Positions 1 through 64,000 of a stretch of DNA of 64,000 bases are shown here, in pieces. Position 1 is the stretch's first letter. Each line of letters begins with the position of its first letter. The DNA lies in NCBI GenBank assembly GCA_003989075.1, contig RXIX01000001.1, positions 1 to 64,000 on the forward strand, read 5' to 3'. Made by a program: the position numbers and the translations under genes. This DNA comes from Candidatus Competibacteraceae bacterium. Its GTDB lineage: Bacteria; Pseudomonadota; Gammaproteobacteria; Competibacterales; Competibacteraceae. The notes under the pieces were generated by a model. It searched no databases and was not told the DNA's origin. It saw only the letters and a program-made list of their open reading frames with translations.

Positions 1-123
1 ACGCTGATTTTCATTTGGCCGCTGGCCCATGCTGGATTGGCGCTGTCAACATCGCTGGCGGCCTTTCTGAATGCAGGAACGTGTGGTCGAGAATCATGCG
101 GCGGTCATGGCCGGACTGCGTGA
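1..123 (+). pseudogene. murJ: MurJ lipid II flippase fragment, broken at about base 78
   Basis: Frame 1 is open from the window edge and reads a membrane stretch with PLAHAGLALSTSLAAFLNAG, the pattern of a late transmembrane segment of MurJ/MviN. MurJ flips lipid II across the inner membrane. Right after NAG (about base 78) the similarity stops and the frame ends at TGA 121-123 in unrelated residues, so roughly the last hundred residues of a normal MurJ are missing. The gene begins outside the window. Either the gene is truly truncated or the sequence is wrongly joined here. The identification rests on a short stretch recognised by eye. Confidence 0.6.
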
Positions 124-541
124 ACAGATGCGCCAGATCGATGCCGAAATCGACCTTGCCAAGGCCGAACTGACCGCGCCCGGCAGTGCTGAACTCGACC
201 TTGCGCTGATCCGCAGCCTGGCCGCCGCGCGTCGCCAGACCGAATTGCGCCTCGAACAGCGTGGCCGTGACCGGGCCGGAATCGCGGCGCGGATACGGGA
301 TATGGAACGATCGCGGCGGGCGATGGAACTGGATCTGCGCGATAGCCAGCAGCGCTGCTGGAAGGCCCTGTTTGATGAACTGAAGAGCGCGGTCGATACC
401 GGCGCGCTGCAGGCATTGCTCGTAGCGGGTCTGGAGGCGGGTTTTGCTGAAGCGGCCGTACGCGCGGCAATTCTGCCCAACCCCACCGATCGTGATCGGG
501 TGGCGGATCAGCTCCGCGAGCGTTTCGCCCTGCCGAAATAA
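71..541 (+). CDS. Hypothetical coiled-coil protein, probably only the 3' part of a gene
   Basis: This 156-codon frame encodes a charged, alanine/arginine-rich helical protein. Heptad-like stretches run from about residue 15 to 100, followed by a more globular tail ending in RERFALPK. I do not recognise a family. The ATG at 71 lies on the murJ side of the apparent junction near base 78 and has no convincing ribosome-binding site, so the first residues are probably an accident. The native protein would then start further upstream in a sequence now replaced by murJ. A hairpin at 567-599 follows the stop, as expected for a genuine gene end. Confidence 0.4.
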   Translation: MQERVVENHAAVMAGLREQMRQIDAEIDLAKAELTAPGSAELDLALIRSLAAARRQTELRLEQRGRDRAGIAARIRDMERSRRAMELDLRDSQQRCWKALFDELKSAVDTGALQALLVAGLEAGFAEAAVRAAILPNPTDRDRVADQLRERFALPK

Positions 542-566
542 CGCCTCTTGCGTCAGCAGGCAGCGG

Positions 567-599
567 GGCGGGGAAGGGTGTTGCAAGCTTTTCCCCGCC
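567..599. terminator. Hairpin between two convergent gene ends
   Basis: The arms GGCGGGGAA (567-575) and TTCCCCGCC (591-599) are perfectly complementary around a 15-base loop. The hairpin lies between the stop of the coiled-coil frame (541) and the stop of the oadB fragment (643), which converge. It can serve both strands. Its normal position suggests that the block from about 80 to 920 is a contiguous piece of native DNA. Confidence 0.5.
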
Positions 600-642
600 G
601 CATCCCGCCAGGCGGCAGGATGATGCGGTTCAATCACTGCTG

Positions 643-922
643 CTACTGGACGCCTAGCAGTGCCAGCATGATTCCGCCCGAGATGGCGGTGCCGAACACG
701 CCGGCCAGATTGGGTCCCATGGCGTGGAAAATCAGGTGGTTGTGCGGATTGGCCTGATTGGCCACGATGTGGGAAACGCGGGCGGCGATGGGCACGGAGG
801 CGATGCCGGCCGAGCCGATCAGGGGATTGATCTTGACCGTCATGAACAGGTTCATCACCTTCGCGGTGATCACGCCGGACGCGGTGCCAAACAGGAAAGC
901 CAGCAGGCCCAGGCCGATGTGG
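643..922 (-). pseudogene. oadB: Oxaloacetate decarboxylase beta subunit, C-terminal fragment
   Basis: Read on the minus strand, this encodes about 93 residues containing NPLIGSAGIASVPIAARV, NPHNHLIFHAMGPN and GGIMLALL. These are hallmarks of the last two membrane helices of OadB/GcdB, the sodium-pumping beta subunit of biotin-dependent decarboxylases. A normal protein is about 400 residues, so the first three quarters are missing. Upstream, at about 920, the reading changes into kdpE in another frame. No alpha or gamma subunit is in the window. The family assignment is secure. Whether the truncation is real is not. Confidence 0.75.
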
Positions 923-1424
923 CGAGGAGCCGGAATTCGGTGGGGGTGACGTGAACCGGCTGGTCGTTGCGTGTGACCTGACGGTGTTCCAGATCCACGC
1001 ATATTTCGCCGAAGGTGATGATGACGTTGCCACCCGGCTCGCGCACATGGCGGCGGTTGAGCGCCCGTATCCGCGCCAGCAGTTCGGCCACCCCGAACGG
1101 TTTGACCAGATAGTCATCGGCGCCAGCGTCCAGTGCCTCAACCTTGTCGTACTCCTCGATCCGGGCGGAGAGCACCAGCACGGGTACTCCACTCCAGGCG
1201 CGCAGGTCACGGATGAAGTCCACGCCATCGCCATCCGGCAGACCAAGATCAAGGATGATGAGATCCGGCTGGCGAGTCCCGGCCTCCAGCAGGCCGCGGT
1301 GCAGGCTGTCGGCCTCGTGCACCCGACAACCTACACCTTCCAGGGCAGCGCGCACGAAGCGCCGGATGGCCTGTTCATCCTCGACCAGCAAAACGGTCAG
1401 AAAGGATTCGGGGCTAGTGCTCAT
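923..1424 (-). pseudogene. kdpE: KdpE-type response regulator, truncated in the effector domain
   Basis: From ATG 1424 the protein starts MSTSPESFLTVLLVEDEQ and shows a full receiver domain: acidic pocket ED, phospho-acceptor D in LIILDLGLPDGDG, switch lysine in DDYLVKPFG. It then enters an OmpR/PhoB-type winged helix as far as VTPTEFRLLAT. There it stops matching, and the open frame runs on to 870 through out-of-frame oadB sequence. The recognition helix and wing are lost, so this copy could not bind DNA normally. The start overlaps the kdpD stop by four bases (ATGA, 1421-1424), showing the pair is an operon. Confidence 0.75.
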
Positions 1425-3037
1425 GTTGGATGCGGATCGAAATCTTCGCTGAATTCGAGTGGTGGCGGGGTTTGCAGAGGCAGGGTGAAGGTGAAGCAGG
1501 CACCGCCGGTGGCCCGATTCGCGGCGTGAATATATCCACCATGCGCCTGAATGATCGACTGGCAAACCGCCAGCCCAAGACCGACGCCGGAGACTACCGA
1601 TTTCACCGGGCCGCGGGCGAATTTCTCGAACAGAGCCTGTTCGCGCCCGACCGGCAGGCCCGGTCCCTCGTCCCAGACCGTGACTGTCAATTGGTCACCT
1701 GTGGCGCGGGCCGTCATCCCGATCACGGTGCCCGCCGGGGTGTGCTTGGCCGCGTTTTGCAGCAGGTTCACCAGCACCCGCTCGATCAGGATCGCGTCGC
1801 AATCGACCAGCGGCAGTTCGGGATCGAGCGCCAGACGCAGCGGATGATCGCGCAGGGGCTGTTCGAGCAGCCGCACCGCCGCGCCCACCAGTTCCTCCAG
1901 CGATTGCCAGTCCTTGCGCAACCATGCCCGGCCAGCCTGTAGCCGGGCCATGTCCAGCAGATTATCGACCAGCAGCACCATCCGTTGCGCCTGTTCGCGG
2001 ATAGCCATCAGGGAATCCTGATAGGGAGACTGCTCGGCGGGCAAGGCCAGGGCGAGTGTGTCCGTCAGGCCGATCAGTGCGGTCATCGGCGTGCGCAGAT
2101 CGTGGGACAAGCCGGCCAGTAGCGCGCTGCGTTCCCGCTCCGCCTCCATTTTGATCTGCGTATCACGGGCGATCGCGGCAAAATGCACCCGCTCCAGGAC
2201 GATAGCGATGAGCACAGCGAGGGTTTCCAACAGCCGGCTCTGTTCCGGGAGCAGCGGCAGCCGGCGGCAATCAAGAGCTGCGACCAGTACACCGCGAGTG
2301 CGCAGAGGAGCCTTGAGCGGCAGGTACAGCAACGGTGCATCGGGCTGGCAATCGGTGCCCAGGCCGGCCAGCTCATTGTGGTCGAAACACCATTGCGCGA
2401 TTGCCAGATCAATATCCGGTTGGCCGGGCTGCGTCACGGGTGGTTGCAACCGATTCTGCGCATTCGGTAGCAGCAGTCGCACCTGAACGTGGGAGCGGGT
2501 TGCGACGCACCGCTCGCTGACTTCGATCACCTGTTCAGCAGTGGCGGCCCCGGACAGCTCGCGCGCCATTTCGTAGAGGAAGCAGGCCCGTTCCTCACGT
2601 GCGCGGGCTACCTGAACCTGGTGGCGAAAGCGGGCGGTGAGCTGGCCAACGCTCAGGCCCACGATCAGCATGACCGCGAAGGTGAGGATCGATTGCAGAG
2701 TTTCAAACGCGAAGGCGAAGTGCGGTGGCATGAAGACGAAATTGAACGCCAGTACGTTGGAAACCGCGACCAGCACCGCCGGACCACGGCCATAGCGCGC
2801 TGCCACGCCAACCAACGCCAGCAGGAACAGCATGACGATATTGGCATGGTCGAGATGGGGCGACAGGGGCATGGCGGCCAGGGTGACGCCCAGTGAAGCC
2901 AGCAGTGCGATCCCGTAACCCGGCAGCCAGCCGGTCGAATCGACCTGTTGGTGGAGTTTTGCCCACCGCAGCGGGCTGTTGTTCCGCGTGTGATCGTGGC
3001 TGGACGCTAGGCCGGGTTTGGGACGATGATCGTTCAT
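1421..3037 (-). CDS. kdpD: KdpD-like sensor histidine kinase without the N-terminal KdpD/USP domains
   Basis: Translation from ATG 3037 gives 538 residues: four membrane helices of the DUF4118 type (about 35-125), a GAF-like region, a HisKA domain with the phospho-acceptor histidine in LSHDLRTPMTALIGL, and an HATPase with NLLQNAAKHT, DEGPGLP and GVGLGLAVC. Full KdpD (about 900 residues) also carries an N-terminal KdpD domain and a universal-stress domain, both absent here. The open frame extends upstream to 3292 but has no KdpD similarity there. It is expected to phosphorylate the adjacent KdpE in response to potassium or turgor. No kdpFABC lies in the window. The start choice is moderately certain. 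Confidence 0.8.
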   Translation of the reverse strand: MNDHRPKPGLASSHDHTRNNSPLRWAKLHQQVDSTGWLPGYGIALLASLGVTLAAMPLSPHLDHANIVMLFLLALVGVAARYGRGPAVLVAVSNVLAFNFVFMPPHFAFAFETLQSILTFAVMLIVGLSVGQLTARFRHQVQVARAREERACFLYEMARELSGAATAEQVIEVSERCVATRSHVQVRLLLPNAQNRLQPPVTQPGQPDIDLAIAQWCFDHNELAGLGTDCQPDAPLLYLPLKAPLRTRGVLVAALDCRRLPLLPEQSRLLETLAVLIAIVLERVHFAAIARDTQIKMEAERERSALLAGLSHDLRTPMTALIGLTDTLALALPAEQSPYQDSLMAIREQAQRMVLLVDNLLDMARLQAGRAWLRKDWQSLEELVGAAVRLLEQPLRDHPLRLALDPELPLVDCDAILIERVLVNLLQNAAKHTPAGTVIGMTARATGDQLTVTVWDEGPGLPVGREQALFEKFARGPVKSVVSGVGLGLAVCQSIIQAHGGYIHAANRATGGACFTFTLPLQTPPPLEFSEDFDPHPT

Positions 3038-3290
3038 GGCATTTTCGGTGCGTCCTCGTTTTCCAGCGGCCAGGGCAGGCACGGCGGCGCGGTCGGCATG
3101 GGACAAAGTGCCACTTGCCAGTCCGGGCCCGGTGAGGATGCGTCGGTAGCGTGCATTCAGGTATCGCGACTCTACCCGAGCGCGAGTAAACTTATCAAAC
3201 AAAGCCAGTTTCCGATTCAGTGGCTCCGGCTGTTTGATCACCCATCCAACACAAACTGAACTGCGGATTACGGGAACGGAAACTACACCC

Positions 3291-4874
3291 ATGACGCCAG
3301 AGCGACGACTCTACAGCGGTGAACAGCCGCCCGCGCGCTTCAACATGGCCCGCTACTGCCTGGAAACGGCCGCGCGCCTGACCCCGGACAAGATAGCCCT
3401 GATCGTGGTGTCCGATGCCCGCGCCCCGGTCGAGCAGGCCGAGTGCTGGACCTACACGCAACTGGATGTGGCGGTGCGGCGTCTGGCGACGGGCCTGCGC
3501 GATCTGGGTTTGCAACCGGGCGCACGGCTGATGATCCGCATGGGCAATACCAGCGATTATGCACTGCTGTTTTTCGCTGCCATCGCCGCCGGGTGCGTGC
3601 CCATCCCCTCCTCGGCGCAACTGACCGCCGAGGAGGCCGCTTTTCTGCTCAAGGATTCTGGCGCGCAGGTGCTGGCCCAGTCGGCGGAGCTCGCCCTGCA
3701 GCCGCCCCCGGGTGTACAGGTGCTGGATTCAGTCGCCATCGCCGCGCTGCGGAACGGGTCCGCGCCGCTGGACTATGCCGATACCGCTGCCGAGGATCCG
3801 GCGTTTCTGATTTACACCTCGGGCACCACCGGTCAGCCCAAGGGCGTGCTGCACGCGCAGCGCTCGGCCTGGGGGCGGCGGCCGATGTACCAGGGCTGGT
3901 ATGGCATGCGCGCCGATGACGTCATGCTGCACGCCGGAGCGTTCAACTGGACCTATACCCTGGGCGTGGGCCTGACCGATCCCTGGGCCAATGGCGCTAC
4001 CGCCGTGCTGTACAACGGGCCGCGTGATGTCACCGTCTGGCCGCTGCTGCTGGAGAAGTTCCGCGCCACCCTGTTCGCGGCGGTGCCAGGTCTGTACCGG
4101 CAGATTCTCAAATACAACGACCTGCACGCATTTGATCTCTCAGGTCTGCGCCATGGCCTGACTGCCGGCGAAGCCCTGAGCGTTGCCTTGCTGGAGCAGT
4201 GGCGGCAGGTGACCGGCAAGGAGCTGTATGAGGCGCTGGGGATGAGCGAGTGCTCGACCTATATCTCCACCGCACCCGGTGCGCCGATCAGGCCGGGTAG
4301 TCCGGGTCAGCCACAGCCGGGGCGTTGCGTGGCGGTGCTGCCGGTTGCCGGTGGCGATGACCCGCTGCCGGTGGGTGAAATTGGCCTGCTGGCGGTGCAT
4401 CGCAGCGATCCGGGCTTGATGCTGGGTTACTGGAATCGGCCCGAGGAAGATGCTCTGGTCTATCGCGGTGACTGGTTTCTGGGCGGTGATCTGGCGCATT
4501 TCGATGCTGAGGGCTACCTGCATTATCACGGCCGCAATGATGATGTGATGAATGCGCTCGGTTACCGGGTATCGCCGTTGGAAGTCGAGCAGTGCCTGAG
4601 CCGGCATCCGGCGGTGGCGGAAGTGGCGGTGACTGAAGTAGCCGTGCGCGATGGGGTGACGGTGATTGCCGCTTTCGTGGTGCCGCGCGATCCCGACGAG
4701 CCCGAGGGTCTGGATGCTGCGCCGCTGCTGGCCTTTGCCCATGCGCATCTGGCTGCCTACAAGTGCCCGCGCGAAATCATTTTTACCGACGCCCTGCCGC
4801 GTACTGCCAATGGCAAGGTACGTCGGCGCGATCTGGCGCGGCATCGCTTATTAAAATCGGAGAGTGAGAGATGA
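3291..4874 (+). CDS. AMP-dependent acyl-CoA ligase (benzoate/fatty-acid CoA ligase type)
   Basis: The 527-residue protein is an ANL-superfamily adenylating enzyme that activates a carboxylic acid with ATP and transfers it to coenzyme A. Visible motifs are the phosphate loop YTSGTTGQPKG (about residue 178), the A5-like ALGMSECS, the hinge region GGDLAHFDAEGYLHYHGR, NALGYRVSPLEVE, and the catalytic lysine in TANGKVRR near the end. The layout resembles benzoate-CoA and medium-chain ligases, but the acid cannot be named. ATG 3291 follows a GGGAACGGA-rich stretch. It reads away from kdpD, with about 250 bases between, and nudC follows within ten bases. Confidence 0.85.
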   Translation: MTPERRLYSGEQPPARFNMARYCLETAARLTPDKIALIVVSDARAPVEQAECWTYTQLDVAVRRLATGLRDLGLQPGARLMIRMGNTSDYALLFFAAIAAGCVPIPSSAQLTAEEAAFLLKDSGAQVLAQSAELALQPPPGVQVLDSVAIAALRNGSAPLDYADTAAEDPAFLIYTSGTTGQPKGVLHAQRSAWGRRPMYQGWYGMRADDVMLHAGAFNWTYTLGVGLTDPWANGATAVLYNGPRDVTVWPLLLEKFRATLFAAVPGLYRQILKYNDLHAFDLSGLRHGLTAGEALSVALLEQWRQVTGKELYEALGMSECSTYISTAPGAPIRPGSPGQPQPGRCVAVLPVAGGDDPLPVGEIGLLAVHRSDPGLMLGYWNRPEEDALVYRGDWFLGGDLAHFDAEGYLHYHGRNDDVMNALGYRVSPLEVEQCLSRHPAVAEVAVTEVAVRDGVTVIAAFVVPRDPDEPEGLDAAPLLAFAHAHLAAYKCPREIIFTDALPRTANGKVRRRDLARHRLLKSESER

Positions 4875-4884
4875 GTGGAGCAAA

Positions 4885-5727
4885 ATGCGCATGCTGAGTC
4901 TGCCGGATGAGTTCATGCCCGCCTGCGAGTCCACTGCCGTTCCCGAAGCCCCAGGCTGGTGGTTCGCCTTCGCGGGCAGCACCCTGCTGGTGCATACGGC
5001 GACCGGCGGCGGGACGGTTGAACTGCCGCATGGCGCAGTCTGGCCGTTCGCAGAACAGCCACCGCTGCGCTGCCTGTTTCTGGGGATCCTGAATGGCCAG
5101 CCCTGTCATGCGGTTGAGCTGGCCGAGGCGCCGCCGCCAGCCGGCCTGTCATGCATCGGCCTGCGCGAGCTGTGGGGGCGGCTGGACGAAGCACGTCTAG
5201 GTATTGCCGGTCAGGCGCTGCAGCTGATTGAATGGGATCGCAGTCATGGCTTTTGCGGGCGCTGCGGCACGCCGACCCAGCGCCGCGCTGACGAACGCGC
5301 CCGGCATTGCGCTACCTGTGGACTGACCGCCTATCCGCGGCTGTCGCCGGTGGTGATGGTGCGGGTGCTGCGTGAGGATGGCCGAATCCTGCTGGCGCGT
5401 GCGCCGCGGTTCGCGCCCGGGGTGTATAGCGTGCTGGCCGGCTTTGTCGAGGCCGGCGAAACCCTGGAGCAGGCCATACACCGCGAGGTCGCCGAGGAAG
5501 TTGGCATCCAGGTGCGCAACCTGCGCTACTTCGCCAGCCAGTCCTGGCCATTCCCGCACTCGCTGATGATTGCCTTCAGCGCTGACTATGCCGGTGGTGA
5601 GCTGTGCGTGGATGGGCACGAGATTGTCGATGCAGGCTGGTTCAGTGCCGCCGATTTGCCCGGACTGCCCAGCCCGATGAGCATGGCCTGGCGGCTGATT
5701 CAGGACTTTGTGACTCAGGAACACTAG
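4885..5727 (+). CDS. nudC: NADH pyrophosphatase / NAD-cap hydrolase NudC
   Basis: The 280-residue protein carries a zinc ribbon (CGRCG and CATCG, about residues 125-145), a Nudix box (GFVEAGE...REVAEEVGI) and the diagnostic SQSWPFPHSLM motif of the NudC branch. It hydrolyses NAD(H) to NMN(H) and AMP and can remove NAD caps from RNA. ATG 4885 is preceded by GGAG at 4877-4880. An ATG at 4891 is an equally possible start, and an in-frame GTG at 4864 is less likely. It sits just behind the acyl-CoA ligase and is probably cotranscribed with it. Confidence 0.9.
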   Translation: MRMLSLPDEFMPACESTAVPEAPGWWFAFAGSTLLVHTATGGGTVELPHGAVWPFAEQPPLRCLFLGILNGQPCHAVELAEAPPPAGLSCIGLRELWGRLDEARLGIAGQALQLIEWDRSHGFCGRCGTPTQRRADERARHCATCGLTAYPRLSPVVMVRVLREDGRILLARAPRFAPGVYSVLAGFVEAGETLEQAIHREVAEEVGIQVRNLRYFASQSWPFPHSLMIAFSADYAGGELCVDGHEIVDAGWFSAADLPGLPSPMSMAWRLIQDFVTQEH

Positions 5728-5772
5728 CGGTGGGATGGATTTGGGTACAGGCTTGATTGATTGAGGTGGCGC

Positions 5773-6462
5773 GTGAACGAGCGTTTCAGGCACAACAATG
5801 AAAATAATAATGGGTGCGTATCGCAGGGCTGGGGCGAGGCGCGTTTTACCGCACTGTGGCAGCGCTGTCTGGTAGCGGTACCGGTGGCGACGTCCTATGC
5901 GCGGCTGGCGATGCTGTATGGCGAGCCGATGCGCCGCTACCACACCTTCGATCATATCCAGCACTGTCTGCAGGAATTCGATGCCGTCGTGGAGCAGCTC
6001 GAGCACGCCGACGCGGTTGAGATGGCGCTCTGGTTTCATGATGCCATCTATGTGCCGGGCGCCCGTGATAACGAACAGCGCAGCGCCCAATTGTTCCGCA
6101 ACTGTGCCGTCGGTGGCGATGCGGATTTTTGCCAGCGGGTGGATGATCTGATCATGGCCACCACCCATCGTGTGCCACTGCGCAGTCATGACCAATGCTT
6201 CATTGTCGATATCGACCTGTCCAGTTTTGGCCAGCCGTGGACGGAGTTTTTGTACGATGGCGAGGATTTGCGCGCCGAGTCCGCTGATCTCGACGATGCC
6301 GGTTACTATCAGAGCCAGTTGCGCTTCCTGAACAGCCTGTATCAGCGCCCGAATCTGTTCCAGACTGCGTTTTTCCATGCGCGCTATGAACAGGCCGCGC
6401 GGACCAATATCGAGCGCCTGATCGCGCGGCTGCAGGCCGGCGGCTATGACAGCAGCGCCTAG
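5773..6462 (+). CDS. Predicted metal-dependent HD phosphohydrolase (COG4339 type)
   Basis: The 229-residue protein has the HD-domain ligands in order: H in YHTFDHI, HD in LWFHDAIY, a TTHR motif, and a late aspartate in IVDIDLSSFG. This matches the stand-alone COG4339 group, whose substrate is not established. GTG 5773 is chosen because GAGG lies just upstream in TTGAGGTGGCGC. A TTG at 5761 is the alternative. It follows nudC by 45 bases and precedes the cyclase gene, all on the plus strand. Confidence 0.75.
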   Translation: MNERFRHNNENNNGCVSQGWGEARFTALWQRCLVAVPVATSYARLAMLYGEPMRRYHTFDHIQHCLQEFDAVVEQLEHADAVEMALWFHDAIYVPGARDNEQRSAQLFRNCAVGGDADFCQRVDDLIMATTHRVPLRSHDQCFIVDIDLSSFGQPWTEFLYDGEDLRAESADLDDAGYYQSQLRFLNSLYQRPNLFQTAFFHARYEQAARTNIERLIARLQAGGYDSSA

Positions 6463-6517
6463 CCGCAATCTCCGTTGCCCCTCGTAGTAGCCCCGTCGTT
6501 TCCAGGAGGGTGTGTTT

Positions 6518-7468
6518 ATGCAAGCAAAGCCCAGCGATCTGGCCGCCGTTTTGGGACGTGATGGAGCGCGTGCCTCGCGGATCGTCACCGCTGCGGTGCT
6601 GTTTGCCGATATTTGCGGCAGCACGCGCCTGTTCGAGGCGCATGGTGATCAGCGTGCCCGGGAGATCGAAAGCCAGGTGCTGGGTCATCTGGCGGACTGT
6701 ACCGCCGCGCAGCAGGGCGTGGTGGTCAAAACCATTGGCGATGAGATCATGAGTGGCTTCGCCGATGCTGCCAGCGCGGTTGGCGCCGCCTGCGCTATGC
6801 ACCTCTGCCTTAAGGCGGACCCGGCGCTGGCGGCGTTGGGCATCGCCATCCGCATCGGTCTGTATCAGGGGTCGGTGCTGCTGGAGGGCAATGACCTGTT
6901 TGGCGATGCGGTGAATGTCGCCGCGCGCATGGTGGCATTGGCCAAGGCCGACCAGATCATTACGACCCGCGACACCCTGAACACGCTGCCGGCCGGGTTC
7001 AGGCAGGCGAGCCGCGATCTAGGGCAGGCCTGGGTACGCGGCAAGCAGGATGAGATCGCTATCGCCGAGGTGCTCTGGGCTGACTCCAACAGCCTGACCC
7101 AGATGGCTACGCCCCAGGAAGAACTGCGTGGCCTGCTGTTCGCGCGCCTGGACCTGAACTATCGTGATCGTCATGTCGAACTGCTGCCGAGTGCGCAGGT
7201 GTTCACCCTGGGGCGTGGCGAGCGCAACAGTCTGGTGGTGGATCGCGAACTGGTGTCGCGCATTCACGCCAGCATCGAGTTTCGCCAAGGCAAGTTCATC
7301 CTGGTCGATCGCAGCACCAACGGGACCTATCTACTGCTGGAGAATGGCGCGCGCTTCTTCGTGCATCGCGAGGAATTCACCCTGCATGGCCGTGGCAGCA
7401 TTTGCCTCGGTCAGGCGGTTTCAAAGCACAATCCAGACCTGATTGACTACACCTGCAGCGAAACCTGA
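6518..7468 (+). CDS. Class III adenylate/guanylate cyclase fused to a C-terminal FHA domain
   Basis: Residues 1-180 form a class III cyclase catalytic domain: metal aspartates in LFADICGST and KTIGDEIM, substrate-pocket residues in DLFGDAVNVAARM with the transition-state Asn and Arg kept. Residues 220-300 form a forkhead-associated domain (LGRG, SRIHASIEF, STNGTYLL) that would bind a phosphothreonine peptide. No membrane segment is visible. ATG 6518 has AGGAGG at 6504-6509; GTG 6512 is too close to it. The product is presumably cAMP, with activity or location tuned by a phosphorylated partner. The nucleotide choice is not certain from motifs. Confidence 0.85.
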   Translation: MQAKPSDLAAVLGRDGARASRIVTAAVLFADICGSTRLFEAHGDQRAREIESQVLGHLADCTAAQQGVVVKTIGDEIMSGFADAASAVGAACAMHLCLKADPALAALGIAIRIGLYQGSVLLEGNDLFGDAVNVAARMVALAKADQIITTRDTLNTLPAGFRQASRDLGQAWVRGKQDEIAIAEVLWADSNSLTQMATPQEELRGLLFARLDLNYRDRHVELLPSAQVFTLGRGERNSLVVDRELVSRIHASIEFRQGKFILVDRSTNGTYLLLENGARFFVHREEFTLHGRGSICLGQAVSKHNPDLIDYTCSET

Positions 7469-7505
7469 ACGGGGGACGGGATGCCCCAGGGCGCTGCCTG
7501 CAAGC

Positions 7506-7539
7506 ACTCCGCAAGGCACACACAAGCACCTTGCGGAGT
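7506..7539. terminator. Bidirectional hairpin terminator
   Basis: ACTCCGCAAGG (7506-7516) and CCTTGCGGAGT (7529-7539) are perfectly complementary with a 12-base loop. The hairpin lies between the convergent cyclase gene (ends 7468) and the ABC ATPase gene (ends 7599). There is no long T tract, so it may act as an mRNA end-stabiliser or factor-assisted stop. Confidence 0.6.
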
Positions 7540-7598
7540 TGTTGATCCCGGTCAGACCGGTCGGCGTGGGACCGGTGGTCTCCTGGTTAAAACCAAGA

Positions 7599-8325
7599 CT
7601 ATAAAACCTGCTTGAGAAAGGTTTGCGCGCGCGGTTCCCGTGGTGCGGTGAAAAATTGCGCGGGGGATGCATCTTCCAGAATCCGCCCAGCATCCATGAA
7701 CAGTACCCGGTGCGCGACCTCGCGGGCAAAGCCCATCTCATGGGTAACCACTGCCATGGTCATGCCTTCCCGCGCCAACTGCTGCATTACATCCAGCACC
7801 TCGCCGACCATTTCCGGATCCAGGGCGCTGGTCGGCTCATCGAACAGCATCACCTTGGGATCCATAGCCAGGGCGCGAGCGATGGCGACCCGCTGCTGCT
7901 GACCACCGGACAGGCGTGAGGGATACTGCTGCGCCTTCTCGGCAATGCCGACCTTGCTCAACAGCGCCATGGCCTTGTCATGGGCTTCGGCGGCCTTGCG
8001 CTTGCGCACTACACGCTGCGCCAGGGTCACGTTTTCCAGTACGGTCTTGTGCGGGAACAGGTTGAAATGCTGAAACACCATGCCGACCTCGCGCCGCACC
8101 GCGTTGAGGTTGGTCTTGCTGCCGGCGATGTCGATACCGTCGATGATCACCTGGCCATCATCGAATTCTTCCAGGCCATTCAGGCAGCGCAGGAAGGTCG
8201 ACTTGCCGGAGCCGGAGGGGCCGATGACCACTACGACTTCGCCCTTGGCGATTGCCGTGGAGACATCGTCCACCGCACGCACCACCTGATTGCGGCTGGT
8301 GAAGATCTTGACCAGATGCTTGACC

Positions 8326-8333
<8 letters not shown>
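7599..8333 (-). CDS. Polar amino-acid ABC transporter ATPase (GlnQ/HisP type)
   Basis: The 244-residue protein has Walker [11 protein letters not shown]-loop [10 protein letters not shown], signature LSGGQQQR, Walker [14 protein letters not shown] and the H-loop VTHEMGF. The NLFPHKT region is typical of amino-acid importer ATPases. It would power uptake through the permease and binding protein encoded upstream on the same strand. The GTG start at 8333 overlaps the permease stop by eight bases and has GGAGG upstream, indicating coupled translation. Confidence 0.9.
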
Positions 8334-9294
<961 letters not shown>

Positions 9295-9300
9295 GGCGGA

Positions 9301-10098
9301 TTACTGGACGTCTTTCAGCCAGTCGGTATTCTTAAACCATTTCTGCTGCAGCTTTTCGTGCTCGCCGTTCGTCTTGATCTTGACCAGGAAGGCGTTGATT
9401 GCCTTGAGGAATTCGGGATCGCCCTTGGCGATGGCCCAGCCGATCGGTTCGTCGGTAAACGGCTTGTCGAGGAATACCAGCTTGCCCTCGCCGCGCTGCA
9501 CGTTGGCGACCAGGTTATAGGGCGAGTCGTAGATAAAGGCGTCTACCTTGCCGTTGACCACTTCCATCACCCCTTCAGCCTCGGTTTCGTAGGAGAAATA
9601 CTTGGCCTTGGGAATGTACTTCTTGGTGGCGATTTCGCCGGTGGTGCCGAGCTTGGAGGCGACCTTGTACTGAGACTTGTTCAGATCCTTGTAGGATTTG
9701 ACCTTGTCGGCGAGATCCTTGCGCAGCAGGATGGTCTGGCCAACCAGCATGTACGGCTCGGAGAAATCGATCTTCTGGGCGCGCTCCTCAGTGATGGTCA
9801 TGCCGCTCATGATGATGTCGCACTTGTCGGTGAGCAGCGCCGGGATAATGCCGTCCCAGGCGGTGCTGACCAGTTCCAGCTTGGCGGCACCCAGATCCTT
9901 GGCCATCAGTGCGGCCAGATCGGGATCGAAGCCGACAATTTCGCCGCGCTTGTTGGTCAGTTCAAACGGCATATAGGCCGGTTCCAGGCAGACCCGCAGG
10001 CCGTCCTTCTTAATCTGTTCCAGCTTGCCGGCCCAGGCGGGCGACAGATTCAGGCTGAATACGGCCAGCGCGGCCAGCGCAAGCAGACGCTTTTTCAT
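9301..10098 (-). CDS. Periplasmic amino-acid-binding protein (GlnH/HisJ/ArtJ family)
   Basis: The 265-residue protein begins with a Sec signal peptide (MKKRLLALAALAVF, cleavage near PAWAG). It shows the SBP family 3 pattern: EPAYMPFEL, GFDPDLAALMAKDL, SGMTITEERAQKIDFSEPY and a C-terminal QQKWF. It captures a polar amino acid for the permease immediately downstream. The ligand is not readable from sequence, but the nearby ArgD-like transaminase makes basic amino acids or derivatives plausible. ATG 10098 has GGAG-like bases upstream. Confidence 0.9.
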   Translation of the reverse strand: MKKRLLALAALAVFSLNLSPAWAGKLEQIKKDGLRVCLEPAYMPFELTNKRGEIVGFDPDLAALMAKDLGAAKLELVSTAWDGIIPALLTDKCDIIMSGMTITEERAQKIDFSEPYMLVGQTILLRKDLADKVKSYKDLNKSQYKVASKLGTTGEIATKKYIPKAKYFSYETEAEGVMEVVNGKVDAFIYDSPYNLVANVQRGEGKLVFLDKPFTDEPIGWAIAKGDPEFLKAINAFLVKIKTNGEHEKLQQKWFKNTDWLKDVQ

Positions 10099-10231
10099 GC
10101 AGGAACGCTCCTCTCTAGACGGCTCGAAGATCGCAATGACGGATGGACGAGGCGCCGACCTTGAGCCGGCCGGCGCATACCGCCGAATACTACCGTTTCA
10201 TGACGCAAGAGGACAGTCATCATGCGCGCTG

Positions 10232-10387
10232 CTAGGTGGATTTGCCCTCGTCGAGCAGTTCCTTGATCACCATGCGCGTACCGCAATCCGGGCAGCGGGG
10301 CATTTCCTCAATGGGGATGTAGATGATCTCGGTGTAGCGACACCGCGGGCATTCGACCTGCACGGGTTCGGCCTTATCACGCTGCAT
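10232..10387 (-). CDS. 51-residue zinc-ribbon protein
   Basis: This short frame starts at ATG 10387 with GAGGAG about eight bases upstream and ends at TAG 10232. It encodes two cysteine pairs, CPRC and CPDC, about 20 residues apart, framed by a strand-rich core (YTEIIYIPIEEMP). That is a small treble-clef or rubredoxin-like zinc ribbon. No function can be assigned. It lies 27 bases after the aminotransferase gene and before the binding-protein gene on the same strand, so it is probably part of that transcript. Confidence 0.7.
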   Translation of the reverse strand: MQRDKAEPVQVECPRCRYTEIIYIPIEEMPRCPDCGTRMVIKELLDEGKST

Positions 10388-10414
10388 GGTAAAACTCCTC
10401 GCCCAGGGGGCGGG

Positions 10415-11686
<1,272 letters not shown>

Positions 11687-11906
11687 TTACTGCGCGCTTA
11701 GTGCAGTCCGCAGCGGTGATCGTTCCCTGCGCCGCCCGCGCAGCGGTGCCGACAGCAGTGAATATCTGCCCCGGTCCTCCGGTAGAACGACCGGGAGCAG
11801 GGGTGCTGGTATCGGCGACCGTGACGTCGCTGCTGCCTTGACCCGGCCCATCGGTCATGCGCTCCCGACGGGCGTGGGCAGGCGCTGGCCCGTATCGGGT
11901 TGCGGG

Positions 11907-13496
11907 TCAATCCCTGAACATGCGCGGTAACAGCCTGACGAAGTGGAACAGGCCACGCAGGCGATTGCCCAGTCCACGGCCGTGCAGCAGGTGCAGTGCG
12001 CCTTTCAAGCCTTCGTAGAGCGTAGCGTCATACGGATGCCAGAACAGGTTGCGCTTGGCAAAGTGCAGCAGTTCAGTGGTCACTACCTGCGGCTGGGTCA
12101 TCTCGTCAAAGCCCAGTTCGCCATGACTGCGGCCAATGCCGGATTCCTTGACGCCGCCCCACGGCGTTTCCGCCATGCCATGGGTCAAGAGATGATCGTT
12201 AATGGTAATTACGCCAGCATGAATGCGCCGCCCCAGCGCTACCGCCTCGCGGGTATTGCGTGACCACACCGACCCGGTCAGGCCCAGGCTGGAATCGTTG
12301 GCCAGTTCAATTGCCTGATCCATGTCATCCACCGCCATGATGCCCAGCACCGGCCCAAAGGTTTCCTCGCGCATCAGCTCCATGCGGTGATCGACATGGG
12401 TCAGCACCGTCACCGGGTAGAAATTGGCGTGGGCGTGGGCCGGGTCAATTCTGACCTGAGCGAGAATGGTCGCACCCTTAGCCAGCGCATCATCCACCTG
12501 ACGCTGAATGGTCTTGAGCTGGCGTTCGGTGCACATCGCGCCGATATCGACGTTGTGATGGGTATTCGGTCCCTGGCGCAGTGCTTCCACCTTCTGCTTG
12601 AGCAGAGCGATGAACGGTTCATACACCTCCCGGTGCACATAGATGCGCTCGACGCCGCCGCAGGACTGGCCGCTGTTCTGCAGGCCGGCCCACATCGCGC
12701 CATTGACCGCCCGTTCCAGATGCGCGTCCGGGCAGACCAGCATCGGATCATTGCCGCCCAGTTCCAGCGAGACCGGCACCAGGCTCTCGGCGGCCTTGGC
12801 CATCAGAATCTTGCCGACCGGCACGGAACCGGTGAAGAACAGCTTGTCGACGTGGTTGTCCGGTTCGAGCAGGATTTGCCCGATGATAGCGCCGGGAATG
12901 TTGAGGTGAATGAACACATCGGCGGGCAGACCGGCGGCCACGATCATCTCCTCGATCTTGCGCCCGACCATCTGGGTTTCCGGCGCGGTCTTGAAGATCA
13001 CCGTATTACCGGCGAGCAGGGCCGGCACGATCTCGTGCATCGGAATGCCCAGCGGATAATTCCACGGCGCGATGATGCCGATAACGCCAAAGGGCAGACG
13101 GAAAATGCGGCTGCGCTTGTTGAGAAACAGCAGGGAACCGCTACGCACCTTGCGCGGCTTGAGAAAACGCCGGGTGTTGCGGGCGTAGTAATCGACTGCC
13201 ATGGCGCTGGGCAGTACTTCAGTGGCCAGCGCCTCGACGCGGGTTTTGCCGACATCCTTGGAAATGGTCTCGCTGACGGCATCGGCATGCTCGACCAGGT
13301 AATCGCGAATGCGCAACACAAAGCGCACCCGTTCCGCCAGCGGCAGTGCTGCCCAGGCGGGTTGCGCGGCGCGGGCGCGGCGGATGGCTTCGCGGGCTTC
13401 CTCGGCGCTGTTCATTTGCGAGAAGCCAACGATATCGCCAGTGGCGGGATTGACACAGACGGTCTTGTGCAGGTCGAAGGTTTCGGGGGTGCTCAT
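11907..13496 (-). CDS. NAD(P)-dependent aldehyde dehydrogenase
   Basis: The 529-residue protein has the ALDH cofactor and catalytic motifs: APWNYPLGIPM, FTGSVPVGK, the general-base glutamate in LELGGNDPM, the nucleophilic cysteine in NSGQSCGGVERIYV and EETFGPVLG. It oxidises an aldehyde to the acid. The C-terminal 50 residues, basic and hydrophobic (HFAKRNLFWHPYD and LFHFVRLLPR), go beyond the usual core and could associate with membrane. ATG 13496 has GAGGAG eight bases upstream. The open frame continues to 13691 but that part shows no ALDH similarity. The substrate is unknown. Confidence 0.85.
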   Translation of the reverse strand: MSTPETFDLHKTVCVNPATGDIVGFSQMNSAEEAREAIRRARAAQPAWAALPLAERVRFVLRIRDYLVEHADAVSETISKDVGKTRVEALATEVLPSAMAVDYYARNTRRFLKPRKVRSGSLLFLNKRSRIFRLPFGVIGIIAPWNYPLGIPMHEIVPALLAGNTVIFKTAPETQMVGRKIEEMIVAAGLPADVFIHLNIPGAIIGQILLEPDNHVDKLFFTGSVPVGKILMAKAAESLVPVSLELGGNDPMLVCPDAHLERAVNGAMWAGLQNSGQSCGGVERIYVHREVYEPFIALLKQKVEALRQGPNTHHNVDIGAMCTERQLKTIQRQVDDALAKGATILAQVRIDPAHAHANFYPVTVLTHVDHRMELMREETFGPVLGIMAVDDMDQAIELANDSSLGLTGSVWSRNTREAVALGRRIHAGVITINDHLLTHGMAETPWGGVKESGIGRSHGELGFDEMTQPQVVTTELLHFAKRNLFWHPYDATLYEGLKGALHLLHGRGLGNRLRGLFHFVRLLPRMFRD

Positions 13497-13737
13497 GGCG
13501 GGCGCTCCTCGGTACGGGGGTACGGGTAAACAGGGCAGGACAGGCGCGGCGAACGGCTTGTGCAGGGGCCGCTGCTCACGGGATACAGTTTCGGTATAGC
13601 CGGGCCATGGCAGTATTGGCTTGTAAGAGCTGGCTTTTCTTGCCAATGCCGCGCGATCATCCGCCGCACCGATTTGCCCGGATTTGCCCACCTCGGTTAC
13701 ATTCCAGCGTCCTTATCCGCAGCCGCGACGGTCGACC

Positions 13738-14085
13738 ATGTCCAAGATCACTAAAAGCATCTACCGGGTTCTGTTTATCAACCAGGGCAAGTTGTACGAG
13801 TTGTATGCGCGCAGCATTTATCAGGGTGAGTTGTACGGTTTCATCGAGGTCGAGGAGCTGATTTTTGGTGAGCGTTCCAGCGTGCTGGTCAATCCGGCCG
13901 AAGAGCGCTTGCAGAATGAGTTCAGCGGTGTGCAGCGTACCTTCATCCCTCTGCACTATGTGGTGCGCATCGATGAAGTCGAGCGTGAGGGGGTGAGCAA
14001 GATTCGTCCGGTGGAAGGCGGCGATAACGTGATGTCCTTTCCGCAGCCGCTGGTGCCACCCGGCGGTGGGCGTGGTAAGGATTGA
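13738..14085 (+). CDS. DUF1820 family protein
   Basis: The 115-residue protein starts MSKITKSIYRVLFINQGK and contains YELYARSIYQGELYGFIEVEE and IPLHYVVRIDEVE, matching DUF1820, a small conserved proteobacterial family of unknown function. The ATG at 13738 is chosen because conservation begins there. The frame extends further upstream without support. The C-terminal tail is glycine/proline rich. It precedes a small membrane protein gene on the same strand. Confidence 0.8.
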   Translation: MSKITKSIYRVLFINQGKLYELYARSIYQGELYGFIEVEELIFGERSSVLVNPAEERLQNEFSGVQRTFIPLHYVVRIDEVEREGVSKIRPVEGGDNVMSFPQPLVPPGGGRGKD

Positions 14086-14118
14086 GGCGGTTTGATAACG
14101 GTTCAGACGGAGGCGGGC

Positions 14119-14313
14119 ATGGAAACGGCAGCATGGTGGGAAATTCTGCTGGGTGGACTGGCGGCGGTGCTGGTGGTGCTGTGGTTCCGGCCCAGCATCC
14201 GGGCGGCAATCGAACGGGGTCGCACAGCGACGAAGGATTGGCCGGCGGCACTGATTCCGCTGGCGCTGGTGGTGCTGTTCGTGCTGTTGCTGATTGCGTC
14301 GGTGCGGTCATGA
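14119..14313 (+). CDS. Small two-helix membrane protein
   Basis: This 64-residue protein has two hydrophobic segments (WWEILLGGLAAVLVVLWF and LIPLALVVLFVLLLIASV) separated by a basic, hydrophilic linker. GGAGG at 14109-14113 supports ATG 14119. Its stop codon overlaps the start of the glycosyltransferase gene (ATGA at 14310-14313), implying translational coupling. I do not recognise a family. The coupling suggests it might support the neighbouring glycosyltransferase at the membrane. Confidence 0.6.
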   Translation: METAAWWEILLGGLAAVLVVLWFRPSIRAAIERGRTATKDWPAALIPLALVVLFVLLLIASVRS

Positions 14314-15365
14314 ATGCCGCGCATTTCGTGCTGTGCGGCGACCCGGAAACGCTGAACGGTGGCTATCTGTACGACAAGCGCATCGTCGAGGGCCTGCGCG
14401 CCCAGGGCTGGAGCCTGCCCTGTCATGCCCTGCCGGATGGTTTTCCATGGCCGGATGCGGCAGCGCTGGCAGCGGCGGAGTCCCTGCTGAACAGCCTGGC
14501 CGATGGGGCGATGGTGGTAATCGATAATCAGGTGTTTGGCGCCCTGCCCGAACTGCTGCGGGCGCAGGCGGCGCGGTTGCGGCTGGTAGCGCTGGTGCAT
14601 CATCCGCTGGCGGCGGAAACCGGGCTGAGCGCGGCGGCGCAGGCACAGCTCCTGGTCAGTGAACAGGCGGCGCTGGCGGCAGCGGCGCGTGTGATCGTCA
14701 CCAGTCCGGTGACCGCCCGCACACTGGTCAATGAATACGCGGTGCCCGCCGGGCGCATTGGCGTGGTGCTGCCCGGTACCGAGCCGGCGCCGCTGGCGGC
14801 CGGTTCCGGTGGCGATGAGCTGTTGCTGCTGTGCGTGGCCTCGCTGACGCCGCGCAAGGGCCATGCGGTACTGCTGCGGGCGCTGGCCGGGCTGCGCCAG
14901 TACCGTTGGCATCTGCGCTGCATCGGCAGCCTGACGCGCGATGCCGGGACTGTTGCGCAGTTGCGGGCGCTGGTCGCGGAGCTGGGGTTGGAGGGCCGGG
15001 TGACCTTTGCTGGTGAGAAGCAGCCTGATGCGCTGGAGCCGGACTATCACCGGGCCGATCTTTTCGTGCTGCCGTCCTATCTGGAAGGCTATGGCATGGT
15101 GCTGGCCGAGGCGCTGGCGCGGGGCTTGCCCATCGTCAGTACGACCGGTGGCGCGATTCCCGATACGGTGCCGGCCGATGCGGGTCTGCTGGTGCCGCCG
15201 GGCGATGTTGCAGCACTGGCGGCGGCGCTGGATACGCTGTTCAGCGATGCCGGACAGCGCCAGCGCCTGGCTGCTGGCGCCCGCCGGGTCCGGGCGACTT
15301 TGATCGACTGGCCGGCAACCTGCGCGCGTTTTGCCGCTGAATTGCATCAGATTGGCGTGGATTGA
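14310..15365 (+). CDS. Family GT4 glycosyltransferase
   Basis: The 351-residue protein has a GT-B fold pattern: an N-terminal acceptor half beginning LCGDPETLNGGYLYD, and a C-terminal nucleotide-sugar half with VASLTPRKGHAVLLRAL and the E-x7-E motif in LEGYGMVLAEALARGLPIV. It should transfer a sugar with retention of configuration. Donor and acceptor are unknown. The start overlaps the stop of the small membrane protein gene by four bases. A minus-strand gene converges from the right with 16 bases between stops. Confidence 0.85.
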   Translation: MNAAHFVLCGDPETLNGGYLYDKRIVEGLRAQGWSLPCHALPDGFPWPDAAALAAAESLLNSLADGAMVVIDNQVFGALPELLRAQAARLRLVALVHHPLAAETGLSAAAQAQLLVSEQAALAAAARVIVTSPVTARTLVNEYAVPAGRIGVVLPGTEPAPLAAGSGGDELLLLCVASLTPRKGHAVLLRALAGLRQYRWHLRCIGSLTRDAGTVAQLRALVAELGLEGRVTFAGEKQPDALEPDYHRADLFVLPSYLEGYGMVLAEALARGLPIVSTTGGAIPDTVPADAGLLVPPGDVAALAAALDTLFSDAGQRQRLAAGARRVRATLIDWPATCARFAAELHQIGVD

Positions 15366-15381
15366 AACCGGCCGCGCGCAT

Positions 15382-16695
15382 TTATTCCAGGATCTCGGCA
15401 CGGTTGATATCGCTCAGGCGCAGCGACAGAGTGGCGCTGCCACCGGACTTGCGCACCGTGATCTGTAACATGCCCTCGCTGTTAATTGCGCCGATCTGGC
15501 CGGTATAGCGGGTGCCGTTGCTGGTTTGCAGGCGCACGATGCGGCCGCTGTGCCGCGCCAGTTCCGCCACCGGCAGCGGATGGAACTCGCGCTGCACTGT
15601 GATAGTGGACGGGGCGAGTGGCGAGAGCGGACTCTCGGTTTCCACTTTTGGCACCGGCGGCGGTTCGGGATTCAGCAGCCTGGCCAGGCGCGCCGCATCC
15701 CATTTCAGGCTCAGATCGCTCACCGGGGTCGAACCGACTGCCACGCTGAGCCCGAGCAGTTTGAGCACATCTTCGGGTGTATAGCCGGCCAGATCGGTGA
15801 CATCCAGCGGCGCCGGTGGCCGGGCCAGCACGGTCAGTTCGCCTTCGCTGGTGCCCAGGAAACGCCGATAGGCATCCAACAGGCCCGGGCCGGGGTCGAT
15901 ACCGAGTGTGCGCAGGCGCTCCGCCAGCCGGCGGACGTGATCATCCAGATAGGCCTCGACGCTCTTGCCGGCCTTGGCGGCGCAATAGGTATTGCGGCGC
16001 GCGTTAAAGCCGGCATCGCGCAGCACCAGGCGCAGATGGGTCAGGCGCGGCTGAAAGCTGAGCAGGGTGGCTGGGTTGAGTGGCTCGGCCGGGGTGGTGA
16101 TGCCGATATCCAGGTTCACGGTCGTCCAATCGCCGGTGTAGCTGTCCACCTGCAGCTCCAGGCGATGATCGCGCGGCGCGTAGCGATAGCCGATGCGCAG
16201 ATCGCTGAGCAACTGCGAGTAGCCCATGCTGCGCCATTCGGTGCCGCCGAAGCGGGTCAGGGAACCGCAGCCGAGTGCATCGAGATGATCGAACGGCGAG
16301 TCGGTTTCAGGCGTGACTGGGGCGTTGAGAAACCCGCCATCCAGTGGCAGATCAATCTGTTCTGCCGCTAGCGCCATCGCCTCGGGGAACTGGCCATGTC
16401 GCAGCCGCCAGTCCAGCAGGAGCAGATCGATGAGGTTGGGTGCGCTCAGGCGCAGGCTGCCGATCGACAGGGTATCGTTAAGCGCGTGCGGCATGATGCG
16501 CAGGCCGTCGATGCCGATCGAGCCTTGCGGGGCCAGGCTGACGCCGGCATAGCTGATCTCGGCGAAGGGTTTGGCCAGCTGCACCAGGTAATCGGCCTGC
16601 TGCCGGGTCTGATACCACAGATAGCCGGCGGCACCGGCAACAGCCAGCAGGACCACGACCAGAAGCGTGGCTGCAGCGATCATAAGCTTGCGCAT
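15382..16695 (-). CDS. Membrane-anchored hypothetical protein with an Sm-like C-terminal domain
   Basis: The 437-residue protein starts MRKLMIAAATLLVVVLLAV, a signal anchor, so the bulk should be periplasmic. The middle is a large domain without a family I know, with CGSL and NTYCAAKAG cysteines. The last 60 residues read like a small beta-barrel: GRIVRLQTSNGTRYTG, then GQIGAINSEGMLQITVR, then LSLRLSDINRAEIL, resembling an Sm/LSm fold. ATG 16695 has GAGG nine bases upstream; ATG 16713 has none. It is divergent from the DUF1015 gene. Function unknown, and the Sm-like call is inferred from pattern. Confidence 0.6.
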   Translation of the reverse strand: MRKLMIAAATLLVVVLLAVAGAAGYLWYQTRQQADYLVQLAKPFAEISYAGVSLAPQGSIGIDGLRIMPHALNDTLSIGSLRLSAPNLIDLLLLDWRLRHGQFPEAMALAAEQIDLPLDGGFLNAPVTPETDSPFDHLDALGCGSLTRFGGTEWRSMGYSQLLSDLRIGYRYAPRDHRLELQVDSYTGDWTTVNLDIGITTPAEPLNPATLLSFQPRLTHLRLVLRDAGFNARRNTYCAAKAGKSVEAYLDDHVRRLAERLRTLGIDPGPGLLDAYRRFLGTSEGELTVLARPPAPLDVTDLAGYTPEDVLKLLGLSVAVGSTPVSDLSLKWDAARLARLLNPEPPPVPKVETESPLSPLAPSTITVQREFHPLPVAELARHSGRIVRLQTSNGTRYTGQIGAINSEGMLQITVRKSGGSATLSLRLSDINRAEILE

Positions 16696-16877
16696 GGGTG
16701 GATACCTCGGCATGACGGGGAACAGGGGCGGCGCACGCAGCCGGCCCGCGCTGCCGCTCATGATACGCCGCCATGGAGCGCGTGACGGTCCTTTGCTAAG
16801 CTTGCGCCGGTTTTGCGGGCGCCATGGCCGCAGCGATTGCACCGAAGGTCCGCGTATCCACCAGAGAGATGTCGTCC

Positions 16878-18221
16878 ATGAATTTCGCGCAGATCGGCCT
16901 CCAGGTGCCGACGCTCCTGTTGCCCCGGCCGGGTGTGGATCTTACCCGCTGGGCGGTGGTCGCCTGCGACCAGTATACCTCGCAGCCGGATTACTGGGCG
17001 CGGGTCGAGGCCTGCGTGGGCGAGGCGCCTTCGACGCTACGCCTGATGCTGCCGGAAATTTACCTGGGCGCTGCCGACGAAGCGCAGCGTATCGCGGCGA
17101 TCCAGGCCACCATGCAGCGCTATCTGCACGAAGGTGTGCTGCAGCCGCAGCCGCCCGGTCTGTTGCGGATCGAGCGCGAAACCGCGCGCGGGCGCACGCG
17201 GCGCGGCCTGATCGCGGCCCTGGATCTGGAGCACTACGATTTCAACGCGGGCGCCCGCACCCTGATTCGGCCCACCGAAGGCACCATTCTCGAACGGCTG
17301 CCGCCCCGGGTGCGGGTGCGCGCACAGGCACCGCTGGAATTGCCACACGTCATGGTGCTGATCGATGACCCCGAGTGCAGCGTTATTGAGCCGCTGTTCG
17401 CTGAGCCGCAGGAGCCACTCTACGACGCGCCGCTGATGCTCGACAGCGGCCGGGTGCGCGGCTGGCGGGTTGATCATCCGCTGCTGATCCAGTGGGTCGC
17501 CGAGCAGCTCAGCCGGCTGGCCGACCCGGCGACCTTCAACGCCCGCTACGGGGTGCACGATGAGCCGGTGCTGCTGTATGCCATGGGCGATGGCAACCAT
17601 TCCTTCGCGACCGCCAAGACCATCTGGGACGAGATCAAGCGCAGCGCGCCGGACCCGGTGGCTATTCTCGAACACCCGGCCCGCCATGCTCTGGTGGAGC
17701 TGGTCAACCTGCATGATGCGGGCTTGGAATTTGAAGCCATTCACCGCGTGGCCTTCGGGATCGACAGTGGCGCGCTGCTGACGGCGCTGGCGGCGTTCTG
17801 CACGGCCGAGGGCGCGCGCGTGACGGTGCTTGAGTGCCCGGACTGGGCGGCGGCGCGGCAGGCCTGGGCGGAGCTGCAACAGCCCGGACGGCAGGTGATT
17901 GCCTTTGTCGCCGGGGCGCGCTGCGGCGTGCTGCGGATCGACCAGCCACGCCTGAGCCTGCCGGTGGCCACGCTGCAGGCGTTTCTCGATGCCTACCTGC
18001 CGCAGCAGCCCGGTGCGCGGCTCGACTACATTCATGGTGAGGACACGCTGTGCCAGCTCGGTGCTGCAGCGGGCAACATCGGCTTTTACCTGCCGGCGCT
18101 GGCCAAGGGCGATTTCTTCCGCACCATCATTCGCGATGGCGCGCTGCCGCGCAAAACCTTCTCGATGGGCGAAGCTGACGAGAAACGCTTTTATCTGGAG
18201 TGCCGGCGCATTATTCCCTGA
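16878..18221 (+). CDS. DUF1015 family protein
   Basis: The 447-residue protein shows features of DUF1015 (COG4198): LRPTEGTI-like RPTEGTILERLPPR, a central MGDGNHSFATAKTIWDEIK corresponding to the family's DGHHR-type motif, and a conserved C-terminal MGEADEKRFYLECR. The family is cytosolic with no established activity. ATG 16878 is used; ATG 16869 in the same frame is also possible. It is followed after 39 bases by an EF-G paralogue gene on the same strand. Confidence 0.7.
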   Translation: MNFAQIGLQVPTLLLPRPGVDLTRWAVVACDQYTSQPDYWARVEACVGEAPSTLRLMLPEIYLGAADEAQRIAAIQATMQRYLHEGVLQPQPPGLLRIERETARGRTRRGLIAALDLEHYDFNAGARTLIRPTEGTILERLPPRVRVRAQAPLELPHVMVLIDDPECSVIEPLFAEPQEPLYDAPLMLDSGRVRGWRVDHPLLIQWVAEQLSRLADPATFNARYGVHDEPVLLYAMGDGNHSFATAKTIWDEIKRSAPDPVAILEHPARHALVELVNLHDAGLEFEAIHRVAFGIDSGALLTALAAFCTAEGARVTVLECPDWAAARQAWAELQQPGRQVIAFVAGARCGVLRIDQPRLSLPVATLQAFLDAYLPQQPGARLDYIHGEDTLCQLGAAAGNIGFYLPALAKGDFFRTIIRDGALPRKTFSMGEADEKRFYLECRRIIP

Positions 18222-18260
18222 GAACGGTGCGCGTCGGCGCCGAGCAACGAGGATCGGGCG

Positions 18261-20330
18261 ATGGGCAAGGCATTGGAGCTGCTGGATCTGAACGGCGTGC
18301 GCAACATCGGTGTGGCCGCGCATGTCGATGCGGGCAAGACCACCCTGACCGAACGGATGCTGTACTACGCGGGTGCCTCGCACAAGATCGGCGAAGTGCA
18401 TGAGGGCGCGGCGCATATGGATTATATGGCCGAGGAGCAGGAGCACGGCATCACCATCACCGCCGCCGTGACCCGCCTGCCCTGGCGTGGGCATTTGATC
18501 CAGTTGATCGACACGCCCGGCCATGTCGATTTCACCATCGAAGTCGAGCGCTCGATGCGGGTGCTGGACGGCTGCGTGATCGTGCTCGACGGCGTGCGCG
18601 GCGTAGAGCCGCAGACGGAAACCGTGTGGCAGCAGCGCACCCGCTTCCAGTTGCCGGCCCTGTTTTTCGTCAACAAGCTCGATCGGCCCGGGGCGGACTT
18701 CGCCCGGGCGCTGGCCACGGTGCGCGAGCGGCTCGCTGTCGAACCGGTGGCGGTGACCGTGCCGGACCCGGCCGGCGCTGGCGCGGTGATCCATCTGATC
18801 GAAGGTACCCGGCTGCGGTTTGGCGGCGAACGTGGCGAGCAGTTGAGCGCGCTGCCCTGCGATGCCGTGACCTGGGCGCAGGTACGGCCCTGGCGGGAAA
18901 CCCTGCTGCTGGCGGTGGCGGAACTGGACGATGCGCTGGCCGAGCAGGTGCTGACCGAGCAGGAGCCGGACCCGGAGGCGGTGTGGATGGCACTGCGTCA
19001 GGTGACCCTGGCCGGTCGGGTTTGTCCCTGCTTTGCGGGCAGTGCACTGCGCAATCAGGGCGTGCAGCCGTTGCTCGATGGCGTGACCCGTCTGCTGCCG
19101 GCGCCAACCGAGCGTCCGCCGAGTCTGGCACAGCGTCCCGATGGGACCTGCGAAGCGGTGGTGATGGACGCAGCCGGACCGCTGGCGGCGCTGGTGTTCA
19201 AGGTGCAGATGTGGGAAGGCCGCCGTCATCTGTTTGCCCGTCTCTATCGTGGCACGCTCAGGCCCGGCGATCTGGTGGCGATTCCCGGGCCACGCGGCCA
19301 GATGCGCCAGGAACGGGTGGCGCGGCTGTTTGAGGTCGATGCCAATCACAAGAGCCGGATCGACGAGGCCAGCGCCGGGCAGATCGTGCTGCTGGCCGGG
19401 CTGCGCTGGGCGACGACTGGCGATACCCTGTGCGCACCGGAGCATCCGCTGTGGCTGGAGCGCATCGAGACCCGTGCGCCCGTGCTGGGTCTGGCGATCG
19501 AGGCACAGTCCGGCGCTGATGAGGACAAGCTGCTGGAGGCGCTCGACAAGCTGCAGCAGGAGGATCCGACCCTGCGCGTCGAGGAGGACCCGGAAACCGG
19601 GCAGCGGGTGCTGCGGGGTATGGGCGAACTGCATCTGCAAATTGCCGGGGAACGTCTGCGGCGCGAGTTCAACGTCAACATTCGCGTGGGCAGCCCCGAC
19701 GTGGTGACCCGGGAAACCATCGAACGCGCCGCCACGGCCAGTAGCCTGTTCCACCGGCTCATCGAGCAGCCTGATGGCAAAAAGCTGGAGATGAAGGCCG
19801 GGGCGCGGGTGGCGGTTGAACCGCTGCCGCGTGGTGCCGGGGTGACGGTCAGTGCCGATGCACCCCAGGTGATGCCGGCGGGTTTGGAGCTGAACCCCGC
19901 GCAGCGTGAGGCCCTGGCCGCCGGTGCCGATGATGTCCTGGCGACGGGGCCGACCCGTGGTGCGCCCTTGCAGGATGTGGCGTTGCGGGTACTGGAAGTG
20001 GAGCTGTTTGGCGCGTTGTCCAGCCCGCAGGCGCTGCGGGTGGCGGTGGCCGAGGCGGCGCGCAAGGCCCTGGCCCAGGCTGGCGGTCTGGTGCTGCGGC
20101 CGATCATGACCACCGAGGTGGTGGTGCCGGAGAGCGATGTCGGTGCGGTGCTGGGTGATTTGCAGGCGCGCCGGGCGGTGATCCGCGACACCGCGACGCT
20201 GGGTGAGATGAGCGTGATCCAGTGTGATTGTCCACTGGATCGCCTGCTGGGCTATATCACCGATCTGCGCGGCATGACCCGTGGTCGCGGCCAGTTCACC
20301 ATGACCTTCGATCGTTTCGATAGCGCCTGA
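18261..20330 (+). CDS. EF-G paralogue (translational GTPase, EF-G2/TetM-like)
   Basis: The 689-residue protein has the G motifs AHVDAGKTTL, GITITAAV, DTPGHVDF and NKLDRPGAD, followed by EF-Tu-like domain 2, domains III-V with EEDPETGQRVLRGMGELHL, and a C-terminal RGMTRGRGQFTMTFDRF. It is shorter and more divergent than housekeeping FusA and lies outside any str operon, so it is probably an EF-G2-like factor or ribosome-protection relative rather than the main translocase. GAGG occurs about ten bases before ATG 18261. Its partner on the ribosome is unknown. Confidence 0.85.
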   Translation: MGKALELLDLNGVRNIGVAAHVDAGKTTLTERMLYYAGASHKIGEVHEGAAHMDYMAEEQEHGITITAAVTRLPWRGHLIQLIDTPGHVDFTIEVERSMRVLDGCVIVLDGVRGVEPQTETVWQQRTRFQLPALFFVNKLDRPGADFARALATVRERLAVEPVAVTVPDPAGAGAVIHLIEGTRLRFGGERGEQLSALPCDAVTWAQVRPWRETLLLAVAELDDALAEQVLTEQEPDPEAVWMALRQVTLAGRVCPCFAGSALRNQGVQPLLDGVTRLLPAPTERPPSLAQRPDGTCEAVVMDAAGPLAALVFKVQMWEGRRHLFARLYRGTLRPGDLVAIPGPRGQMRQERVARLFEVDANHKSRIDEASAGQIVLLAGLRWATTGDTLCAPEHPLWLERIETRAPVLGLAIEAQSGADEDKLLEALDKLQQEDPTLRVEEDPETGQRVLRGMGELHLQIAGERLRREFNVNIRVGSPDVVTRETIERAATASSLFHRLIEQPDGKKLEMKAGARVAVEPLPRGAGVTVSADAPQVMPAGLELNPAQREALAAGADDVLATGPTRGAPLQDVALRVLEVELFGALSSPQALRVAVAEAARKALAQAGGLVLRPIMTTEVVVPESDVGAVLGDLQARRAVIRDTATLGEMSVIQCDCPLDRLLGYITDLRGMTRGRGQFTMTFDRFDSA

Positions 20331-20360
20331 CGATGCGGCGCACAAAAAATAACGACGCAC

Positions 20361-20391
20361 TGCACAAAAGGGAAAATTTTTTCGTTAGAAT
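20361..20391 (+). promoter_or_regulatory. Candidate sigma70 promoter for the small gene at 20522
   Basis: TAGAAT at 20386-20391 fits a -10 box. TGCACA at 20361-20366 is a weak -35 with 19-base spacing. The surrounding AT-rich stretch (GGAAAATTTTTTCG) stands out from the GC-rich background. This is suggestive only. Confidence 0.3.
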
Positions 20392-20521
20392 CCTCGCTTG
20401 CGGTCATTGCATTTTTTTGACTCTTGATATCCGGGCTGTATGGATGAGTCGTGATGCCGCGTGGGGCGCCGGGTTCCAGACCGGTCGCCGGTTAAAACTG
20501 ACAGAACCGGAGTAACATGCC

Positions 20522-20725
20522 ATGAACCGGACCAGAAGCGAGTTTTTCGATCCGACCCAGTTCCTGGGCGAGATGATCGATCTGACCAATCAAGTGCAGA
20601 TGGCCAGCTTTGAGGCCATGATGACCAACTGGGAAGGGGGGCTGGACTTTTTCGCCAACCTGCTCAAGCGGACTGAGGAAATGACTGCCCGGCGTAATCC
20701 CCTGTTGCGCAGTGTGGCAGAGTAA
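20522..20725 (+). CDS. 67-residue hypothetical protein
   Basis: A small helical protein beginning MNRTRSEFFDPTQFLGEM, with an amphipathic central stretch (QVQMASFEAMMTNWEGG) and a basic C-terminus. CGGAG about 11 bases before ATG 20522 supports translation. It has its own AT-rich upstream region and no close neighbour on the same strand. The pattern recalls small phasin-like or regulatory helices, but no family is recognised. Confidence 0.55.
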   Translation: MNRTRSEFFDPTQFLGEMIDLTNQVQMASFEAMMTNWEGGLDFFANLLKRTEEMTARRNPLLRSVAE

Positions 20726-20789
20726 GGCTTGAGCTTAGGACCGCGCCTGTGGAAGCAGCGCTGTCGATGCGATAACAACTAAAGACCGG

Positions 20790-20842
20790 TTCCCGGCAGT
20801 AGCGCGCTCCCCGAGGCAGGCAACGCGCGGGGCCGCCGGGAA
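20790..20842. repeat. Nested inverted repeat in a gene-free stretch
   Basis: The 300 bases between 20726 and 21025 hold no convincing gene. They do contain outer arms TTCCCGGC (20790-20797) and GCCGGGAA (20835-20842) enclosing inner arms CCCCG (20809-20813) and CGGGG (20828-20832). This could form a branched or bulged hairpin at the end of the small gene's transcript or of nosL. No T tract follows. Confidence 0.4.
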
Positions 20843-21025
20843 TCTCCCTGGAATGGCGATTACGCCGCGATGGATTTCAGCAGTATTGGATATTGACCCG
20901 AGACCAAGCCGGATTGATCTGTCGATGTTCAAGCGCAGTCTGGCGCGCTGCACGGCTAAAGGCGGCACCCAGCCGGCATGGCAGGAAGGCGAAGCCGTGC
21001 CCTGAGATGGCCCGGCCGCGCCTGC

Positions 21026-21535
21026 CTATTCGAAAACACCCCGATCAAGCTGTTCCAGCAGGGCAGGCGTCACCTCGTCAAAGCGCAGGACACGCCGGCC
21101 ATGGTGATCCTTGAGAAATTCCCGTGCTTCCGCCTCGCTGGCCAGCGGCACCAGTTCGTGGCCCATCGGCCCGAGGGTATCGGAGCCCACCACATACCAG
21201 GCGTTGCGGGCATTGATCCGCGTGACCCCGTAATACTCAGTCACGCCAATGGCGGCGATCTGCTCCTGGCTATGACCGGGTGCATATTTGGACAGGTTCA
21301 GCAGGTACTTGAACAGATCCTTAGCGCCATCGAAGTGATGGGCATGGCCGTCCTGGTAATGCACGGTTGCGACCCAGTCCGGATAGAGGCTGACGAACAT
21401 GCCGCACACCGGACAGGTATCCCTGGGACCGGGTGCGGGCAGTTGCAGCGACTCGCCCCAGACCGCCGTGAGCAGACCGAACAGGAGCAGTCCGGCAGCC
21501 AGTCGGGTCTTGAGCCTGAGCCGGGGTGTGCTCAT
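21026..21535 (-). CDS. nosL: NosL-family copper-binding accessory protein
   Basis: The 169-residue protein has an N-terminal hydrophobic signal (LAAGLLLFGLLTAVW) and the NosL core: CPVCGM, a following YPDWVATVHYQDG, FDGAKDLFKYLL and a C-terminal FLKDHHGRRVLRFDEVT. NosL proteins bind Cu(I) and assist nitrous-oxide-reductase maturation. No nosZ is in this window, so the client may differ. It is the last gene of a six-gene minus-strand operon and overlaps the preceding Tat-NosL gene by four bases. There is no lipobox cysteine at the signal end. Confidence 0.8.
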   Translation of the reverse strand: MSTPRLRLKTRLAAGLLLFGLLTAVWGESLQLPAPGPRDTCPVCGMFVSLYPDWVATVHYQDGHAHHFDGAKDLFKYLLNLSKYAPGHSQEQIAAIGVTEYYGVTRINARNAWYVVGSDTLGPMGHELVPLASEAEAREFLKDHHGRRVLRFDEVTPALLEQLDRGVFE

Positions 21536-22158
21536 CCGTGCGCAGCGTGCTGCTTCTTGTCTGCGCGCTTCTTGCGGATCATGGCGGTATCGCTGGCCAT
21601 GCTCTGATAGGCAGCCTGCAGCGCAGTGTCGAAATCGCCCAGTTCACCGCCCTGTTCCTTCTGGACCGCTTCGGCAGCAGTCTTGTCAGCGAAGGCGACC
21701 TTGCTCTGCTGGGTCATCACGCCCGGCAGTTTCGAGCCGATCAGATAGGTGGCGTCATCTACATTCACCAGCGGCTTGGGATCGGTCTTGGCACCAAAAT
21801 CGGCGGCGTAGATCGCCTTCGGGCCACGGTCGAGATTCAGGGCCAGACTGAGTGCGGCACAGTGCAGCGAGCAGGTGGCATCGATCAGATCATCCTGATA
21901 CTGCACCAGGTGGCGACTGTGATGGTATTGCGTGCGATCCATGCCGCAGTAGGGGCACTTGGGGTAGCGGACCAGCTCGTTATCCAGCGGCTTGGGGTCC
22001 GGCTGAGTCTTGGGTACGAACTGCAGCGGCGTGCCATCGGTTGCGCAGGGGGTACTGGCGATGCTGGGCACGCTGAGCGCGGCGATGCCGGCGGTGGCAC
22101 CCGTAACGGCGAACAGACGCAGCATCTGGCGGCGTGTGGGCTGGACAGGATCAGTCAT
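21532..22158 (-). CDS. Tat-exported NosL-like protein
   Basis: The 208-residue protein has a twin-arginine signal (TRRQMLRLFAVTG) ahead of a NosL-like domain with KCPYCGMDRTQYHHSRH, then DATCSLHCAALSL and a central YLIGSKLPGVMTQQSKVAF. The C-terminal tail is charged (RKKRADKKQHAAHG). Tat export suggests it folds or loads a metal in the cytoplasm before reaching the periplasm. Cysteines and histidines around CPYCGM are candidate copper ligands. It overlaps nosL (ATGA) and lies 82 bases after the TlpA-like gene. Confidence 0.75.
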   Translation of the reverse strand: MTDPVQPTRRQMLRLFAVTGATAGIAALSVPSIASTPCATDGTPLQFVPKTQPDPKPLDNELVRYPKCPYCGMDRTQYHHSRHLVQYQDDLIDATCSLHCAALSLALNLDRGPKAIYAADFGAKTDPKPLVNVDDATYLIGSKLPGVMTQQSKVAFADKTAAEAVQKEQGGELGDFDTALQAAYQSMASDTAMIRKKRADKKQHAAHG

Positions 22159-22240
22159 GACGGCAATTCCCTTGGATGGGTGATAAAAGTGGATAAGGAT
22201 TCATCTTAATCGATCAATCGGGTGCTGGCATTGCGGACGG

Positions 22241-22741
22241 TCATTGCTGAGACAGCAGATCAGCGACGGCGCGGGCAAAGACCTCGGGAGTAGATTCACC
22301 GATGATGCGGGCGCGGATGATGCCCTGGCGATCGATGAGGAAGGTCACCGGCAGGCCCATCACCCGGTAGTCGCGGGTGACCACGCCCTGGCGATCCAGC
22401 AGTACCGGATAGGAAATGCCCAGCCCGGCGACGAAGGGCCGCACGGTTTCCACAGGCTGCATGACGTTGACGGCCAGAATCACCAGACCGCGCCCTTGGT
22501 GCTGGCGATAGACCGGTTCCAGCGCCTGCATCTCGCCATGGCAGTACGGACACCAGTCGGCCCAGAAACGCAGCGCAACGACCTGACCGCGATACTGTTC
22601 GGGGAAACGTATCCCCGGACCGTCGAGCTGCTCCAGGGTAAACGCCGGCGCTGGCGTACCGTTGTGCAGGGTGGTGATGTTCTGGTCACAGGCAGCAAGC
22701 CAGGATAGCAGAGCGATCAGGAGCCATCGCAGCAGGGTCAT
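22241..22741 (-). CDS. TlpA/ResA-like lipoprotein thioredoxin
   Basis: The 166-residue protein has a lipoprotein signal (LLSWLAAC, Cys about 18) and a thioredoxin fold with active site WADWCPYC, plus the cis-proline region GLPVTFLIDRQG. It should be an inner- or outer-leaflet anchored periplasmic thiol reductase, the kind used to keep metal-binding cysteines reduced. The gene sits seven bases after the polytopic membrane protein gene in the same operon as nosL. WCPYC, rather than WCPPC, is slightly unusual for the TlpA group. Confidence 0.85.
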   Translation of the reverse strand: MTLLRWLLIALLSWLAACDQNITTLHNGTPAPAFTLEQLDGPGIRFPEQYRGQVVALRFWADWCPYCHGEMQALEPVYRQHQGRGLVILAVNVMQPVETVRPFVAGLGISYPVLLDRQGVVTRDYRVMGLPVTFLIDRQGIIRARIIGESTPEVFARAVADLLSQQ

Positions 22742-22748
22742 GGGTGCG

Positions 22749-23747
22749 TCATCCGAGCAGGATCAGGTTGGAGCGCAGGATCAGAGCGGTCGCCAGCACA
22801 TAGAAGGCGCCGAATCCAGCCAGCGCCACGCCGGTCAGCCAGCGCATTTCGCCGGGCATCACCCTGCGCAGACTGGCGATGTGGCGACAGGGTGCGAGCA
22901 GTCCGGCACCCAATCCAGCAGCAGTGGCGGCGAACAATGGCAGGTACAGCGCATAGCCGACGTAATCGTAGCCCGCCTTGAGCAGGCAGAACGGGCAGTG
23001 ATGGTTCGGATTCTCGTACACGTACAGGGACAGGAACGCGATGATGGCGGCGATAGCGACTACAAAGGTCAGCCCGCTGATGGCGGCGAACAGCGCTCCC
23101 AACGCCGGCCAGCGCCAGAGGGCCGCACCGCTGCCCAGCAGCAGCCCGGCCATGCCATAAAACGCCAGCAGTGCCGGCCGCACCGGCCAGCCGGCCAGTT
23201 CCGCCGCTGCACCCTGACCCTCGGCGCTGAACAGCGAACCGCAGCAGGAGGTGATCACTTCCGGTTTCAGACCGAGGAAGTAGGCGCTTTGCAGTAGCAG
23301 CTCCAGCAGCGCCAGCGGCATGATTGCCAACAGCAGGGCATATTTCACCCGCACCAGCGGATAGTCATGGCCCTGCTGATCGACCCGGTTGAGCAGCAGC
23401 CACAGTGCCGCCAGGAAGAACAGGGCGATTTTCAGCAGCAGGGTGGGAAAGCCGAAGGCATTGATGTTCAGCACGCCGGTGGCGCACATCGCGCCGACAA
23501 ACTGGCTGGACAGGCTCTCGGCACTGTGCACAAACAGCAGCAGCGACAGCAGTTCCGCGCCCAGCACGAAACCGAGCAGGGTGGACACCAGATAAGTGCG
23601 CCGCTCCAGCCGGATCTGCAGTTCGCTGCCGCTGGCAATATCCCAGTGCCGCAGCAGGGTCCAGGCAAAGCCGCTGGCCAGCAGCAGTGCGCCGCTCACG
23701 CACAGGGCAATCAGGTGCAGGGCGACCAGGGCGGGCGTGATCAGCAT
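22749..23747 (-). CDS. Polytopic membrane protein with conserved-looking cysteine motifs
   Basis: The 332-residue protein has about eight hydrophobic segments. Cysteines occur in three spots near membrane edges: AMCATGVLN, ITSCCGSLFS and NHHCPFCLLKAGYDYVGY. The CPFC pair beside two histidines looks like a redox or metal site. I do not recognise a family. The start overlaps the LolD-type ATPase stop by seven bases, and the thioredoxin gene follows seven bases later. It is therefore probably a membrane partner of that ABC module or an electron or copper conduit for the NosL proteins. Confidence 0.65.
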   Translation of the reverse strand: MLITPALVALHLIALCVSGALLLASGFAWTLLRHWDIASGSELQIRLERRTYLVSTLLGFVLGAELLSLLLFVHSAESLSSQFVGAMCATGVLNINAFGFPTLLLKIALFFLAALWLLLNRVDQQGHDYPLVRVKYALLLAIMPLALLELLLQSAYFLGLKPEVITSCCGSLFSAEGQGAAAELAGWPVRPALLAFYGMAGLLLGSGAALWRWPALGALFAAISGLTFVVAIAAIIAFLSLYVYENPNHHCPFCLLKAGYDYVGYALYLPLFAATAAGLGAGLLAPCRHIASLRRVMPGEMRWLTGVALAGFGAFYVLATALILRSNLILLG

Positions 23748-24424
23748 GCGTAGTCACCGACGATGTGACCATCGTGCAGTTCGATCAGTCGCGTGACCGG
23801 CGCGGCGCTGCATACCCGTGGATCGTGGCTGCTGATAAGCACGGTGCGCCCCTGCGCCGCCAGTTCGCCAAGCAGCGCCAGCACCTCGCCGGACAGGGCG
23901 CTGTCGAGATTGGCGGTGGGTTCATCGGCGATCAGCACCGCCGGATCGTTAATCAGCGCCCGGGCCAGGGCAGTCCGTTGCGCCTCGCCGCCGGACAGCC
24001 ATTCCACCCGGCTGGCGGTTTTTCCGTCCAAGCCGAAGCGTTCCAGCAGGGCCTGGGCGGCCTGGGTCAATTCCCGGTGTGGCCGGCCGAGCGGATAGGC
24101 CGGCAGCATCACGTTTTCCAGCACGCTCAGGCCGCGGATCAGGTTGAACTGCTGGAACACAAAGCCGAAGGTGTGTCGGCGCACCTCAGTCAGGAAACGT
24201 TCCGGCAGGTTCGAGAGCAGACGGCCATCGAGGCTGATGCGCCCGCTCGTAGGCCGCGCCAGCGCTCCGACCAGGGTAAGCAGCGTGGTCTTGCCGGAGC
24301 CGCTCGGTCCCTTGAATACAGTCATGCCGCCGCGCTGCAGCGTCAGGCTGACCGCGCACAGCGCCCGGCACTCGTTGGGCTGACCCTGATGGAAAATCTT
24401 GCTGACCGCGCTTAGTTCAATCAT
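23741..24424 (-). CDS. LolD/MacB-type ABC ATPase
   Basis: The 227-residue protein has Walker A GPSGSGKTT, Q-loop FVFQQFNLI, signature LSGGEAQRTALARAL, Walker B VLIADEPTANLD and the H-loop SSHDPR. This is the LolD/FtsE/MacB branch, which drives mechanotransmission through FtsX-like permeases rather than classical import. ATG 24424 has AGGGG upstream; a TTG at 24427 is adjacent. The FtsX-type permease gene is 12 bases upstream on the same strand. Confidence 0.9.
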   Translation of the reverse strand: MIELSAVSKIFHQGQPNECRALCAVSLTLQRGGMTVFKGPSGSGKTTLLTLVGALARPTSGRISLDGRLLSNLPERFLTEVRRHTFGFVFQQFNLIRGLSVLENVMLPAYPLGRPHRELTQAAQALLERFGLDGKTASRVEWLSGGEAQRTALARALINDPAVLIADEPTANLDSALSGEVLALLGELAAQGRTVLISSHDPRVCSAAPVTRLIELHDGHIVGDYAC

Positions 24425-24436
24425 CAATCAACCCCT

Positions 24437-25573
24437 TCAGCCGCGCATCACCGCATCGGGATCGGCAATCGCCGCCCGCCAGCCCGGAATCAGCGTGGCG
24501 ACAATATAGGGCAATACCGTCACCGCCAGCAGGACCAGCAGTTGTTGCAAATCCACCGCCGGCGTCAGGCGGAATTCGGGATACAGCACCGCCCAGCCTT
24601 TCAGGACCGGCGCGAACAGGCGTGCGCCACCGTAGAACACCTGTACGTAGGCCAGCGCGTAGCCGGTGAGAAAGGCGGTCAGCGAGATCAGGGTTCCTTC
24701 CCACAGTTTCATGCGCAGAATATCGCCGGTCTCCCAGCCAATGGCCTTGAGAATGCCGATTTCGCGCTTTTCCTCGGCACTCAAGCCGGCGGCCTTGTCC
24801 CAGGCCAGAATCAGGAAGGCCAGCAGCAGGGTGCCGAGGGTCAGGAATACGATGCCCTCGCGCCAGTTGAACAGCGCGTCATAGGTGCGCAGAATTTCCG
24901 CGCGCAGGATCGGCCGGCTGGCAGGCAGGGCCAGGGTGATTTTGCCGGCGATGGTGCGCGCCTCGCGCGGATTGCGCACCGTTAGCACCGCGTCGGTGTA
25001 GGTGTCCGCCGGCGGCTGGAATAACTGATGGAAGGCGCTTTCCGACAGCAGCAGCAGATCGGCACTGAGCAGTTCCGAAGTGCTATCGAGCAGGGCGGTG
25101 ATTTTCAGCGGCAGCGGCTGGCCATTGGCGGCGCGCAGGCTGAGATAGTCGCCAACACCGACCTCGCGTACCCGGGCCAGCGTCGCGCCGACCATGATGG
25201 CATCCGCCGTCAGACCGCGTTCCGGGGCAACCATCAGGGTGTAATTGGCCTTGACCGCCGGGTCGTAGTAATAGCCCCACAGCCGGCCGCGCACCGCGCT
25301 GACGCCGCGAATGCCGCGCAGGGTGTCCAGCCAGGCCGCAGGCAGCAGATCATGCCGGCCGGCGTTGAGCTTTTGCACGATGAGTTCGGGCGCATCCTGC
25401 ATCAGCGTCGCCGCCTCGCGCCGCAGGCCCTGGCTGAGCAGCAGTACCGAGGCGAACAGGAACACCAGCAGGGTGTAGACCAGCAGCAGGCCGAGGTTGC
25501 GGGTCTTGCGCCGCAATAGGGCAGCAAGGGTGTAGTCGATCAGATAGTTCTGCCGTTCGAGCCAGGTACGCAT
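24437..25573 (-). CDS. FtsX/MacB-type ABC permease
   Basis: The 378-residue protein has one N-terminal helix (LLLVYTLLVFLFASVLLL), a periplasmic domain of about 200 residues, then three C-terminal helices with the FtsX-family cytoplasmic loop EKREIGILKAIGWETGDILRM. With the LolD-type ATPase it forms a type VII ABC unit acting on periplasmic or envelope substrates. ATG 25573 is preferred to ATG 25642 because the membrane anchor and family similarity begin there. It is the first gene of the operon ending in nosL and is divergent from the lipocalin gene. Confidence 0.85.
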   Translation of the reverse strand: MRTWLERQNYLIDYTLAALLRRKTRNLGLLLVYTLLVFLFASVLLLSQGLRREAATLMQDAPELIVQKLNAGRHDLLPAAWLDTLRGIRGVSAVRGRLWGYYYDPAVKANYTLMVAPERGLTADAIMVGATLARVREVGVGDYLSLRAANGQPLPLKITALLDSTSELLSADLLLLSESAFHQLFQPPADTYTDAVLTVRNPREARTIAGKITLALPASRPILRAEILRTYDALFNWREGIVFLTLGTLLLAFLILAWDKAAGLSAEEKREIGILKAIGWETGDILRMKLWEGTLISLTAFLTGYALAYVQVFYGGARLFAPVLKGWAVLYPEFRLTPAVDLQQLLVLLAVTVLPYIVATLIPGWRAAIADPDAVMRG

Positions 25574-25671
25574 CTCATTTTGGTCAGGGAACGCCGGGAG
25601 CAAAACGGTATCACAATCGCGGTAACGGGAAGCACCTGGCATTGATCATCTTCAAGGGAGAAGGCGTGGAT

Positions 25672-26199
25672 ATGAAAAAAATCGCATTGCTGTTGCTGAT
25701 GCTGCTGAGCGGCTGCACAGTGGCGCCGCCCGAGGGTGTGACCCCGCTCAGCGGTTTCGAGCTGCAGCGCTATCTGGGCAAGTGGTATGAAATCGCCCGG
25801 CTGGATCACAGCTTTGAACGCGGCCTGAGCGATGTGAGCGCTAGCTACAGTTTGCGCGATGATGGCGGCGTGCGGGTGCTGAATCGTGGCTACGATGCCC
25901 AGGCGCAACGCTGGAAGGAGGCTGAGGGCCGCGCCTATTTCATCGGCGAGCCGAGTGTGGGCTCGCTGAAGGTGTCGTTCTTCGGCCCGTTCTATGGTGG
26001 TTATCACGTCATCGCCCTGGATCGGGAACAGTATGCCTGGGTGATGATCAGCGGGCCGAGCCGCGATTATCTGTGGATTCTGGCCCGCGAGCGGCAGTTG
26101 CCACCGACGGTGCGCGCGGCTCTGCTGCAGCAGGCCCAGGCCCTGGGCTTTGCTACCGAAGCTCTGATCTGGGTGCAACAGACGCGCGATGATGCCTGA
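25672..26199 (+). CDS. blc: Outer-membrane lipocalin (Blc type)
   Basis: The 175-residue lipoprotein has the signal MKKIALLLLMLLSGC with the lipidated cysteine in LLSGC. The lipocalin signature follows (YLGKWYEIARLDHSFERG), and later the conserved YVMISGPSRDYLWILAR-like stretch. Bacterial lipocalins bind lysophospholipids or fatty acids at the outer membrane. GGAG lies about ten bases before ATG 25672; a GTG two codons earlier is the alternative start. It diverges from the FtsX-type operon. Confidence 0.9.
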   Translation: MKKIALLLLMLLSGCTVAPPEGVTPLSGFELQRYLGKWYEIARLDHSFERGLSDVSASYSLRDDGGVRVLNRGYDAQAQRWKEAEGRAYFIGEPSVGSLKVSFFGPFYGGYHVIALDREQYAWVMISGPSRDYLWILARERQLPPTVRAALLQQAQALGFATEALIWVQQTRDDA

Positions 26200-26209
26200 G
26201 CACGCCGCA

Positions 26210-26515
26210 TTATTCGGCGCCGGGAACAGGCAGTAGCAGTGCACCGCTAGGGAAGTGTTCCAGCGCCGCTGGATGATCCTGAAAGGGTGCGTGGTAGTCG
26301 GCCTGACTCGGGTGGCGGGTGTAGCGCGCCTCGGTGAACAGGCTTAGATCACTCAGGCCCAGTTCCCGGGCCAGCGCCCGGTCAGAGGTATCGGCGACGT
26401 CCCGGGAGCGCCAGGCCGCGTCCATCTGGGTCAGGACAAACAGCAGCAGCAGGACTGTCAGCAGCGCCAGGGCGACCTTGGCCTTGCGCAGTGTGGTCAA
26501 GCGGTGTAGCGGCAT
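26210..26515 (-). CDS. Hypothetical single-helix membrane protein
   Basis: The 101-residue protein has a basic N-terminus (LTTLRKAK), one strong helix (VALALLTVLLLLFVLTQ) and a soluble C-terminal part ending LPVPGAE. GGGA sits eight bases before ATG 26515. The gene converges on the lipocalin gene, with ten bases between stops, and is divergent from the muramidase-like gene. No family is recognised. Confidence 0.55.
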   Translation of the reverse strand: MPLHRLTTLRKAKVALALLTVLLLLFVLTQMDAAWRSRDVADTSDRALARELGLSDLSLFTEARYTRHPSQADYHAPFQDHPAALEHFPSGALLLPVPGAE

Positions 26516-26615
26516 CGCGCATGTCCCGTATTCTCGTTGAGCATCAGCATACTCCGATGCCGCTGGCATGTAGAATCACCACTCCCCATTTCCCAATCAA
26601 GGAGCGCAAGTCGCG

Positions 26616-27797
26616 ATGTCCCGTGTCCAGACTGGCCTGGAAGTCCTGATCAGCGACTGTCCTGAAAAAATCCGTGGTGCGCGCATTGGCGTGGTCTGCC
26701 ATCCTGCCAGCGTTGATGCCGAACTGCGCCATGCCCTGGACCTGCTGCAGGCGGCTGGTGCGCACATCGCCGCCATTTTCGGTCCTGAACATGGTGCGCG
26801 CGGCGAAGCGCAGGATATGGAAGGGGTGGATGATCTGGCGCTGGATCCGCGTCTGGGCGTGCCGGTGCACAGCTTGTACGGGGCGAGCCTGGCCACCCTG
26901 AAGCCGCGCCCGGAGCAGTTACGCGATCTCGATGTGCTGGTGATCGACCTGCAGGATGTCGGTGCGCGTTATTACACCTTCGTCTGGACCCTGGCGCTGT
27001 GCATGGAAGCGGCGGGCCAGATTGGCCTGCGCGTACTGGTCTGTGACCGGCCCAATCCGCTCAATGGCATCACCACCGAGGGCAATCTGCTCCAGCCGGG
27101 CTTTGAATCCTTTGTCGGCCTGCATCCGGTGCCCAACCGGCATGGCCTGACCCCCGGCGAGATTGCCCGCTATGTCCGCGAGTGGCGCGGTATCGACTGC
27201 GAACTGGAGATCGTGCCGATGCGCGGCTGGCAGCGCGCGATGTATTTCGATGCGACCGGGCTGCCCTGGGTGTATCCATCACCGAATATGCCCACGCTGG
27301 AAACCGCGCTGGTCTATCCGGGCATGTGCCTGGTGGAGGCTACCGAACTGTCGGAAGGACGCGGCACCTGCCGGCCCTTTGAAGTCGCCGGTGCGCCGGG
27401 GATCGATGCCGAGGCGCTGGCGGCCGAGCTGACGCGGCAGGGTCTGGCTGGCTGCCGGTTTCGCCCGCTGTATTTCCGGCCCAAGTTTCAAAAGCACGCC
27501 GGCGGCACTTGCGGGGGCGTGCAGATTCATATCACTGAGCGGCAGCAGTTTGATGCCTATGCCACCGGCGTGGCCTTTCTGGACAGCGTCAAGCGTCTTG
27601 CGCCGCAGGTATTTGCCTGGCGGGAAAAGCCCTATGAATTTGTCGCCGACATTCCGGCGATTGACCTGCTGGCGGGCGATGCCAGCCTGCGTCAGGCGTT
27701 GGAAGATGCCGCCGACTGGCGGGAGCTGGCGGCCGACTGGGCGCGGCAGCGGGCGGAATTTGAGGCGGTGCGGCGCGCTGTATTGCTCTATTCCTGA
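26616..27797 (+). CDS. DUF1343 / NamZ-type exo-beta-N-acetylmuramidase
   Basis: The 393-residue protein has DUF1343 hallmarks: FGPEHGARGEAQ, LVIDLQDVGARYYTF, CDRPNPLNG, YPSPNMPTLETALVYPG, EGRGTCRPFE and a C-terminal domain with FQKHAGGTCGGVQIHI. NamZ (YbbC) of this family removes terminal MurNAc from peptidoglycan fragments. No signal peptide is evident, so it may act in cytosolic cell-wall recycling. AAGGAGCG just upstream supports ATG 26616. The end overlaps the converging chelatase gene by ten bases. Confidence 0.85.
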   Translation: MSRVQTGLEVLISDCPEKIRGARIGVVCHPASVDAELRHALDLLQAAGAHIAAIFGPEHGARGEAQDMEGVDDLALDPRLGVPVHSLYGASLATLKPRPEQLRDLDVLVIDLQDVGARYYTFVWTLALCMEAAGQIGLRVLVCDRPNPLNGITTEGNLLQPGFESFVGLHPVPNRHGLTPGEIARYVREWRGIDCELEIVPMRGWQRAMYFDATGLPWVYPSPNMPTLETALVYPGMCLVEATELSEGRGTCRPFEVAGAPGIDAEALAAELTRQGLAGCRFRPLYFRPKFQKHAGGTCGGVQIHITERQQFDAYATGVAFLDSVKRLAPQVFAWREKPYEFVADIPAIDLLAGDASLRQALEDAADWRELAADWARQRAEFEAVRRAVLLYS

Positions 27798-28675
27798 ACG
27801 GGATCAACGGGATCGCGGCGGGCGCGGTTTGGGCATAACCAGCAGTTCGGCGGTGCACGGCCACTTTCGGCTTCCTCAAGTCGCACCAGCAGGGTGGCGA
27901 CCACGCCGGGATCGGCGTTCAGATAGGAGGCCAGCGCCACCTGGGGCTGGTCGTGGCGCTGCTGGAAGGCGGTGACCGTGGCCTCGATCTGTCGCGCCAG
28001 TCGCCCGGCGAATAGCAGATAGGGCAACACCAGCAGCTGTGGAAATTCGAGCCGGCGCAGCTGCTCCAGGGCCTGTTCGACGGACGGCATGGCGCGACTG
28101 GCATACGCGGTTTCCATCCAGGCAAAGCCCAGGGTTTCGCCAAGCAGGCGGGTAGCGCGGGCAACAGTGGCGTTGGCGTCGGGATCGGCGCCCCCGCGCC
28201 CGACCACCAGCAGCAGGCTGTCCTGACGCTGGTAATGACTCGCGAAGGCTGCTTCAGCCGCAGCAATGCGAGCAGCGGCGACGTGCAGCAGATGGGTATG
28301 TACGCCCAGTTCAGCGGCCAGGATGATTGTCATTTCCGGATGGCGCGCCCGCGCCGATTCCAGAAGCGCCGGAATGTCGTGTTTGAGATGCCCGGCGGCC
28401 AGCAGCAGCGCCGGCAGCACGGTGACCCGGCGCACGCCCTGCTGCCAGAGCTGCTCCAGTGCAGTGGCGATATCCGGCGCGGCCAGTTCCAGAAAAGCGG
28501 TCTGTACGGTGCGTTCCGGCAGCGCCTGACGGACCTGCGCCACCAGGGTTGCGAATTCAGTCAGACCGGCAGCGAGCCGGGTGCCGTGGCCGACCAGCAG
28601 CACGGTGGGCAGAGCGTTCTGGGCTGGGGAGATGGGCATGGAGCTTGCTAAGTGGTTCTGCGTGAGCACGCGCAT
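27788..28675 (-). CDS. cbiX: CbiX/SirB-type sirohydrochlorin chelatase
   Basis: The 295-residue protein has the two-repeat CbiX layout: LLVGHGTRLAAG in the first half with a metal-binding histidine, LLLAAGHLKHDIP, then LLVVGRGGADPDAN in the second half with LPYLLFAGRL. It inserts cobalt or iron into sirohydrochlorin for cobalamin or siroheme. The C-terminus carries CWLC, which recalls the CxxC cluster motif of some CbiX proteins. ATG 28675 with AGGA upstream is used; ATG 28639 is the alternative. With cobA and cobUTCS in the window it fits B12 synthesis. Confidence 0.8.
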   Translation of the reverse strand: MRVLTQNHLASSMPISPAQNALPTVLLVGHGTRLAAGLTEFATLVAQVRQALPERTVQTAFLELAAPDIATALEQLWQQGVRRVTVLPALLLAAGHLKHDIPALLESARARHPEMTIILAAELGVHTHLLHVAAARIAAAEAAFASHYQRQDSLLLVVGRGGADPDANATVARATRLLGETLGFAWMETAYASRAMPSVEQALEQLRRLEFPQLLVLPYLLFAGRLARQIEATVTAFQQRHDQPQVALASYLNADPGVVATLLVRLEEAESGRAPPNCWLCPNRARRDPVDPVQE

Positions 28676-28748
28676 GGGTTCCTGATGGAATCGTGTCTAT
28701 CTTAGTGCTTAGGGATGGATTTTCATTCGCCACCTTTTGGAGCAAGTC

Positions 28749-29360
28749 ATGATTACCATTCAATATCCGCACATGGGGCTGAACGATGAGCGCGCCCCGG
28801 TATTCGTTCAGATGTGGAATACATGGCGCGTCACCCGTACCGACACCAAGCAGCATATCATCGCCTGGGTCGCGGCCGTGGCCCGCAGTGCGCCCGGCGG
28901 CAAACTCAAGGAACTGGTGATTTCCTGTCACGGTGCCCCGGGATTTCTGCAATTGGGCGAAGGCTTCGGGCCATCGGACGTGAGCCTGTTTCAGGGCTGG
29001 CGAGGTCTGGTGGATAAGATCTGGATTCGGGCCTGTCTGGTAGCGCGCATCGTGGGTGCGGAAACCGCCAGTCAGGGCGATGGCGCCTTCCTCACGGCAC
29101 TGGGCATGAGCGGTAATGGCCATACCTTTTGCCAGGGTGTGGCCAGGGCTGCCAACTGCTATCTCGTGGTGGGCACCGAACTCCAGGTTTCCGCGAACTA
29201 CACCCAGGCTAACCCGGTTCCGTATGGTCAACTCGACAGTTATGAAGGGCTGGTCCTGTCCTATCACCCGGATGGAACCATCGGCTGGTCGCACCGCTAT
29301 CCGTCGGTGTACAACGCCAACCCCACGACGCTGACGGCAAGCTCGCCGAACCGGGAATAA
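28749..29360 (+). CDS. Stand-alone caspase-fold-like protein (DUF4347-like)
   Basis: The 203-residue protein has a predicted strand ending in a histidine, ELVISCHGAPGFLQLG, and a second strand ending in cysteine, DKIWIRACLVARI. FLTALGMSG and a last strand ANCYLVVGTELQVS follow. That His-Gly / Ala-Cys arrangement matches the catalytic dyad of caspase-like domains such as DUF4347. There is no signal peptide or adhesin repeat. GGAG six bases before ATG 28749 supports the start. It is an isolated gene with a hairpin downstream. The fold call is inference from motifs; a protease activity is not shown. Confidence 0.5.
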   Translation: MITIQYPHMGLNDERAPVFVQMWNTWRVTRTDTKQHIIAWVAAVARSAPGGKLKELVISCHGAPGFLQLGEGFGPSDVSLFQGWRGLVDKIWIRACLVARIVGAETASQGDGAFLTALGMSGNGHTFCQGVARAANCYLVVGTELQVSANYTQANPVPYGQLDSYEGLVLSYHPDGTIGWSHRYPSVYNANPTTLTASSPNRE

Positions 29361-29465
29361 GCGTGCGGTGCCGTCACCGGTTGCGGGCTGTGGAGAGTGC
29401 CTGGATGCCAAATAACAGGTAACCGGGCGTTCGAAAGTGAGCGGAATTTGGATGCCGGCCTGCAT

Positions 29466-29482
29466 CCCCGGCAACGCCGGGG
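29466..29482. terminator. Short strong hairpin between convergent genes
   Basis: CCCCGGC (29466-29472) and GCCGGGG (29476-29482) pair perfectly around a three-base loop. The hairpin lies in the 165 bases between the caspase-like gene (ends 29360) and aqpZ (ends 29526), so it can end transcripts from both strands. Confidence 0.5.
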
Positions 29483-29525
29483 ACTCATCAGGTCAGTTTG
29501 TGCGAACGCGCGGCTGGAACCGCGT

Positions 29526-30233
29526 TCAGTCCTTGGCCATCCAGCGGTGGAAGAAGCCCGCCGCCGCGGCGCCGGCGATCGGCGCGACCCAGAACAGCCA
29601 GAGTTGTTGCAGCGCCCAGCCGCCAACGAAGATCGCCTGGCTGGTGCTGCGCGCCGGATTTACCGAGGTGTTGGTGACCGGAATGCTGATCAGATGGATC
29701 AGGGTCAGGCATAGGCCGATGGCGATCGGCGCGAAACCGGTCGGCGTGTTCTTGTGGGTTGCGCCGAGGATGACGATCAGGAAGAAGAATGTCATCACCA
29801 CTTCACAGATCAGCGCTGCGTTCATCCCGTACTTGCCGGGCGAGTGTTCGCCAAAGCCATTGGCGGCAAAACCGCCCAGGCTGGAAAAATCACCCTTGCC
29901 GGTGAAGATCAGGTAAATCACCGCCGCGCCGGCGATGGCGCCGAGCACCTGGGCGATGATGTAGGGCAGCAGGTCGGAGGCCGGAAAGCGCCCACCCGCC
30001 CACAGGCCAACCGACACTGCCGGATTCAGGTGGCAGCCGGAAATGTGGCCTATGGCATAAGCCATGGTCAGCACGGTCAGACCGAAGGCCAGTGAGACGC
30101 CGACCAGGGCGATGCCGAGCGGATACTGATCCGGGCCATAAAAGACGGCAGCGAGCACGGCACTGCCGCAGCCACCGAGAACCAGCCACAGGGTGCCGAT
30201 GAACTCGGCGGCGAGACGATTGCTAAGGGGCAT
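29526..30233 (-). CDS. aqpZ: Aquaporin Z
   Basis: The 235-residue protein has six hydrophobic helices and both NPA boxes: [17 protein letters not shown] and NTSVNPARS. The start [22 protein letters not shown] is typical of AqpZ. It is a tetrameric water channel of the inner membrane. Histidine and arginine of the narrow selectivity filter fit a water-specific channel rather than a glycerol facilitator. About 185 bases without a gene separate it from pdxA. Confidence 0.95.
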
Positions 30234-30420
30234 TGTTCAATCTCCTTGATGCTGCGTGATGCATGAAGACATTGCGTCCTGGAAACGTCGTAGACACGAT
30301 CAGGGTCGGCACCCGAATCAGGTCACAGACGCCGCAAAGTTTAGTTGCCCGTGGTGGTTTTTGTGATGACGCGTCGCGTCGATGTGATCGGCAGTCCCGA
30401 CATGGAATGCGGTGCGCGGT

Positions 30421-31431
30421 TCAGGCGGCGCGGCTTTTGCCATACAGCGGCGCGTAGAGCGCGGCCAGACGAATCGCCTCGGCCATGCTCAGGGCATTGG
30501 CGCGGCCCGTACCGGCCAGATCGAAGGCGGTGCCGTGGTCGACCGAACTGCGGATGAAGGGCAGGCCGAGGGTGACGGCGATGGTGCGCTGGAAATCGAC
30601 CATCTTGGTGGCGATGTGGCCCTGGTCGTGGTAGAGCGACAGCACGGCGTCGAAGGTGCCGTTCAGGGCGAGGTGAAACACCGAATCGGCGGCAATCGGC
30701 CCGCTGACCTCCAAGCCGAGGGCGCGCGCTGCGGCAATGGCCGGCGCCAGTTCGCGGCCTTCCTCATCACCGAATAGACCGTGCTCGCCGCCATGCGGAT
30801 TAAGACCAGCCACCGCCAGCCGCGGTCGGGCAATGCCCAGGGTCTGCAAAGCCGCTGCGCTGCGCCGCAGGTAGTCGAGTACCCGTTCGCGGGTCACCAG
30901 ACCGATCGCCTGCGCCAGCGAGACGTGGCGGCTGAGAAAAAAGACTTTCAACTCGAAGACCTGGAACATGGTCAGCGGGTCGGTGCTGCCAGTCAGCCGA
31001 CCGAGCAGTTCGGTGTGGCCGATGTCCGGCACGCCGGCGGCCCGGAACGCTTCCTTGTTGATCGGTGTGGTGGCCAGCGCATCGAGTTGCCCAGCCTGGG
31101 CCAGTTCCACCGCGCGGTTGATGAACTCGAAGGCAGCACGGCCGGCTTCAGCCTGTACCTGGCCGAAGATCACCTGTTCAGCATCGATATTGTCCAGATC
31201 GATCAGGTCGATGCTGCCCGGCCGGTAATGGCCGGCGGCGGGGTCGCTCACCGGGTGCAGTTTCAGATCCAGCCCGGTGCAGCGCAGCGCCCGGCGCAGC
31301 GCCGAACCCGTGCCAATCACCAGCGGTCGCGCGGTCGCGTACAGCGCCGGATCGGCCAGTGCCTTGACTACGATCTCCGGGCCGACACCGGCGATATCGC
31401 CCAGGGGAATACCGATCAGGCTTCTATTCAT
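30421..31431 (-). CDS. pdxA: 4-hydroxythreonine-4-phosphate dehydrogenase family (PdxA)
   Basis: The 336-residue protein has PdxA signatures: [28 protein letters not shown], metal histidine in [39 protein letters not shown] and [15 protein letters not shown]. PdxA oxidises 4-phosphohydroxy-threonine in the DXP-dependent B6 route. Related PdxA2 enzymes act on other hydroxy acids. ATG 31431 has only a weak GGAT upstream. It is divergent from pdxST, the other B6 route, with 175 bases between. Confidence 0.85.
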
Positions 31432-31514
31432 GCGGATATCCGGATTTTTGCGCCAGCGGGGAAATTCGCCGGCCATGCGGCGGTCACAGGGGATACGGCA
31501 GCGGGACGCGGTCG

Positions 31515-31523
31515 TGATATACT
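31515..31523 (+). promoter_or_regulatory. Candidate extended -10 promoter of pdxST
   Basis: TGATATACT is an extended -10 element (TG-n-TATACT) 84 bases before the pdxS start, in the divergent pdxA-pdxS intergenic region. No good -35 is seen, which an extended -10 can tolerate. Confidence 0.4.
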
Positions 31524-31606
31524 CCGCCGCTTTCCTCAAGCGGCCGGTCCGGGCGGACGTCGAGCGCGACGGCCAGCCTCCCTCACATTGTAGACGAGTT
31601 AGCAGC

Positions 31607-32488
31607 ATGGCAGAGAATCGTTATCTCCTGAACGCGCAACTGGCGCAGATGCTCAAGGGCGGCGTCATCATGGACGTGGTCAATGTCGAACAGGCCCAGA
31701 TCGCCCAGGAAGCGGGCGCGGTCGCGGTCATGGCGCTGGAACGGGTGCCGGCTGATATCCGCAGGCAGGGCGGTGTAGCGCGCATGTCCGATCCGGGCCT
31801 GATCAAGGCCATTAAAGAGGCAGTCACCATTCCCGTTATGGCCAAGGCGCGTATCGGTCACTTCGTGGAAGCGCAGATTCTGCAGGCGCTCAAGATCGAC
31901 TATATCGACGAGAGCGAGGTGCTGACTCCGGCCGATGAAGAGTGCCACATCGACAAGAGCGCTTTTAACATTCCGTTTGTCTGTGGTGCGCGCAATCTCG
32001 GCGAAGCGTTGCGGCGGATTGTCGAAGGTGCGGCGATGATCCGCACCAAGGGCGAGGCTGGTACCGGCAACGTGGTCGAGGCGGTGCGGCATATGCGTAC
32101 CATGAACCGCGAGATCCGCCAGCTCGCCAATCTACCGGTCGAAGAAGTGATCAGTTTCGCTAAGAGCAACGGTTTGCCATACGAACTGGCTCTGGAAGTC
32201 AAGCGGCTTGGTCGCCTGCCGGTAGTCAACTTTGCAGCGGGCGGCATTGCCACGCCGGCGGATGCGGCGCTGATGATGCAATTGGGCTGTGATGGCGTGT
32301 TCGTCGGGTCGGGGATTTTCAAGTCCAGCGATCCGGCCCGCCGCGCCCGCGCCATCGTCAAGGCCACCGCCTATTACAACGATCCCGAGAAGCTGCTTGA
32401 GGTGTCGGTGGATCTGGGTGAGCCGATGTCGGGTCTGGACGTGACCAACATGCCCAGCGAGCAGCGTCTGGCTGGACGGGGCTGGTAA
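31607..32488 (+). CDS. pdxS: Pyridoxal 5'-phosphate synthase subunit PdxS
   Basis: The 293-residue TIM-barrel protein has the PdxS pattern: [30 protein letters not shown], the catalytic lysines in MAKARIGH and [10 protein letters not shown], and the phosphate loop [12 protein letters not shown]. It makes PLP from ribose-5-phosphate, glyceraldehyde-3-phosphate and ammonia. ATG 31607 is preferred because family similarity begins at MAENRYLLN; a longer frame upstream is unsupported. The stop overlaps the pdxT start by one base (TAATG). Confidence 0.95.
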
Positions 32489-33144
32489 TGAGCGCGGGTG
32501 CTGATCCCGGGCCGATCGGCGTGCTCGACCTGCAGGGCGGGGTGCAGGAGCATCTCGACCACCTGCGGCGCATCGGCGTCGCAGCCCGGCCGGTCAAGCG
32601 CGCTACCGAACTGGTTGGGCTGGCCGGTTTGATCATTCCCGGCGGTGAGAGCACCTGCCTGGCGCGGCTGCTGCACATCTTCGATCTGGATACGGCGATC
32701 CGCACCGCGCATGGCCAGGGCCTGCCGCTGTGGGGAACCTGCGCCGGGGCGATTCTGCTGGCGCACGAGAATGTCGGTGAGACGCCCTGCCTGGATCTGA
32801 TTGATATCGCGGTCAGCCGCAACGCCTTTGGCAGCCAGCTCGACAGCTTCAACTGCGAGGTCGCGGTGCCGGCGGTGGCGGCGACGCCGATTCCGTTGAC
32901 CTTCATTCGTGCGCCGAAGATCGTTCGGGCTGGCGCCGGGGTGCGGGTATTGCTGAGTCTGGAAGACTACATCGCCGCCGCTGAGGATGATCAGGTACTG
33001 GTGACGGTGTTCCATCCCGAGCTGACGCCGAGTCTGGCCTTTCACCGCTATTTCGCCCGCAAGTGCGGCCTGAGCGTCAACGCCGCTGATGTTGATCCCG
33101 ACTGGACGCCGCAGAGCTGGATGCGCGGCGGCGCAGCGCCCTGA
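32488..33144 (+). CDS. pdxT: PLP synthase glutaminase subunit PdxT
   Basis: The 218-residue class I glutaminase has IGVLDLQGGVQEH, the oxyanion region PGGEST, the nucleophile in WGTCAGAILL and the His/Glu pair in TVFHPELTP. It releases ammonia from glutamine and channels it to PdxS. The one-base overlap with pdxS implies stoichiometric coupled translation. A bidirectional hairpin follows at 33160-33182. Confidence 0.95.
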   Translation: MSAGADPGPIGVLDLQGGVQEHLDHLRRIGVAARPVKRATELVGLAGLIIPGGESTCLARLLHIFDLDTAIRTAHGQGLPLWGTCAGAILLAHENVGETPCLDLIDIAVSRNAFGSQLDSFNCEVAVPAVAATPIPLTFIRAPKIVRAGAGVRVLLSLEDYIAAAEDDQVLVTVFHPELTPSLAFHRYFARKCGLSVNAADVDPDWTPQSWMRGGAAP

Positions 33145-33159
33145 ACACGGGATGGCCCG

Positions 33160-33182
33160 GAGCGACGCGGCGTGCGTCGCTC
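33160..33182. terminator. Bidirectional hairpin after pdxT and lrgB
   Basis: GAGCGACGC (33160-33168) and GCGTCGCTC (33174-33182) are perfect arms around GGCGT. The hairpin overlaps the lrgB stop codon and lies 16 bases after the pdxT stop, serving two convergent units. Confidence 0.65.
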
Positions 33183-33909
33183 AGGGTGTCAGTCCGAGCA
33201 GGCGCGCCAGCAGGGGTACCAGCACCGCAGTCAGCAGAGCGTTCAGACCAATCGCCAACCCGGCAAAGGCACCGGCCAGGGTACTGATCTGGAAGGCGCG
33301 CGCGGTGCCAATACCGTGCGCGGCCACGCCAATGGCCAGGCCCTTGATGGCATCGTCGTGAATGCGCAGCCCGCGCAACAGCGCCGGTGCCGCCACCGCG
33401 CCGATTACCCCGGTCAGGATCACCAGCACCGCAGTCAGTGAAGGCAGGCCGCCGATCTTTTCGGCGATGCCCATGGCTACCGGCGTGGTCACGGACTTGG
33501 GCGCCAGCGATAGCAGGGTGCGCGGTGACGCGCCGAGCAGCGCGGCCAGGCCGATGGCCGAGAGAATCGCGGTCAGCGACCCGGCCAGCAGCCCGGCTAG
33601 AATCGGCACCAGCAGCCGGCGTACCCGCTCCCAGTGCAGATACAGCGGTATGGCCAAAGCCACCGTGGCTGGGCCGAGCAGGAAGTGGATAAACTGCGCG
33701 CCCTGGAAGTAGGTGGCATACGGTGTGCCGGTAGCCAGCAGGATTCCGACCAGCAGGGTGATCGCCAGCGCTACCGGATTGAACAGAGCCCGCCCGCCGC
33801 TGCGCTGAAACAGCCACTGCCCGGCCAGATAGACCGCCAGGGTCACCGTCAGCCACAGCAGCGGCGATGCCGTCAGGTACACCCAGATATCGCCCAGACG
33901 CTTATCCAT
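33181..33909 (-). CDS. lrgB: LrgB/CidB family membrane protein
   Basis: The 242-residue protein has about seven membrane helices and LrgB-type motifs: FLLGPATVALAIPLY, LSLAPKSVTTPVAM and AHGIGTARAF. LrgAB/CidAB systems influence murein hydrolase export, and some members carry glycolate or other small acids. The start overlaps the lrgA stop by eight bases, with AGGA seven bases upstream, so the two are translationally coupled. Confidence 0.85.
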   Translation of the reverse strand: MDKRLGDIWVYLTASPLLWLTVTLAVYLAGQWLFQRSGGRALFNPVALAITLLVGILLATGTPYATYFQGAQFIHFLLGPATVALAIPLYLHWERVRRLLVPILAGLLAGSLTAILSAIGLAALLGASPRTLLSLAPKSVTTPVAMGIAEKIGGLPSLTAVLVILTGVIGAVAAPALLRGLRIHDDAIKGLAIGVAAHGIGTARAFQISTLAGAFAGLAIGLNALLTAVLVPLLARLLGLTP

Positions 33910-34267
33910 GCTGATCGTCCTGGGCAGCATGCGCGCGGCCGATGAAGGCGCGCATCACCAGCGCGGTGACTGCCACGGTCAGCAGTGTGCTGAGCAGCAG
34001 GGCAACCGCTACCGCCAGCCATTCCTCGGCGAGGCGTGCGCCGTGCTGGATGATGCCGACCCCGGCGGGTACGAATAGCAGCGACAGATGCGAGAGCAGG
34101 GTTTGTGCGGTGTTGCGCAGCGACTCGGGCAGGGCGCCCCGTCCGAGCAGGGTCAGAAACAGCAGTACCATGCCGAGCACCGGCCCCGGTACCGGCAGGC
34201 CGCCAAGATGCCCCAGCAGCTCGCCGAGCAGTTGAAAGGCCAGCAGAATGGCCAGTGCGCCGATCAT
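33902..34267 (-). CDS. lrgA: LrgA/CidA family holin-like protein
   Basis: The 121-residue protein has four membrane helices with the CidA/LrgA pattern: LLGELLGHLGGLPVPGPVLG, a loop with SLRNTAQTLLSHLSLLFVPAGVGII, then two more helices. It is the small partner of the LrgB protein encoded immediately downstream. The short 120-base region to the divergent cobA gene should contain both promoters. No regulator gene is adjacent. Confidence 0.85.
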   Translation of the reverse strand: MIGALAILLAFQLLGELLGHLGGLPVPGPVLGMVLLFLTLLGRGALPESLRNTAQTLLSHLSLLFVPAGVGIIQHGARLAEEWLAVAVALLLSTLLTVAVTALVMRAFIGRAHAAQDDQHG

Positions 34268-34388
34268 GAGATCACCAAACGGGTAAGCAGGGTGCGAGTA
34301 TTCATGTGTGGATTTTGGCGGAAAGGCGCCAGACTGGCTACCCGGACCTGATCCACGATTCCACGATCCGAACCGCCGGGAGCAAGCG

Positions 34389-35204
34389 ATGATGGCGAGT
34401 AGTGATGCAGCAGTAGGCGAGGTCTATCTGGTGGGCGCCGGGCCGGGTGATCCGGAACTGCTGACCCTGAAGGCGCTGCGGCTGATTCAGCAGGCCGATG
34501 TCGCGGTCTATGATCGGCTGGTGGGTGCCGGGATTCTGGCCTTATTGGCGCCGACTACGGAGCGCATTTTTGTCGGCAAGGCCCGCGAGCGGCACACCCT
34601 GCCGCAGGACGACATCAACAGCCTGCTGGTGAATCTGGCCCGGCAGGGCAAGCGGGTGCTGCGTCTCAAGGGTGGCGATCCGTTCATCTTTGGCCGTGGC
34701 GGTGAGGAAATCGAGACGCTGCGCGCCGCGGGTGTTCCATTTCAGGTTGTGCCGGGGGTGACCGCTGCCGCTGGTTGCGCTGCCTATGCCGGTATTCCGC
34801 TGACGCACCGCGATTATGCCCAGTCCTGCCTGCTGGTGACCGGGCATCTCAAGGATGGCACCCTGGATCTGAACTGGCCGGCACTGGTGCAGCCACGCCA
34901 GACCGTGGTGTTCTATATGGGCCTGACCAGCCTGGCGCAGATCTGCGTGGCGCTGCGGGCCCATGGCATGGCCGATGACATGCCGGTGGCGCTGGTGGAA
35001 CACGGCACGCTGTCGGAGCAGCGGGTGTTCTGCGCGACCCTGGCGACGCTGGATGAGGTCGTGGCCGGTGCCGGGGTCCGTGCGCCGACGCTGCTGATCG
35101 TCGGTGAAGTGGTCAGGCTGCGGCCACAACTGGACTGGTTTGGCAGTGCCGGTTGCACAACGCGCGACACGGACCCCTGTGACACACAGGATCAGCGGCC
35201 CTGA
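34389..35204 (+). CDS. cobA: Uroporphyrinogen-III C-methyltransferase
   Basis: The 271-residue protein has the SUMT motifs [60 protein letters not shown] and a C-terminal [10 protein letters not shown]. It methylates uroporphyrinogen III at C2 and C7 to precorrin-2, the branch point for siroheme and cobalamin. It is a stand-alone enzyme without the CysG N-terminal half. GGGAG sits seven bases before ATG 34389. The tail after VVRLRPQL is longer than needed and overlaps the converging DUF4124 gene. Confidence 0.95.
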
Positions 35205-35791
35205 AAACCGCCCCGGCCTGTCGGGGCGAGTCCGGCCGGACGCGGCTGGAAGGGTGGATGTGACTTGATCTTCGGCGGTGTCGTGGGCGGCGGCGGGGGG
35301 CTGTACTGCTGGCAGGCAGGCCCGGATTGACAGGGTCCGCTCCATGGTGGCCCCGGTGGATGGGGTCGATAGGGTGGATAAACCGGTCCCGGCGGATAGT
35401 AGGGGTAGGGATAGAACGGCACGCCAGCATCGTGATCCGGATTGCGTGGCGGTGGCTGTAACTGCTGCTTGAGCAGTTCGTTTTGCAGTTCCTGATTCTC
35501 CTGTTCCAGTGACTGCCGTGCTTGCGCAGCGCGTGCCTGTTCGCTCGCCTGGCGTTCGCGGGCCATCTGCTCGGCCAGAGCATTGATGCGGGCGATTTCC
35601 GCAGTGGTGCCGGATTCATGCGTTCTGGGCGGCGGCGGGGCAATGTCCAGGGGAATCGCGGGTGTGGTTACGCTGGGCTTGTTCTGGCTGTAATGCACCT
35701 GACCGCGCTCATCAACCCACTTGTAGATCATCTGGGCGGTGGCTGCGCTGCTCAGCAGGATCGACAGCAGGGCGATAGCGCTGACCGGCAT
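35192..35791 (-). CDS. DUF4124-domain secreted protein with proline-rich tail
   Basis: From ATG 35791 this gives 199 residues: a signal peptide ([14 protein letters not shown]), a DUF4124 core ([16 protein letters not shown]), a glutamine/alanine coiled-coil ([18 protein letters not shown]) and a long proline/tyrosine-rich C-terminus. The start is uncertain: no ribosome-binding site precedes 35791, and the basic RWRR just upstream would suit the signal peptide. An in-frame ATG at 35881 would overlap the start of uppP. It converges on cobA and overlaps its end. Function unknown; periplasmic. Confidence 0.65.
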
Positions 35792-35873
35792 GCGGCGCCA
35801 TCGTGAAAGCAGAGCGGAGTTGCTAGAATCGCCACCTTTACTGTAACCGTGACCGTGACCGGAAGGAGCATTC

Positions 35874-36698
35874 TTGGACATCGTACTGATTCTGAAGGCG
35901 CTGATTCTGGGCCTGGTGGAGGCGGCCTCGGAGTTCCTGCCGATTTCCAGCACCGGCCATTTAATTATTGTGGGCGATTTTCTGAATTTCACCGGGCCGC
36001 GCGCGGAAACCTTTGAAATTTTTATCCAGCTTGGCGCGATCATGGCGGTGGTGTGGATTTACCGGCAGCGGATCGCGCAGACCCTGCTGCATATGGGTGA
36101 CGAGGCGGATAAGCGCCGGCTGGTGCTGAATCTGATGATTGCCTTTGTGCCGGCGGCAGTGCTGGGGCTGCTGCTGCACAAGTACATCACCCAGTATTTG
36201 TTCAATCCAGTGACCGTAGCCATGGCGCTGGTGGTTGGCGGCGTGGCCATTTTACTGGTCGAGCGCTATGCCAGTGCCGGGCGCGTGCAGTCGGTCGAGG
36301 CCATGACCTGGAAGGATGCGCTGGTGGTCGGTATCGCGCAGAGCGTAGCGCTGTTTCCGGGCGTGTCGCGCTCCGGGGCGACCATCATGGGCGGCATGCT
36401 CGGTGGCATGTCGCGTTTCGCCGCGACCGAGTTTTCCTTTTTCCTGGCGATTCCGACCATGTTCGCCGCGACGCTGTACAGCCTGTACAAGGAATGGGGC
36501 CAATTGACAGTGGCCGATGTGCCGATGTTCACGGTTGGCTTTGTGGCCGCATTCATCGGCGGGCTGGCGGTGGTGCGCTTTCTGATCGCCTATGTCGCCC
36601 AGCACAGCTTTGTGCCGTTTGCCTGGTACCGGATCGTGTTTGGTGGCTTGCTGCTGGCGTATTTCTCTTACCATCCTTGGGTGGGCGCCGGCGGATGA
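35874..36698 (+). CDS. uppP: Undecaprenyl-diphosphatase UppP/BacA
   Basis: The 274-residue membrane enzyme has the BacA signatures LVEAASEFLPISSTGHLI and PGVSRSGATIMGGM, with the catalytic Glu and Arg/Ser residues kept. It dephosphorylates C55-PP to recycle the cell-wall lipid carrier. Translation begins at TTG 35874, with AGGAG at 35864-35868. The stop overlaps the next gene's ATG by four bases. Confidence 0.95.
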   Translation: MDIVLILKALILGLVEAASEFLPISSTGHLIIVGDFLNFTGPRAETFEIFIQLGAIMAVVWIYRQRIAQTLLHMGDEADKRRLVLNLMIAFVPAAVLGLLLHKYITQYLFNPVTVAMALVVGGVAILLVERYASAGRVQSVEAMTWKDALVVGIAQSVALFPGVSRSGATIMGGMLGGMSRFAATEFSFFLAIPTMFAATLYSLYKEWGQLTVADVPMFTVGFVAAFIGGLAVVRFLIAYVAQHSFVPFAWYRIVFGGLLLAYFSYHPWVGAGG

Positions 36699-37141
36699 AT
36701 GCACCGGGACCGGATGCGGGTCTGGAGCGGGCCTGCGGGGTTTTCACCGAGCGCTGGATGCAGGCTTATGCGCAGTCCTGGAACGCGGAACAGGCGATGG
36801 TGCAGGAGTTGATGCGGCTGCGCTTTAGTGCCGTGATCGGCTATGGCTTTCTCGACGCGACCACGCCCCGGGGCATGCTGGTGGTGCTACGCGGTCATGC
36901 CGCTCACGCCGGTGATTACGATGGCCGCGATCTGGATTGGGATCTGCGAGCGGCACCGGCGGACTGGAATTGCTGGCTGGCGCAGGGCTTCAGTGTGCCG
37001 GATCTGTTGATGGCGGTTGCCGCCGACCGTTTGCAACTGCGCATCGGCGATTACCGGCGCATCCTGCGCAAACCGCCCCTGATCAGCGCTCTGCTGCGGG
37101 CGTTTACGCTCATGACGGAAGTATCTGTTGTAGAACCCTGA
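36695..37141 (+). CDS. Hypothetical cytosolic protein coupled to uppP
   Basis: The 148-residue protein starts in the ATGA overlap with uppP. It has an amphipathic N-terminal helix (ERWMQAYAQSWNAEQAM), a beta-rich middle (VIGYGFLDATTPRGMLVVL, then DLDWDLRAAPADWNCWL) and a helical C-terminus (RILRKPPLISALLRAFTLM). No signal peptide or membrane helix is seen. I do not recognise the family. A lipid-binding or SCP2-like fold is conceivable but unproven. The DUF599 gene follows 16 bases later. Confidence 0.6.
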   Translation: MNAPGPDAGLERACGVFTERWMQAYAQSWNAEQAMVQELMRLRFSAVIGYGFLDATTPRGMLVVLRGHAAHAGDYDGRDLDWDLRAAPADWNCWLAQGFSVPDLLMAVAADRLQLRIGDYRRILRKPPLISALLRAFTLMTEVSVVEP

Positions 37142-37157
37142 TGGGTTTTCCAGTCCG

Positions 37158-37886
37158 ATGAACGCTGCCGAGATGCTGGATCTGTTGCGCACCACCCTGC
37201 CGTGGCAAGATGGGTTTGCGCTCGCCTGGTTCCTGGCCTGCTGGACAGGCTATACCCTCTATACCAATCGCGCTCATCAGGGGTGCCAGAGTCTGATCCG
37301 TGGCACGGACCGGATGCGGATGATCTGGATGGAGCGGCTGCTCGAACGCGAGGTGCGCATCATGGACGCGGCCCTGCTCGGCAATCTGATGCACAGCGTG
37401 TCGTTTTTCGCATCAACCGCGATAGTGATCATCGGGGGTCTGATCGCGGTGCTGGGTGCGGTTGATCACGCGATGCAGTGGGTAGCGAATGTCGGATTCC
37501 TGGTCGTCGCGAGCCGCGAAGTCTGGATGCTTAAGCTGGTTGCGTTGATCGTCGTGTTTATCTATGCCTTTTTCAAACTGACCTGGTCGATTCGCCAGTT
37601 CAACCGCTGTGCGATTCTGATGGGTGCCGCACCGCTGCCCCATCAGCTCGATGACTCCATCCGTCGTGCCTGGGTACGGCGGCTCGGGCGCTTGAACGCG
37701 CTGGCCGGGGATGACTTCAATCGGGGTCTGCGGGCCTACTACTTTGGCCTGGCGCTGCTGGCCTGGTTTGTCCATCCGTGGGCATTCGCGGCTACCACGG
37801 TCTGGGTGCTTGCGGTGCTGTATCGGCGCGAATTCGCATCCGAGCCGGCCACACTCCTCAGCGAGGGTGATGAGAGTATCGGGTAA
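37158..37886 (+). CDS. DUF599 family membrane protein
   Basis: The 242-residue protein has about four membrane helices and the DUF599 pattern: FLACWTGYTLYTNRA, MDAALLGNLMHSVSFFASTAI, FKLTWSIRQFNRCAILMGA, and LNALAGDDFNRGLRAYYFGL near the end. The family has no known function. It is the last of three plus-strand genes starting with uppP. Its end overlaps the converging diguanylate cyclase gene by 29 bases. Confidence 0.8.
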   Translation: MNAAEMLDLLRTTLPWQDGFALAWFLACWTGYTLYTNRAHQGCQSLIRGTDRMRMIWMERLLEREVRIMDAALLGNLMHSVSFFASTAIVIIGGLIAVLGAVDHAMQWVANVGFLVVASREVWMLKLVALIVVFIYAFFKLTWSIRQFNRCAILMGAAPLPHQLDDSIRRAWVRRLGRLNALAGDDFNRGLRAYYFGLALLAWFVHPWAFAATTVWVLAVLYRREFASEPATLLSEGDESIG

Positions 37887-38988
37887 GCCGGTCTTCGATG
37901 CCTTGCGCCGCCGCGCCGCCCGCGTTCACCGTGACCCGGTTGCGTCCGCTGGCCTTGGAAAGATATAGCGCATCGTCGGCCTGCTTGAGCAGCGCTTCCA
38001 TGCGGATAGCATCCTGACCGCTGGTGCTGGCCGTACCGAGACTGATCGTGACCCGCAGATCCCTGGGCGTTTCGCCGCCGATGGTGATCGGTGTGTCGGC
38101 AATGGCGCGGCGCAGACGCTCGGCGGCCCTTGGGATTTCCTCCGCGCCGCAGGGAAAGAGCACGAACAGAAACTCTTCACCGCCATAGCGCCCGATTTGA
38201 CCGTTACCCTCGTAACACCCGATCTGGTCGCCCTCGCGGGTTTGCACCTGCAGGCGTCGCGCGACTTCGCGCAGCACCGCGTCGCCCGCCAGGTGCCCAT
38301 AACTGTCGTTGATGGCCTTGAACCAGTCGATATCGGCCAGAATCACGCTCAACGCCTGTTGGCTGCGCCTGGCCAGTGCAAGCTGATTGCCGAGTCGCTC
38401 GATGATAGTGCCGCGATTGAGGAGGCCGGTCAGTTCGTCGCGCGTCGCCTTGCTGATCAGGATGCCGGTGGCCTGCTGTCGCAGCAGGATGCCTGAGACC
38501 CGGTCCGCGAAGTGGTTGCCGAGCATCCGGATAAACCGTTGATCCAGATCGCTGAACGGCTCATGGTGCGCCGCTGCGCTCAACAGGGCGATACACTGCT
38601 TCCCGCGCATGAGCGGCAGTACCGTGATCTCGAACGGATTCTTCCCGCTCAGGTGCGTGGGCGGCTCGGGTACCGGCCACGGATCGGCCCGGCGGATCAG
38701 ACAGGGGCGCTGCAACGTGTAGTGGTAGGCGTCCCAGGGCGACAGCTCCGGCGCATCGACTACGCCGGCTTTGCCCTGGCAGCCATCGATGATATAGAAG
38801 CCTCCATCCTTGGGCACGACCAGACGCCAGCTCATGACGTTGGCAAAGTATTTCCAGCGCATCGCCACGCGCGTAGCGATCAGGGGAATATCTTCCAGCG
38901 TCTGGATATCGTCGATCAGCTCGAACAGGGCTACATACCGCACCAGTTGCTGGGCGGCGCGCGCATTCCATTGCGATCCGGCGGTCAT
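37858..38988 (-). CDS. GGDEF diguanylate cyclase with N-terminal GAF-like sensor
   Basis: The 376-residue protein has a GAF-like sensory half (residues about 20-185, with LFELIDDIQTLEDIPLIA) and a C-terminal GGDEF domain. The domain starts DELTGLLNRG, has the metal aspartate in ILADIDWFKAINDSYGH and an active GGEEF site, so c-di-GMP synthesis is expected. The usual inhibitory RxxD site (REGD) is displaced nine residues upstream of its normal spacing by an imperfect tandem repeat, GDQIGCYEG then NGQIGRYGG. No membrane helix is seen. It converges on the DUF599 gene. Confidence 0.85.
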   Translation of the reverse strand: MTAGSQWNARAAQQLVRYVALFELIDDIQTLEDIPLIATRVAMRWKYFANVMSWRLVVPKDGGFYIIDGCQGKAGVVDAPELSPWDAYHYTLQRPCLIRRADPWPVPEPPTHLSGKNPFEITVLPLMRGKQCIALLSAAAHHEPFSDLDQRFIRMLGNHFADRVSGILLRQQATGILISKATRDELTGLLNRGTIIERLGNQLALARRSQQALSVILADIDWFKAINDSYGHLAGDAVLREVARRLQVQTREGDQIGCYEGNGQIGRYGGEEFLFVLFPCGAEEIPRAAERLRRAIADTPITIGGETPRDLRVTISLGTASTSGQDAIRMEALLKQADDALYLSKASGRNRVTVNAGGAAAQGIEDRLTRYSHHPR

Positions 38989-39021
38989 GGAAAAGAGGCC
39001 TGCGGTCCTTGGTAATTGCGC

Positions 39022-39582
39022 TCAGAGGATGGCGCGGTATTCAGGATCCAGGTCCAGGCGCAGCGAGCTGGTGTAGATGTTGAACATGGTGGCCATGTCG
39101 ACCAGCGAAATGATCTCGTAGATCTCTTCCTGGCTGAATCCGTTCTCCATCAGCTCCATGAAATCCTCGTCGCGGAGGCTGTTGGGGTCGTGAACGACCT
39201 TGAGCGCAAAGTCGATGACGGTCTGGTAATACGTGGGCAACTGGGGGACGGTGTCCGGATTGATGGCGGATTCCAGGTTTTCAAAGGTCAGCGTCTTGTC
39301 CAGATTCAGGACGCATTGGGCATGACAGGCCGAACAGTACCGGGCGCCGTTCCTGGCGGATACGACGAAAACGATCATTTCCTTGAGAGGCAGAGGCAAA
39401 CTGCCGCTGAACAGGGTGCCCTTGGCCCGCTCCCAGTAGGCGCGCGCCAGTGCTGCATTATGCCCCAGACTGCGGATCCAGATCGGAACCGATGTTTCGC
39501 CAGTCGTGCGCATGAAATCGTCATATACCTCCCGTGTCGCCGGGGAGGCATCTGCGTATTCAGTCAGGATATAGCGCTGCAT
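39022..39582 (-). CDS. AhpD-like carboxymuconolactone-decarboxylase-family protein
   Basis: The 186-residue helical protein carries the AhpD-type motif YCSACHAQ (CxxCH), preceded by PLKEMIVFVVSARNGA. Such proteins serve as thiol-dependent peroxidase reductants, though this member could be a related enzyme. ATG 39582 has GAAGAGA about eight bases upstream; the frame to 39609 is unsupported. The diguanylate cyclase gene follows 33 bases downstream on the same strand. Confidence 0.75.
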   Translation of the reverse strand: MQRYILTEYADASPATREVYDDFMRTTGETSVPIWIRSLGHNAALARAYWERAKGTLFSGSLPLPLKEMIVFVVSARNGARYCSACHAQCVLNLDKTLTFENLESAINPDTVPQLPTYYQTVIDFALKVVHDPNSLRDEDFMELMENGFSQEEIYEIISLVDMATMFNIYTSSLRLDLDPEYRAIL

Positions 39583-39807
39583 TGCCGTGTTCTCTTCCCA
39601 GTGGATCACACATGTCCGTCACTTGTCGCTCGCGGACCTTGGGTCCGAACCCAAAAACCGGTGCGGATCATCCATCAAAGCCGCCGGTCACTCCAGTATG
39701 TACCACCGGGAGGACTGGCGCACGACAAGTTCTGCTGGGCAGTTCTGGCAGTTCTGGCAGGTCGGCTTGGCGAGTGCAGGCTGACCTGCGTAACTGATGG
39801 TCTGACA

Positions 39808-39837
39808 GGTCGGGTTAGCTCCCAGGACCTAACCCGA
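39808..39837. repeat. GTCGGGTTAG palindrome (REP-like or terminator)
   Basis: GTCGGGTTAG (39808-39817) and CTAACCCGAC (39828-39837) are perfect arms around a ten-base loop. The hairpin sits just past the ybdD stop (39847, minus strand) and could end the cstA-ybdD transcript. Directly to its left lie short tandem repeats of AGTTCTGGC (about 39737-39760). The 264 bases between 39583 and 39846 hold no gene. Confidence 0.5.
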
Positions 39838-39846
39838 CGTTGTGCT

Positions 39847-40074
39847 TCAGCAGCAGCGTGGCCCGGCCCTGGAATAGCGCCGTTCGATGGCGAAGCGGAA
39901 AAATTCCTTTTCCGTCATCGGTGTGGCATCTGGATGCGCGCGGCGGTGATGCGCCAGATAGACCTCATAATCCGGCGCGCCGATGATCCGCCGTACCGCC
40001 TGCCGGAAAAAGGCCAGACGCCTGGCGAGCGTCATGGGTGGGTGAGCTGTTTCCTCATGCCCGCAGGCAGTCAT
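39847..40074 (-). CDS. ybdD: YbdD/YjiX family small protein, CstA partner
   Basis: The 75-residue protein has the family pattern IIGAPDYEVYLAHHRRAHPD, PMTEKEFFRFAIERRY and the conserved C-terminal RCC. In enterobacteria each CstA/BtsT transporter has such a small partner gene next to it, needed for pyruvate/peptide uptake. The order here (cstA then ybdD, seven bases apart) is the same. ATG 40074 is used; ATG 40035 is possible and has no better ribosome site. Confidence 0.85.
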   Translation of the reverse strand: MTACGHEETAHPPMTLARRLAFFRQAVRRIIGAPDYEVYLAHHRRAHPDATPMTEKEFFRFAIERRYSRAGPRCC

Positions 40075-40081
40075 GGGCTGA

Positions 40082-42160
40082 TCAGTGGATGACGGCATAA
40101 TCCACTCCCGGTTGCGTGGCCTGATAGGCGCTTTCCTGCACAGTCGGCTGTGGATCGCGGATGGCCCGCAGTGACATGCGCACTGCGAAGAACGCCATTG
40201 CCACCACCAACAGCACGAACATGGCGGTGATGGTGCCGCACAGGTAGTTGTTGAACGCAACCCGCTCCATTTCCGCAATGGTCTTGGCCGGGGCCAGCAC
40301 TGTGCCCGCCGCCGCGGCATTGCTGTATTTCTGGGCGATGGCGAAGAAGCCGACCGGCAGCCCGGCAAAGATCTTTTGCCAACCCGCGGTCAAGGTGCAG
40401 ATCAACAACCAGGCGGTCGGCACCAGGGTGACCCAGATATAGCGCTGGCGCTTCATCTTGATCAGTACCGTGGTGCACAGCAGCAGGGCGATGCCGGCCA
40501 GCATCTGGTTACCGATGCCAAACAGTGGCCAGATGGTGTTGACGCCGCCGAGCGGATCGACCGTGCCCTGATAGACGAAATAGCCCCACATCGATACACA
40601 CAGCAGGGTGGCGATGACATTCGCGCTCAGTGAGTTGGTGCGGCCGAGCGGCGCGTACAGGTTGCCCAGCAGGTCCTGAATCATGAAGCGCCCGGCGCGG
40701 GTGCCGGCGTCGACGGCGGTGAGAATGAACAGTGCCTCGAACAGGATGGCGAAGTGATACCAGAAGGCCTGCAGGGCCTGTCCGCCCAGCGCCGCCGCCA
40801 TGATCTGCGCCATGCCTACCGCCAGGGTCGGTGCGCCGCCGGCGCGGTTGAGAATGGTTTTCTCGCCGATATCCTGCGCGGTCTGGGTAATCATTTCGGG
40901 GGTGATCGCCCAACCCCACTGGCTGATGACCTGGGAGGCCTTTTCAGCGGTGTTGCCGATGATCGCCGCCGGGCTGTTCATGGCGAAATAGATGCCCGGA
41001 TCGAGGACGCAGGCAGCGACCAGGGCCATGATTGCGACGAAGGACTCCGTCAGCATGCCACCGTAGCCGATGAAGCGGGCGTGCGATTCACGCTCGATCA
41101 GCTTCGGGGTGGTGCCCGAGGAGATCAGGGCGTGGAAACCGGATACCGCGCCGCAGGCGATGGTAATGAACAGGAACGGAAACAGGGTACCGGAGAACAC
41201 CGGGCCGCTGCCGTCGATGAAACGGGTGACCGCAGGCATCTTCAGGTCAGGGGCGACGATGTAGATGCCAATTGCCAGCGCGGTGACCACGCCAATCTTG
41301 AGGAAGGTGGACAGGTAATCGCGCGGCGCCAGCAGCAGCCACACCGGCAGCATCGACGCTACCGCACCGTAAATGATGATCGCCCAAGCCAGTTGCGGCG
41401 CCGAGTAGGTGAACAGTGGGCCGAGGGTTGGATGGGCGGCGACATTCTGGCCAAAGCCAATCGCCAGCAGCAGCACGATCACGCCAAACGCCGAGGCTTC
41501 ACCGATTTTTCCGGGGCGGATATGGCGCATGTAGATGCCCATGACCATGGCCAGCGGGATAGTGATCGCAACGGTGAAGGTGCCCCAGGGGCTTTCACCG
41601 AGCGCTTTGACCACTACCAGACCCAGCGCGGCGAGGATGATGATCATGATGGCCAGGGCGCCGACCAGGGCGATGCCGCCGGCGACCGGACCCATTTCCA
41701 TCTTGATCATTTCGCCCAGTGAGCGGCCATCGCGGCGCATCGAGCAGAACAGCACCATGAAATCCTGCACCGCGCCGGCGACGATGACGCCGGCGAGGAT
41801 CCAGATGGTGCCAGGCAGATAGCCCATCTGCGCGGCCAGCACCGGACCGACCAGCGGGCCGGCACCGGCGATAGCGGCGAAATGGTGGCCATAGAGCACC
41901 CACTTGTTGGTGGGTACGTAGTCGAGGCCATCATTGCGGCTGACTGCGGGGGTCATGCGCCCGTCGTCCAGGCGCAGGACGCGCTCGGCGATGAACTTGC
42001 TGTAGAAGCGATAGCCGATGAAGTAGATGCACAGCGCGGCGGTGACCAGCCACACTGCGCTGACAGTTTCGCCACGATTCAGGGCGACGGCGCTGAGGGC
42101 AAAAGCGCCGAGTACCGCCATCAGCATCCAGCCGATGTACGACAATAGTTTGTTATGCAT
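40082..42160 (-). CDS. cstA: CstA-type pyruvate/peptide transporter
   Basis: The 692-residue protein has about 16-18 membrane helices and CstA hallmarks: DYVPTNKWVLYGHHFAAIAGAGPLVGP near residue 85, MGYLPGTIWILAGVIVAG, FHALISSGTTPKLIERE and FGIGNQMLAGIALLL. Carbon-starvation proteins import pyruvate or peptides. ATG 42160 has AGGAG about 11 bases upstream. The upstream 200 bases contain a strong hairpin belonging to the preceding RND operon. No CRP-like site is obvious to me. Confidence 0.92.
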   Translation of the reverse strand: MHNKLLSYIGWMLMAVLGAFALSAVALNRGETVSAVWLVTAALCIYFIGYRFYSKFIAERVLRLDDGRMTPAVSRNDGLDYVPTNKWVLYGHHFAAIAGAGPLVGPVLAAQMGYLPGTIWILAGVIVAGAVQDFMVLFCSMRRDGRSLGEMIKMEMGPVAGGIALVGALAIMIIILAALGLVVVKALGESPWGTFTVAITIPLAMVMGIYMRHIRPGKIGEASAFGVIVLLLAIGFGQNVAAHPTLGPLFTYSAPQLAWAIIIYGAVASMLPVWLLLAPRDYLSTFLKIGVVTALAIGIYIVAPDLKMPAVTRFIDGSGPVFSGTLFPFLFITIACGAVSGFHALISSGTTPKLIERESHARFIGYGGMLTESFVAIMALVAACVLDPGIYFAMNSPAAIIGNTAEKASQVISQWGWAITPEMITQTAQDIGEKTILNRAGGAPTLAVGMAQIMAAALGGQALQAFWYHFAILFEALFILTAVDAGTRAGRFMIQDLLGNLYAPLGRTNSLSANVIATLLCVSMWGYFVYQGTVDPLGGVNTIWPLFGIGNQMLAGIALLLCTTVLIKMKRQRYIWVTLVPTAWLLICTLTAGWQKIFAGLPVGFFAIAQKYSNAAAAGTVLAPAKTIAEMERVAFNNYLCGTITAMFVLLVVAMAFFAVRMSLRAIRDPQPTVQESAYQATQPGVDYAVIH

Positions 42161-42274
42161 GGAGGAATGATCTCCTGGGGTGCCATCCTGGCGACGGGAT
42201 GGTGGAAATACCCCAAGCAATCCGGGGTCGGGTCCGGGAGAGTAAACGGGCTCTGGCCGGGGAGCGCTGGAGTG

Positions 42275-42327
42275 CCAGGTCCGGCCGGCGGTATGGCACA
42301 TTGGAGTGCGCCGCCGGCCGGACCTGG
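42275..42327. terminator. Long perfect hairpin between the RND operon and cstA
   Basis: CCAGGTCCGGCCGGCGG (42275-42291) and CCGCCGGCCGGACCTGG (42311-42327) are perfect 17-base arms. The 19-base loop contains a further GCAC/GTGC stem (42296-42299 and 42306-42309). It follows the RND permease stop (42362, minus strand) by 34 bases. No T tract follows on the minus strand, so it may be a processing or RNA-stability element as well as a terminator. Confidence 0.7.
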
Positions 42328-42361
42328 GGAAGGAGTATAGACCTGAAAGCCGAGTCGTTGA

Positions 42362-45300
42362 CTAGGTCATTGAACCGCTTGCCGGCTCCAGTTGCCTGCG
42401 GAACGCGGCGTAGTACAGCACCGGGATGAAGATCAGTGTCAGCAGGGTGGAGACCATGATGCCGAAGATCAGCGAGATCGCCAGGCCGCGGAAAATCGGG
42501 TCATCGAGAATGAACAGCGCGCCGAGCATCGCCGCCAGCGCGGTGAGGATGATCGGCTTGGCGCGTACCGCACTGGAGCGGATCACCGCCTCCTGAAACG
42601 GTACGCCGCTGGCCACTTCCAGTTTGATGAAGTCCACCAGCAGGATCGAGTTGCGGACGATGATCCCGGCCAGGGCGATCATGCCGATCATCGAGGTGGC
42701 GGTGAACTGGGCGTGCAGCAGGGCGTGGCCCGGCATCACACCGATGATGGTCAATGGGATGGGCGCCATGATGATCAGCGGCACGAGGTAGGAGTGGAAC
42801 TGCGCCACCACCAGCAGATAGATCAGGATCATGCCTACCCCGTAGGCAATACCCATGTCCCGGAAGGTTTCATAGGTGATCTGCCACTCGCCATCCCATT
42901 TCAGACTGTAGCTGTAGGGCTGATCCGGCTGGCGGATGAGGAACTGTTGCGGCGGCGCGCCGGCGATGGGCTGGTTCTGCAGGCGGCTGAAAATTTCGAA
43001 CATGCCATACAGCGGGCTGTCCAGCGGTCCGGCCATATCGCCGAACACGAATACGACTGGCAATAAATCCTTGTGATAGATCGCGTTCTCGCGCTGGGTC
43101 GATTCCAGGTCCACCACTTCGGAGAGCGGCACCAGCGGGCCGGCCTGACTGCGGGTTTTCAGGGCCAGCACGCTGGCGGGACGGGCCTGATCGGCGGTGG
43201 GCAGTTGCAGGCGCAGCGGAATCGGGTACTTGGCGGTTGCGGAATGCAGGTAGCCGGCATCCTCGCCGCGCAGAGCCGTGGCGAGATCGGCGGCCACCGC
43301 CTGCTGCGAAACGCCCAGCAGCGCCGCCTTGACCCGGTCAACGTGGGCAATCAGGCGCTCGGCAGGCGCCTCGATGGTGTCGTCGATATCAATGATGTTC
43401 TGGGTCTGGGTGAAGACCGCGCGCACCGTCTGGGCCGCGGCGATCTGCCCGGCATAGTCGGGTCCGTACACTTCGGCGACCAGCGGTGACATCACCGGCG
43501 GTCCGGGCGGCACTTCCACGATCTTGACGTTGGCATTGTAGCGCTGACCGATCGCCTGCAGCGGGCCGCGCACGCTCAGGGCGATATCGTGGCTCTTGCG
43601 CTGGCGGTGCTTTCTATCGACCAGATTGACCTGCAGATCGCCGACATTGGCACCCGCGCGCAGGTAGTACTGGCGGACCAGACCGTTGAAATTGATCGGC
43701 GCGGCGGTACCGGCATAGGCCTGATAATCGGTGACTTCCGCGACTGTACCCAGATAGCGGCCCAGTTCGCCGAGCACGCGCGTGGTCTGTTCCAGGGTGC
43801 TGCCTTCGGGCATGTCAACGATGACCTGGAATTCCGACTTGTTGTCGAAAGGCAGCATCTTCAGCACCACGAGTTGGACATAGGCCAGGCTGACCGAGCC
43901 GCCGATCAGCAGCAGCACGCCGATCCCCAGCGCCCAGCGCAACGGCCGGCCCTGGCGTCCGCGCAGGAATGGGCCCACCACGCGACGGAACAGGCGGTGG
44001 GCGAAATCGTCCGTGCTGTTTTCCGTTTCCGGGTGCGCGACAGCGGCCGATGCAGGCGGATGTTTTTCCACCACGCTGCGCAGCACCTTGTAAGTCAGCC
44101 ACGGCGTGAATACGAAGGCCACCGCCAGCGAAATCAGCATGCCCAGGCTGGAATTGATCGGGATCGGGCTCATGTACGGCCCCATCAGCCCGGAGACGAA
44201 GGCCATGGGCAGCAGCGCGGCAATCACGGTGAAGGTGGCCAGAATGGTTGGGCCGCCGACCTCGTCCACCGCCAGCGGAATCGCCTCGACCAGCGAACAC
44301 CGGCCAAGATGGATGTGGCGGTGAATATTTTCCACCACTACGATGGCGTCATCGACCAGGATGCCGATCGAGAAGATCAGCGCGAACAGCGATACCCGGT
44401 TCAGGGTAAAGCCCCAGGCCCAGGAGGCAAACAGGGTAATGGTCAGGGTCAGGATCACCGCCGCGCCAACGATCAGCGCCTCGCGCCAGCCCAGGGCGAT
44501 CAGTACCAGGCCGATCACCAGCGCGGTGGCGAAGATCAGCTTGGTGATCAGGGTCATGGCCTTGTCATTGGCGGTGACGCCGTAGTTGCGGGTGACGGTG
44601 ACGTGGATGCCGGCCGGGATCACCGTCCCTTGCAACTGCTCGATCCGGGTCAGCACCTGATCGGCGATCTGCACCGCGTTCTCGCCCGGCTTCTTGGCGA
44701 TGGCCAGGGTCACAGCGGGAAATTCCCCCTGGGCCTGGATGCCATGGGTGGCCGCTGCGGGCCCGGTGCCCAGCCAGACATAGCGCTGTGGGGTATCGGG
44801 TCCAAACGTGACCGTGGCGACATCCGCCAGATACACCGGCGTGCCCTGGTGCAGGCCGATCACCAGCGTACCTACATCCTCGGGCCGGACCAGAAAGCTG
44901 CCGGCCTGCAGTGGAATCTCGCGGTTGTCGCCGACCAGAGCGCCAGCGTCGGCCGAGGCATTGGCCGCCTGCAGGGCGTTACGCAGATCGCTCAGCGCCA
45001 GCCCATAGCCGGACAGCCGGGCGGGATCGAAACGCACCTGCACCACCCGGTCCGGTGCGCCGACGGTGTAGATATCGCGGGTACCGGGCACACGCTTGAG
45101 CTCGGTTTCCAGCGTGTGGGCGACACGCGCCAGATCATCGGCGCTGCGTTGCGCATCCTCGGTCCACAGGGTCAGGCTGACGATCGGGACATCGTCGATG
45201 CCCTTGGGCTTAACGATCGGTTGCCCGACACCGAGCCTGACCGGCAGCCAGTCGGCATTGGAATAGAGCTTGTTATACAGGCGGACGATGGCATCGGTGC

Positions 45301-45634
45301 GCGGCTCGCCGACCTTGAATTGCACGGTCAGCACCGCCATGCCGGGCCGCGAGACTGAATAAACGTGTTCAATACCCTCGATCTCGGCCAGGATCTGCTC
45401 GGCGGGAGTGCTGACTAGCCGTTCCACTTCCTGGGCACTGGCGCCGGGGAAGGGGATAAAGACGTTGGCGAAGGTGACGTTGATTTGCGGCTCTTCCTCG
45501 CGCGGCGTCACCAGCACCGCGAACAGGCCCATCAGCAGCCCGACCAGGGCCAGCAGCGGCGTGATCTCGCTGCGCAGGAATTTTCTGGCGATAGCCCCGG
45601 ACAGGCCAAGGCGCGGTTCGGTGGCCTCATTCAT
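42362..45634 (-). CDS. RND efflux transporter permease (AcrB superfamily)
   Basis: The 1090-residue protein has the AcrB-type layout: helix 1 near residue 25, a large periplasmic loop, helices 2-6 with the proton-relay aspartates in SIGILVDDAIVVVENIH, a second loop and six C-terminal helices with ALAGIIVRNSILLVDFI. It exports compounds, or metals, by proton antiport. The gene starts one base after the adaptor gene stop. No outer-membrane channel gene follows. The substrate cannot be read from sequence. Confidence 0.9.
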   Translation of the reverse strand: MNEATEPRLGLSGAIARKFLRSEITPLLALVGLLMGLFAVLVTPREEEPQINVTFANVFIPFPGASAQEVERLVSTPAEQILAEIEGIEHVYSVSRPGMAVLTVQFKVGEPRTDAIVRLYNKLYSNADWLPVRLGVGQPIVKPKGIDDVPIVSLTLWTEDAQRSADDLARVAHTLETELKRVPGTRDIYTVGAPDRVVQVRFDPARLSGYGLALSDLRNALQAANASADAGALVGDNREIPLQAGSFLVRPEDVGTLVIGLHQGTPVYLADVATVTFGPDTPQRYVWLGTGPAAATHGIQAQGEFPAVTLAIAKKPGENAVQIADQVLTRIEQLQGTVIPAGIHVTVTRNYGVTANDKAMTLITKLIFATALVIGLVLIALGWREALIVGAAVILTLTITLFASWAWGFTLNRVSLFALIFSIGILVDDAIVVVENIHRHIHLGRCSLVEAIPLAVDEVGGPTILATFTVIAALLPMAFVSGLMGPYMSPIPINSSLGMLISLAVAFVFTPWLTYKVLRSVVEKHPPASAAVAHPETENSTDDFAHRLFRRVVGPFLRGRQGRPLRWALGIGVLLLIGGSVSLAYVQLVVLKMLPFDNKSEFQVIVDMPEGSTLEQTTRVLGELGRYLGTVAEVTDYQAYAGTAAPINFNGLVRQYYLRAGANVGDLQVNLVDRKHRQRKSHDIALSVRGPLQAIGQRYNANVKIVEVPPGPPVMSPLVAEVYGPDYAGQIAAAQTVRAVFTQTQNIIDIDDTIEAPAERLIAHVDRVKAALLGVSQQAVAADLATALRGEDAGYLHSATAKYPIPLRLQLPTADQARPASVLALKTRSQAGPLVPLSEVVDLESTQRENAIYHKDLLPVVFVFGDMAGPLDSPLYGMFEIFSRLQNQPIAGAPPQQFLIRQPDQPYSYSLKWDGEWQITYETFRDMGIAYGVGMILIYLLVVAQFHSYLVPLIIMAPIPLTIIGVMPGHALLHAQFTATSMIGMIALAGIIVRNSILLVDFIKLEVASGVPFQEAVIRSSAVRAKPIILTALAAMLGALFILDDPIFRGLAISLIFGIMVSTLLTLIFIPVLYYAAFRRQLEPASGSMT

Positions 45635-45635
45635 A

Positions 45636-46703
45636 TTAATTCTCCGCCGTAGTCCGCTGCTGCTGATTTTTCAGATAAATACCCGCCTGAACCGGGTCCA
45701 GCGCTACGCTTTCGCCAGCTTCCAGCCCGGCGAGGATTTCCACCGTCTCGCCCTCGGCGCGGCCAGGTCGCACCTGGCGCAGGCTGACCGCGCCATCCCT
45801 GACGACATACACGGCGCTGACTTCGCCGCGCTGGGCAAGTGCGGTGCGTGGTATGGTCAGGCGTTGGGTCGTGCCGACCTGAAAGGCGGTCTTGACGAAC
45901 ATGCCCGGATACAGGCCTCCGGTCTTGGGTGGCAGGTACAGGCGCACCTTGAACACGTTGCTTTTCGGGTCGGCGTAGGGGAAGAAGGTCAGCTTGGTGG
46001 CGTTGATACTGGCGTCGTCATTGGGCAGCAGCACCCGCGCCTGCTTGTGCTGGCGCACCGGCACGATCAGCCGCTGCGGCACATTGGCCACCACGCGCAG
46101 TTCGTCGAGGGAAAAGCCGGTCATCAGCGGCGTGCCGGGCTGGACGCCTTCACCCAGATCGACATGGCGTTCCAGGACAATGCCGCTATAGGGCGCGACG
46201 ATGGTGGTATAGCCAAGCGATTCACGGGCCTGGGCGACACTGGCCTGAGCGGCATCGAGCCGGGCCTGAGCGGCATCGAGGGCGGCGGTCGCGCCATCCA
46301 TCTGCGCTTTGGAGACCAGTTGCCGCTCGAAAATCCCCTTGATCCGGTTATATTCGGACTGGGCCTCGATCTGCCGGGCCTGGGCTTCGCGCAGATTGGC
46401 CTGGGCCTGTTCCAGACCGGCGCGCTGTTCAATATTACGGATGCGGACAATGGCCGTGCCCTGGGCCACGAAGTCATTGACGTCGACCAGAATGGCCTCG
46501 ACGCGGCCGGCGGTCTGGGCGGAAACCGTGCTCTGGTTGACGGCCTCGACCACGCCGTCGAGTACCTGCTCTTCGGGCAGGGTTTGCAACTGGACGGTGG
46601 TCAGCGCGAAAGGCAGCTCAGCGGCGCGGCCGGCACCGGGTAGCAAGGCCAGCAAGCCGGCGCAGAACATGAACAGTGGCAGCGGGCGTTTCGTGATTGG
46701 CAT
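45636..46703 (-). CDS. RND periplasmic adaptor (membrane-fusion protein)
   Basis: The 355-residue protein has a signal peptide (LFMFCAGLLALLPGAGRAAE), a lipoyl-like half motif (VSAQTAGRVEAILVDVNDFV), an alpha-hairpin coiled coil rich in AQA repeats, the second half motif (TTIVAPYSGIVLERHVDLGEGV) and beta-barrel/MP domains. It links the inner-membrane pump to an outer-membrane channel. It is the first gene of the operon. A palindromic operator sits 38-59 bases before its start. Confidence 0.9.
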   Translation of the reverse strand: MPITKRPLPLFMFCAGLLALLPGAGRAAELPFALTTVQLQTLPEEQVLDGVVEAVNQSTVSAQTAGRVEAILVDVNDFVAQGTAIVRIRNIEQRAGLEQAQANLREAQARQIEAQSEYNRIKGIFERQLVSKAQMDGATAALDAAQARLDAAQASVAQARESLGYTTIVAPYSGIVLERHVDLGEGVQPGTPLMTGFSLDELRVVANVPQRLIVPVRQHKQARVLLPNDDASINATKLTFFPYADPKSNVFKVRLYLPPKTGGLYPGMFVKTAFQVGTTQRLTIPRTALAQRGEVSAVYVVRDGAVSLRQVRPGRAEGETVEILAGLEAGESVALDPVQAGIYLKNQQQRTTAEN

Positions 46704-46741
46704 GGCGATGTCCCCTCGAACCGGATGGATTCGGGCCTGTA

Positions 46742-46771
46742 ATATTAGAGAATTCTAATATTTTAGGACAA
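46742..46771 (-). promoter_or_regulatory. Promoter with palindromic operator for the RND efflux operon
   Basis: AATATTAGA (46741-46749) and TCTAATATT (46754-46762) form a perfect inverted repeat with a GAAT spacer, very AT-rich against the GC-rich background. On the minus strand a -35 TTGTCC (46771-46766) and -10 TAATAT (46747-46742) are 18 bases apart, placing the palindrome between and over them. That is the layout of a repressor operator (ArsR or TetR type). No such regulator gene lies nearby. Confidence 0.6.
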
Positions 46772-46829
46772 CATCGACAAGAGCGAGCCGGCAATCGGCC
46801 GGATGCGCGGGTATTTCGGGTATTCACGC

Positions 46830-47573
46830 CTATTCAGCCGGTAGCACCAGCGCCAGCAGAGTGGCGGTTTCGACCAGCTCGCAGGCGGCGCCGAGGGTAT
46901 CGCCGGTGATGCCACCGAGTCGATCCAGCAGGCTCTTGCGCAGGGCCAGCAGCCCCAAGCCGAGCACGGTTAGCAGCACGCCACCGATCCAGTCGAGCAG
47001 GGCGATGGTGGTCGCGGCTACCAGCACCACCACCAGGGTGCAGCTCAATCGTGGCAGATAGCTTGCGTAAGGCGCGCCCAGACCGTCGGGCCGCACATAG
47101 GGCGTGGTGACCAGCAGCAGCACGATCGCGGTGCGCCCAAGCACCGGTGTCAGCAGCAGCAGCTCGCGGGCGTCGCCGGCCAGCAGCATCTGCAGAGCGG
47201 CGAATTTGTTCAGCAGCACCAGCACGACCGCCGCGATGGCAATCGGCCCGCTGCGCGGATCCTTCATGATCGCCAGGGTACGGCTACGATCGCCCTGGCC
47301 GCCGATCCAGGCGTCGGCAGTGTCGGCCAGCCCATCCAGATGCAACCCCCCGGTCAACAGTACCCAGAGCGTCAGCAGCAGTGCGGCCAGCACGCCGGGA
47401 TCGCTCAGCCACAGCAGGGTATGCAGGCCGGCCAGCGGCGCACCGATCACCAGCCCGACCAGCGGAAAAAACAGCACCGACAGCCCCAGATCGCGGGGCT
47501 GCGGTGGCGTGGCCGACGCGGGCACCGGCAGCCGGGTGAGCAGCTGCAGCGCCAGGGCGAACGCGCGCATCAT
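46830..47573 (-). CDS. cobS: Adenosylcobinamide-GDP ribazoletransferase (cobalamin synthase)
   Basis: The 247-residue polytopic membrane enzyme has the CobS motifs GGLHLDGLADTADAW and RSRTLAIMKDPRSGPIA. It joins alpha-ribazole (or its phosphate) to adenosylcobinamide-GDP, the last step of nucleotide-loop assembly. The start overlaps the cobC stop by four bases. It is the last gene of cobU-T-C-S, all minus strand. Confidence 0.95.
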   Translation of the reverse strand: MMRAFALALQLLTRLPVPASATPPQPRDLGLSVLFFPLVGLVIGAPLAGLHTLLWLSDPGVLAALLLTLWVLLTGGLHLDGLADTADAWIGGQGDRSRTLAIMKDPRSGPIAIAAVVLVLLNKFAALQMLLAGDARELLLLTPVLGRTAIVLLLVTTPYVRPDGLGAPYASYLPRLSCTLVVVLVAATTIALLDWIGGVLLTVLGLGLLALRKSLLDRLGGITGDTLGAACELVETATLLALVLPAE

Positions 47574-48181
47574 GTCAGGCGGCCGTTATGAAACACCAAG
47601 CGCGGCTCGGCGCCGGGCTCGTGATAGCAGCGGATCCGGCTGAGCGCGGCAAAGGGCACTTCAAAGCGCCACAGATGATTCAGCGGCATGCCCAGCACCC
47701 GGCGCAGCACCATGCGGATGGTGCCACCGTGCGCCACCAGCAGCACATGGCGACCGTGATAGCGTTCCAGCAGGTCGGCCCAGGCCGCACCGATGCGCTC
47801 ATCGAAGGCCAGAACCGGCTCACCGCCCGGGATCGGATGCGCCACCGGATCGGCCCAGAAGCGCGCCAGGGTGACCGGATCGCTGGCATGGACCTCGGCG
47901 ACGCTGCGCCCTTCCCAGACGCCAAAGCTGATTTCGCTGAAACCGGGCATGATCTCCAGCGGCCGGTCCAGACGCGCGGCCAATTCGGCAGCGAACGCGG
48001 CGCAGCGGCACAGGGGCGAACTGACAATCGCCTCCCAGTCCCGGTAGTCGCCGGCGGCAGCGCGCATCTGCACCCAGCCCAGCGCACTGAGCGGATCATC
48101 AATCGCGCCGCGAAATTTCTGGCCGCCATCGGGTTCGCCATGGCGCAGCATGTCGATCAGGGTAGCGCTGCCCAGGTTCAT
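47570..48181 (-). CDS. cobC: Alpha-ribazole phosphatase (histidine phosphatase family)
   Basis: The 203-residue protein has the catalytic RHGE motif ([12 protein letters not shown]), a second arginine in [11 protein letters not shown], an acid in [13 protein letters not shown], and the second histidine in [14 protein letters not shown]. In this operon it should dephosphorylate alpha-ribazole-phosphate or cobalamin-phosphate. It overlaps both neighbours by four bases. Confidence 0.9.
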
Positions 48182-49221
48182 GCGGAGGACACTCCTGCTT
48201 CGGCAAAGGTGGCCATATCGGCCTGTACGGCGGCGGCGGCGCGCAGCAGCGGCAGAGCGACCGCCGCGCCGCTGCCTTCACCGAGGCGCATCTCCAGTTC
48301 CAGCAGGGGTCGCGCATCGAGCGCCTGCAGCAGACGGCGATGGCCCGGTTCGGCAGAGCAATGGGAATACAGCAGCCAGTCGGCCAATTCCGGGCGCAGA
48401 CGCACCGCCGCCAGGGCCGCTGCCGTGGTGATGAAACCATCCACCAGTACCGGCAGGCCAAGCTGGCCGCAGCGCAGGTAGGCCCCAGCCAGAGCAACGA
48501 TCTCAAAACCGCCCAGTGTCTGCAGTACCGTCAGCGGTTGCGGGTCGCGCAGCAGGCGCAGTGCCTGTTCGATGACCTGACTTTTACGCTGCACACCGGC
48601 GGCATCCAGGCCGGTGCCGGGACCGGCGAGTTGCGCGGCCGGCAGATCGAGCAGGGCGCAGGCGATGGCGGTGGCGCTGGTAGTGTTACCAATGCCCATC
48701 TCACCGCCGATGAACAGGTGCGCGCCGCCGATCGCCGCCCGTTCGGCGGCATCGTGGCCTGCGGTCAGAGCATCGTGCAGCTGCGCAGCACTCATCGCCG
48801 GACCCTGGGCGAGATTGGCAGTGCCGGGACCGACCCGGTTATCCAGTACCCCGGGCAGGTCTTCCAGCGGGTGTACCGTGCCGACGTTGACTACTTCCAG
48901 ACGTGCGTTCCAGGTCCGCGCCAGCACACTGATCGCGGCGCCGCCGCGGGCGAAATTGCGCACCATCTCGGCGGTCACCACCTGGGGAAAAGCCGAGATG
49001 CCCTCGGCGACTACGCCATGATCAGCGGCGAACACGGTGATCCAGGGGGTATCGAGGTGTGGTCGGACACTGCCCTGCAGTGCGGCCAGGGTGATGCCGA
49101 GTTCCTCCAGACGGCCGAGTGAGCCGGGGGGCTTGGTCAGTTGCGCTTGTCTCGCATGTGCAGCGGCGCGCACTGCCGCATCGGGTACGGCCAGAGGTTC
49201 TTCAAACCAGCGGGGATTCAA
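48178..49221 (-). CDS. cobT: Nicotinate-nucleotide:dimethylbenzimidazole phosphoribosyltransferase
   Basis: The 347-residue protein has [48 protein letters not shown], a catalytic glutamate region near the C-terminus ([14 protein letters not shown]) and [10 protein letters not shown]. It makes alpha-ribazole-5'-phosphate, the lower ligand of B12. It overlaps cobU upstream and cobC downstream by ATGA. Confidence 0.95.
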
Positions 49222-49736
49222 GCAGTCTGCTCCTTGAGTGTGAGGGGGAGGCCAGCGATGACCAGCGACACCCGGTCACAGCACGCGGCAACTGCCTGAT
49301 GCAGGCGACCGGCCTCATCGCGAAAGCGCCGGGCCAGCGGATTAAGGGGGACGATACCCTGACCGACCTCGTTGCTGACCAGCAGGATGCGGCCGGGCAG
49401 GGTGGGCAGCGTGGTCAACAGTGCATCGAGTTCCTGGTGCAGCGTGGTGTCGCCAGCGGCCAGCAGGTTGTTCAGCCACAGAGTCAGGCAATCGACCAGC
49501 AGGCAGCGATCCGGGGTGGCGTGGGCGCGCAGTGCGGCGGCCAGGGCCAGCGGCTCCTCGACCAGGCCCCAGTCGGCTGGGCGCTCGGCGCGGTGGCGGG
49601 CGATGCGCGCGGCCATTTCAGCATCGCCCGCTTCGGCGGTGGCCAGATAGGTCACGGCAAAACCGCTGGCCAGAGCCTGTCGCTGGGCGAAGGCGCTTTT
49701 GCCGGATCGGGCACCACCAAGAATTAATTCTTTCAT
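49218..49736 (-). CDS. cobU: Adenosylcobinamide kinase / guanylyltransferase
   Basis: The 172-residue protein has the P-loop [15 protein letters not shown], a nearby [33 protein letters not shown] and [21 protein letters not shown], all CobU/CobP features. It phosphorylates cobinamide and adds GMP. ATG 49736 is the first methionine before the P-loop. The upstream 180 bases show no B12 riboswitch. A methyltransferase gene reads away on the other strand. Confidence 0.95.
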
Positions 49737-49919
49737 GAGATCAGATGCTTGTGTTTGCAGCGGGATTTGTTTTTGCAACAGGCGTGCATTATCGTTGATT
49801 TTCAGCGATTGCCAAACGCGGGCGCTGCCGACCGGGGCTGTGCAGGCCAGGAAATACGGCGCGCGCTGTATTCCGATAAGGTCCGATAACGCTGCTTTTA
49901 CCCAATACACGAGGATGCC

Positions 49920-50693
49920 ATGAGCCATTCTTCACAGACGGCGCCGCAGGTATTCAGTGACCACTTTGCTGCAGTCGCTGCGGCCTATGCTGATTTTCGC
50001 CCGCGCTATCCGGCAGCCCTGCTGGCCTGGCTGGCGGAGCACGCGCCGGCGCGGACGCTGGCCTGGGATTGCGCAACGGGCAGCGGCCAGGCAGCGCTCG
50101 ATCTGGCGCCGCACTTTGCGCGGGTCATTGCCACCGATGCCAGTGCCGCGCAGATCGCGACCGCGCCGGCCCATCCGGGTGTGGAATACCGGCTTGCACC
50201 TGCCGAGGCCTCGGGACTGGCGGACGCCAGCATCGATCTGATCACGGTGGCACAGGCTCTGCACTGGTTTGACCTGGAGCGGTTTTACGCCGAGGCACGG
50301 CGGGTGCTCAAGCCGGGCGGGCTGCTGGCGGTGTGGAGCTATGGCGTGCCGCGCCTACCGGATGCGATCCTGGATGCGCCGGTGCAGCACTTTTATTGGC
50401 AAATCGTCGGGCCGTACTGGCCTGCCGAACGCCGGCATGTCGAGAACGGTTATCGGGATTTACCGTTTCCATTCGCGCAATGCCCGACGCCGGAATGGAC
50501 CCTGGAACTGGCCTGGACCCTGCCCGAGCTACTCGGCTATTGTCGCAGCTGGTCAGCGACCGGCCGTTATCGTGCCGCTCATGGCCATGATCCGGTGGTG
50601 GAGCTGGCCGCGCTGCTGGAGCCGCTGTGGGGCGAGCCGGCGCAGCGCCAGCCGATTCGCTGGCCACTGGCGGTGCGGGTGGGCCGCTGCTGA
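49920..50693 (+). CDS. Class I SAM-dependent methyltransferase
   Basis: The 257-residue protein has a Rossmann SAM-binding start (LAWDCATGSGQAALDLA), the acidic residue in IATDASAAQI, an AEASGLADASIDLI loop and VLKPGGLLAVWSYG. It resembles the trans-aconitate/UbiE-like methyltransferase group; its substrate is unknown. GAGG lies five bases before ATG 49920. It is divergent from cobU and about 95 bases before the FtsZ-like gene. Confidence 0.85.
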   Translation: MSHSSQTAPQVFSDHFAAVAAAYADFRPRYPAALLAWLAEHAPARTLAWDCATGSGQAALDLAPHFARVIATDASAAQIATAPAHPGVEYRLAPAEASGLADASIDLITVAQALHWFDLERFYAEARRVLKPGGLLAVWSYGVPRLPDAILDAPVQHFYWQIVGPYWPAERRHVENGYRDLPFPFAQCPTPEWTLELAWTLPELLGYCRSWSATGRYRAAHGHDPVVELAALLEPLWGEPAQRQPIRWPLAVRVGRC

Positions 50694-50789
50694 GTGTGGC
50701 CGCAGCGGCAAGGCCGTGTGAGTGGACAGCGGTTGGTGCAGGGTTCTGAATTTCCTTTAACACTGCAGAAATGCAGAACGGAGAACGGC

Positions 50790-51698
50790 ATGGCGATAGA
50801 GACGCAAGGCGGTGAGGCCTGGCGCGATCTGGATTCCAGCACCGATTCGATTACGGAGCAGGCCGCGCTGATTGGTCTGGGTTCGCGGGGCTGCGAGCAG
50901 CTACAGCGCCTGTGCCGGGCGGGGCTGGAAAACGTGACTGCATTCCTGATTGATCATGACAGTGCCGCGCGCCGCGCCGATGATTTGCCCGTGCCGAGCT
51001 ACTGGATTGGCAATACCGAAACGGTCGCCGATTTCGCGGCCTGCACCCTGCTCGGACTGGTGATCATGGGTGTGGATCATCAGGAAGGGTCGGAATGGCT
51101 CAGTCTGCGTTTGGGGCTGCTGCGCGAGCGGCCGATGCTGCTGCTGGGCATCGTGCTGCCGGCGGCGCCTGTTGTGGTTCCGCGGCGGCGCCCGGAGCGC
51201 TGGCGTGAGCTGGACAGTGTGATCGAATGGCCGGCGCTGCTGAATCCGGCGGCGGATCTGATCCTGTTGCGCGATGTCGTCGATGACCTGATTCGGGCCC
51301 TGCTTGATCCGGATCCACTGGGTGCCAATTTTGCCGAAATGCTGGCGGTGTTCGGCGATGCGCGCACGGTGTATACGGCCAGTCTGGGGGTGGAGCCGGC
51401 GGCGACTGTGGCCTGGGCGCCGGAAACGCTTGATATCCTGATCGGACAGGTGACGCGGCAGGGCCTTGATCCGCAGCGTACCCTGGGTCTGCTGGTGGTG
51501 GTGCGGGGCGGCGATGCGGCGGCGGGCGCAGCACTGCGGGCACTCCTGGAGCAGCGTCTGCCGCAGGGCGTGCTTCTGGCCGTGGCGGTACCCGATGCCG
51601 GGAATCCGGCCGCAGGCGGTGTGTTGCGAGTCACGCTGTTTGCCACCACAGCGGGTCTGGCGATGTCCAACGTTGCGCGCCGGGGGCTTTCCACCTAA
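50790..51698 (+). CDS. Divergent FtsZ-like protein with degraded GTPase motifs
   Basis: The 302-residue protein aligns by eye with FtsZ: ALIGLGSRGCEQL ... LENVTAFLIDHDSAARR for the first Rossmann strand and loop, LGLVIMGVDHQEGSEWL where FtsZ has its GGGTGTG signature, ANFAEMLAVFGDARTVYTA where FtsZ has NVDFADVRTVM, and a C-terminal LRVTLFATTAG for the ELRVTVVATG strand. The glycine-rich tubulin signature and the catalytic T7 acids are not conserved, so GTP hydrolysis is doubtful. There is no C-terminal FtsA-binding tail. GGAG lies six bases before ATG 50790. It precedes rpsF on the same strand. Confidence 0.6.
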   Translation: MAIETQGGEAWRDLDSSTDSITEQAALIGLGSRGCEQLQRLCRAGLENVTAFLIDHDSAARRADDLPVPSYWIGNTETVADFAACTLLGLVIMGVDHQEGSEWLSLRLGLLRERPMLLLGIVLPAAPVVVPRRRPERWRELDSVIEWPALLNPAADLILLRDVVDDLIRALLDPDPLGANFAEMLAVFGDARTVYTASLGVEPAATVAWAPETLDILIGQVTRQGLDPQRTLGLLVVVRGGDAAAGAALRALLEQRLPQGVLLAVAVPDAGNPAAGGVLRVTLFATTAGLAMSNVARRGLST

Positions 51699-51713
51699 AA
51701 TACCGGCCCCTTG

Positions 51714-51731
51714 CGGCCCGGTACCGGGCCG
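51714..51731. repeat. 18-base perfect palindrome before rpsF
   Basis: CGGCCCGGTACCGGGCCG is self-complementary throughout. It lies 15 bases after the FtsZ-like stop and 57 bases before rpsF. It may end the upstream transcript or form part of the rpsF leader. Confidence 0.45.
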
Positions 51732-51740
51732 TGACTCCTT

Positions 51741-51763
51741 GCCTCACCGCCACGGCGGGAGGC
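51741..51763 (+). promoter_or_regulatory. Hairpin in the rpsF leader, possible ribosomal-protein autoregulation site
   Basis: GCCTC, A, CCGCC, then AC, then GGCGG and GAGGC form an almost perfect stem with one bulged A. It ends 25 bases before the rpsF start. In many bacteria an S6:S18-binding leader hairpin with a CCG bulge controls this operon. The resemblance here is positional and only partly structural. Confidence 0.4.
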
Positions 51764-51788
51764 TGCCCCGTATCCGTAAGGAGCCTAC

Positions 51789-52196
51789 ATGCGACATTAC
51801 GAAATCGTGTTCATGGTCCATCCCGACCAGAGCGACCAGGTCCCCGCGATGATCGAGCGCTATCGCGCGATGATCGAAGAGGACGGCGGCCAGATTCACC
51901 GTCTGGAGGACTGGGGCCGGCGCCAGCTGTCCTACCCGATCAACAAAGTGCACAAGGCGCACTATGTGCTGATGAACATCGAGTGCAGCCAGCCGGTTCT
52001 GGATGAACTGGAAAGCGCCTTCCGCTTTAACGACGCGGTCATCCGCAACCTCATCCTGCAGCGCGACGCCGCCGAGACCGAGCCTTCGCCGCTGATCAAG
52101 ATGCGCGATGAGCGTCCCGAGCGCGAGGATCGCGACGAGCGCGGTGGCCGTGGCGACCGCGACGACGACGGCGACGACGGCGACGACGACGCCTGA
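51789..52196 (+). CDS. rpsF: 30S ribosomal protein S6
   Basis: The 135-residue protein starts [19 protein letters not shown] and has the S6 core ([20 protein letters not shown], then [12 protein letters not shown]). S6 binds S18 on the platform of the small subunit. Its C-terminal 30 residues form a low-complexity Asp/Arg/Glu/Gly tail ([19 protein letters not shown]), encoded by GAC/GGC repeats. AAGGAG lies ten bases before ATG 51789. Confidence 0.97.
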
Positions 52197-52218
52197 GCCC
52201 GCTTCGGGCGTCGCTGCC

Positions 52219-52581
52219 ATGCCGTCCGCACCGGCCGCCGATAACTGCCTGATCATTGCCGGTCAGGTCGCTGGCCCCTGTGAACAGCGCGCCACACCGG
52301 CTGGCATCGCCATCAGCCGCTTTCTGCTGGACCATGTGTCCGCCCAGATTGAAGCTGGCTGGCCGCGCGAAGTACGCTGCCGGATTCCGGTCATGGCCTG
52401 CGGCGAACCGCTGGCACGGATTGCCGGCCGGCTGTCGGTCGGGGCCCGTGTACGGGTGCGTGGCTTTGTTGGCCGCGCCAACCCGCGCGAGGGCGAATAC
52501 CGGCTGGTGCTGCACGCTGCCCGCATCGACGTTCTCGATTCCGCAACCATCGAATCATCCGTATCTGCATCCGAGGATTGA
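52219..52581 (+). CDS. priB: Primosomal replication protein N (PriB)
   Basis: The 120-residue OB-fold protein has CLIIAGQVAGPCEQRATPAGI, FLLDHVSAQIEAGWPREVRC and IPVMACGEPLARI, matching PriB between rpsF and rpsR in gammaproteobacteria. PriB binds ssDNA and bridges PriA and DnaT in replication restart. ATG 52219 lies 22 bases after the rpsF stop, where a small GCCCG/CGGGC hairpin (52197-52209) occurs. Only a weak ribosome site is visible. Confidence 0.85.
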   Translation: MPSAPAADNCLIIAGQVAGPCEQRATPAGIAISRFLLDHVSAQIEAGWPREVRCRIPVMACGEPLARIAGRLSVGARVRVRGFVGRANPREGEYRLVLHAARIDVLDSATIESSVSASED

Positions 52582-52584
52582 CCT

Positions 52585-52809
52585 ATGTCGCGTTTTTTCC
52601 GCCGCAAGAAGTTCTGCCGCTTTACCGCTGAAGGCGTCAAGGAAATTGACTACAAGGACATCGCGGTCCTGAAGAACTACATCACCGAGACCGGCAAGAT
52701 CGTGCCGAGTCGCATCACCGGTACCAAGGCCCGCTATCAGCGGCAGTTGTCGGTCGCGATCAAGCGCGCCCGCTTTCTGGCGCTGCTGCCGTTCTGCGAC
52801 CGGCACTAG
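52585..52809 (+). CDS. rpsR: 30S ribosomal protein S18
   Basis: The 74-residue protein starts [13 protein letters not shown] and ends with the S18 core [40 protein letters not shown]. It pairs with S6 in the 30S platform. GAGGA sits about seven bases before the ATG, inside the end of priB. Confidence 0.98.
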
Positions 52810-52858
52810 GCCGCTTCGCGCCGGCCCGCGCTGACTGGTATCGGAGTCCTGCGCCGCG

Positions 52859-53773
52859 ATGAAAGCGCTGGCTGCCTTCACCATGCGAGGCCGCGCGTCG
52901 GCCGTGCTGGTTATGGCGGTGGCAGCAGTGCTGTTTTGGCTGTTTCCGCCCTTCATGGTAGTTTCGGCGGCGGCGCTGGCGCTGGTAACGCTGCGGCGTG
53001 GTGCAGCCGAGAGCCTGCTGCTGCTGGTTCTGGCCGGCAGCGCGGCGACTGGATTGGCGGCGCTGGTGCTGGGTACGCCGTGGCCGATGCTGGATGTGTT
53101 GCTGGCCGGCTGGCTGCCGCTGTGGCTGCTGGCCCTGATGTTGCGGGCCACGGTGTCGCTGGCGCGTACGCTGCAGGTGGCCGCCGCGCTTGGCCTGGTC
53201 GGCGTCCTGCTGTGCTACCTGGTGCTGGGTGATCCCGCGGCCTGGTGGAACAGCCTGCTGGAACCGCTGCGCCAGGAAGCGGCGCGGCTGGGGCCGACCC
53301 TGCCGGCGGCCGAGCGTGATACGCTGGACCGGATGCTGGCGCTGCTGGGCGAGTGGGCGCCGTTCCTGCCTGGGCACCTGGCCAGCATGATCCTGCTGAA
53401 TGGGCTTCTGGCGCTGTTTCTTGGCCGTGGCTGGCAGGCGGCGCTGTTCAATCCGGGCGGCTTTCGTACTGAATTCCACGCTCTGCGTCTTGGCCGGCCA
53501 CTGGCGGGCCTGACCCTGGTGCTGCTGGCTGGGGCGCTGCTGTCGGGCTGGGTGCCGCTGACCAATCTGGCGCTGCCGCTGAGCGTGCTGTACACCGTGC
53601 AGGGTATTGCCCTTGTGCATGCCCTGGCCTTTGCCCGCAGCCTGTCGCCAGCCTGGCTGCTGCTGTTCTACCTGCTGCTGCTGCCCCTGTTGTCGCAACT
53701 GGTTCTGGCGCTGGGCCTCGCCGATGCCTGGATCGACCTGCGGGCCCGCCTGCGGCCTAAGGCGCAACGCTGA
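52859..53773 (+). CDS. DUF2232 family membrane protein
   Basis: The 304-residue protein has about eight hydrophobic helices with few polar residues. Its place between rpsR and rplI is the usual location of a DUF2232/YybS-like gene. Function unknown. GGAG about ten bases before ATG 52859 supports the start. Helix-rich leucine/alanine content limits motif recognition, so the family is called mainly from synteny. Confidence 0.75.
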   Translation: MKALAAFTMRGRASAVLVMAVAAVLFWLFPPFMVVSAAALALVTLRRGAAESLLLLVLAGSAATGLAALVLGTPWPMLDVLLAGWLPLWLLALMLRATVSLARTLQVAAALGLVGVLLCYLVLGDPAAWWNSLLEPLRQEAARLGPTLPAAERDTLDRMLALLGEWAPFLPGHLASMILLNGLLALFLGRGWQAALFNPGGFRTEFHALRLGRPLAGLTLVLLAGALLSGWVPLTNLALPLSVLYTVQGIALVHALAFARSLSPAWLLLFYLLLLPLLSQLVLALGLADAWIDLRARLRPKAQR

Positions 53774-53842
53774 GCGCTGGCGCTGCCGACGCTGTCAACG
53801 AACTGTATCGCAACGAATACACGCATATTTCGGAGTCTGACG

Positions 53843-54292
53843 ATGGAAATCATCCTGCTGGAAAAAGTCGCCAATCTGGGCGGCCTGGGCGACCGGGTCA
53901 AGGTCAAGTCGGGCTATGCCCGCAACTTCCTGATCCCCAAGGGCAAGGCCACCGAGGCCACGAGCTCCAACATCGCCCGTTTCGAGGCGCGTCGTGCTGA
54001 ACTGGAACGGATCGCCGCCGAAGCGCTGGCCAAGGCGCAGGCGCGTGCCGAGCAGCTTGCCGAGCTGATCGTCACCCTGTCGGTGAAGACCGGCAGTGAA
54101 GGGCGGCTGTTTGGTTCGGTAGGCGCAGCCGACATCGCCAATGCCGTTTCGGCGGCTGGTATCGAGCTGCAAAAGCATGAAGTGCGGCTGGCCGATGGCC
54201 CGATTCGCCAGATTGGCGAGTACGATGTTGATCTGTTCCTGCACGGTGAAGTCAAGACCCAGATCCGGGTCAACGTCATCGCTGAAGCCTGA
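53843..54292 (+). CDS. rplI: 50S ribosomal protein L9
   Basis: The 149-residue protein starts [19 protein letters not shown] and has the N-domain signature [13 protein letters not shown], a long connecting helix and a C-domain with [13 protein letters not shown]9 binds 23S rRNA near the L1 stalk. GGAG lies seven bases before the start. Confidence 0.98.
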
Positions 54293-54308
54293 GCGGTAAG
54301 CGCTCCAG

Positions 54309-54357
54309 CGCTGCCGGGGTTTGGGTTTGGTCTAGACTAGAATCAGCCCCGGCAGCG
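54309..54357. repeat. 11-base inverted repeat between rplI and dnaB
   Basis: CGCTGCCGGGG (54309-54319) and CCCCGGCAGCG (54347-54357) are perfect arms with a 27-base loop. The loop includes TCTAGA and TAGAAT, the latter a possible -10. It may separate the ribosomal-protein transcript from dnaB. Confidence 0.5.
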
Positions 54358-54442
54358 GCCCGGCCCGGTCCCTGCAATGGATCGGGCCTGCCCATCCCCC
54401 GCGGGAGTTCCCTGTCGCCGGCCTGGTTCCGAGAGCTCCGCC

Positions 54443-55942
54443 ATGCAGCCTGTTGCCCCATTTCCCAGTCGTAAGGATGCCGCGGCCGACGCGTTGCGGG
54501 TGCCTCCACATTCCCAGGAAGCCGAGCAGGCCGTGCTCGGTGGTCTGATGCTGGATAACAGCACCTGGGAACAGGTGAGTGACTGGCTGGACGAACATGA
54601 CTTCTACCGGGCCGATCATCGACTGATCTTTCGCGCCATTCGCCGCTTGGCTGATCAGGGCAAGCCCTTTGATCTGCTTACTCTGGCCGAGTGGCTGGAA
54701 GATCGCGCCGAGCTGGAAGACGCCAGCGGATTTGCCTATCTGGGCGTGCTGGCCCATGACACGCCCTCAGCGGCCAATGTCCGCGCCTATGCCGAAATCA
54801 TCCGCGAGCGGGCCATCCGCCGTGAACTGATCCGCACCGCCACGGATATTGCCGATAGCGCCTACGATCCAAAGGGCCGCAGCAGCAAGGAACTGCTCGA
54901 TGAGGCCGAGAAGCGGGTGTTCGCGATTGCCGAGCAGGGCGCGCATGCCCAGCAGGGTTTTGCCAATATCAAGGATCTGCTGGCGCGCACGGTCGAGCGC
55001 ATCGACCTGCTGTTTCAAAGCGACAATCCGATTACCGGGTTGCCGACCGGCTGGCCGGATTTCGACGAGATGACCGCCGGCCTGCAGCCTGGTGAACTGA
55101 TCGTGATCGCTGGCCGGCCCTCGATGGGCAAGACCAGCCTGGCGATGAATATCGTCGAATACGCGGTGATCCAGGTGAAATGCCCGGTGGCGGTATTCAG
55201 CCTGGAAATGCCTGGGGAAAGCCTGATCATGCGCCTGATGTCTTCGCTCGGGCGCATCGACCAGCACAAGGTGCGTACCGGCCGGCTGGAGGAGGATGAC
55301 TGGCCGCGCCTGACCTCGGCGGTGACCATGCTCTCCGAGGCCCGGCTGTTCATTCACCACAGCACCATTCTCAGCCCCAATGAGCTGCGCGCCCAGGCGC
55401 GGCGCCTGCAGCGCCAGGAAGGGCAGCTTGGCCTGATCGTGGTCGATTATCTGCAGTTGATGAAGGTACCCGGCACCAGCGAGAACCGCACCAATGAAGT
55501 CTCGGAGATCTCCCGGGCGCTGAAGTCGCTGGCCATGGAACTGAAGGTGCCAGTGATTGCTCTGTCGCAGCTGAACCGGACCCTGGAGCAACGCGGCGAC
55601 AAGCGGCCGATCATGTCGGATTTGCGCGAATCGGGCGCCATCGAGCAGGATGCCGACCTGATCTGCTTCATCTATCGCGATGAGGTTTACAACCCCGACA
55701 GTCCCGACAAGGGTATTGCCGAGGTGATTATCGGCAAGCAGCGCAACGGGCCGATCGGGACGACCCGCCTGACCTTTCTTGGCCAGTACACGCGCTTTGA
55801 AAGTCATGTCCCTGAATCCTACTCCGCAGGTTCTGCATATGAGTCGAGCAACCACGGTACGCCTCGATCTGGGGGCGCTGGTCCACAATCTGCGCCGGGT
55901 ACGGGCGGCGGCGCCGGGCCGGCGGGTGGCGGCCGCCGTTAA
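54443..55942 (+). CDS. dnaB: Replicative DNA helicase DnaB
   Basis: The 499-residue helicase has an N-terminal domain (VPPHSQEAEQAVLGGLMLD), a linker, and a RecA-like domain with GRPSMGKTSLA (Walker A), LIVVDYLQLM (Walker B), and IALSQLNRTLEQR. The core ends near GQYTRFES. A 40-residue Gly/Ser/Pro tail follows, and the frame runs 104 bases into alr. GAGAG lies eight bases before ATG 54443. The tail is longer than usual for DnaB. Confidence 0.95.
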   Translation: MQPVAPFPSRKDAAADALRVPPHSQEAEQAVLGGLMLDNSTWEQVSDWLDEHDFYRADHRLIFRAIRRLADQGKPFDLLTLAEWLEDRAELEDASGFAYLGVLAHDTPSAANVRAYAEIIRERAIRRELIRTATDIADSAYDPKGRSSKELLDEAEKRVFAIAEQGAHAQQGFANIKDLLARTVERIDLLFQSDNPITGLPTGWPDFDEMTAGLQPGELIVIAGRPSMGKTSLAMNIVEYAVIQVKCPVAVFSLEMPGESLIMRLMSSLGRIDQHKVRTGRLEEDDWPRLTSAVTMLSEARLFIHHSTILSPNELRAQARRLQRQEGQLGLIVVDYLQLMKVPGTSENRTNEVSEISRALKSLAMELKVPVIALSQLNRTLEQRGDKRPIMSDLRESGAIEQDADLICFIYRDEVYNPDSPDKGIAEVIIGKQRNGPIGTTRLTFLGQYTRFESHVPESYSAGSAYESSNHGTPRSGGAGPQSAPGTGGGAGPAGGGRR

Positions 55943-56951
55943 GGCGGATGGTTACGGGCATGGGCTGCTGCGGGTTGCTGCGGCGCTGGACGCCGATGCC
56001 TTCGCCGTGGCCAGCATCGAGGAGGCGCTGAGCCTGCGTGAGGCGGGTGTCGCGCGGCCGGTGCTGTTGCTGGAAGGGGTGTTCGAGGCGGCGGAACTGC
56101 CGCTGTGCGCGCGGTATGGCCTGGAAATCGCGGTGCATCACCCCGAGCAGTTGCGGATGCTGGACGGTGCCCGCGTCGAGCAGCCACTGCGGGTCTGGCT
56201 GAAGATCGACACCGGTATGCACCGGCTGGGACTGGCGCCGGACACGGTGGCGGCGAACCTGCAGCGGCTGCGCGATTGCCCGGCGGTGGATGCGCGGCAG
56301 ATCGGCTTCATGAGTCATCTGGCGCGCGCCGATGAGCGTGACGGTGCCGCGACGCGCCAGCAGCTGCAGCAGTTCGAAGCCGCCACCGCCGGGCTGTTGG
56401 GCGCGCGTTCGCTGGCCAATTCCGCCGCCATTCTCGGTTGGCCGGATACACATTTCGAGCAGGTGCGGCCCGGCATCATGCTTTATGGCGCTTCGCCGTT
56501 CGTTGACGGCCAGGCCCCGGATGAGGATCTGCGTCCGGTGATGACCCTGAGTACGCGGCTGATTTCGATCAAGCGCCTGCTCAAGGGCGAGCCGGTCGGC
56601 TATGGCGGCACCTGGAGCTGTCCTGAGGACATGGATGTCGGCGTGGCGGCGGTCGGCTACGGTGACGGTTATCCGCGCCACGCGCCGTCGGGTACCCCGG
56701 TGCTGATTGGGGGGCGTGAGGCGGCGCTGATTGGCCGGGTGTCGATGGATATGATCACCCTTGACCTGCGCCGGCATCCTGAGGCGCGGATCGGCGATCC
56801 GGTGCTGCTATGGGGTGAGGGATTGCCGGTGGAGCGTATCGCTGCCGCCGCCGGGACGATTTCCTACACGCTGCTGTGCGGGGTCACGGCCCGGGTGCGG
56901 CGTGAGGTGCTGCCGGCGCTGCCCCCGGTTCCGGCCCGGCAACCAGCGTGA
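55839..56951 (+). CDS. alr: Alanine racemase
   Basis: The 370-residue PLP enzyme has the cofactor lysine in AAVKADGYGHG near the N-terminus, then FMSHLARADE, NSAAILGWPDTHFEQVRPGIMLYG and a catalytic tyrosine in the GDGYPRHAP / RVSMDMITLDL region. It makes D-alanine for peptidoglycan. Family similarity begins at TTVRLDLGAL, so a start at 55839 (or 55806) is required, and alr overlaps dnaB by at least 104 bases. The stop overlaps the radA GTG by four bases. Confidence 0.95.
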   Translation: MSRATTVRLDLGALVHNLRRVRAAAPGRRVAAAVKADGYGHGLLRVAAALDADAFAVASIEEALSLREAGVARPVLLLEGVFEAAELPLCARYGLEIAVHHPEQLRMLDGARVEQPLRVWLKIDTGMHRLGLAPDTVAANLQRLRDCPAVDARQIGFMSHLARADERDGAATRQQLQQFEAATAGLLGARSLANSAAILGWPDTHFEQVRPGIMLYGASPFVDGQAPDEDLRPVMTLSTRLISIKRLLKGEPVGYGGTWSCPEDMDVGVAAVGYGDGYPRHAPSGTPVLIGGREAALIGRVSMDMITLDLRRHPEARIGDPVLLWGEGLPVERIAAAAGTISYTLLCGVTARVRREVLPALPPVPARQPA

Positions 56952-58327
56952 GCAAGGGCCGCACGGTCTACGCCTGCAGCGAGTGCGGTGCGCAGGCCAG
57001 CAAGTGGTCTGGCCAGTGCGGCGACTGCGGCGCCTGGAACACCCTGCAGGAAGCGCTGGCGGTGCCTACGGGCAAGGGCGGCGCCAAAGCCGCTGGCTAT
57101 GCCGGCTATGCCGGTCAGCTGGCTGGCGCCGAGGTGCGCGCCCTGGCTGGGGTCGATGCGCGCGGCGAGTTGCGCCAGTCCTGCGGCAGCGCCGAGCTGG
57201 ACCGGGTCCTGGGTGGCGGGCTGGTCGGCGGCTCGGTAACGCTGATCGGTGGCGATCCGGGCATTGGTAAATCGACGCTGCTGCTGCAGGTGCTGGTCGA
57301 TCTGGCCACGCGCCAGCGCACCCTGTATGTCAGTGGTGAGGAGTCGCCGCAGCAGATCAGCCTGCGCGCCCAGCGTCTGCAACTGTCCCGTGAGCACCTG
57401 CGGCTGCTGCCGGAGATCAACGTCGAACGCATCCTGGCCAGCGCCGAGGGCGAACAGCCCGGGGTGATGGTGATCGACTCGATCCAGACCGTGTTCACCG
57501 AGCGCTTGCAATCGGCGCCGGGTTCGGTAGCCCAGGTGCGCGAAAGCGCGGCGCAACTGGTGCGCTATGCCAAGTCCAGCGGTACGGCGCTGTTCCTGGT
57601 TGGCCATGTCACCAAGGAAGGGGCAATCGCCGGACCGCGGGTGCTGGAGCACATGGTCGATACGGTGCTGTATTTCGAGGGTGATCCCAGCGGACGGCTG
57701 CGGGTGCTGCGCGCGGTGAAGAACCGCTATGGGCCGGTCAACGAACTGGGCGTGTTCGCCATGACTGAGCATGGCCTGAAGGAAGTCAGCAATCCCTCCG
57801 CGATTTTCCTGTCGCGCCACGACACGCCGGTGGCCGGCAGTGTGATCATGGTCACCCGCGAGGGCACCCGACCGCTGCTGGTGGAGATTCAGGCACTGGT
57901 TGATGAATGCCATGGTGGCAATCCACGCCGGGTCACGCTGGGTCTGGAGCAGAACCGCCTGGCGATGCTGCTGGCGGTGCTGCACCGGCATGGCGGCGTG
58001 GCCATGTACGATCAGGATGTCTATGTCAATGCAGTTGGCGGGGTGCGGATCAACGAGACCGCTGCAGATCTGGCGGTGCTGCTGGCGGCGCTGTCGAGCT
58101 TCCGCGACCGGCCGCTGCCGAATGATCTGGTGGTGTTCGGTGAGGTGGGTCTGGCCGGGGAGATTCGCCCGGTGCCCAATGGCGAGGAGCGGCTGCGCGA
58201 AGCGGCCAAGCATGGGTTCAAGCAGGCAATCGTGCCGCGCGCCAATCTGCCCCGGCGCAGCACGCATCTGGACGGGCTGGAACTGCGCGGCGTGAGCCGG
58301 CTGAGCGAGGTGATGGGCAGTCTGTGA
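56948..58327 (+). CDS. radA: DNA repair protein RadA/Sms
   Basis: The 459-residue protein has the N-terminal C4 zinc motif (CSECG and CGDCG), a RecA-like P-loop (GGDPGIGKSTLLLQV), the RadA KNRYG motif in VKNRYGPVNELG, and a C-terminal Lon-like domain (FGEVGLAGEIRPVPNGEERL). RadA drives branch migration in recombination. It starts at GTG 56948 within the alr stop. Confidence 0.97.
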   Translation: MSKGRTVYACSECGAQASKWSGQCGDCGAWNTLQEALAVPTGKGGAKAAGYAGYAGQLAGAEVRALAGVDARGELRQSCGSAELDRVLGGGLVGGSVTLIGGDPGIGKSTLLLQVLVDLATRQRTLYVSGEESPQQISLRAQRLQLSREHLRLLPEINVERILASAEGEQPGVMVIDSIQTVFTERLQSAPGSVAQVRESAAQLVRYAKSSGTALFLVGHVTKEGAIAGPRVLEHMVDTVLYFEGDPSGRLRVLRAVKNRYGPVNELGVFAMTEHGLKEVSNPSAIFLSRHDTPVAGSVIMVTREGTRPLLVEIQALVDECHGGNPRRVTLGLEQNRLAMLLAVLHRHGGVAMYDQDVYVNAVGGVRINETAADLAVLLAALSSFRDRPLPNDLVVFGEVGLAGEIRPVPNGEERLREAAKHGFKQAIVPRANLPRRSTHLDGLELRGVSRLSEVMGSL

Positions 58328-58333
58328 AGCGTG

Positions 58334-59062
58334 TTAGGGCGTGCGCGGCTCGACCCAGGCGAAGCGTTCGGCGATGAAGATTTCGTGCGGGTGGAAGCGG
58401 GATTTGTAGGCCATCTTGTCGCACTGCGCGATCCAGTAGCCCAGATAAACCCAGTCCAGCGCCTGCCGCTGTGCCTCGGCGATCTGCCAGAGAATGGCAA
58501 ACGTGCCCAGGCTGCGCGGCGCACAGTCGGGATCGAAGAAGGTGTACACCGCTGACAGACCATCGCTCAGCCGGTCCACCACCGCTACCGCCAGCAGCCT
58601 TGATCCGAGGTGGAACTCGCACAGTGTCGTCGGGCACCACTGCGAGGTGATGAACGACCAGTAGCTTTCGGGGCTGGCCGGATCCATGCCGCCGCCGCCG
58701 TGCCGTGTGGCGATGTAGCGCGCAAACAGCGCGAAATGCTCATCGTCGAAGTGCGCGTCCCTCTGGCGCATGGTTAGATCCTGATTGCGTGCCCAGATGC
58801 GCCGCTGTGCCCGGTTGGGCTGAAAACGCGCGGCTGGAATGCGCAGCGAGCGACAGGCCTGGCAGGCCTGGCAGTGGGGCCGGTAGAGGTGATCGCCGCT
58901 GCGCCGAAAGCCGAGCGGCGCCAGTTGCCCATACAGCGCGCTGCTGATCATCACCGGATCGGCCACCAGATTGCGGGCACGCTGCTCCGGCAGATAGCTG
59001 CACGGGTACTCGGTGGTCAGGAACAGGCGCAGGTCATACAGGACGTGGCCGGGATGATTCAT
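58334..59062 (-). CDS. bpt: Bacterial aspartate/glutamate leucyltransferase (Bpt/Ate)
   Basis: The 242-residue protein has the family's N-terminal PCSYLPEQRARNLVADP, the CxxC-rich HCQACQACRSLRIP and the core YWIAQCDKMAYKSRFHPHEI. It moves leucine from Leu-tRNA to N-terminal Asp or Glu for N-end-rule proteolysis. ATG 59062 lies five bases after the aat stop. The pair aat-bpt converges on radA with a six-base gap. Confidence 0.9.
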   Translation of the reverse strand: MNHPGHVLYDLRLFLTTEYPCSYLPEQRARNLVADPVMISSALYGQLAPLGFRRSGDHLYRPHCQACQACRSLRIPAARFQPNRAQRRIWARNQDLTMRQRDAHFDDEHFALFARYIATRHGGGGMDPASPESYWSFITSQWCPTTLCEFHLGSRLLAVAVVDRLSDGLSAVYTFFDPDCAPRSLGTFAILWQIAEAQRQALDWVYLGYWIAQCDKMAYKSRFHPHEIFIAERFAWVEPRTP

Positions 59063-59067
59063 GGCAC

Positions 59068-59805
59068 TCACCCCGCAGCAGTCTGCACGAGCTGCAGCTC
59101 GGCAAGCAGATCGGGGTCCAGTTGCCAGGCACCCTCCTGGCCCGGCAGCGGACAGTAGCGCTCCAGCAGACTCAGGAAGGTGGCGCGCGGAATTTCCACT
59201 GCGCCCAGGCGTAGCAGATGCTCGGTGCGCACCTGGCAATCGATCACCGCGAATGACCAGCGCCGCAGTTGTGCCGCCAGCAGCGCCAGTGCCACCTTGG
59301 AGGCGTCGTCGACGCGGCTGAACATCGATTCGCCATAGAACACCCGGCCCACAGCGACCCCGTACAGCCCGCCGACCAGCTCGCCATCCTGCCAGGTTTC
59401 GATGGAATGGGCGTGGCCGAGACGGTGCAGGCGCATATAGGCGCGGTGCATGTCCGCAGTGATCCAGGTGCCAGGGACAGCGCGCGGCGCGGCGCAGGCG
59501 CTGATCACGGCCTCGAAGGCGCAGTCGGCGCTGACCTTAAACACCGCGCGGCGCAGGGTCTTACGCAGGCTGCGCGATATGCGCAGCGCCTCGGGCAGCA
59601 GGATCAGGCGTGGGTCCGGCGACCACCACAGGATCGGCTGACCCGGTGAATACCAGGGAAAGATGCCGCGCCGGTAGGCGCGCAGCAGGCGGCGCGGGCT
59701 GAGGCTGCCGCCGGCAGCCAGCAGGCCATCCGGTTCGCGCAGGGCACGCTCCGGGTGCGGAAACGGTTGTTCGTCGTTGTCAGGGTCCAGCCACGGCAGG
59801 GGCAT
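59068..59805 (-). CDS. aat: Leucyl/phenylalanyl-tRNA-protein transferase
   Basis: The 245-residue protein has [41 protein letters not shown], the [20 protein letters not shown] core and [18 protein letters not shown]. It transfers Leu/Phe to N-terminal Arg/Lys of ClpAPS substrates. ATG 59805 gives a start matching the family. It overlaps the upstream COG3146-type gene by 26 bases. Confidence 0.97.
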
Positions 59806-60952
59806 CAGGCGTGTTCTCGTCGCGGTAGGGTGAGTGCTGCAACAGGTTCCGGGCGTAGGCCTGTACCGCCGGTGTCTCCCGCGCCAGGAACGCGGCGATG
59901 GCCTGGCGGAAACCAGCATCAGCGATCCAGTGTACTGAGTGGGTCAAGGCGGGCAGGAAGCCGCGGGCGATCTTATGCTCGCCCTGCGCGCCCGGTTCGA
60001 AGCACTGCAGGCCGTTATCGATGCAATATTCCAGCCCCTGATAATAGCAGGCCTCAAAATGCAGGCTGTCATAATCGGCCAGGCAGCCCCAGTGGCGACC
60101 GTACAGAGTGGTGGCGCTGCGAAAGCTGATCGCACCGGCCACTTCGCGACCGCCGGCACGGGCCAGCACCAGCACGATGCGTTCGCCGAGCGCAGCGGCA
60201 ACGTCGAGGAAAAACGGCAGGCTCAGGGTTGCTACGCCGCCCAGCCGGTCGAAGGTGGCGCGGTAGAAACGGTGCAGGTGCTGCCACTGGGCCTCGCTGG
60301 CCTCGCGTCCGGAAAGCAGGGCCAGCTCCAGTCCGGTCTCGCGTACCCGGCGCCGCTCGCGGTTGAGGGTCTTGCGGCGCTTGGCGGTGAAGGTATCGAG
60401 GAAATCCTGAAAATCGCGATAGCCGCGATTGTGCCAGTGAAACTGGCAGCCCTGGCGCAGCAGGCCACCGGCGGCGCGCAGTGGCGCAAGATCGGCGCTG
60501 GCGGGAAACAGCCAGTGCACCGAGGACAGGCCATGACGGTGCGCTTCATCAAGAATGAAATCGATCAGGGCTCGGGCGGTGGCTGCCGGATCGGCCTGAT
60601 CGCTGGCCAGCAGCAGGCGGGGACTGGTGGCCGGGGTATAGGGCAGGGCGCTGACCAGCTTCGGGTAATAGGGCTGGCCGTGGCGGCGGTAAGCCTCCGC
60701 CCAGCCCCAGTCGAACACGAATTCGCCGTAGGAGTTGAATTTCAAATACAGCGGCGCTACGCCAAGCAGGCGGCCGGTCGGGTCGCGGCAGGTGATGTGC
60801 CAGGGCAGCCAGCCGGTGGTCTCGCCGACCCCGCCATGGCGTTCCAGTGCATCAAGAAAGGCATGGCTGAGAAAAGGGTTGTCGTCGGGAACCAGGGCAT
60901 CCCATTCGGCGGCGGCGATTTCATTCAGGCGATTGACACGTTGCAGGCGCAT
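59780..60952 (-). CDS. GNAT-fold N-acetyltransferase-like protein (DUF482/COG3146)
   Basis: The 390-residue protein has the COG3146 pattern: [76 protein letters not shown] and a late [21 protein letters not shown]. The family has a duplicated GNAT fold related to FemAB peptidyltransferases, with no defined substrate. It lies directly upstream of aat and overlaps it, forming a three-gene set with bpt. Confidence 0.85.
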
Positions 60953-61192
60953 GATGACTCAGGATAGCGTGAGGCTCCCGCTTGCATGGGAGTGACAAAA
61001 TGGGTTAGGGATTAGTCAGTACTGGTCAGCGCCGGTTCGCCGCTGCGGGCGTGCACTTCACCTCGTCTGCCGGGAATGGGACAATGGCGCTCCGTTCGCA
61101 TCTTCGATGACCGCCGTCGGTGGTCGTGCTTTCCGGGGCGCGTGCTCCGCGCAACCGTCCAGCCTTACCCCAACGATAGATAGGATTCAGCT

Positions 61193-64000
61193 TTGGCGCA
61201 GGCACACCGCATCAAAACCGCGCCGCCCGTGATCCGGGTCGGCATTCTGCGTTTTCTTAACAGCCTTCTGCGCGCGACCGGTTTCTGGCTGCTGGCGGCG
61301 CTGGCACTGGCCATGGCCGCTGCGTTGTGGACCTTCACGCCAGCAGACCCCGCCTGGACCCATACTGCCGAGGTGGGCCAGATCCACAATCTCGGCGGGG
61401 TGGTGGGAGCCTGGTTCGCCGATATTGTCCTGTATTTTCTGGGCTATGCGGCCTGGCTGTTGCCGCCGGGGGTGTTTTTCTCCGGCTGGCGCCTGTTCAA
61501 ACGCGGCGAGTGGCTGGGCCTGGATGGCGAAGTGGTGCTGTTTCGGGTGCTGGGTTTTGCGGTGACGCTGGCCAGTGCCTGCGGGCTGGCCGGGCTGCAC
61601 CTGCGCGTGCTGCCGGGGTTGCTGCCGGATGCCGCGACCGCCGGTGGGCTGGTCGGCCTGCATGTGGGGCCGTTCCTGACCGAGGCGTTCGGCGTGCTGG
61701 GGGGCAATCTGTTCCTGGCGGGACTGCTGTTGTCCGGGCTGCTGCTGGCGACGGGCGTGTCCTGGCTGTCCATGCTGGATGCGCTCGGTAGTGGTGTTCT
61801 GAAAGTGCTGGATGGGCTCGGTGCGCTGGTGCTGCTGCCGCTGGAGGGCTGGCGTGGCTTGTCGGGATTACTGGGATGGACCGCGCGCGCGCGGCGCGAG
61901 CCGCCGCCGGATGTGGATAATGGTGCGCCGGCGAATAATGCGGAAACGGTGGCCCCGACCGGGACCAGCGGGACACTGCGCCCGGCGCTGGCCCGCTGGC
62001 GTGCATGGCTGGGGCGCTGGCGTGCCGGACGTGCTGAGGTGGTGCCGTCATCCGTCGCGCCCGTGGTGGAGGCAGCGCCCGTGCCGGGGGCGCCGGTGTC
62101 GACTGGCAGCGCCGGGCACCGTGGCGGTGCGCGCATTGAGCCGGTGCTGCATCTGTCGGGATCGGGAACCGTGCCGGAAGCGGCCGTGGAGCGCACGCCC
62201 GGCGTGCCTGCTGCGCAGTCGCTACCGCATCTGCCAGCTTCAGCCAGGAGCATCGAGGCGGCGGTTCCGGCAGCCTTGTCCGAGGATACTGCGCCGCCGG
62301 TGTGGCGCCCTGCAGAGCAGCCTGCGGATGAATCGGTGTCGCCGGCTGTCCAGGCCATGCCCACGGCAACCCTGATTCCGCGCCGACCGCTGCTGATCGA
62401 GGCGCCGCCTGCGGAGCCGGTTGCGCTGGGCCGCGCAATCGAGCCGGAGCAGGGTGGCACACACCCGCATGAAGCCCGACCGGCGCTGACCCCAGCCGCC
62501 CTATCCAGCGAGCTGCCGCCGGAACCGGGTGCGCAACAGGACACGCTGGATGCACACACCCTGATTCCAGTGATGGCGCCCCGTCGCCCCGCTGCCGCAG
62601 CGCCACCGCCGCCACCACCTCCCGCATCACCTGCGCCGCTCATCGTGCCGCCCGCGCCGCGTCCGCTGGAGCCCGGTCAAATGCGACCTGATCCCCGGCT
62701 GGCTGAGGCGTCGAATGATCCACTGATCGAAAGCCCGGCTACGCCAGGGTTTGGCGCGCCGCAGTGGGCCGACCGGCTCAGTGCGGCGCCCGTGCCAGCG
62801 GTCGCGCCGATGATCGACGCGATGTTTGATGCCGATGCTGATGCGGATATGGAGGCCGAGGATAATGCCGGCACTGTGCGTGCCCCGCATCCGGCCAGCG
62901 GCGTGGCGGCGCTGTTCCAGGCCCGCGCACCCGAAGCGCTACCGGTGCGGCCCGTGCCGGCGCCACCCCGGCCAGTGGCGGTGCCTCTGCCCCCGCTGGA
63001 GCTGCTGGACCTGCCGCCGGCGCGCGTGGCGGGCTACTCCGATGCGGTGCTGGAGGACTTGTCGCGGCGGGTGGAAAGCCTGCTCAAGAGCTTTGGCATT
63101 GAGGTGCGCGTGGTTGCGGTCGAGCCGGGTCCGGTGATCACCCGCTTTGAAATCGAGCCGGCTCCCGGCGTCAAGGTCAGCCAGATCAGTAACTTGGTCA
63201 AGGATTTGGCACGCGGCCTGTCGGTGACCAGTGTGCGCGTGGTCGAAGTGATTCCAGGCAAATCGGTGATCGGTTTGGAGATTCCCAACCAGCAGCGCGA
63301 AATCGTCTACCTGCGCGAAGTGCTGGAAGCGCCGGTGTATACCCAGGCCGCATCGCCGTTGACTCTGGCGTTGGGCAAGGACAGCAGTGGCAAGCCGACG
63401 GTCGCCAACCTGGCGAAAATGCCGCATCTGCTGGTGGCCGGCACCACCGGTTCAGGTAAATCGGTGGCGATCAACGCCATGCTGCTGAGCCTGCTGTACA
63501 AGGCGCCGCCGAGTGAGGTGCGCCTCATCCTGGTCGATCCGAAGATGCTGGAATTGTCGGTGTACGAGGATATCCCGCATCTGCTGACGCCGGTGGTGAC
63601 CGATATGAAGGAGGCGGCCAACGCCCTGCGCTGGTGTGTGGCGGAGATGGAGCGCCGTTACAAGCTGATGGCGGCGCTGAAAGTACGCAACATTGCCGGC
63701 TTCAATCACAAGATTCTCGACGCCGAGGCCGCCGGCGAAGCGCTGGTCGATCCGTTCTGGAATTCCGCCGAGGCCGGCGCTACCTTGCGACCGACGCCCT
63801 TGCGCACCCTGCCGTTCATTGTGGTGGTGATCGACGAACTCGCCGACATGATGATGATCGTTGGCAAGAAGGTCGAGGAACTGATCGCCCGGTTGGCGCA
63901 GAAGGCGCGCGCGGCGGGTATTCACCTCATCCTGGCCACGCAGCGACCGTCGGTGGATGTGATTACTGGACTGATCAAGGCCAACATCCCGACCCGCGTG
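61193..64000 (+). CDS. ftsK: DNA translocase FtsK (5' part, runs off the window)
   Basis: Frame 2 is open from TTG 61193 to the window end, giving 936 residues. An in-frame TAG at 61181 excludes an upstream start, and AGGA lies seven bases before TTG. The protein shows four N-terminal membrane helices (to about residue 215), a long Pro/Ala/Glu-rich linker (about 230-610), and the start of the motor with [16 protein letters not shown] (Walker A) and [14 protein letters not shown] (Walker B). The gamma DNA-reading domain is outside. FtsK resolves chromosome dimers at the division septum. Confidence 0.95.

Follow-up and report, generated by a model that had tools for sequence, protein, structure and literature searches.

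The 302-codon open reading frame ahead of rpsF in the window (the whole 64,000-nucleotide stretch of Competibacteraceae DNA that was analysed) is, judging from sequence comparison and structure prediction, a real gene encoding a remote homologue of FtsZ, termed pseudo-FtsZ here. That it is homologous to FtsZ and has lost the GTP site is close to certain, and it is apparently a real, narrowly distributed and undescribed variant of the FtsZ family. We propose that it is a pseudo-GTPase paralogue acting as a dispensable, non-polymerising regulator of FtsZ, and give this statement as a whole a little less than an even chance. The positions of the features discussed are collected in Table 1. The ATG start is plausible, with GGAGA ahead of it; an alternative in-frame GTG at 50694 would extend the product to 334 residues, and both orthologues begin near the ATG instead.

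Table 1. Pseudo-FtsZ, its loop positions, its neighbours in the window and its orthologues
Feature	Position or contig	Strand	Remarks
Class I SAM-dependent methyltransferase	49920..50693	+	Methyltransf_11, E 2.5e-18; upstream neighbour
Pseudo-FtsZ coding sequence	50790..51698	+	302 aa; one FtsZ core domain, no C-terminal tail
T1-loop position	50871..50897	+	Residues 28-36, IGLGSRGCE vs FtsZ IGVGGGGSN; orthologues IGLGRRGC(D/E)
T2 position	50952..50960	+	Residues 55-57, DHD vs FtsZ NTD; D55 and H56 invariant in three orthologues
T4 position (GTP signature)	51069..51098	+	Residues 94-103, GVDHQEGSEW vs FtsZ GMGGGTGTGA; orthologues GAEH(R/H)DK(S/T)EQ; H97 and E102 invariant
T7 position	51321..51338	+	Residues 178-183, GANFAE vs FtsZ NVDFAD; orthologues ETDLAD and EADFAG
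TAAAAT promoter-like box and two-hairpin rpsF leader	51696..51788	+	Box overlaps the pseudo-FtsZ stop; Shine-Dalgarno in second hairpin
rpsF, ribosomal protein S6	51789..52196	+	Ribosomal_S6, E 1.1e-30; downstream neighbour
Orthologue in genome G015	WBUJ01000042.1		'Candidatus Contendobacter sp.'; 42% identical to window copy
Orthologue in genome G012	RXIW01000002.1		'Candidatus Competibacteraceae bacterium'; 39% identical to window copy

The homology could be shown only with the help of the orthologues, because the window sequence alone gave no tubulin/FtsZ match in Pfam (the sole match was ThiF, E 0.031); a profile of the family's FtsZs scored it at only 1.9 bits. A profile of the three orthologues, by comparison, reached as much as 37.5 bits with FtsZs, whereas 200 column-shuffled decoy profiles did not exceed 7.0 bits and the reversed profile gave 4.0 bits, so that the colinearity with FtsZ noted in the original prediction is not due to chance. 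The three-row profile led to FtsZ in nearly every Competibacteraceae genome (E 1e-8 to 1e-4 per genome), most FtsZ matches lying at 26-37 bits, and each FtsZ extracted from the matched loci carried both GGGTGTG and NVDFAD. Two blocks are colinear: model positions 17-62 correspond to FtsZ 17-62, and 149-288 to FtsZ 191-326. Comparison of profile with profile in hhalign aligned 268 columns with FtsZ (E 5e-6, probability 86%), two of the three members matched NCBIfam TIGR00065 (ftsZ; best E 3.3e-4), and the best 20 matches of the profile among PDB sequences were all FtsZ (E 2.9e-5 to 1.6e-3). For calibration, RsmI scores about 19 bits with this profile, and matches below about 20 bits are not to be trusted. 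A wider FtsZ-like set drawn from weak profile matches (loci L037-L040) was rejected as chance similarity at about 19 bits, the products being, as we take them from their sequences, RsmI-type rRNA methyltransferases. Proteins of the pseudo-FtsZ type can escape single-sequence Pfam scans.

AlphaFold2 models, built from the three sequences, reached pLDDT 62.8 and pTM 0.66 for the window protein and pLDDT 75.3 and pTM 0.78 for the G012 orthologue. When the models were compared with the PDB using Foldseek, the best 50 matches listed were all FtsZ in both cases. The best E value was 9.0e-14 (TM about 0.66) for the window protein and 3.5e-16 (TM 0.70) for the orthologue, for which TM by query length rose to 0.74 among the matches listed. 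Both models are therefore FtsZ-like, as the original prediction would have it, and the two-domain FtsZ fold is present in pseudo-FtsZ as modelled.

The GTP site of FtsZ is formed by T1, T2, T4 and T6, and loops on the same face make the contact with the next subunit. Alignment of the three copies with the family FtsZs showed that T1 has changed from IGVGGGGSN to IGLG(S/R)RGC(E/D), T2 from NTD to DH(D/E), and T4 from GMGGGTGTG to G(V/A)(D/E)Hxxx(S/T)E (GVDHQEGSEW in the window copy, GAEHRDKSEQ and GAEHHDKTEQ in the others). The GGGTG(S/T)G signature is accordingly absent, and its predicted replacement is confirmed. The stretch S3-T3-H3 (KGLGAGANP...) is mostly deleted, and the T5 region and the region from T6 to early H7 are shortened. 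H8 to S10 are retained in order, and the protein ends just past strand S10 without the linker and the C-terminal conserved peptide of the DIPAFLRRQ type, which is present in the Competibacteraceae FtsZs. IGLGSRG at the start (residues 28-34) and LRVTLFATTAG close to the C-terminus are both found as had been described. GANFAE had been assigned to T7/H10; it does occupy the T7 position, but the segment is T7/H8 and not H10. The claim that the T7 acids are replaced holds for the window copy, but not fully for its orthologues, since that of G015 (ETDLAD) keeps TDLAD and that of G012 (EADFAG) one aspartate; none of the three segments fits NxDxxD. A canonical ftsZ with GGGTGTG and NVDFAD is located elsewhere in the same genome. 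By alignment, pseudo-FtsZ has thus lost the GTP loops, several of the subunit-contact loops of the top face, and the C-terminal linker with its conserved peptide. Since T1, T2, T4 and T6 constitute the GTP site and loops of the same face the subunit contact, GTP binding in the usual mode is unlikely, and so is self-polymerisation.

Pseudo-FtsZ was found as three intact copies and one relic among 39 Competibacteraceae genomes; beyond the family, samples of 369 genomes of the class and 399 of the phylum contained none. Plasmids, phages and IMG/VR gave no match, and an origin from a mobile element was therefore rejected. The relic (G049:C357, locus L041, 4600-4760) is a remnant matching ...LAAPAGEGWQERMRVSLFA that lies right before rpsF and after repeat-like DNA. 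Beside it is palindromic DNA with the look of a repeat, CCCCTCCTTAGCCAAGGAGGGG, which gives the impression that the rest of the gene was lost to a small mobile repeat. Another apparent remnant of 23 residues, beside the methyltransferase gene in genome G019 (E 0.019), was discarded because the frame around it appears on inspection to encode an unrelated protein. The genera with an intact copy or the relic are g1, g8 and g13; in the FtsZ tree, g1 and g13, two of the three carriers, fall in a group without resolved branching. The simplest reading is an ancestral gene followed by repeated loss; transfer may be the alternative.

The gene is located outside any division gene cluster. The order methyltransferase, pseudo-FtsZ, rpsF is found in the window and in G012, and the methyltransferase gene lies upstream in all three loci. 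In G015 the methyltransferase gene is followed by one that we take from its sequence to encode a small lipoprotein-like product, and another, presumably of GGDEF type, separates pseudo-FtsZ from rpsF. The methyltransferase gene is also present in eight family genomes without pseudo-FtsZ, and the DNA upstream of rpsF differs in the other family genomes, where pseudo-FtsZ is absent. The fixed place before rpsF suggested originally could consequently not be upheld: intact copies occur in three of the 37 rpsF-bearing family genomes and the relic in one, a GGDEF gene intervenes in G015, and a survey between the methyltransferase gene and rpsF in related genomes found that the order is not constant and the gene mostly absent. 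The proposed involvement in ribosome-coupled growth was rejected as well, given this variable order and the promoter-like box (TAGAAT/TAAAAT) and two-hairpin leader that rpsF has of its own. Because box and leader are conserved family-wide, with or without pseudo-FtsZ, there is no sign of a tie between pseudo-FtsZ and rpsF function. From its sequence the leader looks like an autoregulatory leader of the S6:S18 type; an Rfam search at this position gave no family match at E <= 1. The leader is strongly conserved across the Competibacteraceae, and in its second hairpin the AGGAG ribosome-binding site stands opposite CTCCT. Rfam also reported mir-598 on the minus strand at 52164-52235 (27.9 bits against a cut-off of 69), probably a low-complexity chance match in the GAC-rich end of rpsF. 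Upstream of the methyltransferase gene, on the opposite strand (46830-49928, minus strand), lies a cluster resembling late cobalamin steps, in which we presume by eye CobS-, CobC-, CobT- and CobU-like products.

Between G015 and G012, amino-acid identity is 59% in pseudo-FtsZ, compared with 77% in the methyltransferase and 92% in rpsF. For this pair, NG86 estimates for pseudo-FtsZ were dN 0.31, dS 0.82 and dN/dS about 0.38; pairs with the window copy gave 0.46-0.48, the upstream methyltransferase about 0.2 and rpsF 0.05-0.09, all these ratios being rough as dS is high. R33, C35, D55, H56, H97 and E102, which stand among the replacements in T1, T2 and T4, are invariant in the three copies. Invariant columns amount to 9/13 and 5/7 in T1/H1 and 12/18 in H4/S5, against 32% overall in the three sequences; segments of the same length elsewhere along pseudo-FtsZ do as well in about 5 to 12% of cases, and the peaks at T1/H1 and H4/S5 are suggestive only. 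The dN/dS comparisons describe a fast-evolving but selected protein.

Two other readings are less likely. Were it a Rossmann-type protein of other descent with a fortuitous likeness to FtsZ, the failure of Pfam to find a tubulin/FtsZ domain in the window sequence, with nothing but ThiF in its place, and the chance match of the profile to RsmI would be understandable. This reading is already contradicted by the sequence and fold searches and is scarcely credible, as two colinear blocks are shared with FtsZ at scores far above the decoys, FtsZ ranks first in every PDB sequence and fold search, and the matches include the C-terminal tubulin/FtsZ domain, which Rossmann enzymes do not have. Somewhat better placed, though still improbable, is an evolutionary relic: a copy of ftsZ, made by duplication, that is being lost and does little or nothing. 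It would agree with the few intact copies in the family, with the mere 23-residue C-terminal remnant left ahead of rpsF beside repeat-like DNA in G049, and with divergence faster than that of the neighbours. Against it, three genera have kept the frame open for about 300 codons, the N-terminal region is strongly conserved and a complete fold is predicted for the orthologue (pLDDT 75); the invariance of the replacement residues among the copies and a dN/dS of about 0.4 argue against decay.

As to function, pseudo-FtsZ would neither bind GTP in the manner of FtsZ nor form a treadmilling filament of its own. Being FtsZ-shaped, it would most likely dock on FtsZ by one of the two longitudinal faces and serve as a dispensable negative regulator, either an end cap or a sequesterer of monomers, like SulA, MciZ and ARC3. 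Modulation of the Z ring, raised in the original prediction, is thus kept as a hypothesis by analogy, and the mechanism just outlined is tentative, its probability lying rather below one half. Any role is taken to be dispensable because most family genomes lack the gene. Alternatively, the former GTP site of the FtsZ fold may now take another ligand (a dinucleotide, an adenylate or a metal), which would make the protein an enzyme or sensor unconnected with FtsZ filaments and perhaps a partner of the methyltransferase encoded next to it; we consider this somewhat unlikely. The replaced loops are conserved, including G29-x-G31-x-x-G34 followed by an invariant D55 that ends strand 2 in the dinucleotide-binding style, and R33, C35, H56, H97 and E102 are invariant as well. 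However, GxGxxG is already contained in the T1 loop of FtsZ, and three sequences are too few to tell a site from general conservation. The Rossmann NAD/ATP pattern is present and invariant in all three, with Pfam matches only at E 0.03, below the curated cut-off. Echoes of ThiF, TrkA_N/RCK, MoeB and 6-phosphogluconate dehydrogenase in Pfam and the PDB point towards a re-purposed pocket, but are weak (E 0.01-0.3) and confined to the N-terminus, within the first 40 or so residues common to Rossmann-like folds. Likewise, the methyltransferase gene is upstream in all three loci, yet also accompanies no pseudo-FtsZ in the eight genomes mentioned above. The more specific proposal of a rebuilt GTP pocket binding another nucleotide or a metal, which would turn pseudo-FtsZ either into a ligand-gated Z-ring regulator or into a non-cytoskeletal enzyme, is unlikely. 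Among the orthologues, conservation is highest on the surface that was once the nucleotide face (T1/H1, H4/S5), whereas the T7 loop is variable; this pattern fits a T7-side cap poorly, would fit docking by the top face, and does not appear to favour the regulator over the re-purposed pocket. The FtsZ regulator is ranked slightly above the re-purposed pocket because FtsZ-shaped faces are kept and precedents exist.

Replacement of a known inhibitor was considered and rejected. SulA was found in only one of the 39 family genomes, a non-carrier of pseudo-FtsZ, so that its distribution is uninformative, and no replacement pattern is seen for SulA or MinC. Of the carriers, G012 and G015 both have MinC. 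In the window genome minC was not found; minE lies on a 3.5-kb contig (G000:C189, L122) that ends where minC should follow, and an assembly gap at the contig end is the most likely explanation. If pseudo-FtsZ does bind FtsZ, it would represent a home-grown pseudo-enzyme inhibitor of division; if it does not, the FtsZ fold would be re-usable outside the cytoskeleton.

Pseudo-FtsZ shares with canonical FtsZ (NCBIfam TIGR00065; Pfam PF00091 plus C-terminal domain) the order of secondary structure elements and both domains, and can be aligned from S1 to S10. It differs in lacking GGGTGTG, the C-terminal linker and the FtsA/ZipA-binding peptide, in its altered T1 and T2, in the shortened S3-H3 and T6-H7 stretches and in its place outside the division cluster, and the window copy also lacks the T7 acids. 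FtsZl1 and FtsZl2 are likewise divergent bacterial FtsZ-like proteins occurring alongside a normal FtsZ, and are described as having the GGGTG(S/T)G loop and an extra C-terminal region, either a coiled coil or about 300 residues (Makarova and Koonin 2010; PMC2875224). By that description pseudo-FtsZ, at 302 residues, differs from them in having neither the loop nor an extra domain, and it is its C-terminal half that gives the best FtsZ match. Archaeal FtsZ paralogues without functional motifs were noted in the same study (PMC2875224). The FtsZ of Nitrosopumilus maritimus, a natural relative without the GTP-binding motif and also without the T7 loop, did not polymerise in yeast (PMC3684127); this protein is archaeal, whereas the host of pseudo-FtsZ also has an intact canonical FtsZ. 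In the open literature we found no report of a bacterial FtsZ relative lacking the GTP site alongside a working FtsZ; natural FtsZ relatives without a GTP site have so far been reported in archaea and, with a regulatory role, in chloroplasts. The chloroplast protein ARC3 has an FtsZ-like domain. As a negative regulator of FtsZ in plants (PMC5471200), ARC3 is analogous to the role proposed here, that of an FtsZ-related negative regulator alongside canonical FtsZ. It differs from pseudo-FtsZ in its long C-terminal region, which contains a MORN motif and has no counterpart here. SulA acts on the T7 side of FtsZ by capping or sequestering it, and MciZ caps filaments (PMC4929429). Neither is an FtsZ homologue, and their likeness to pseudo-FtsZ would be one of functional analogy only, in that the proposed outcome is FtsZ assembly blocked at one end.
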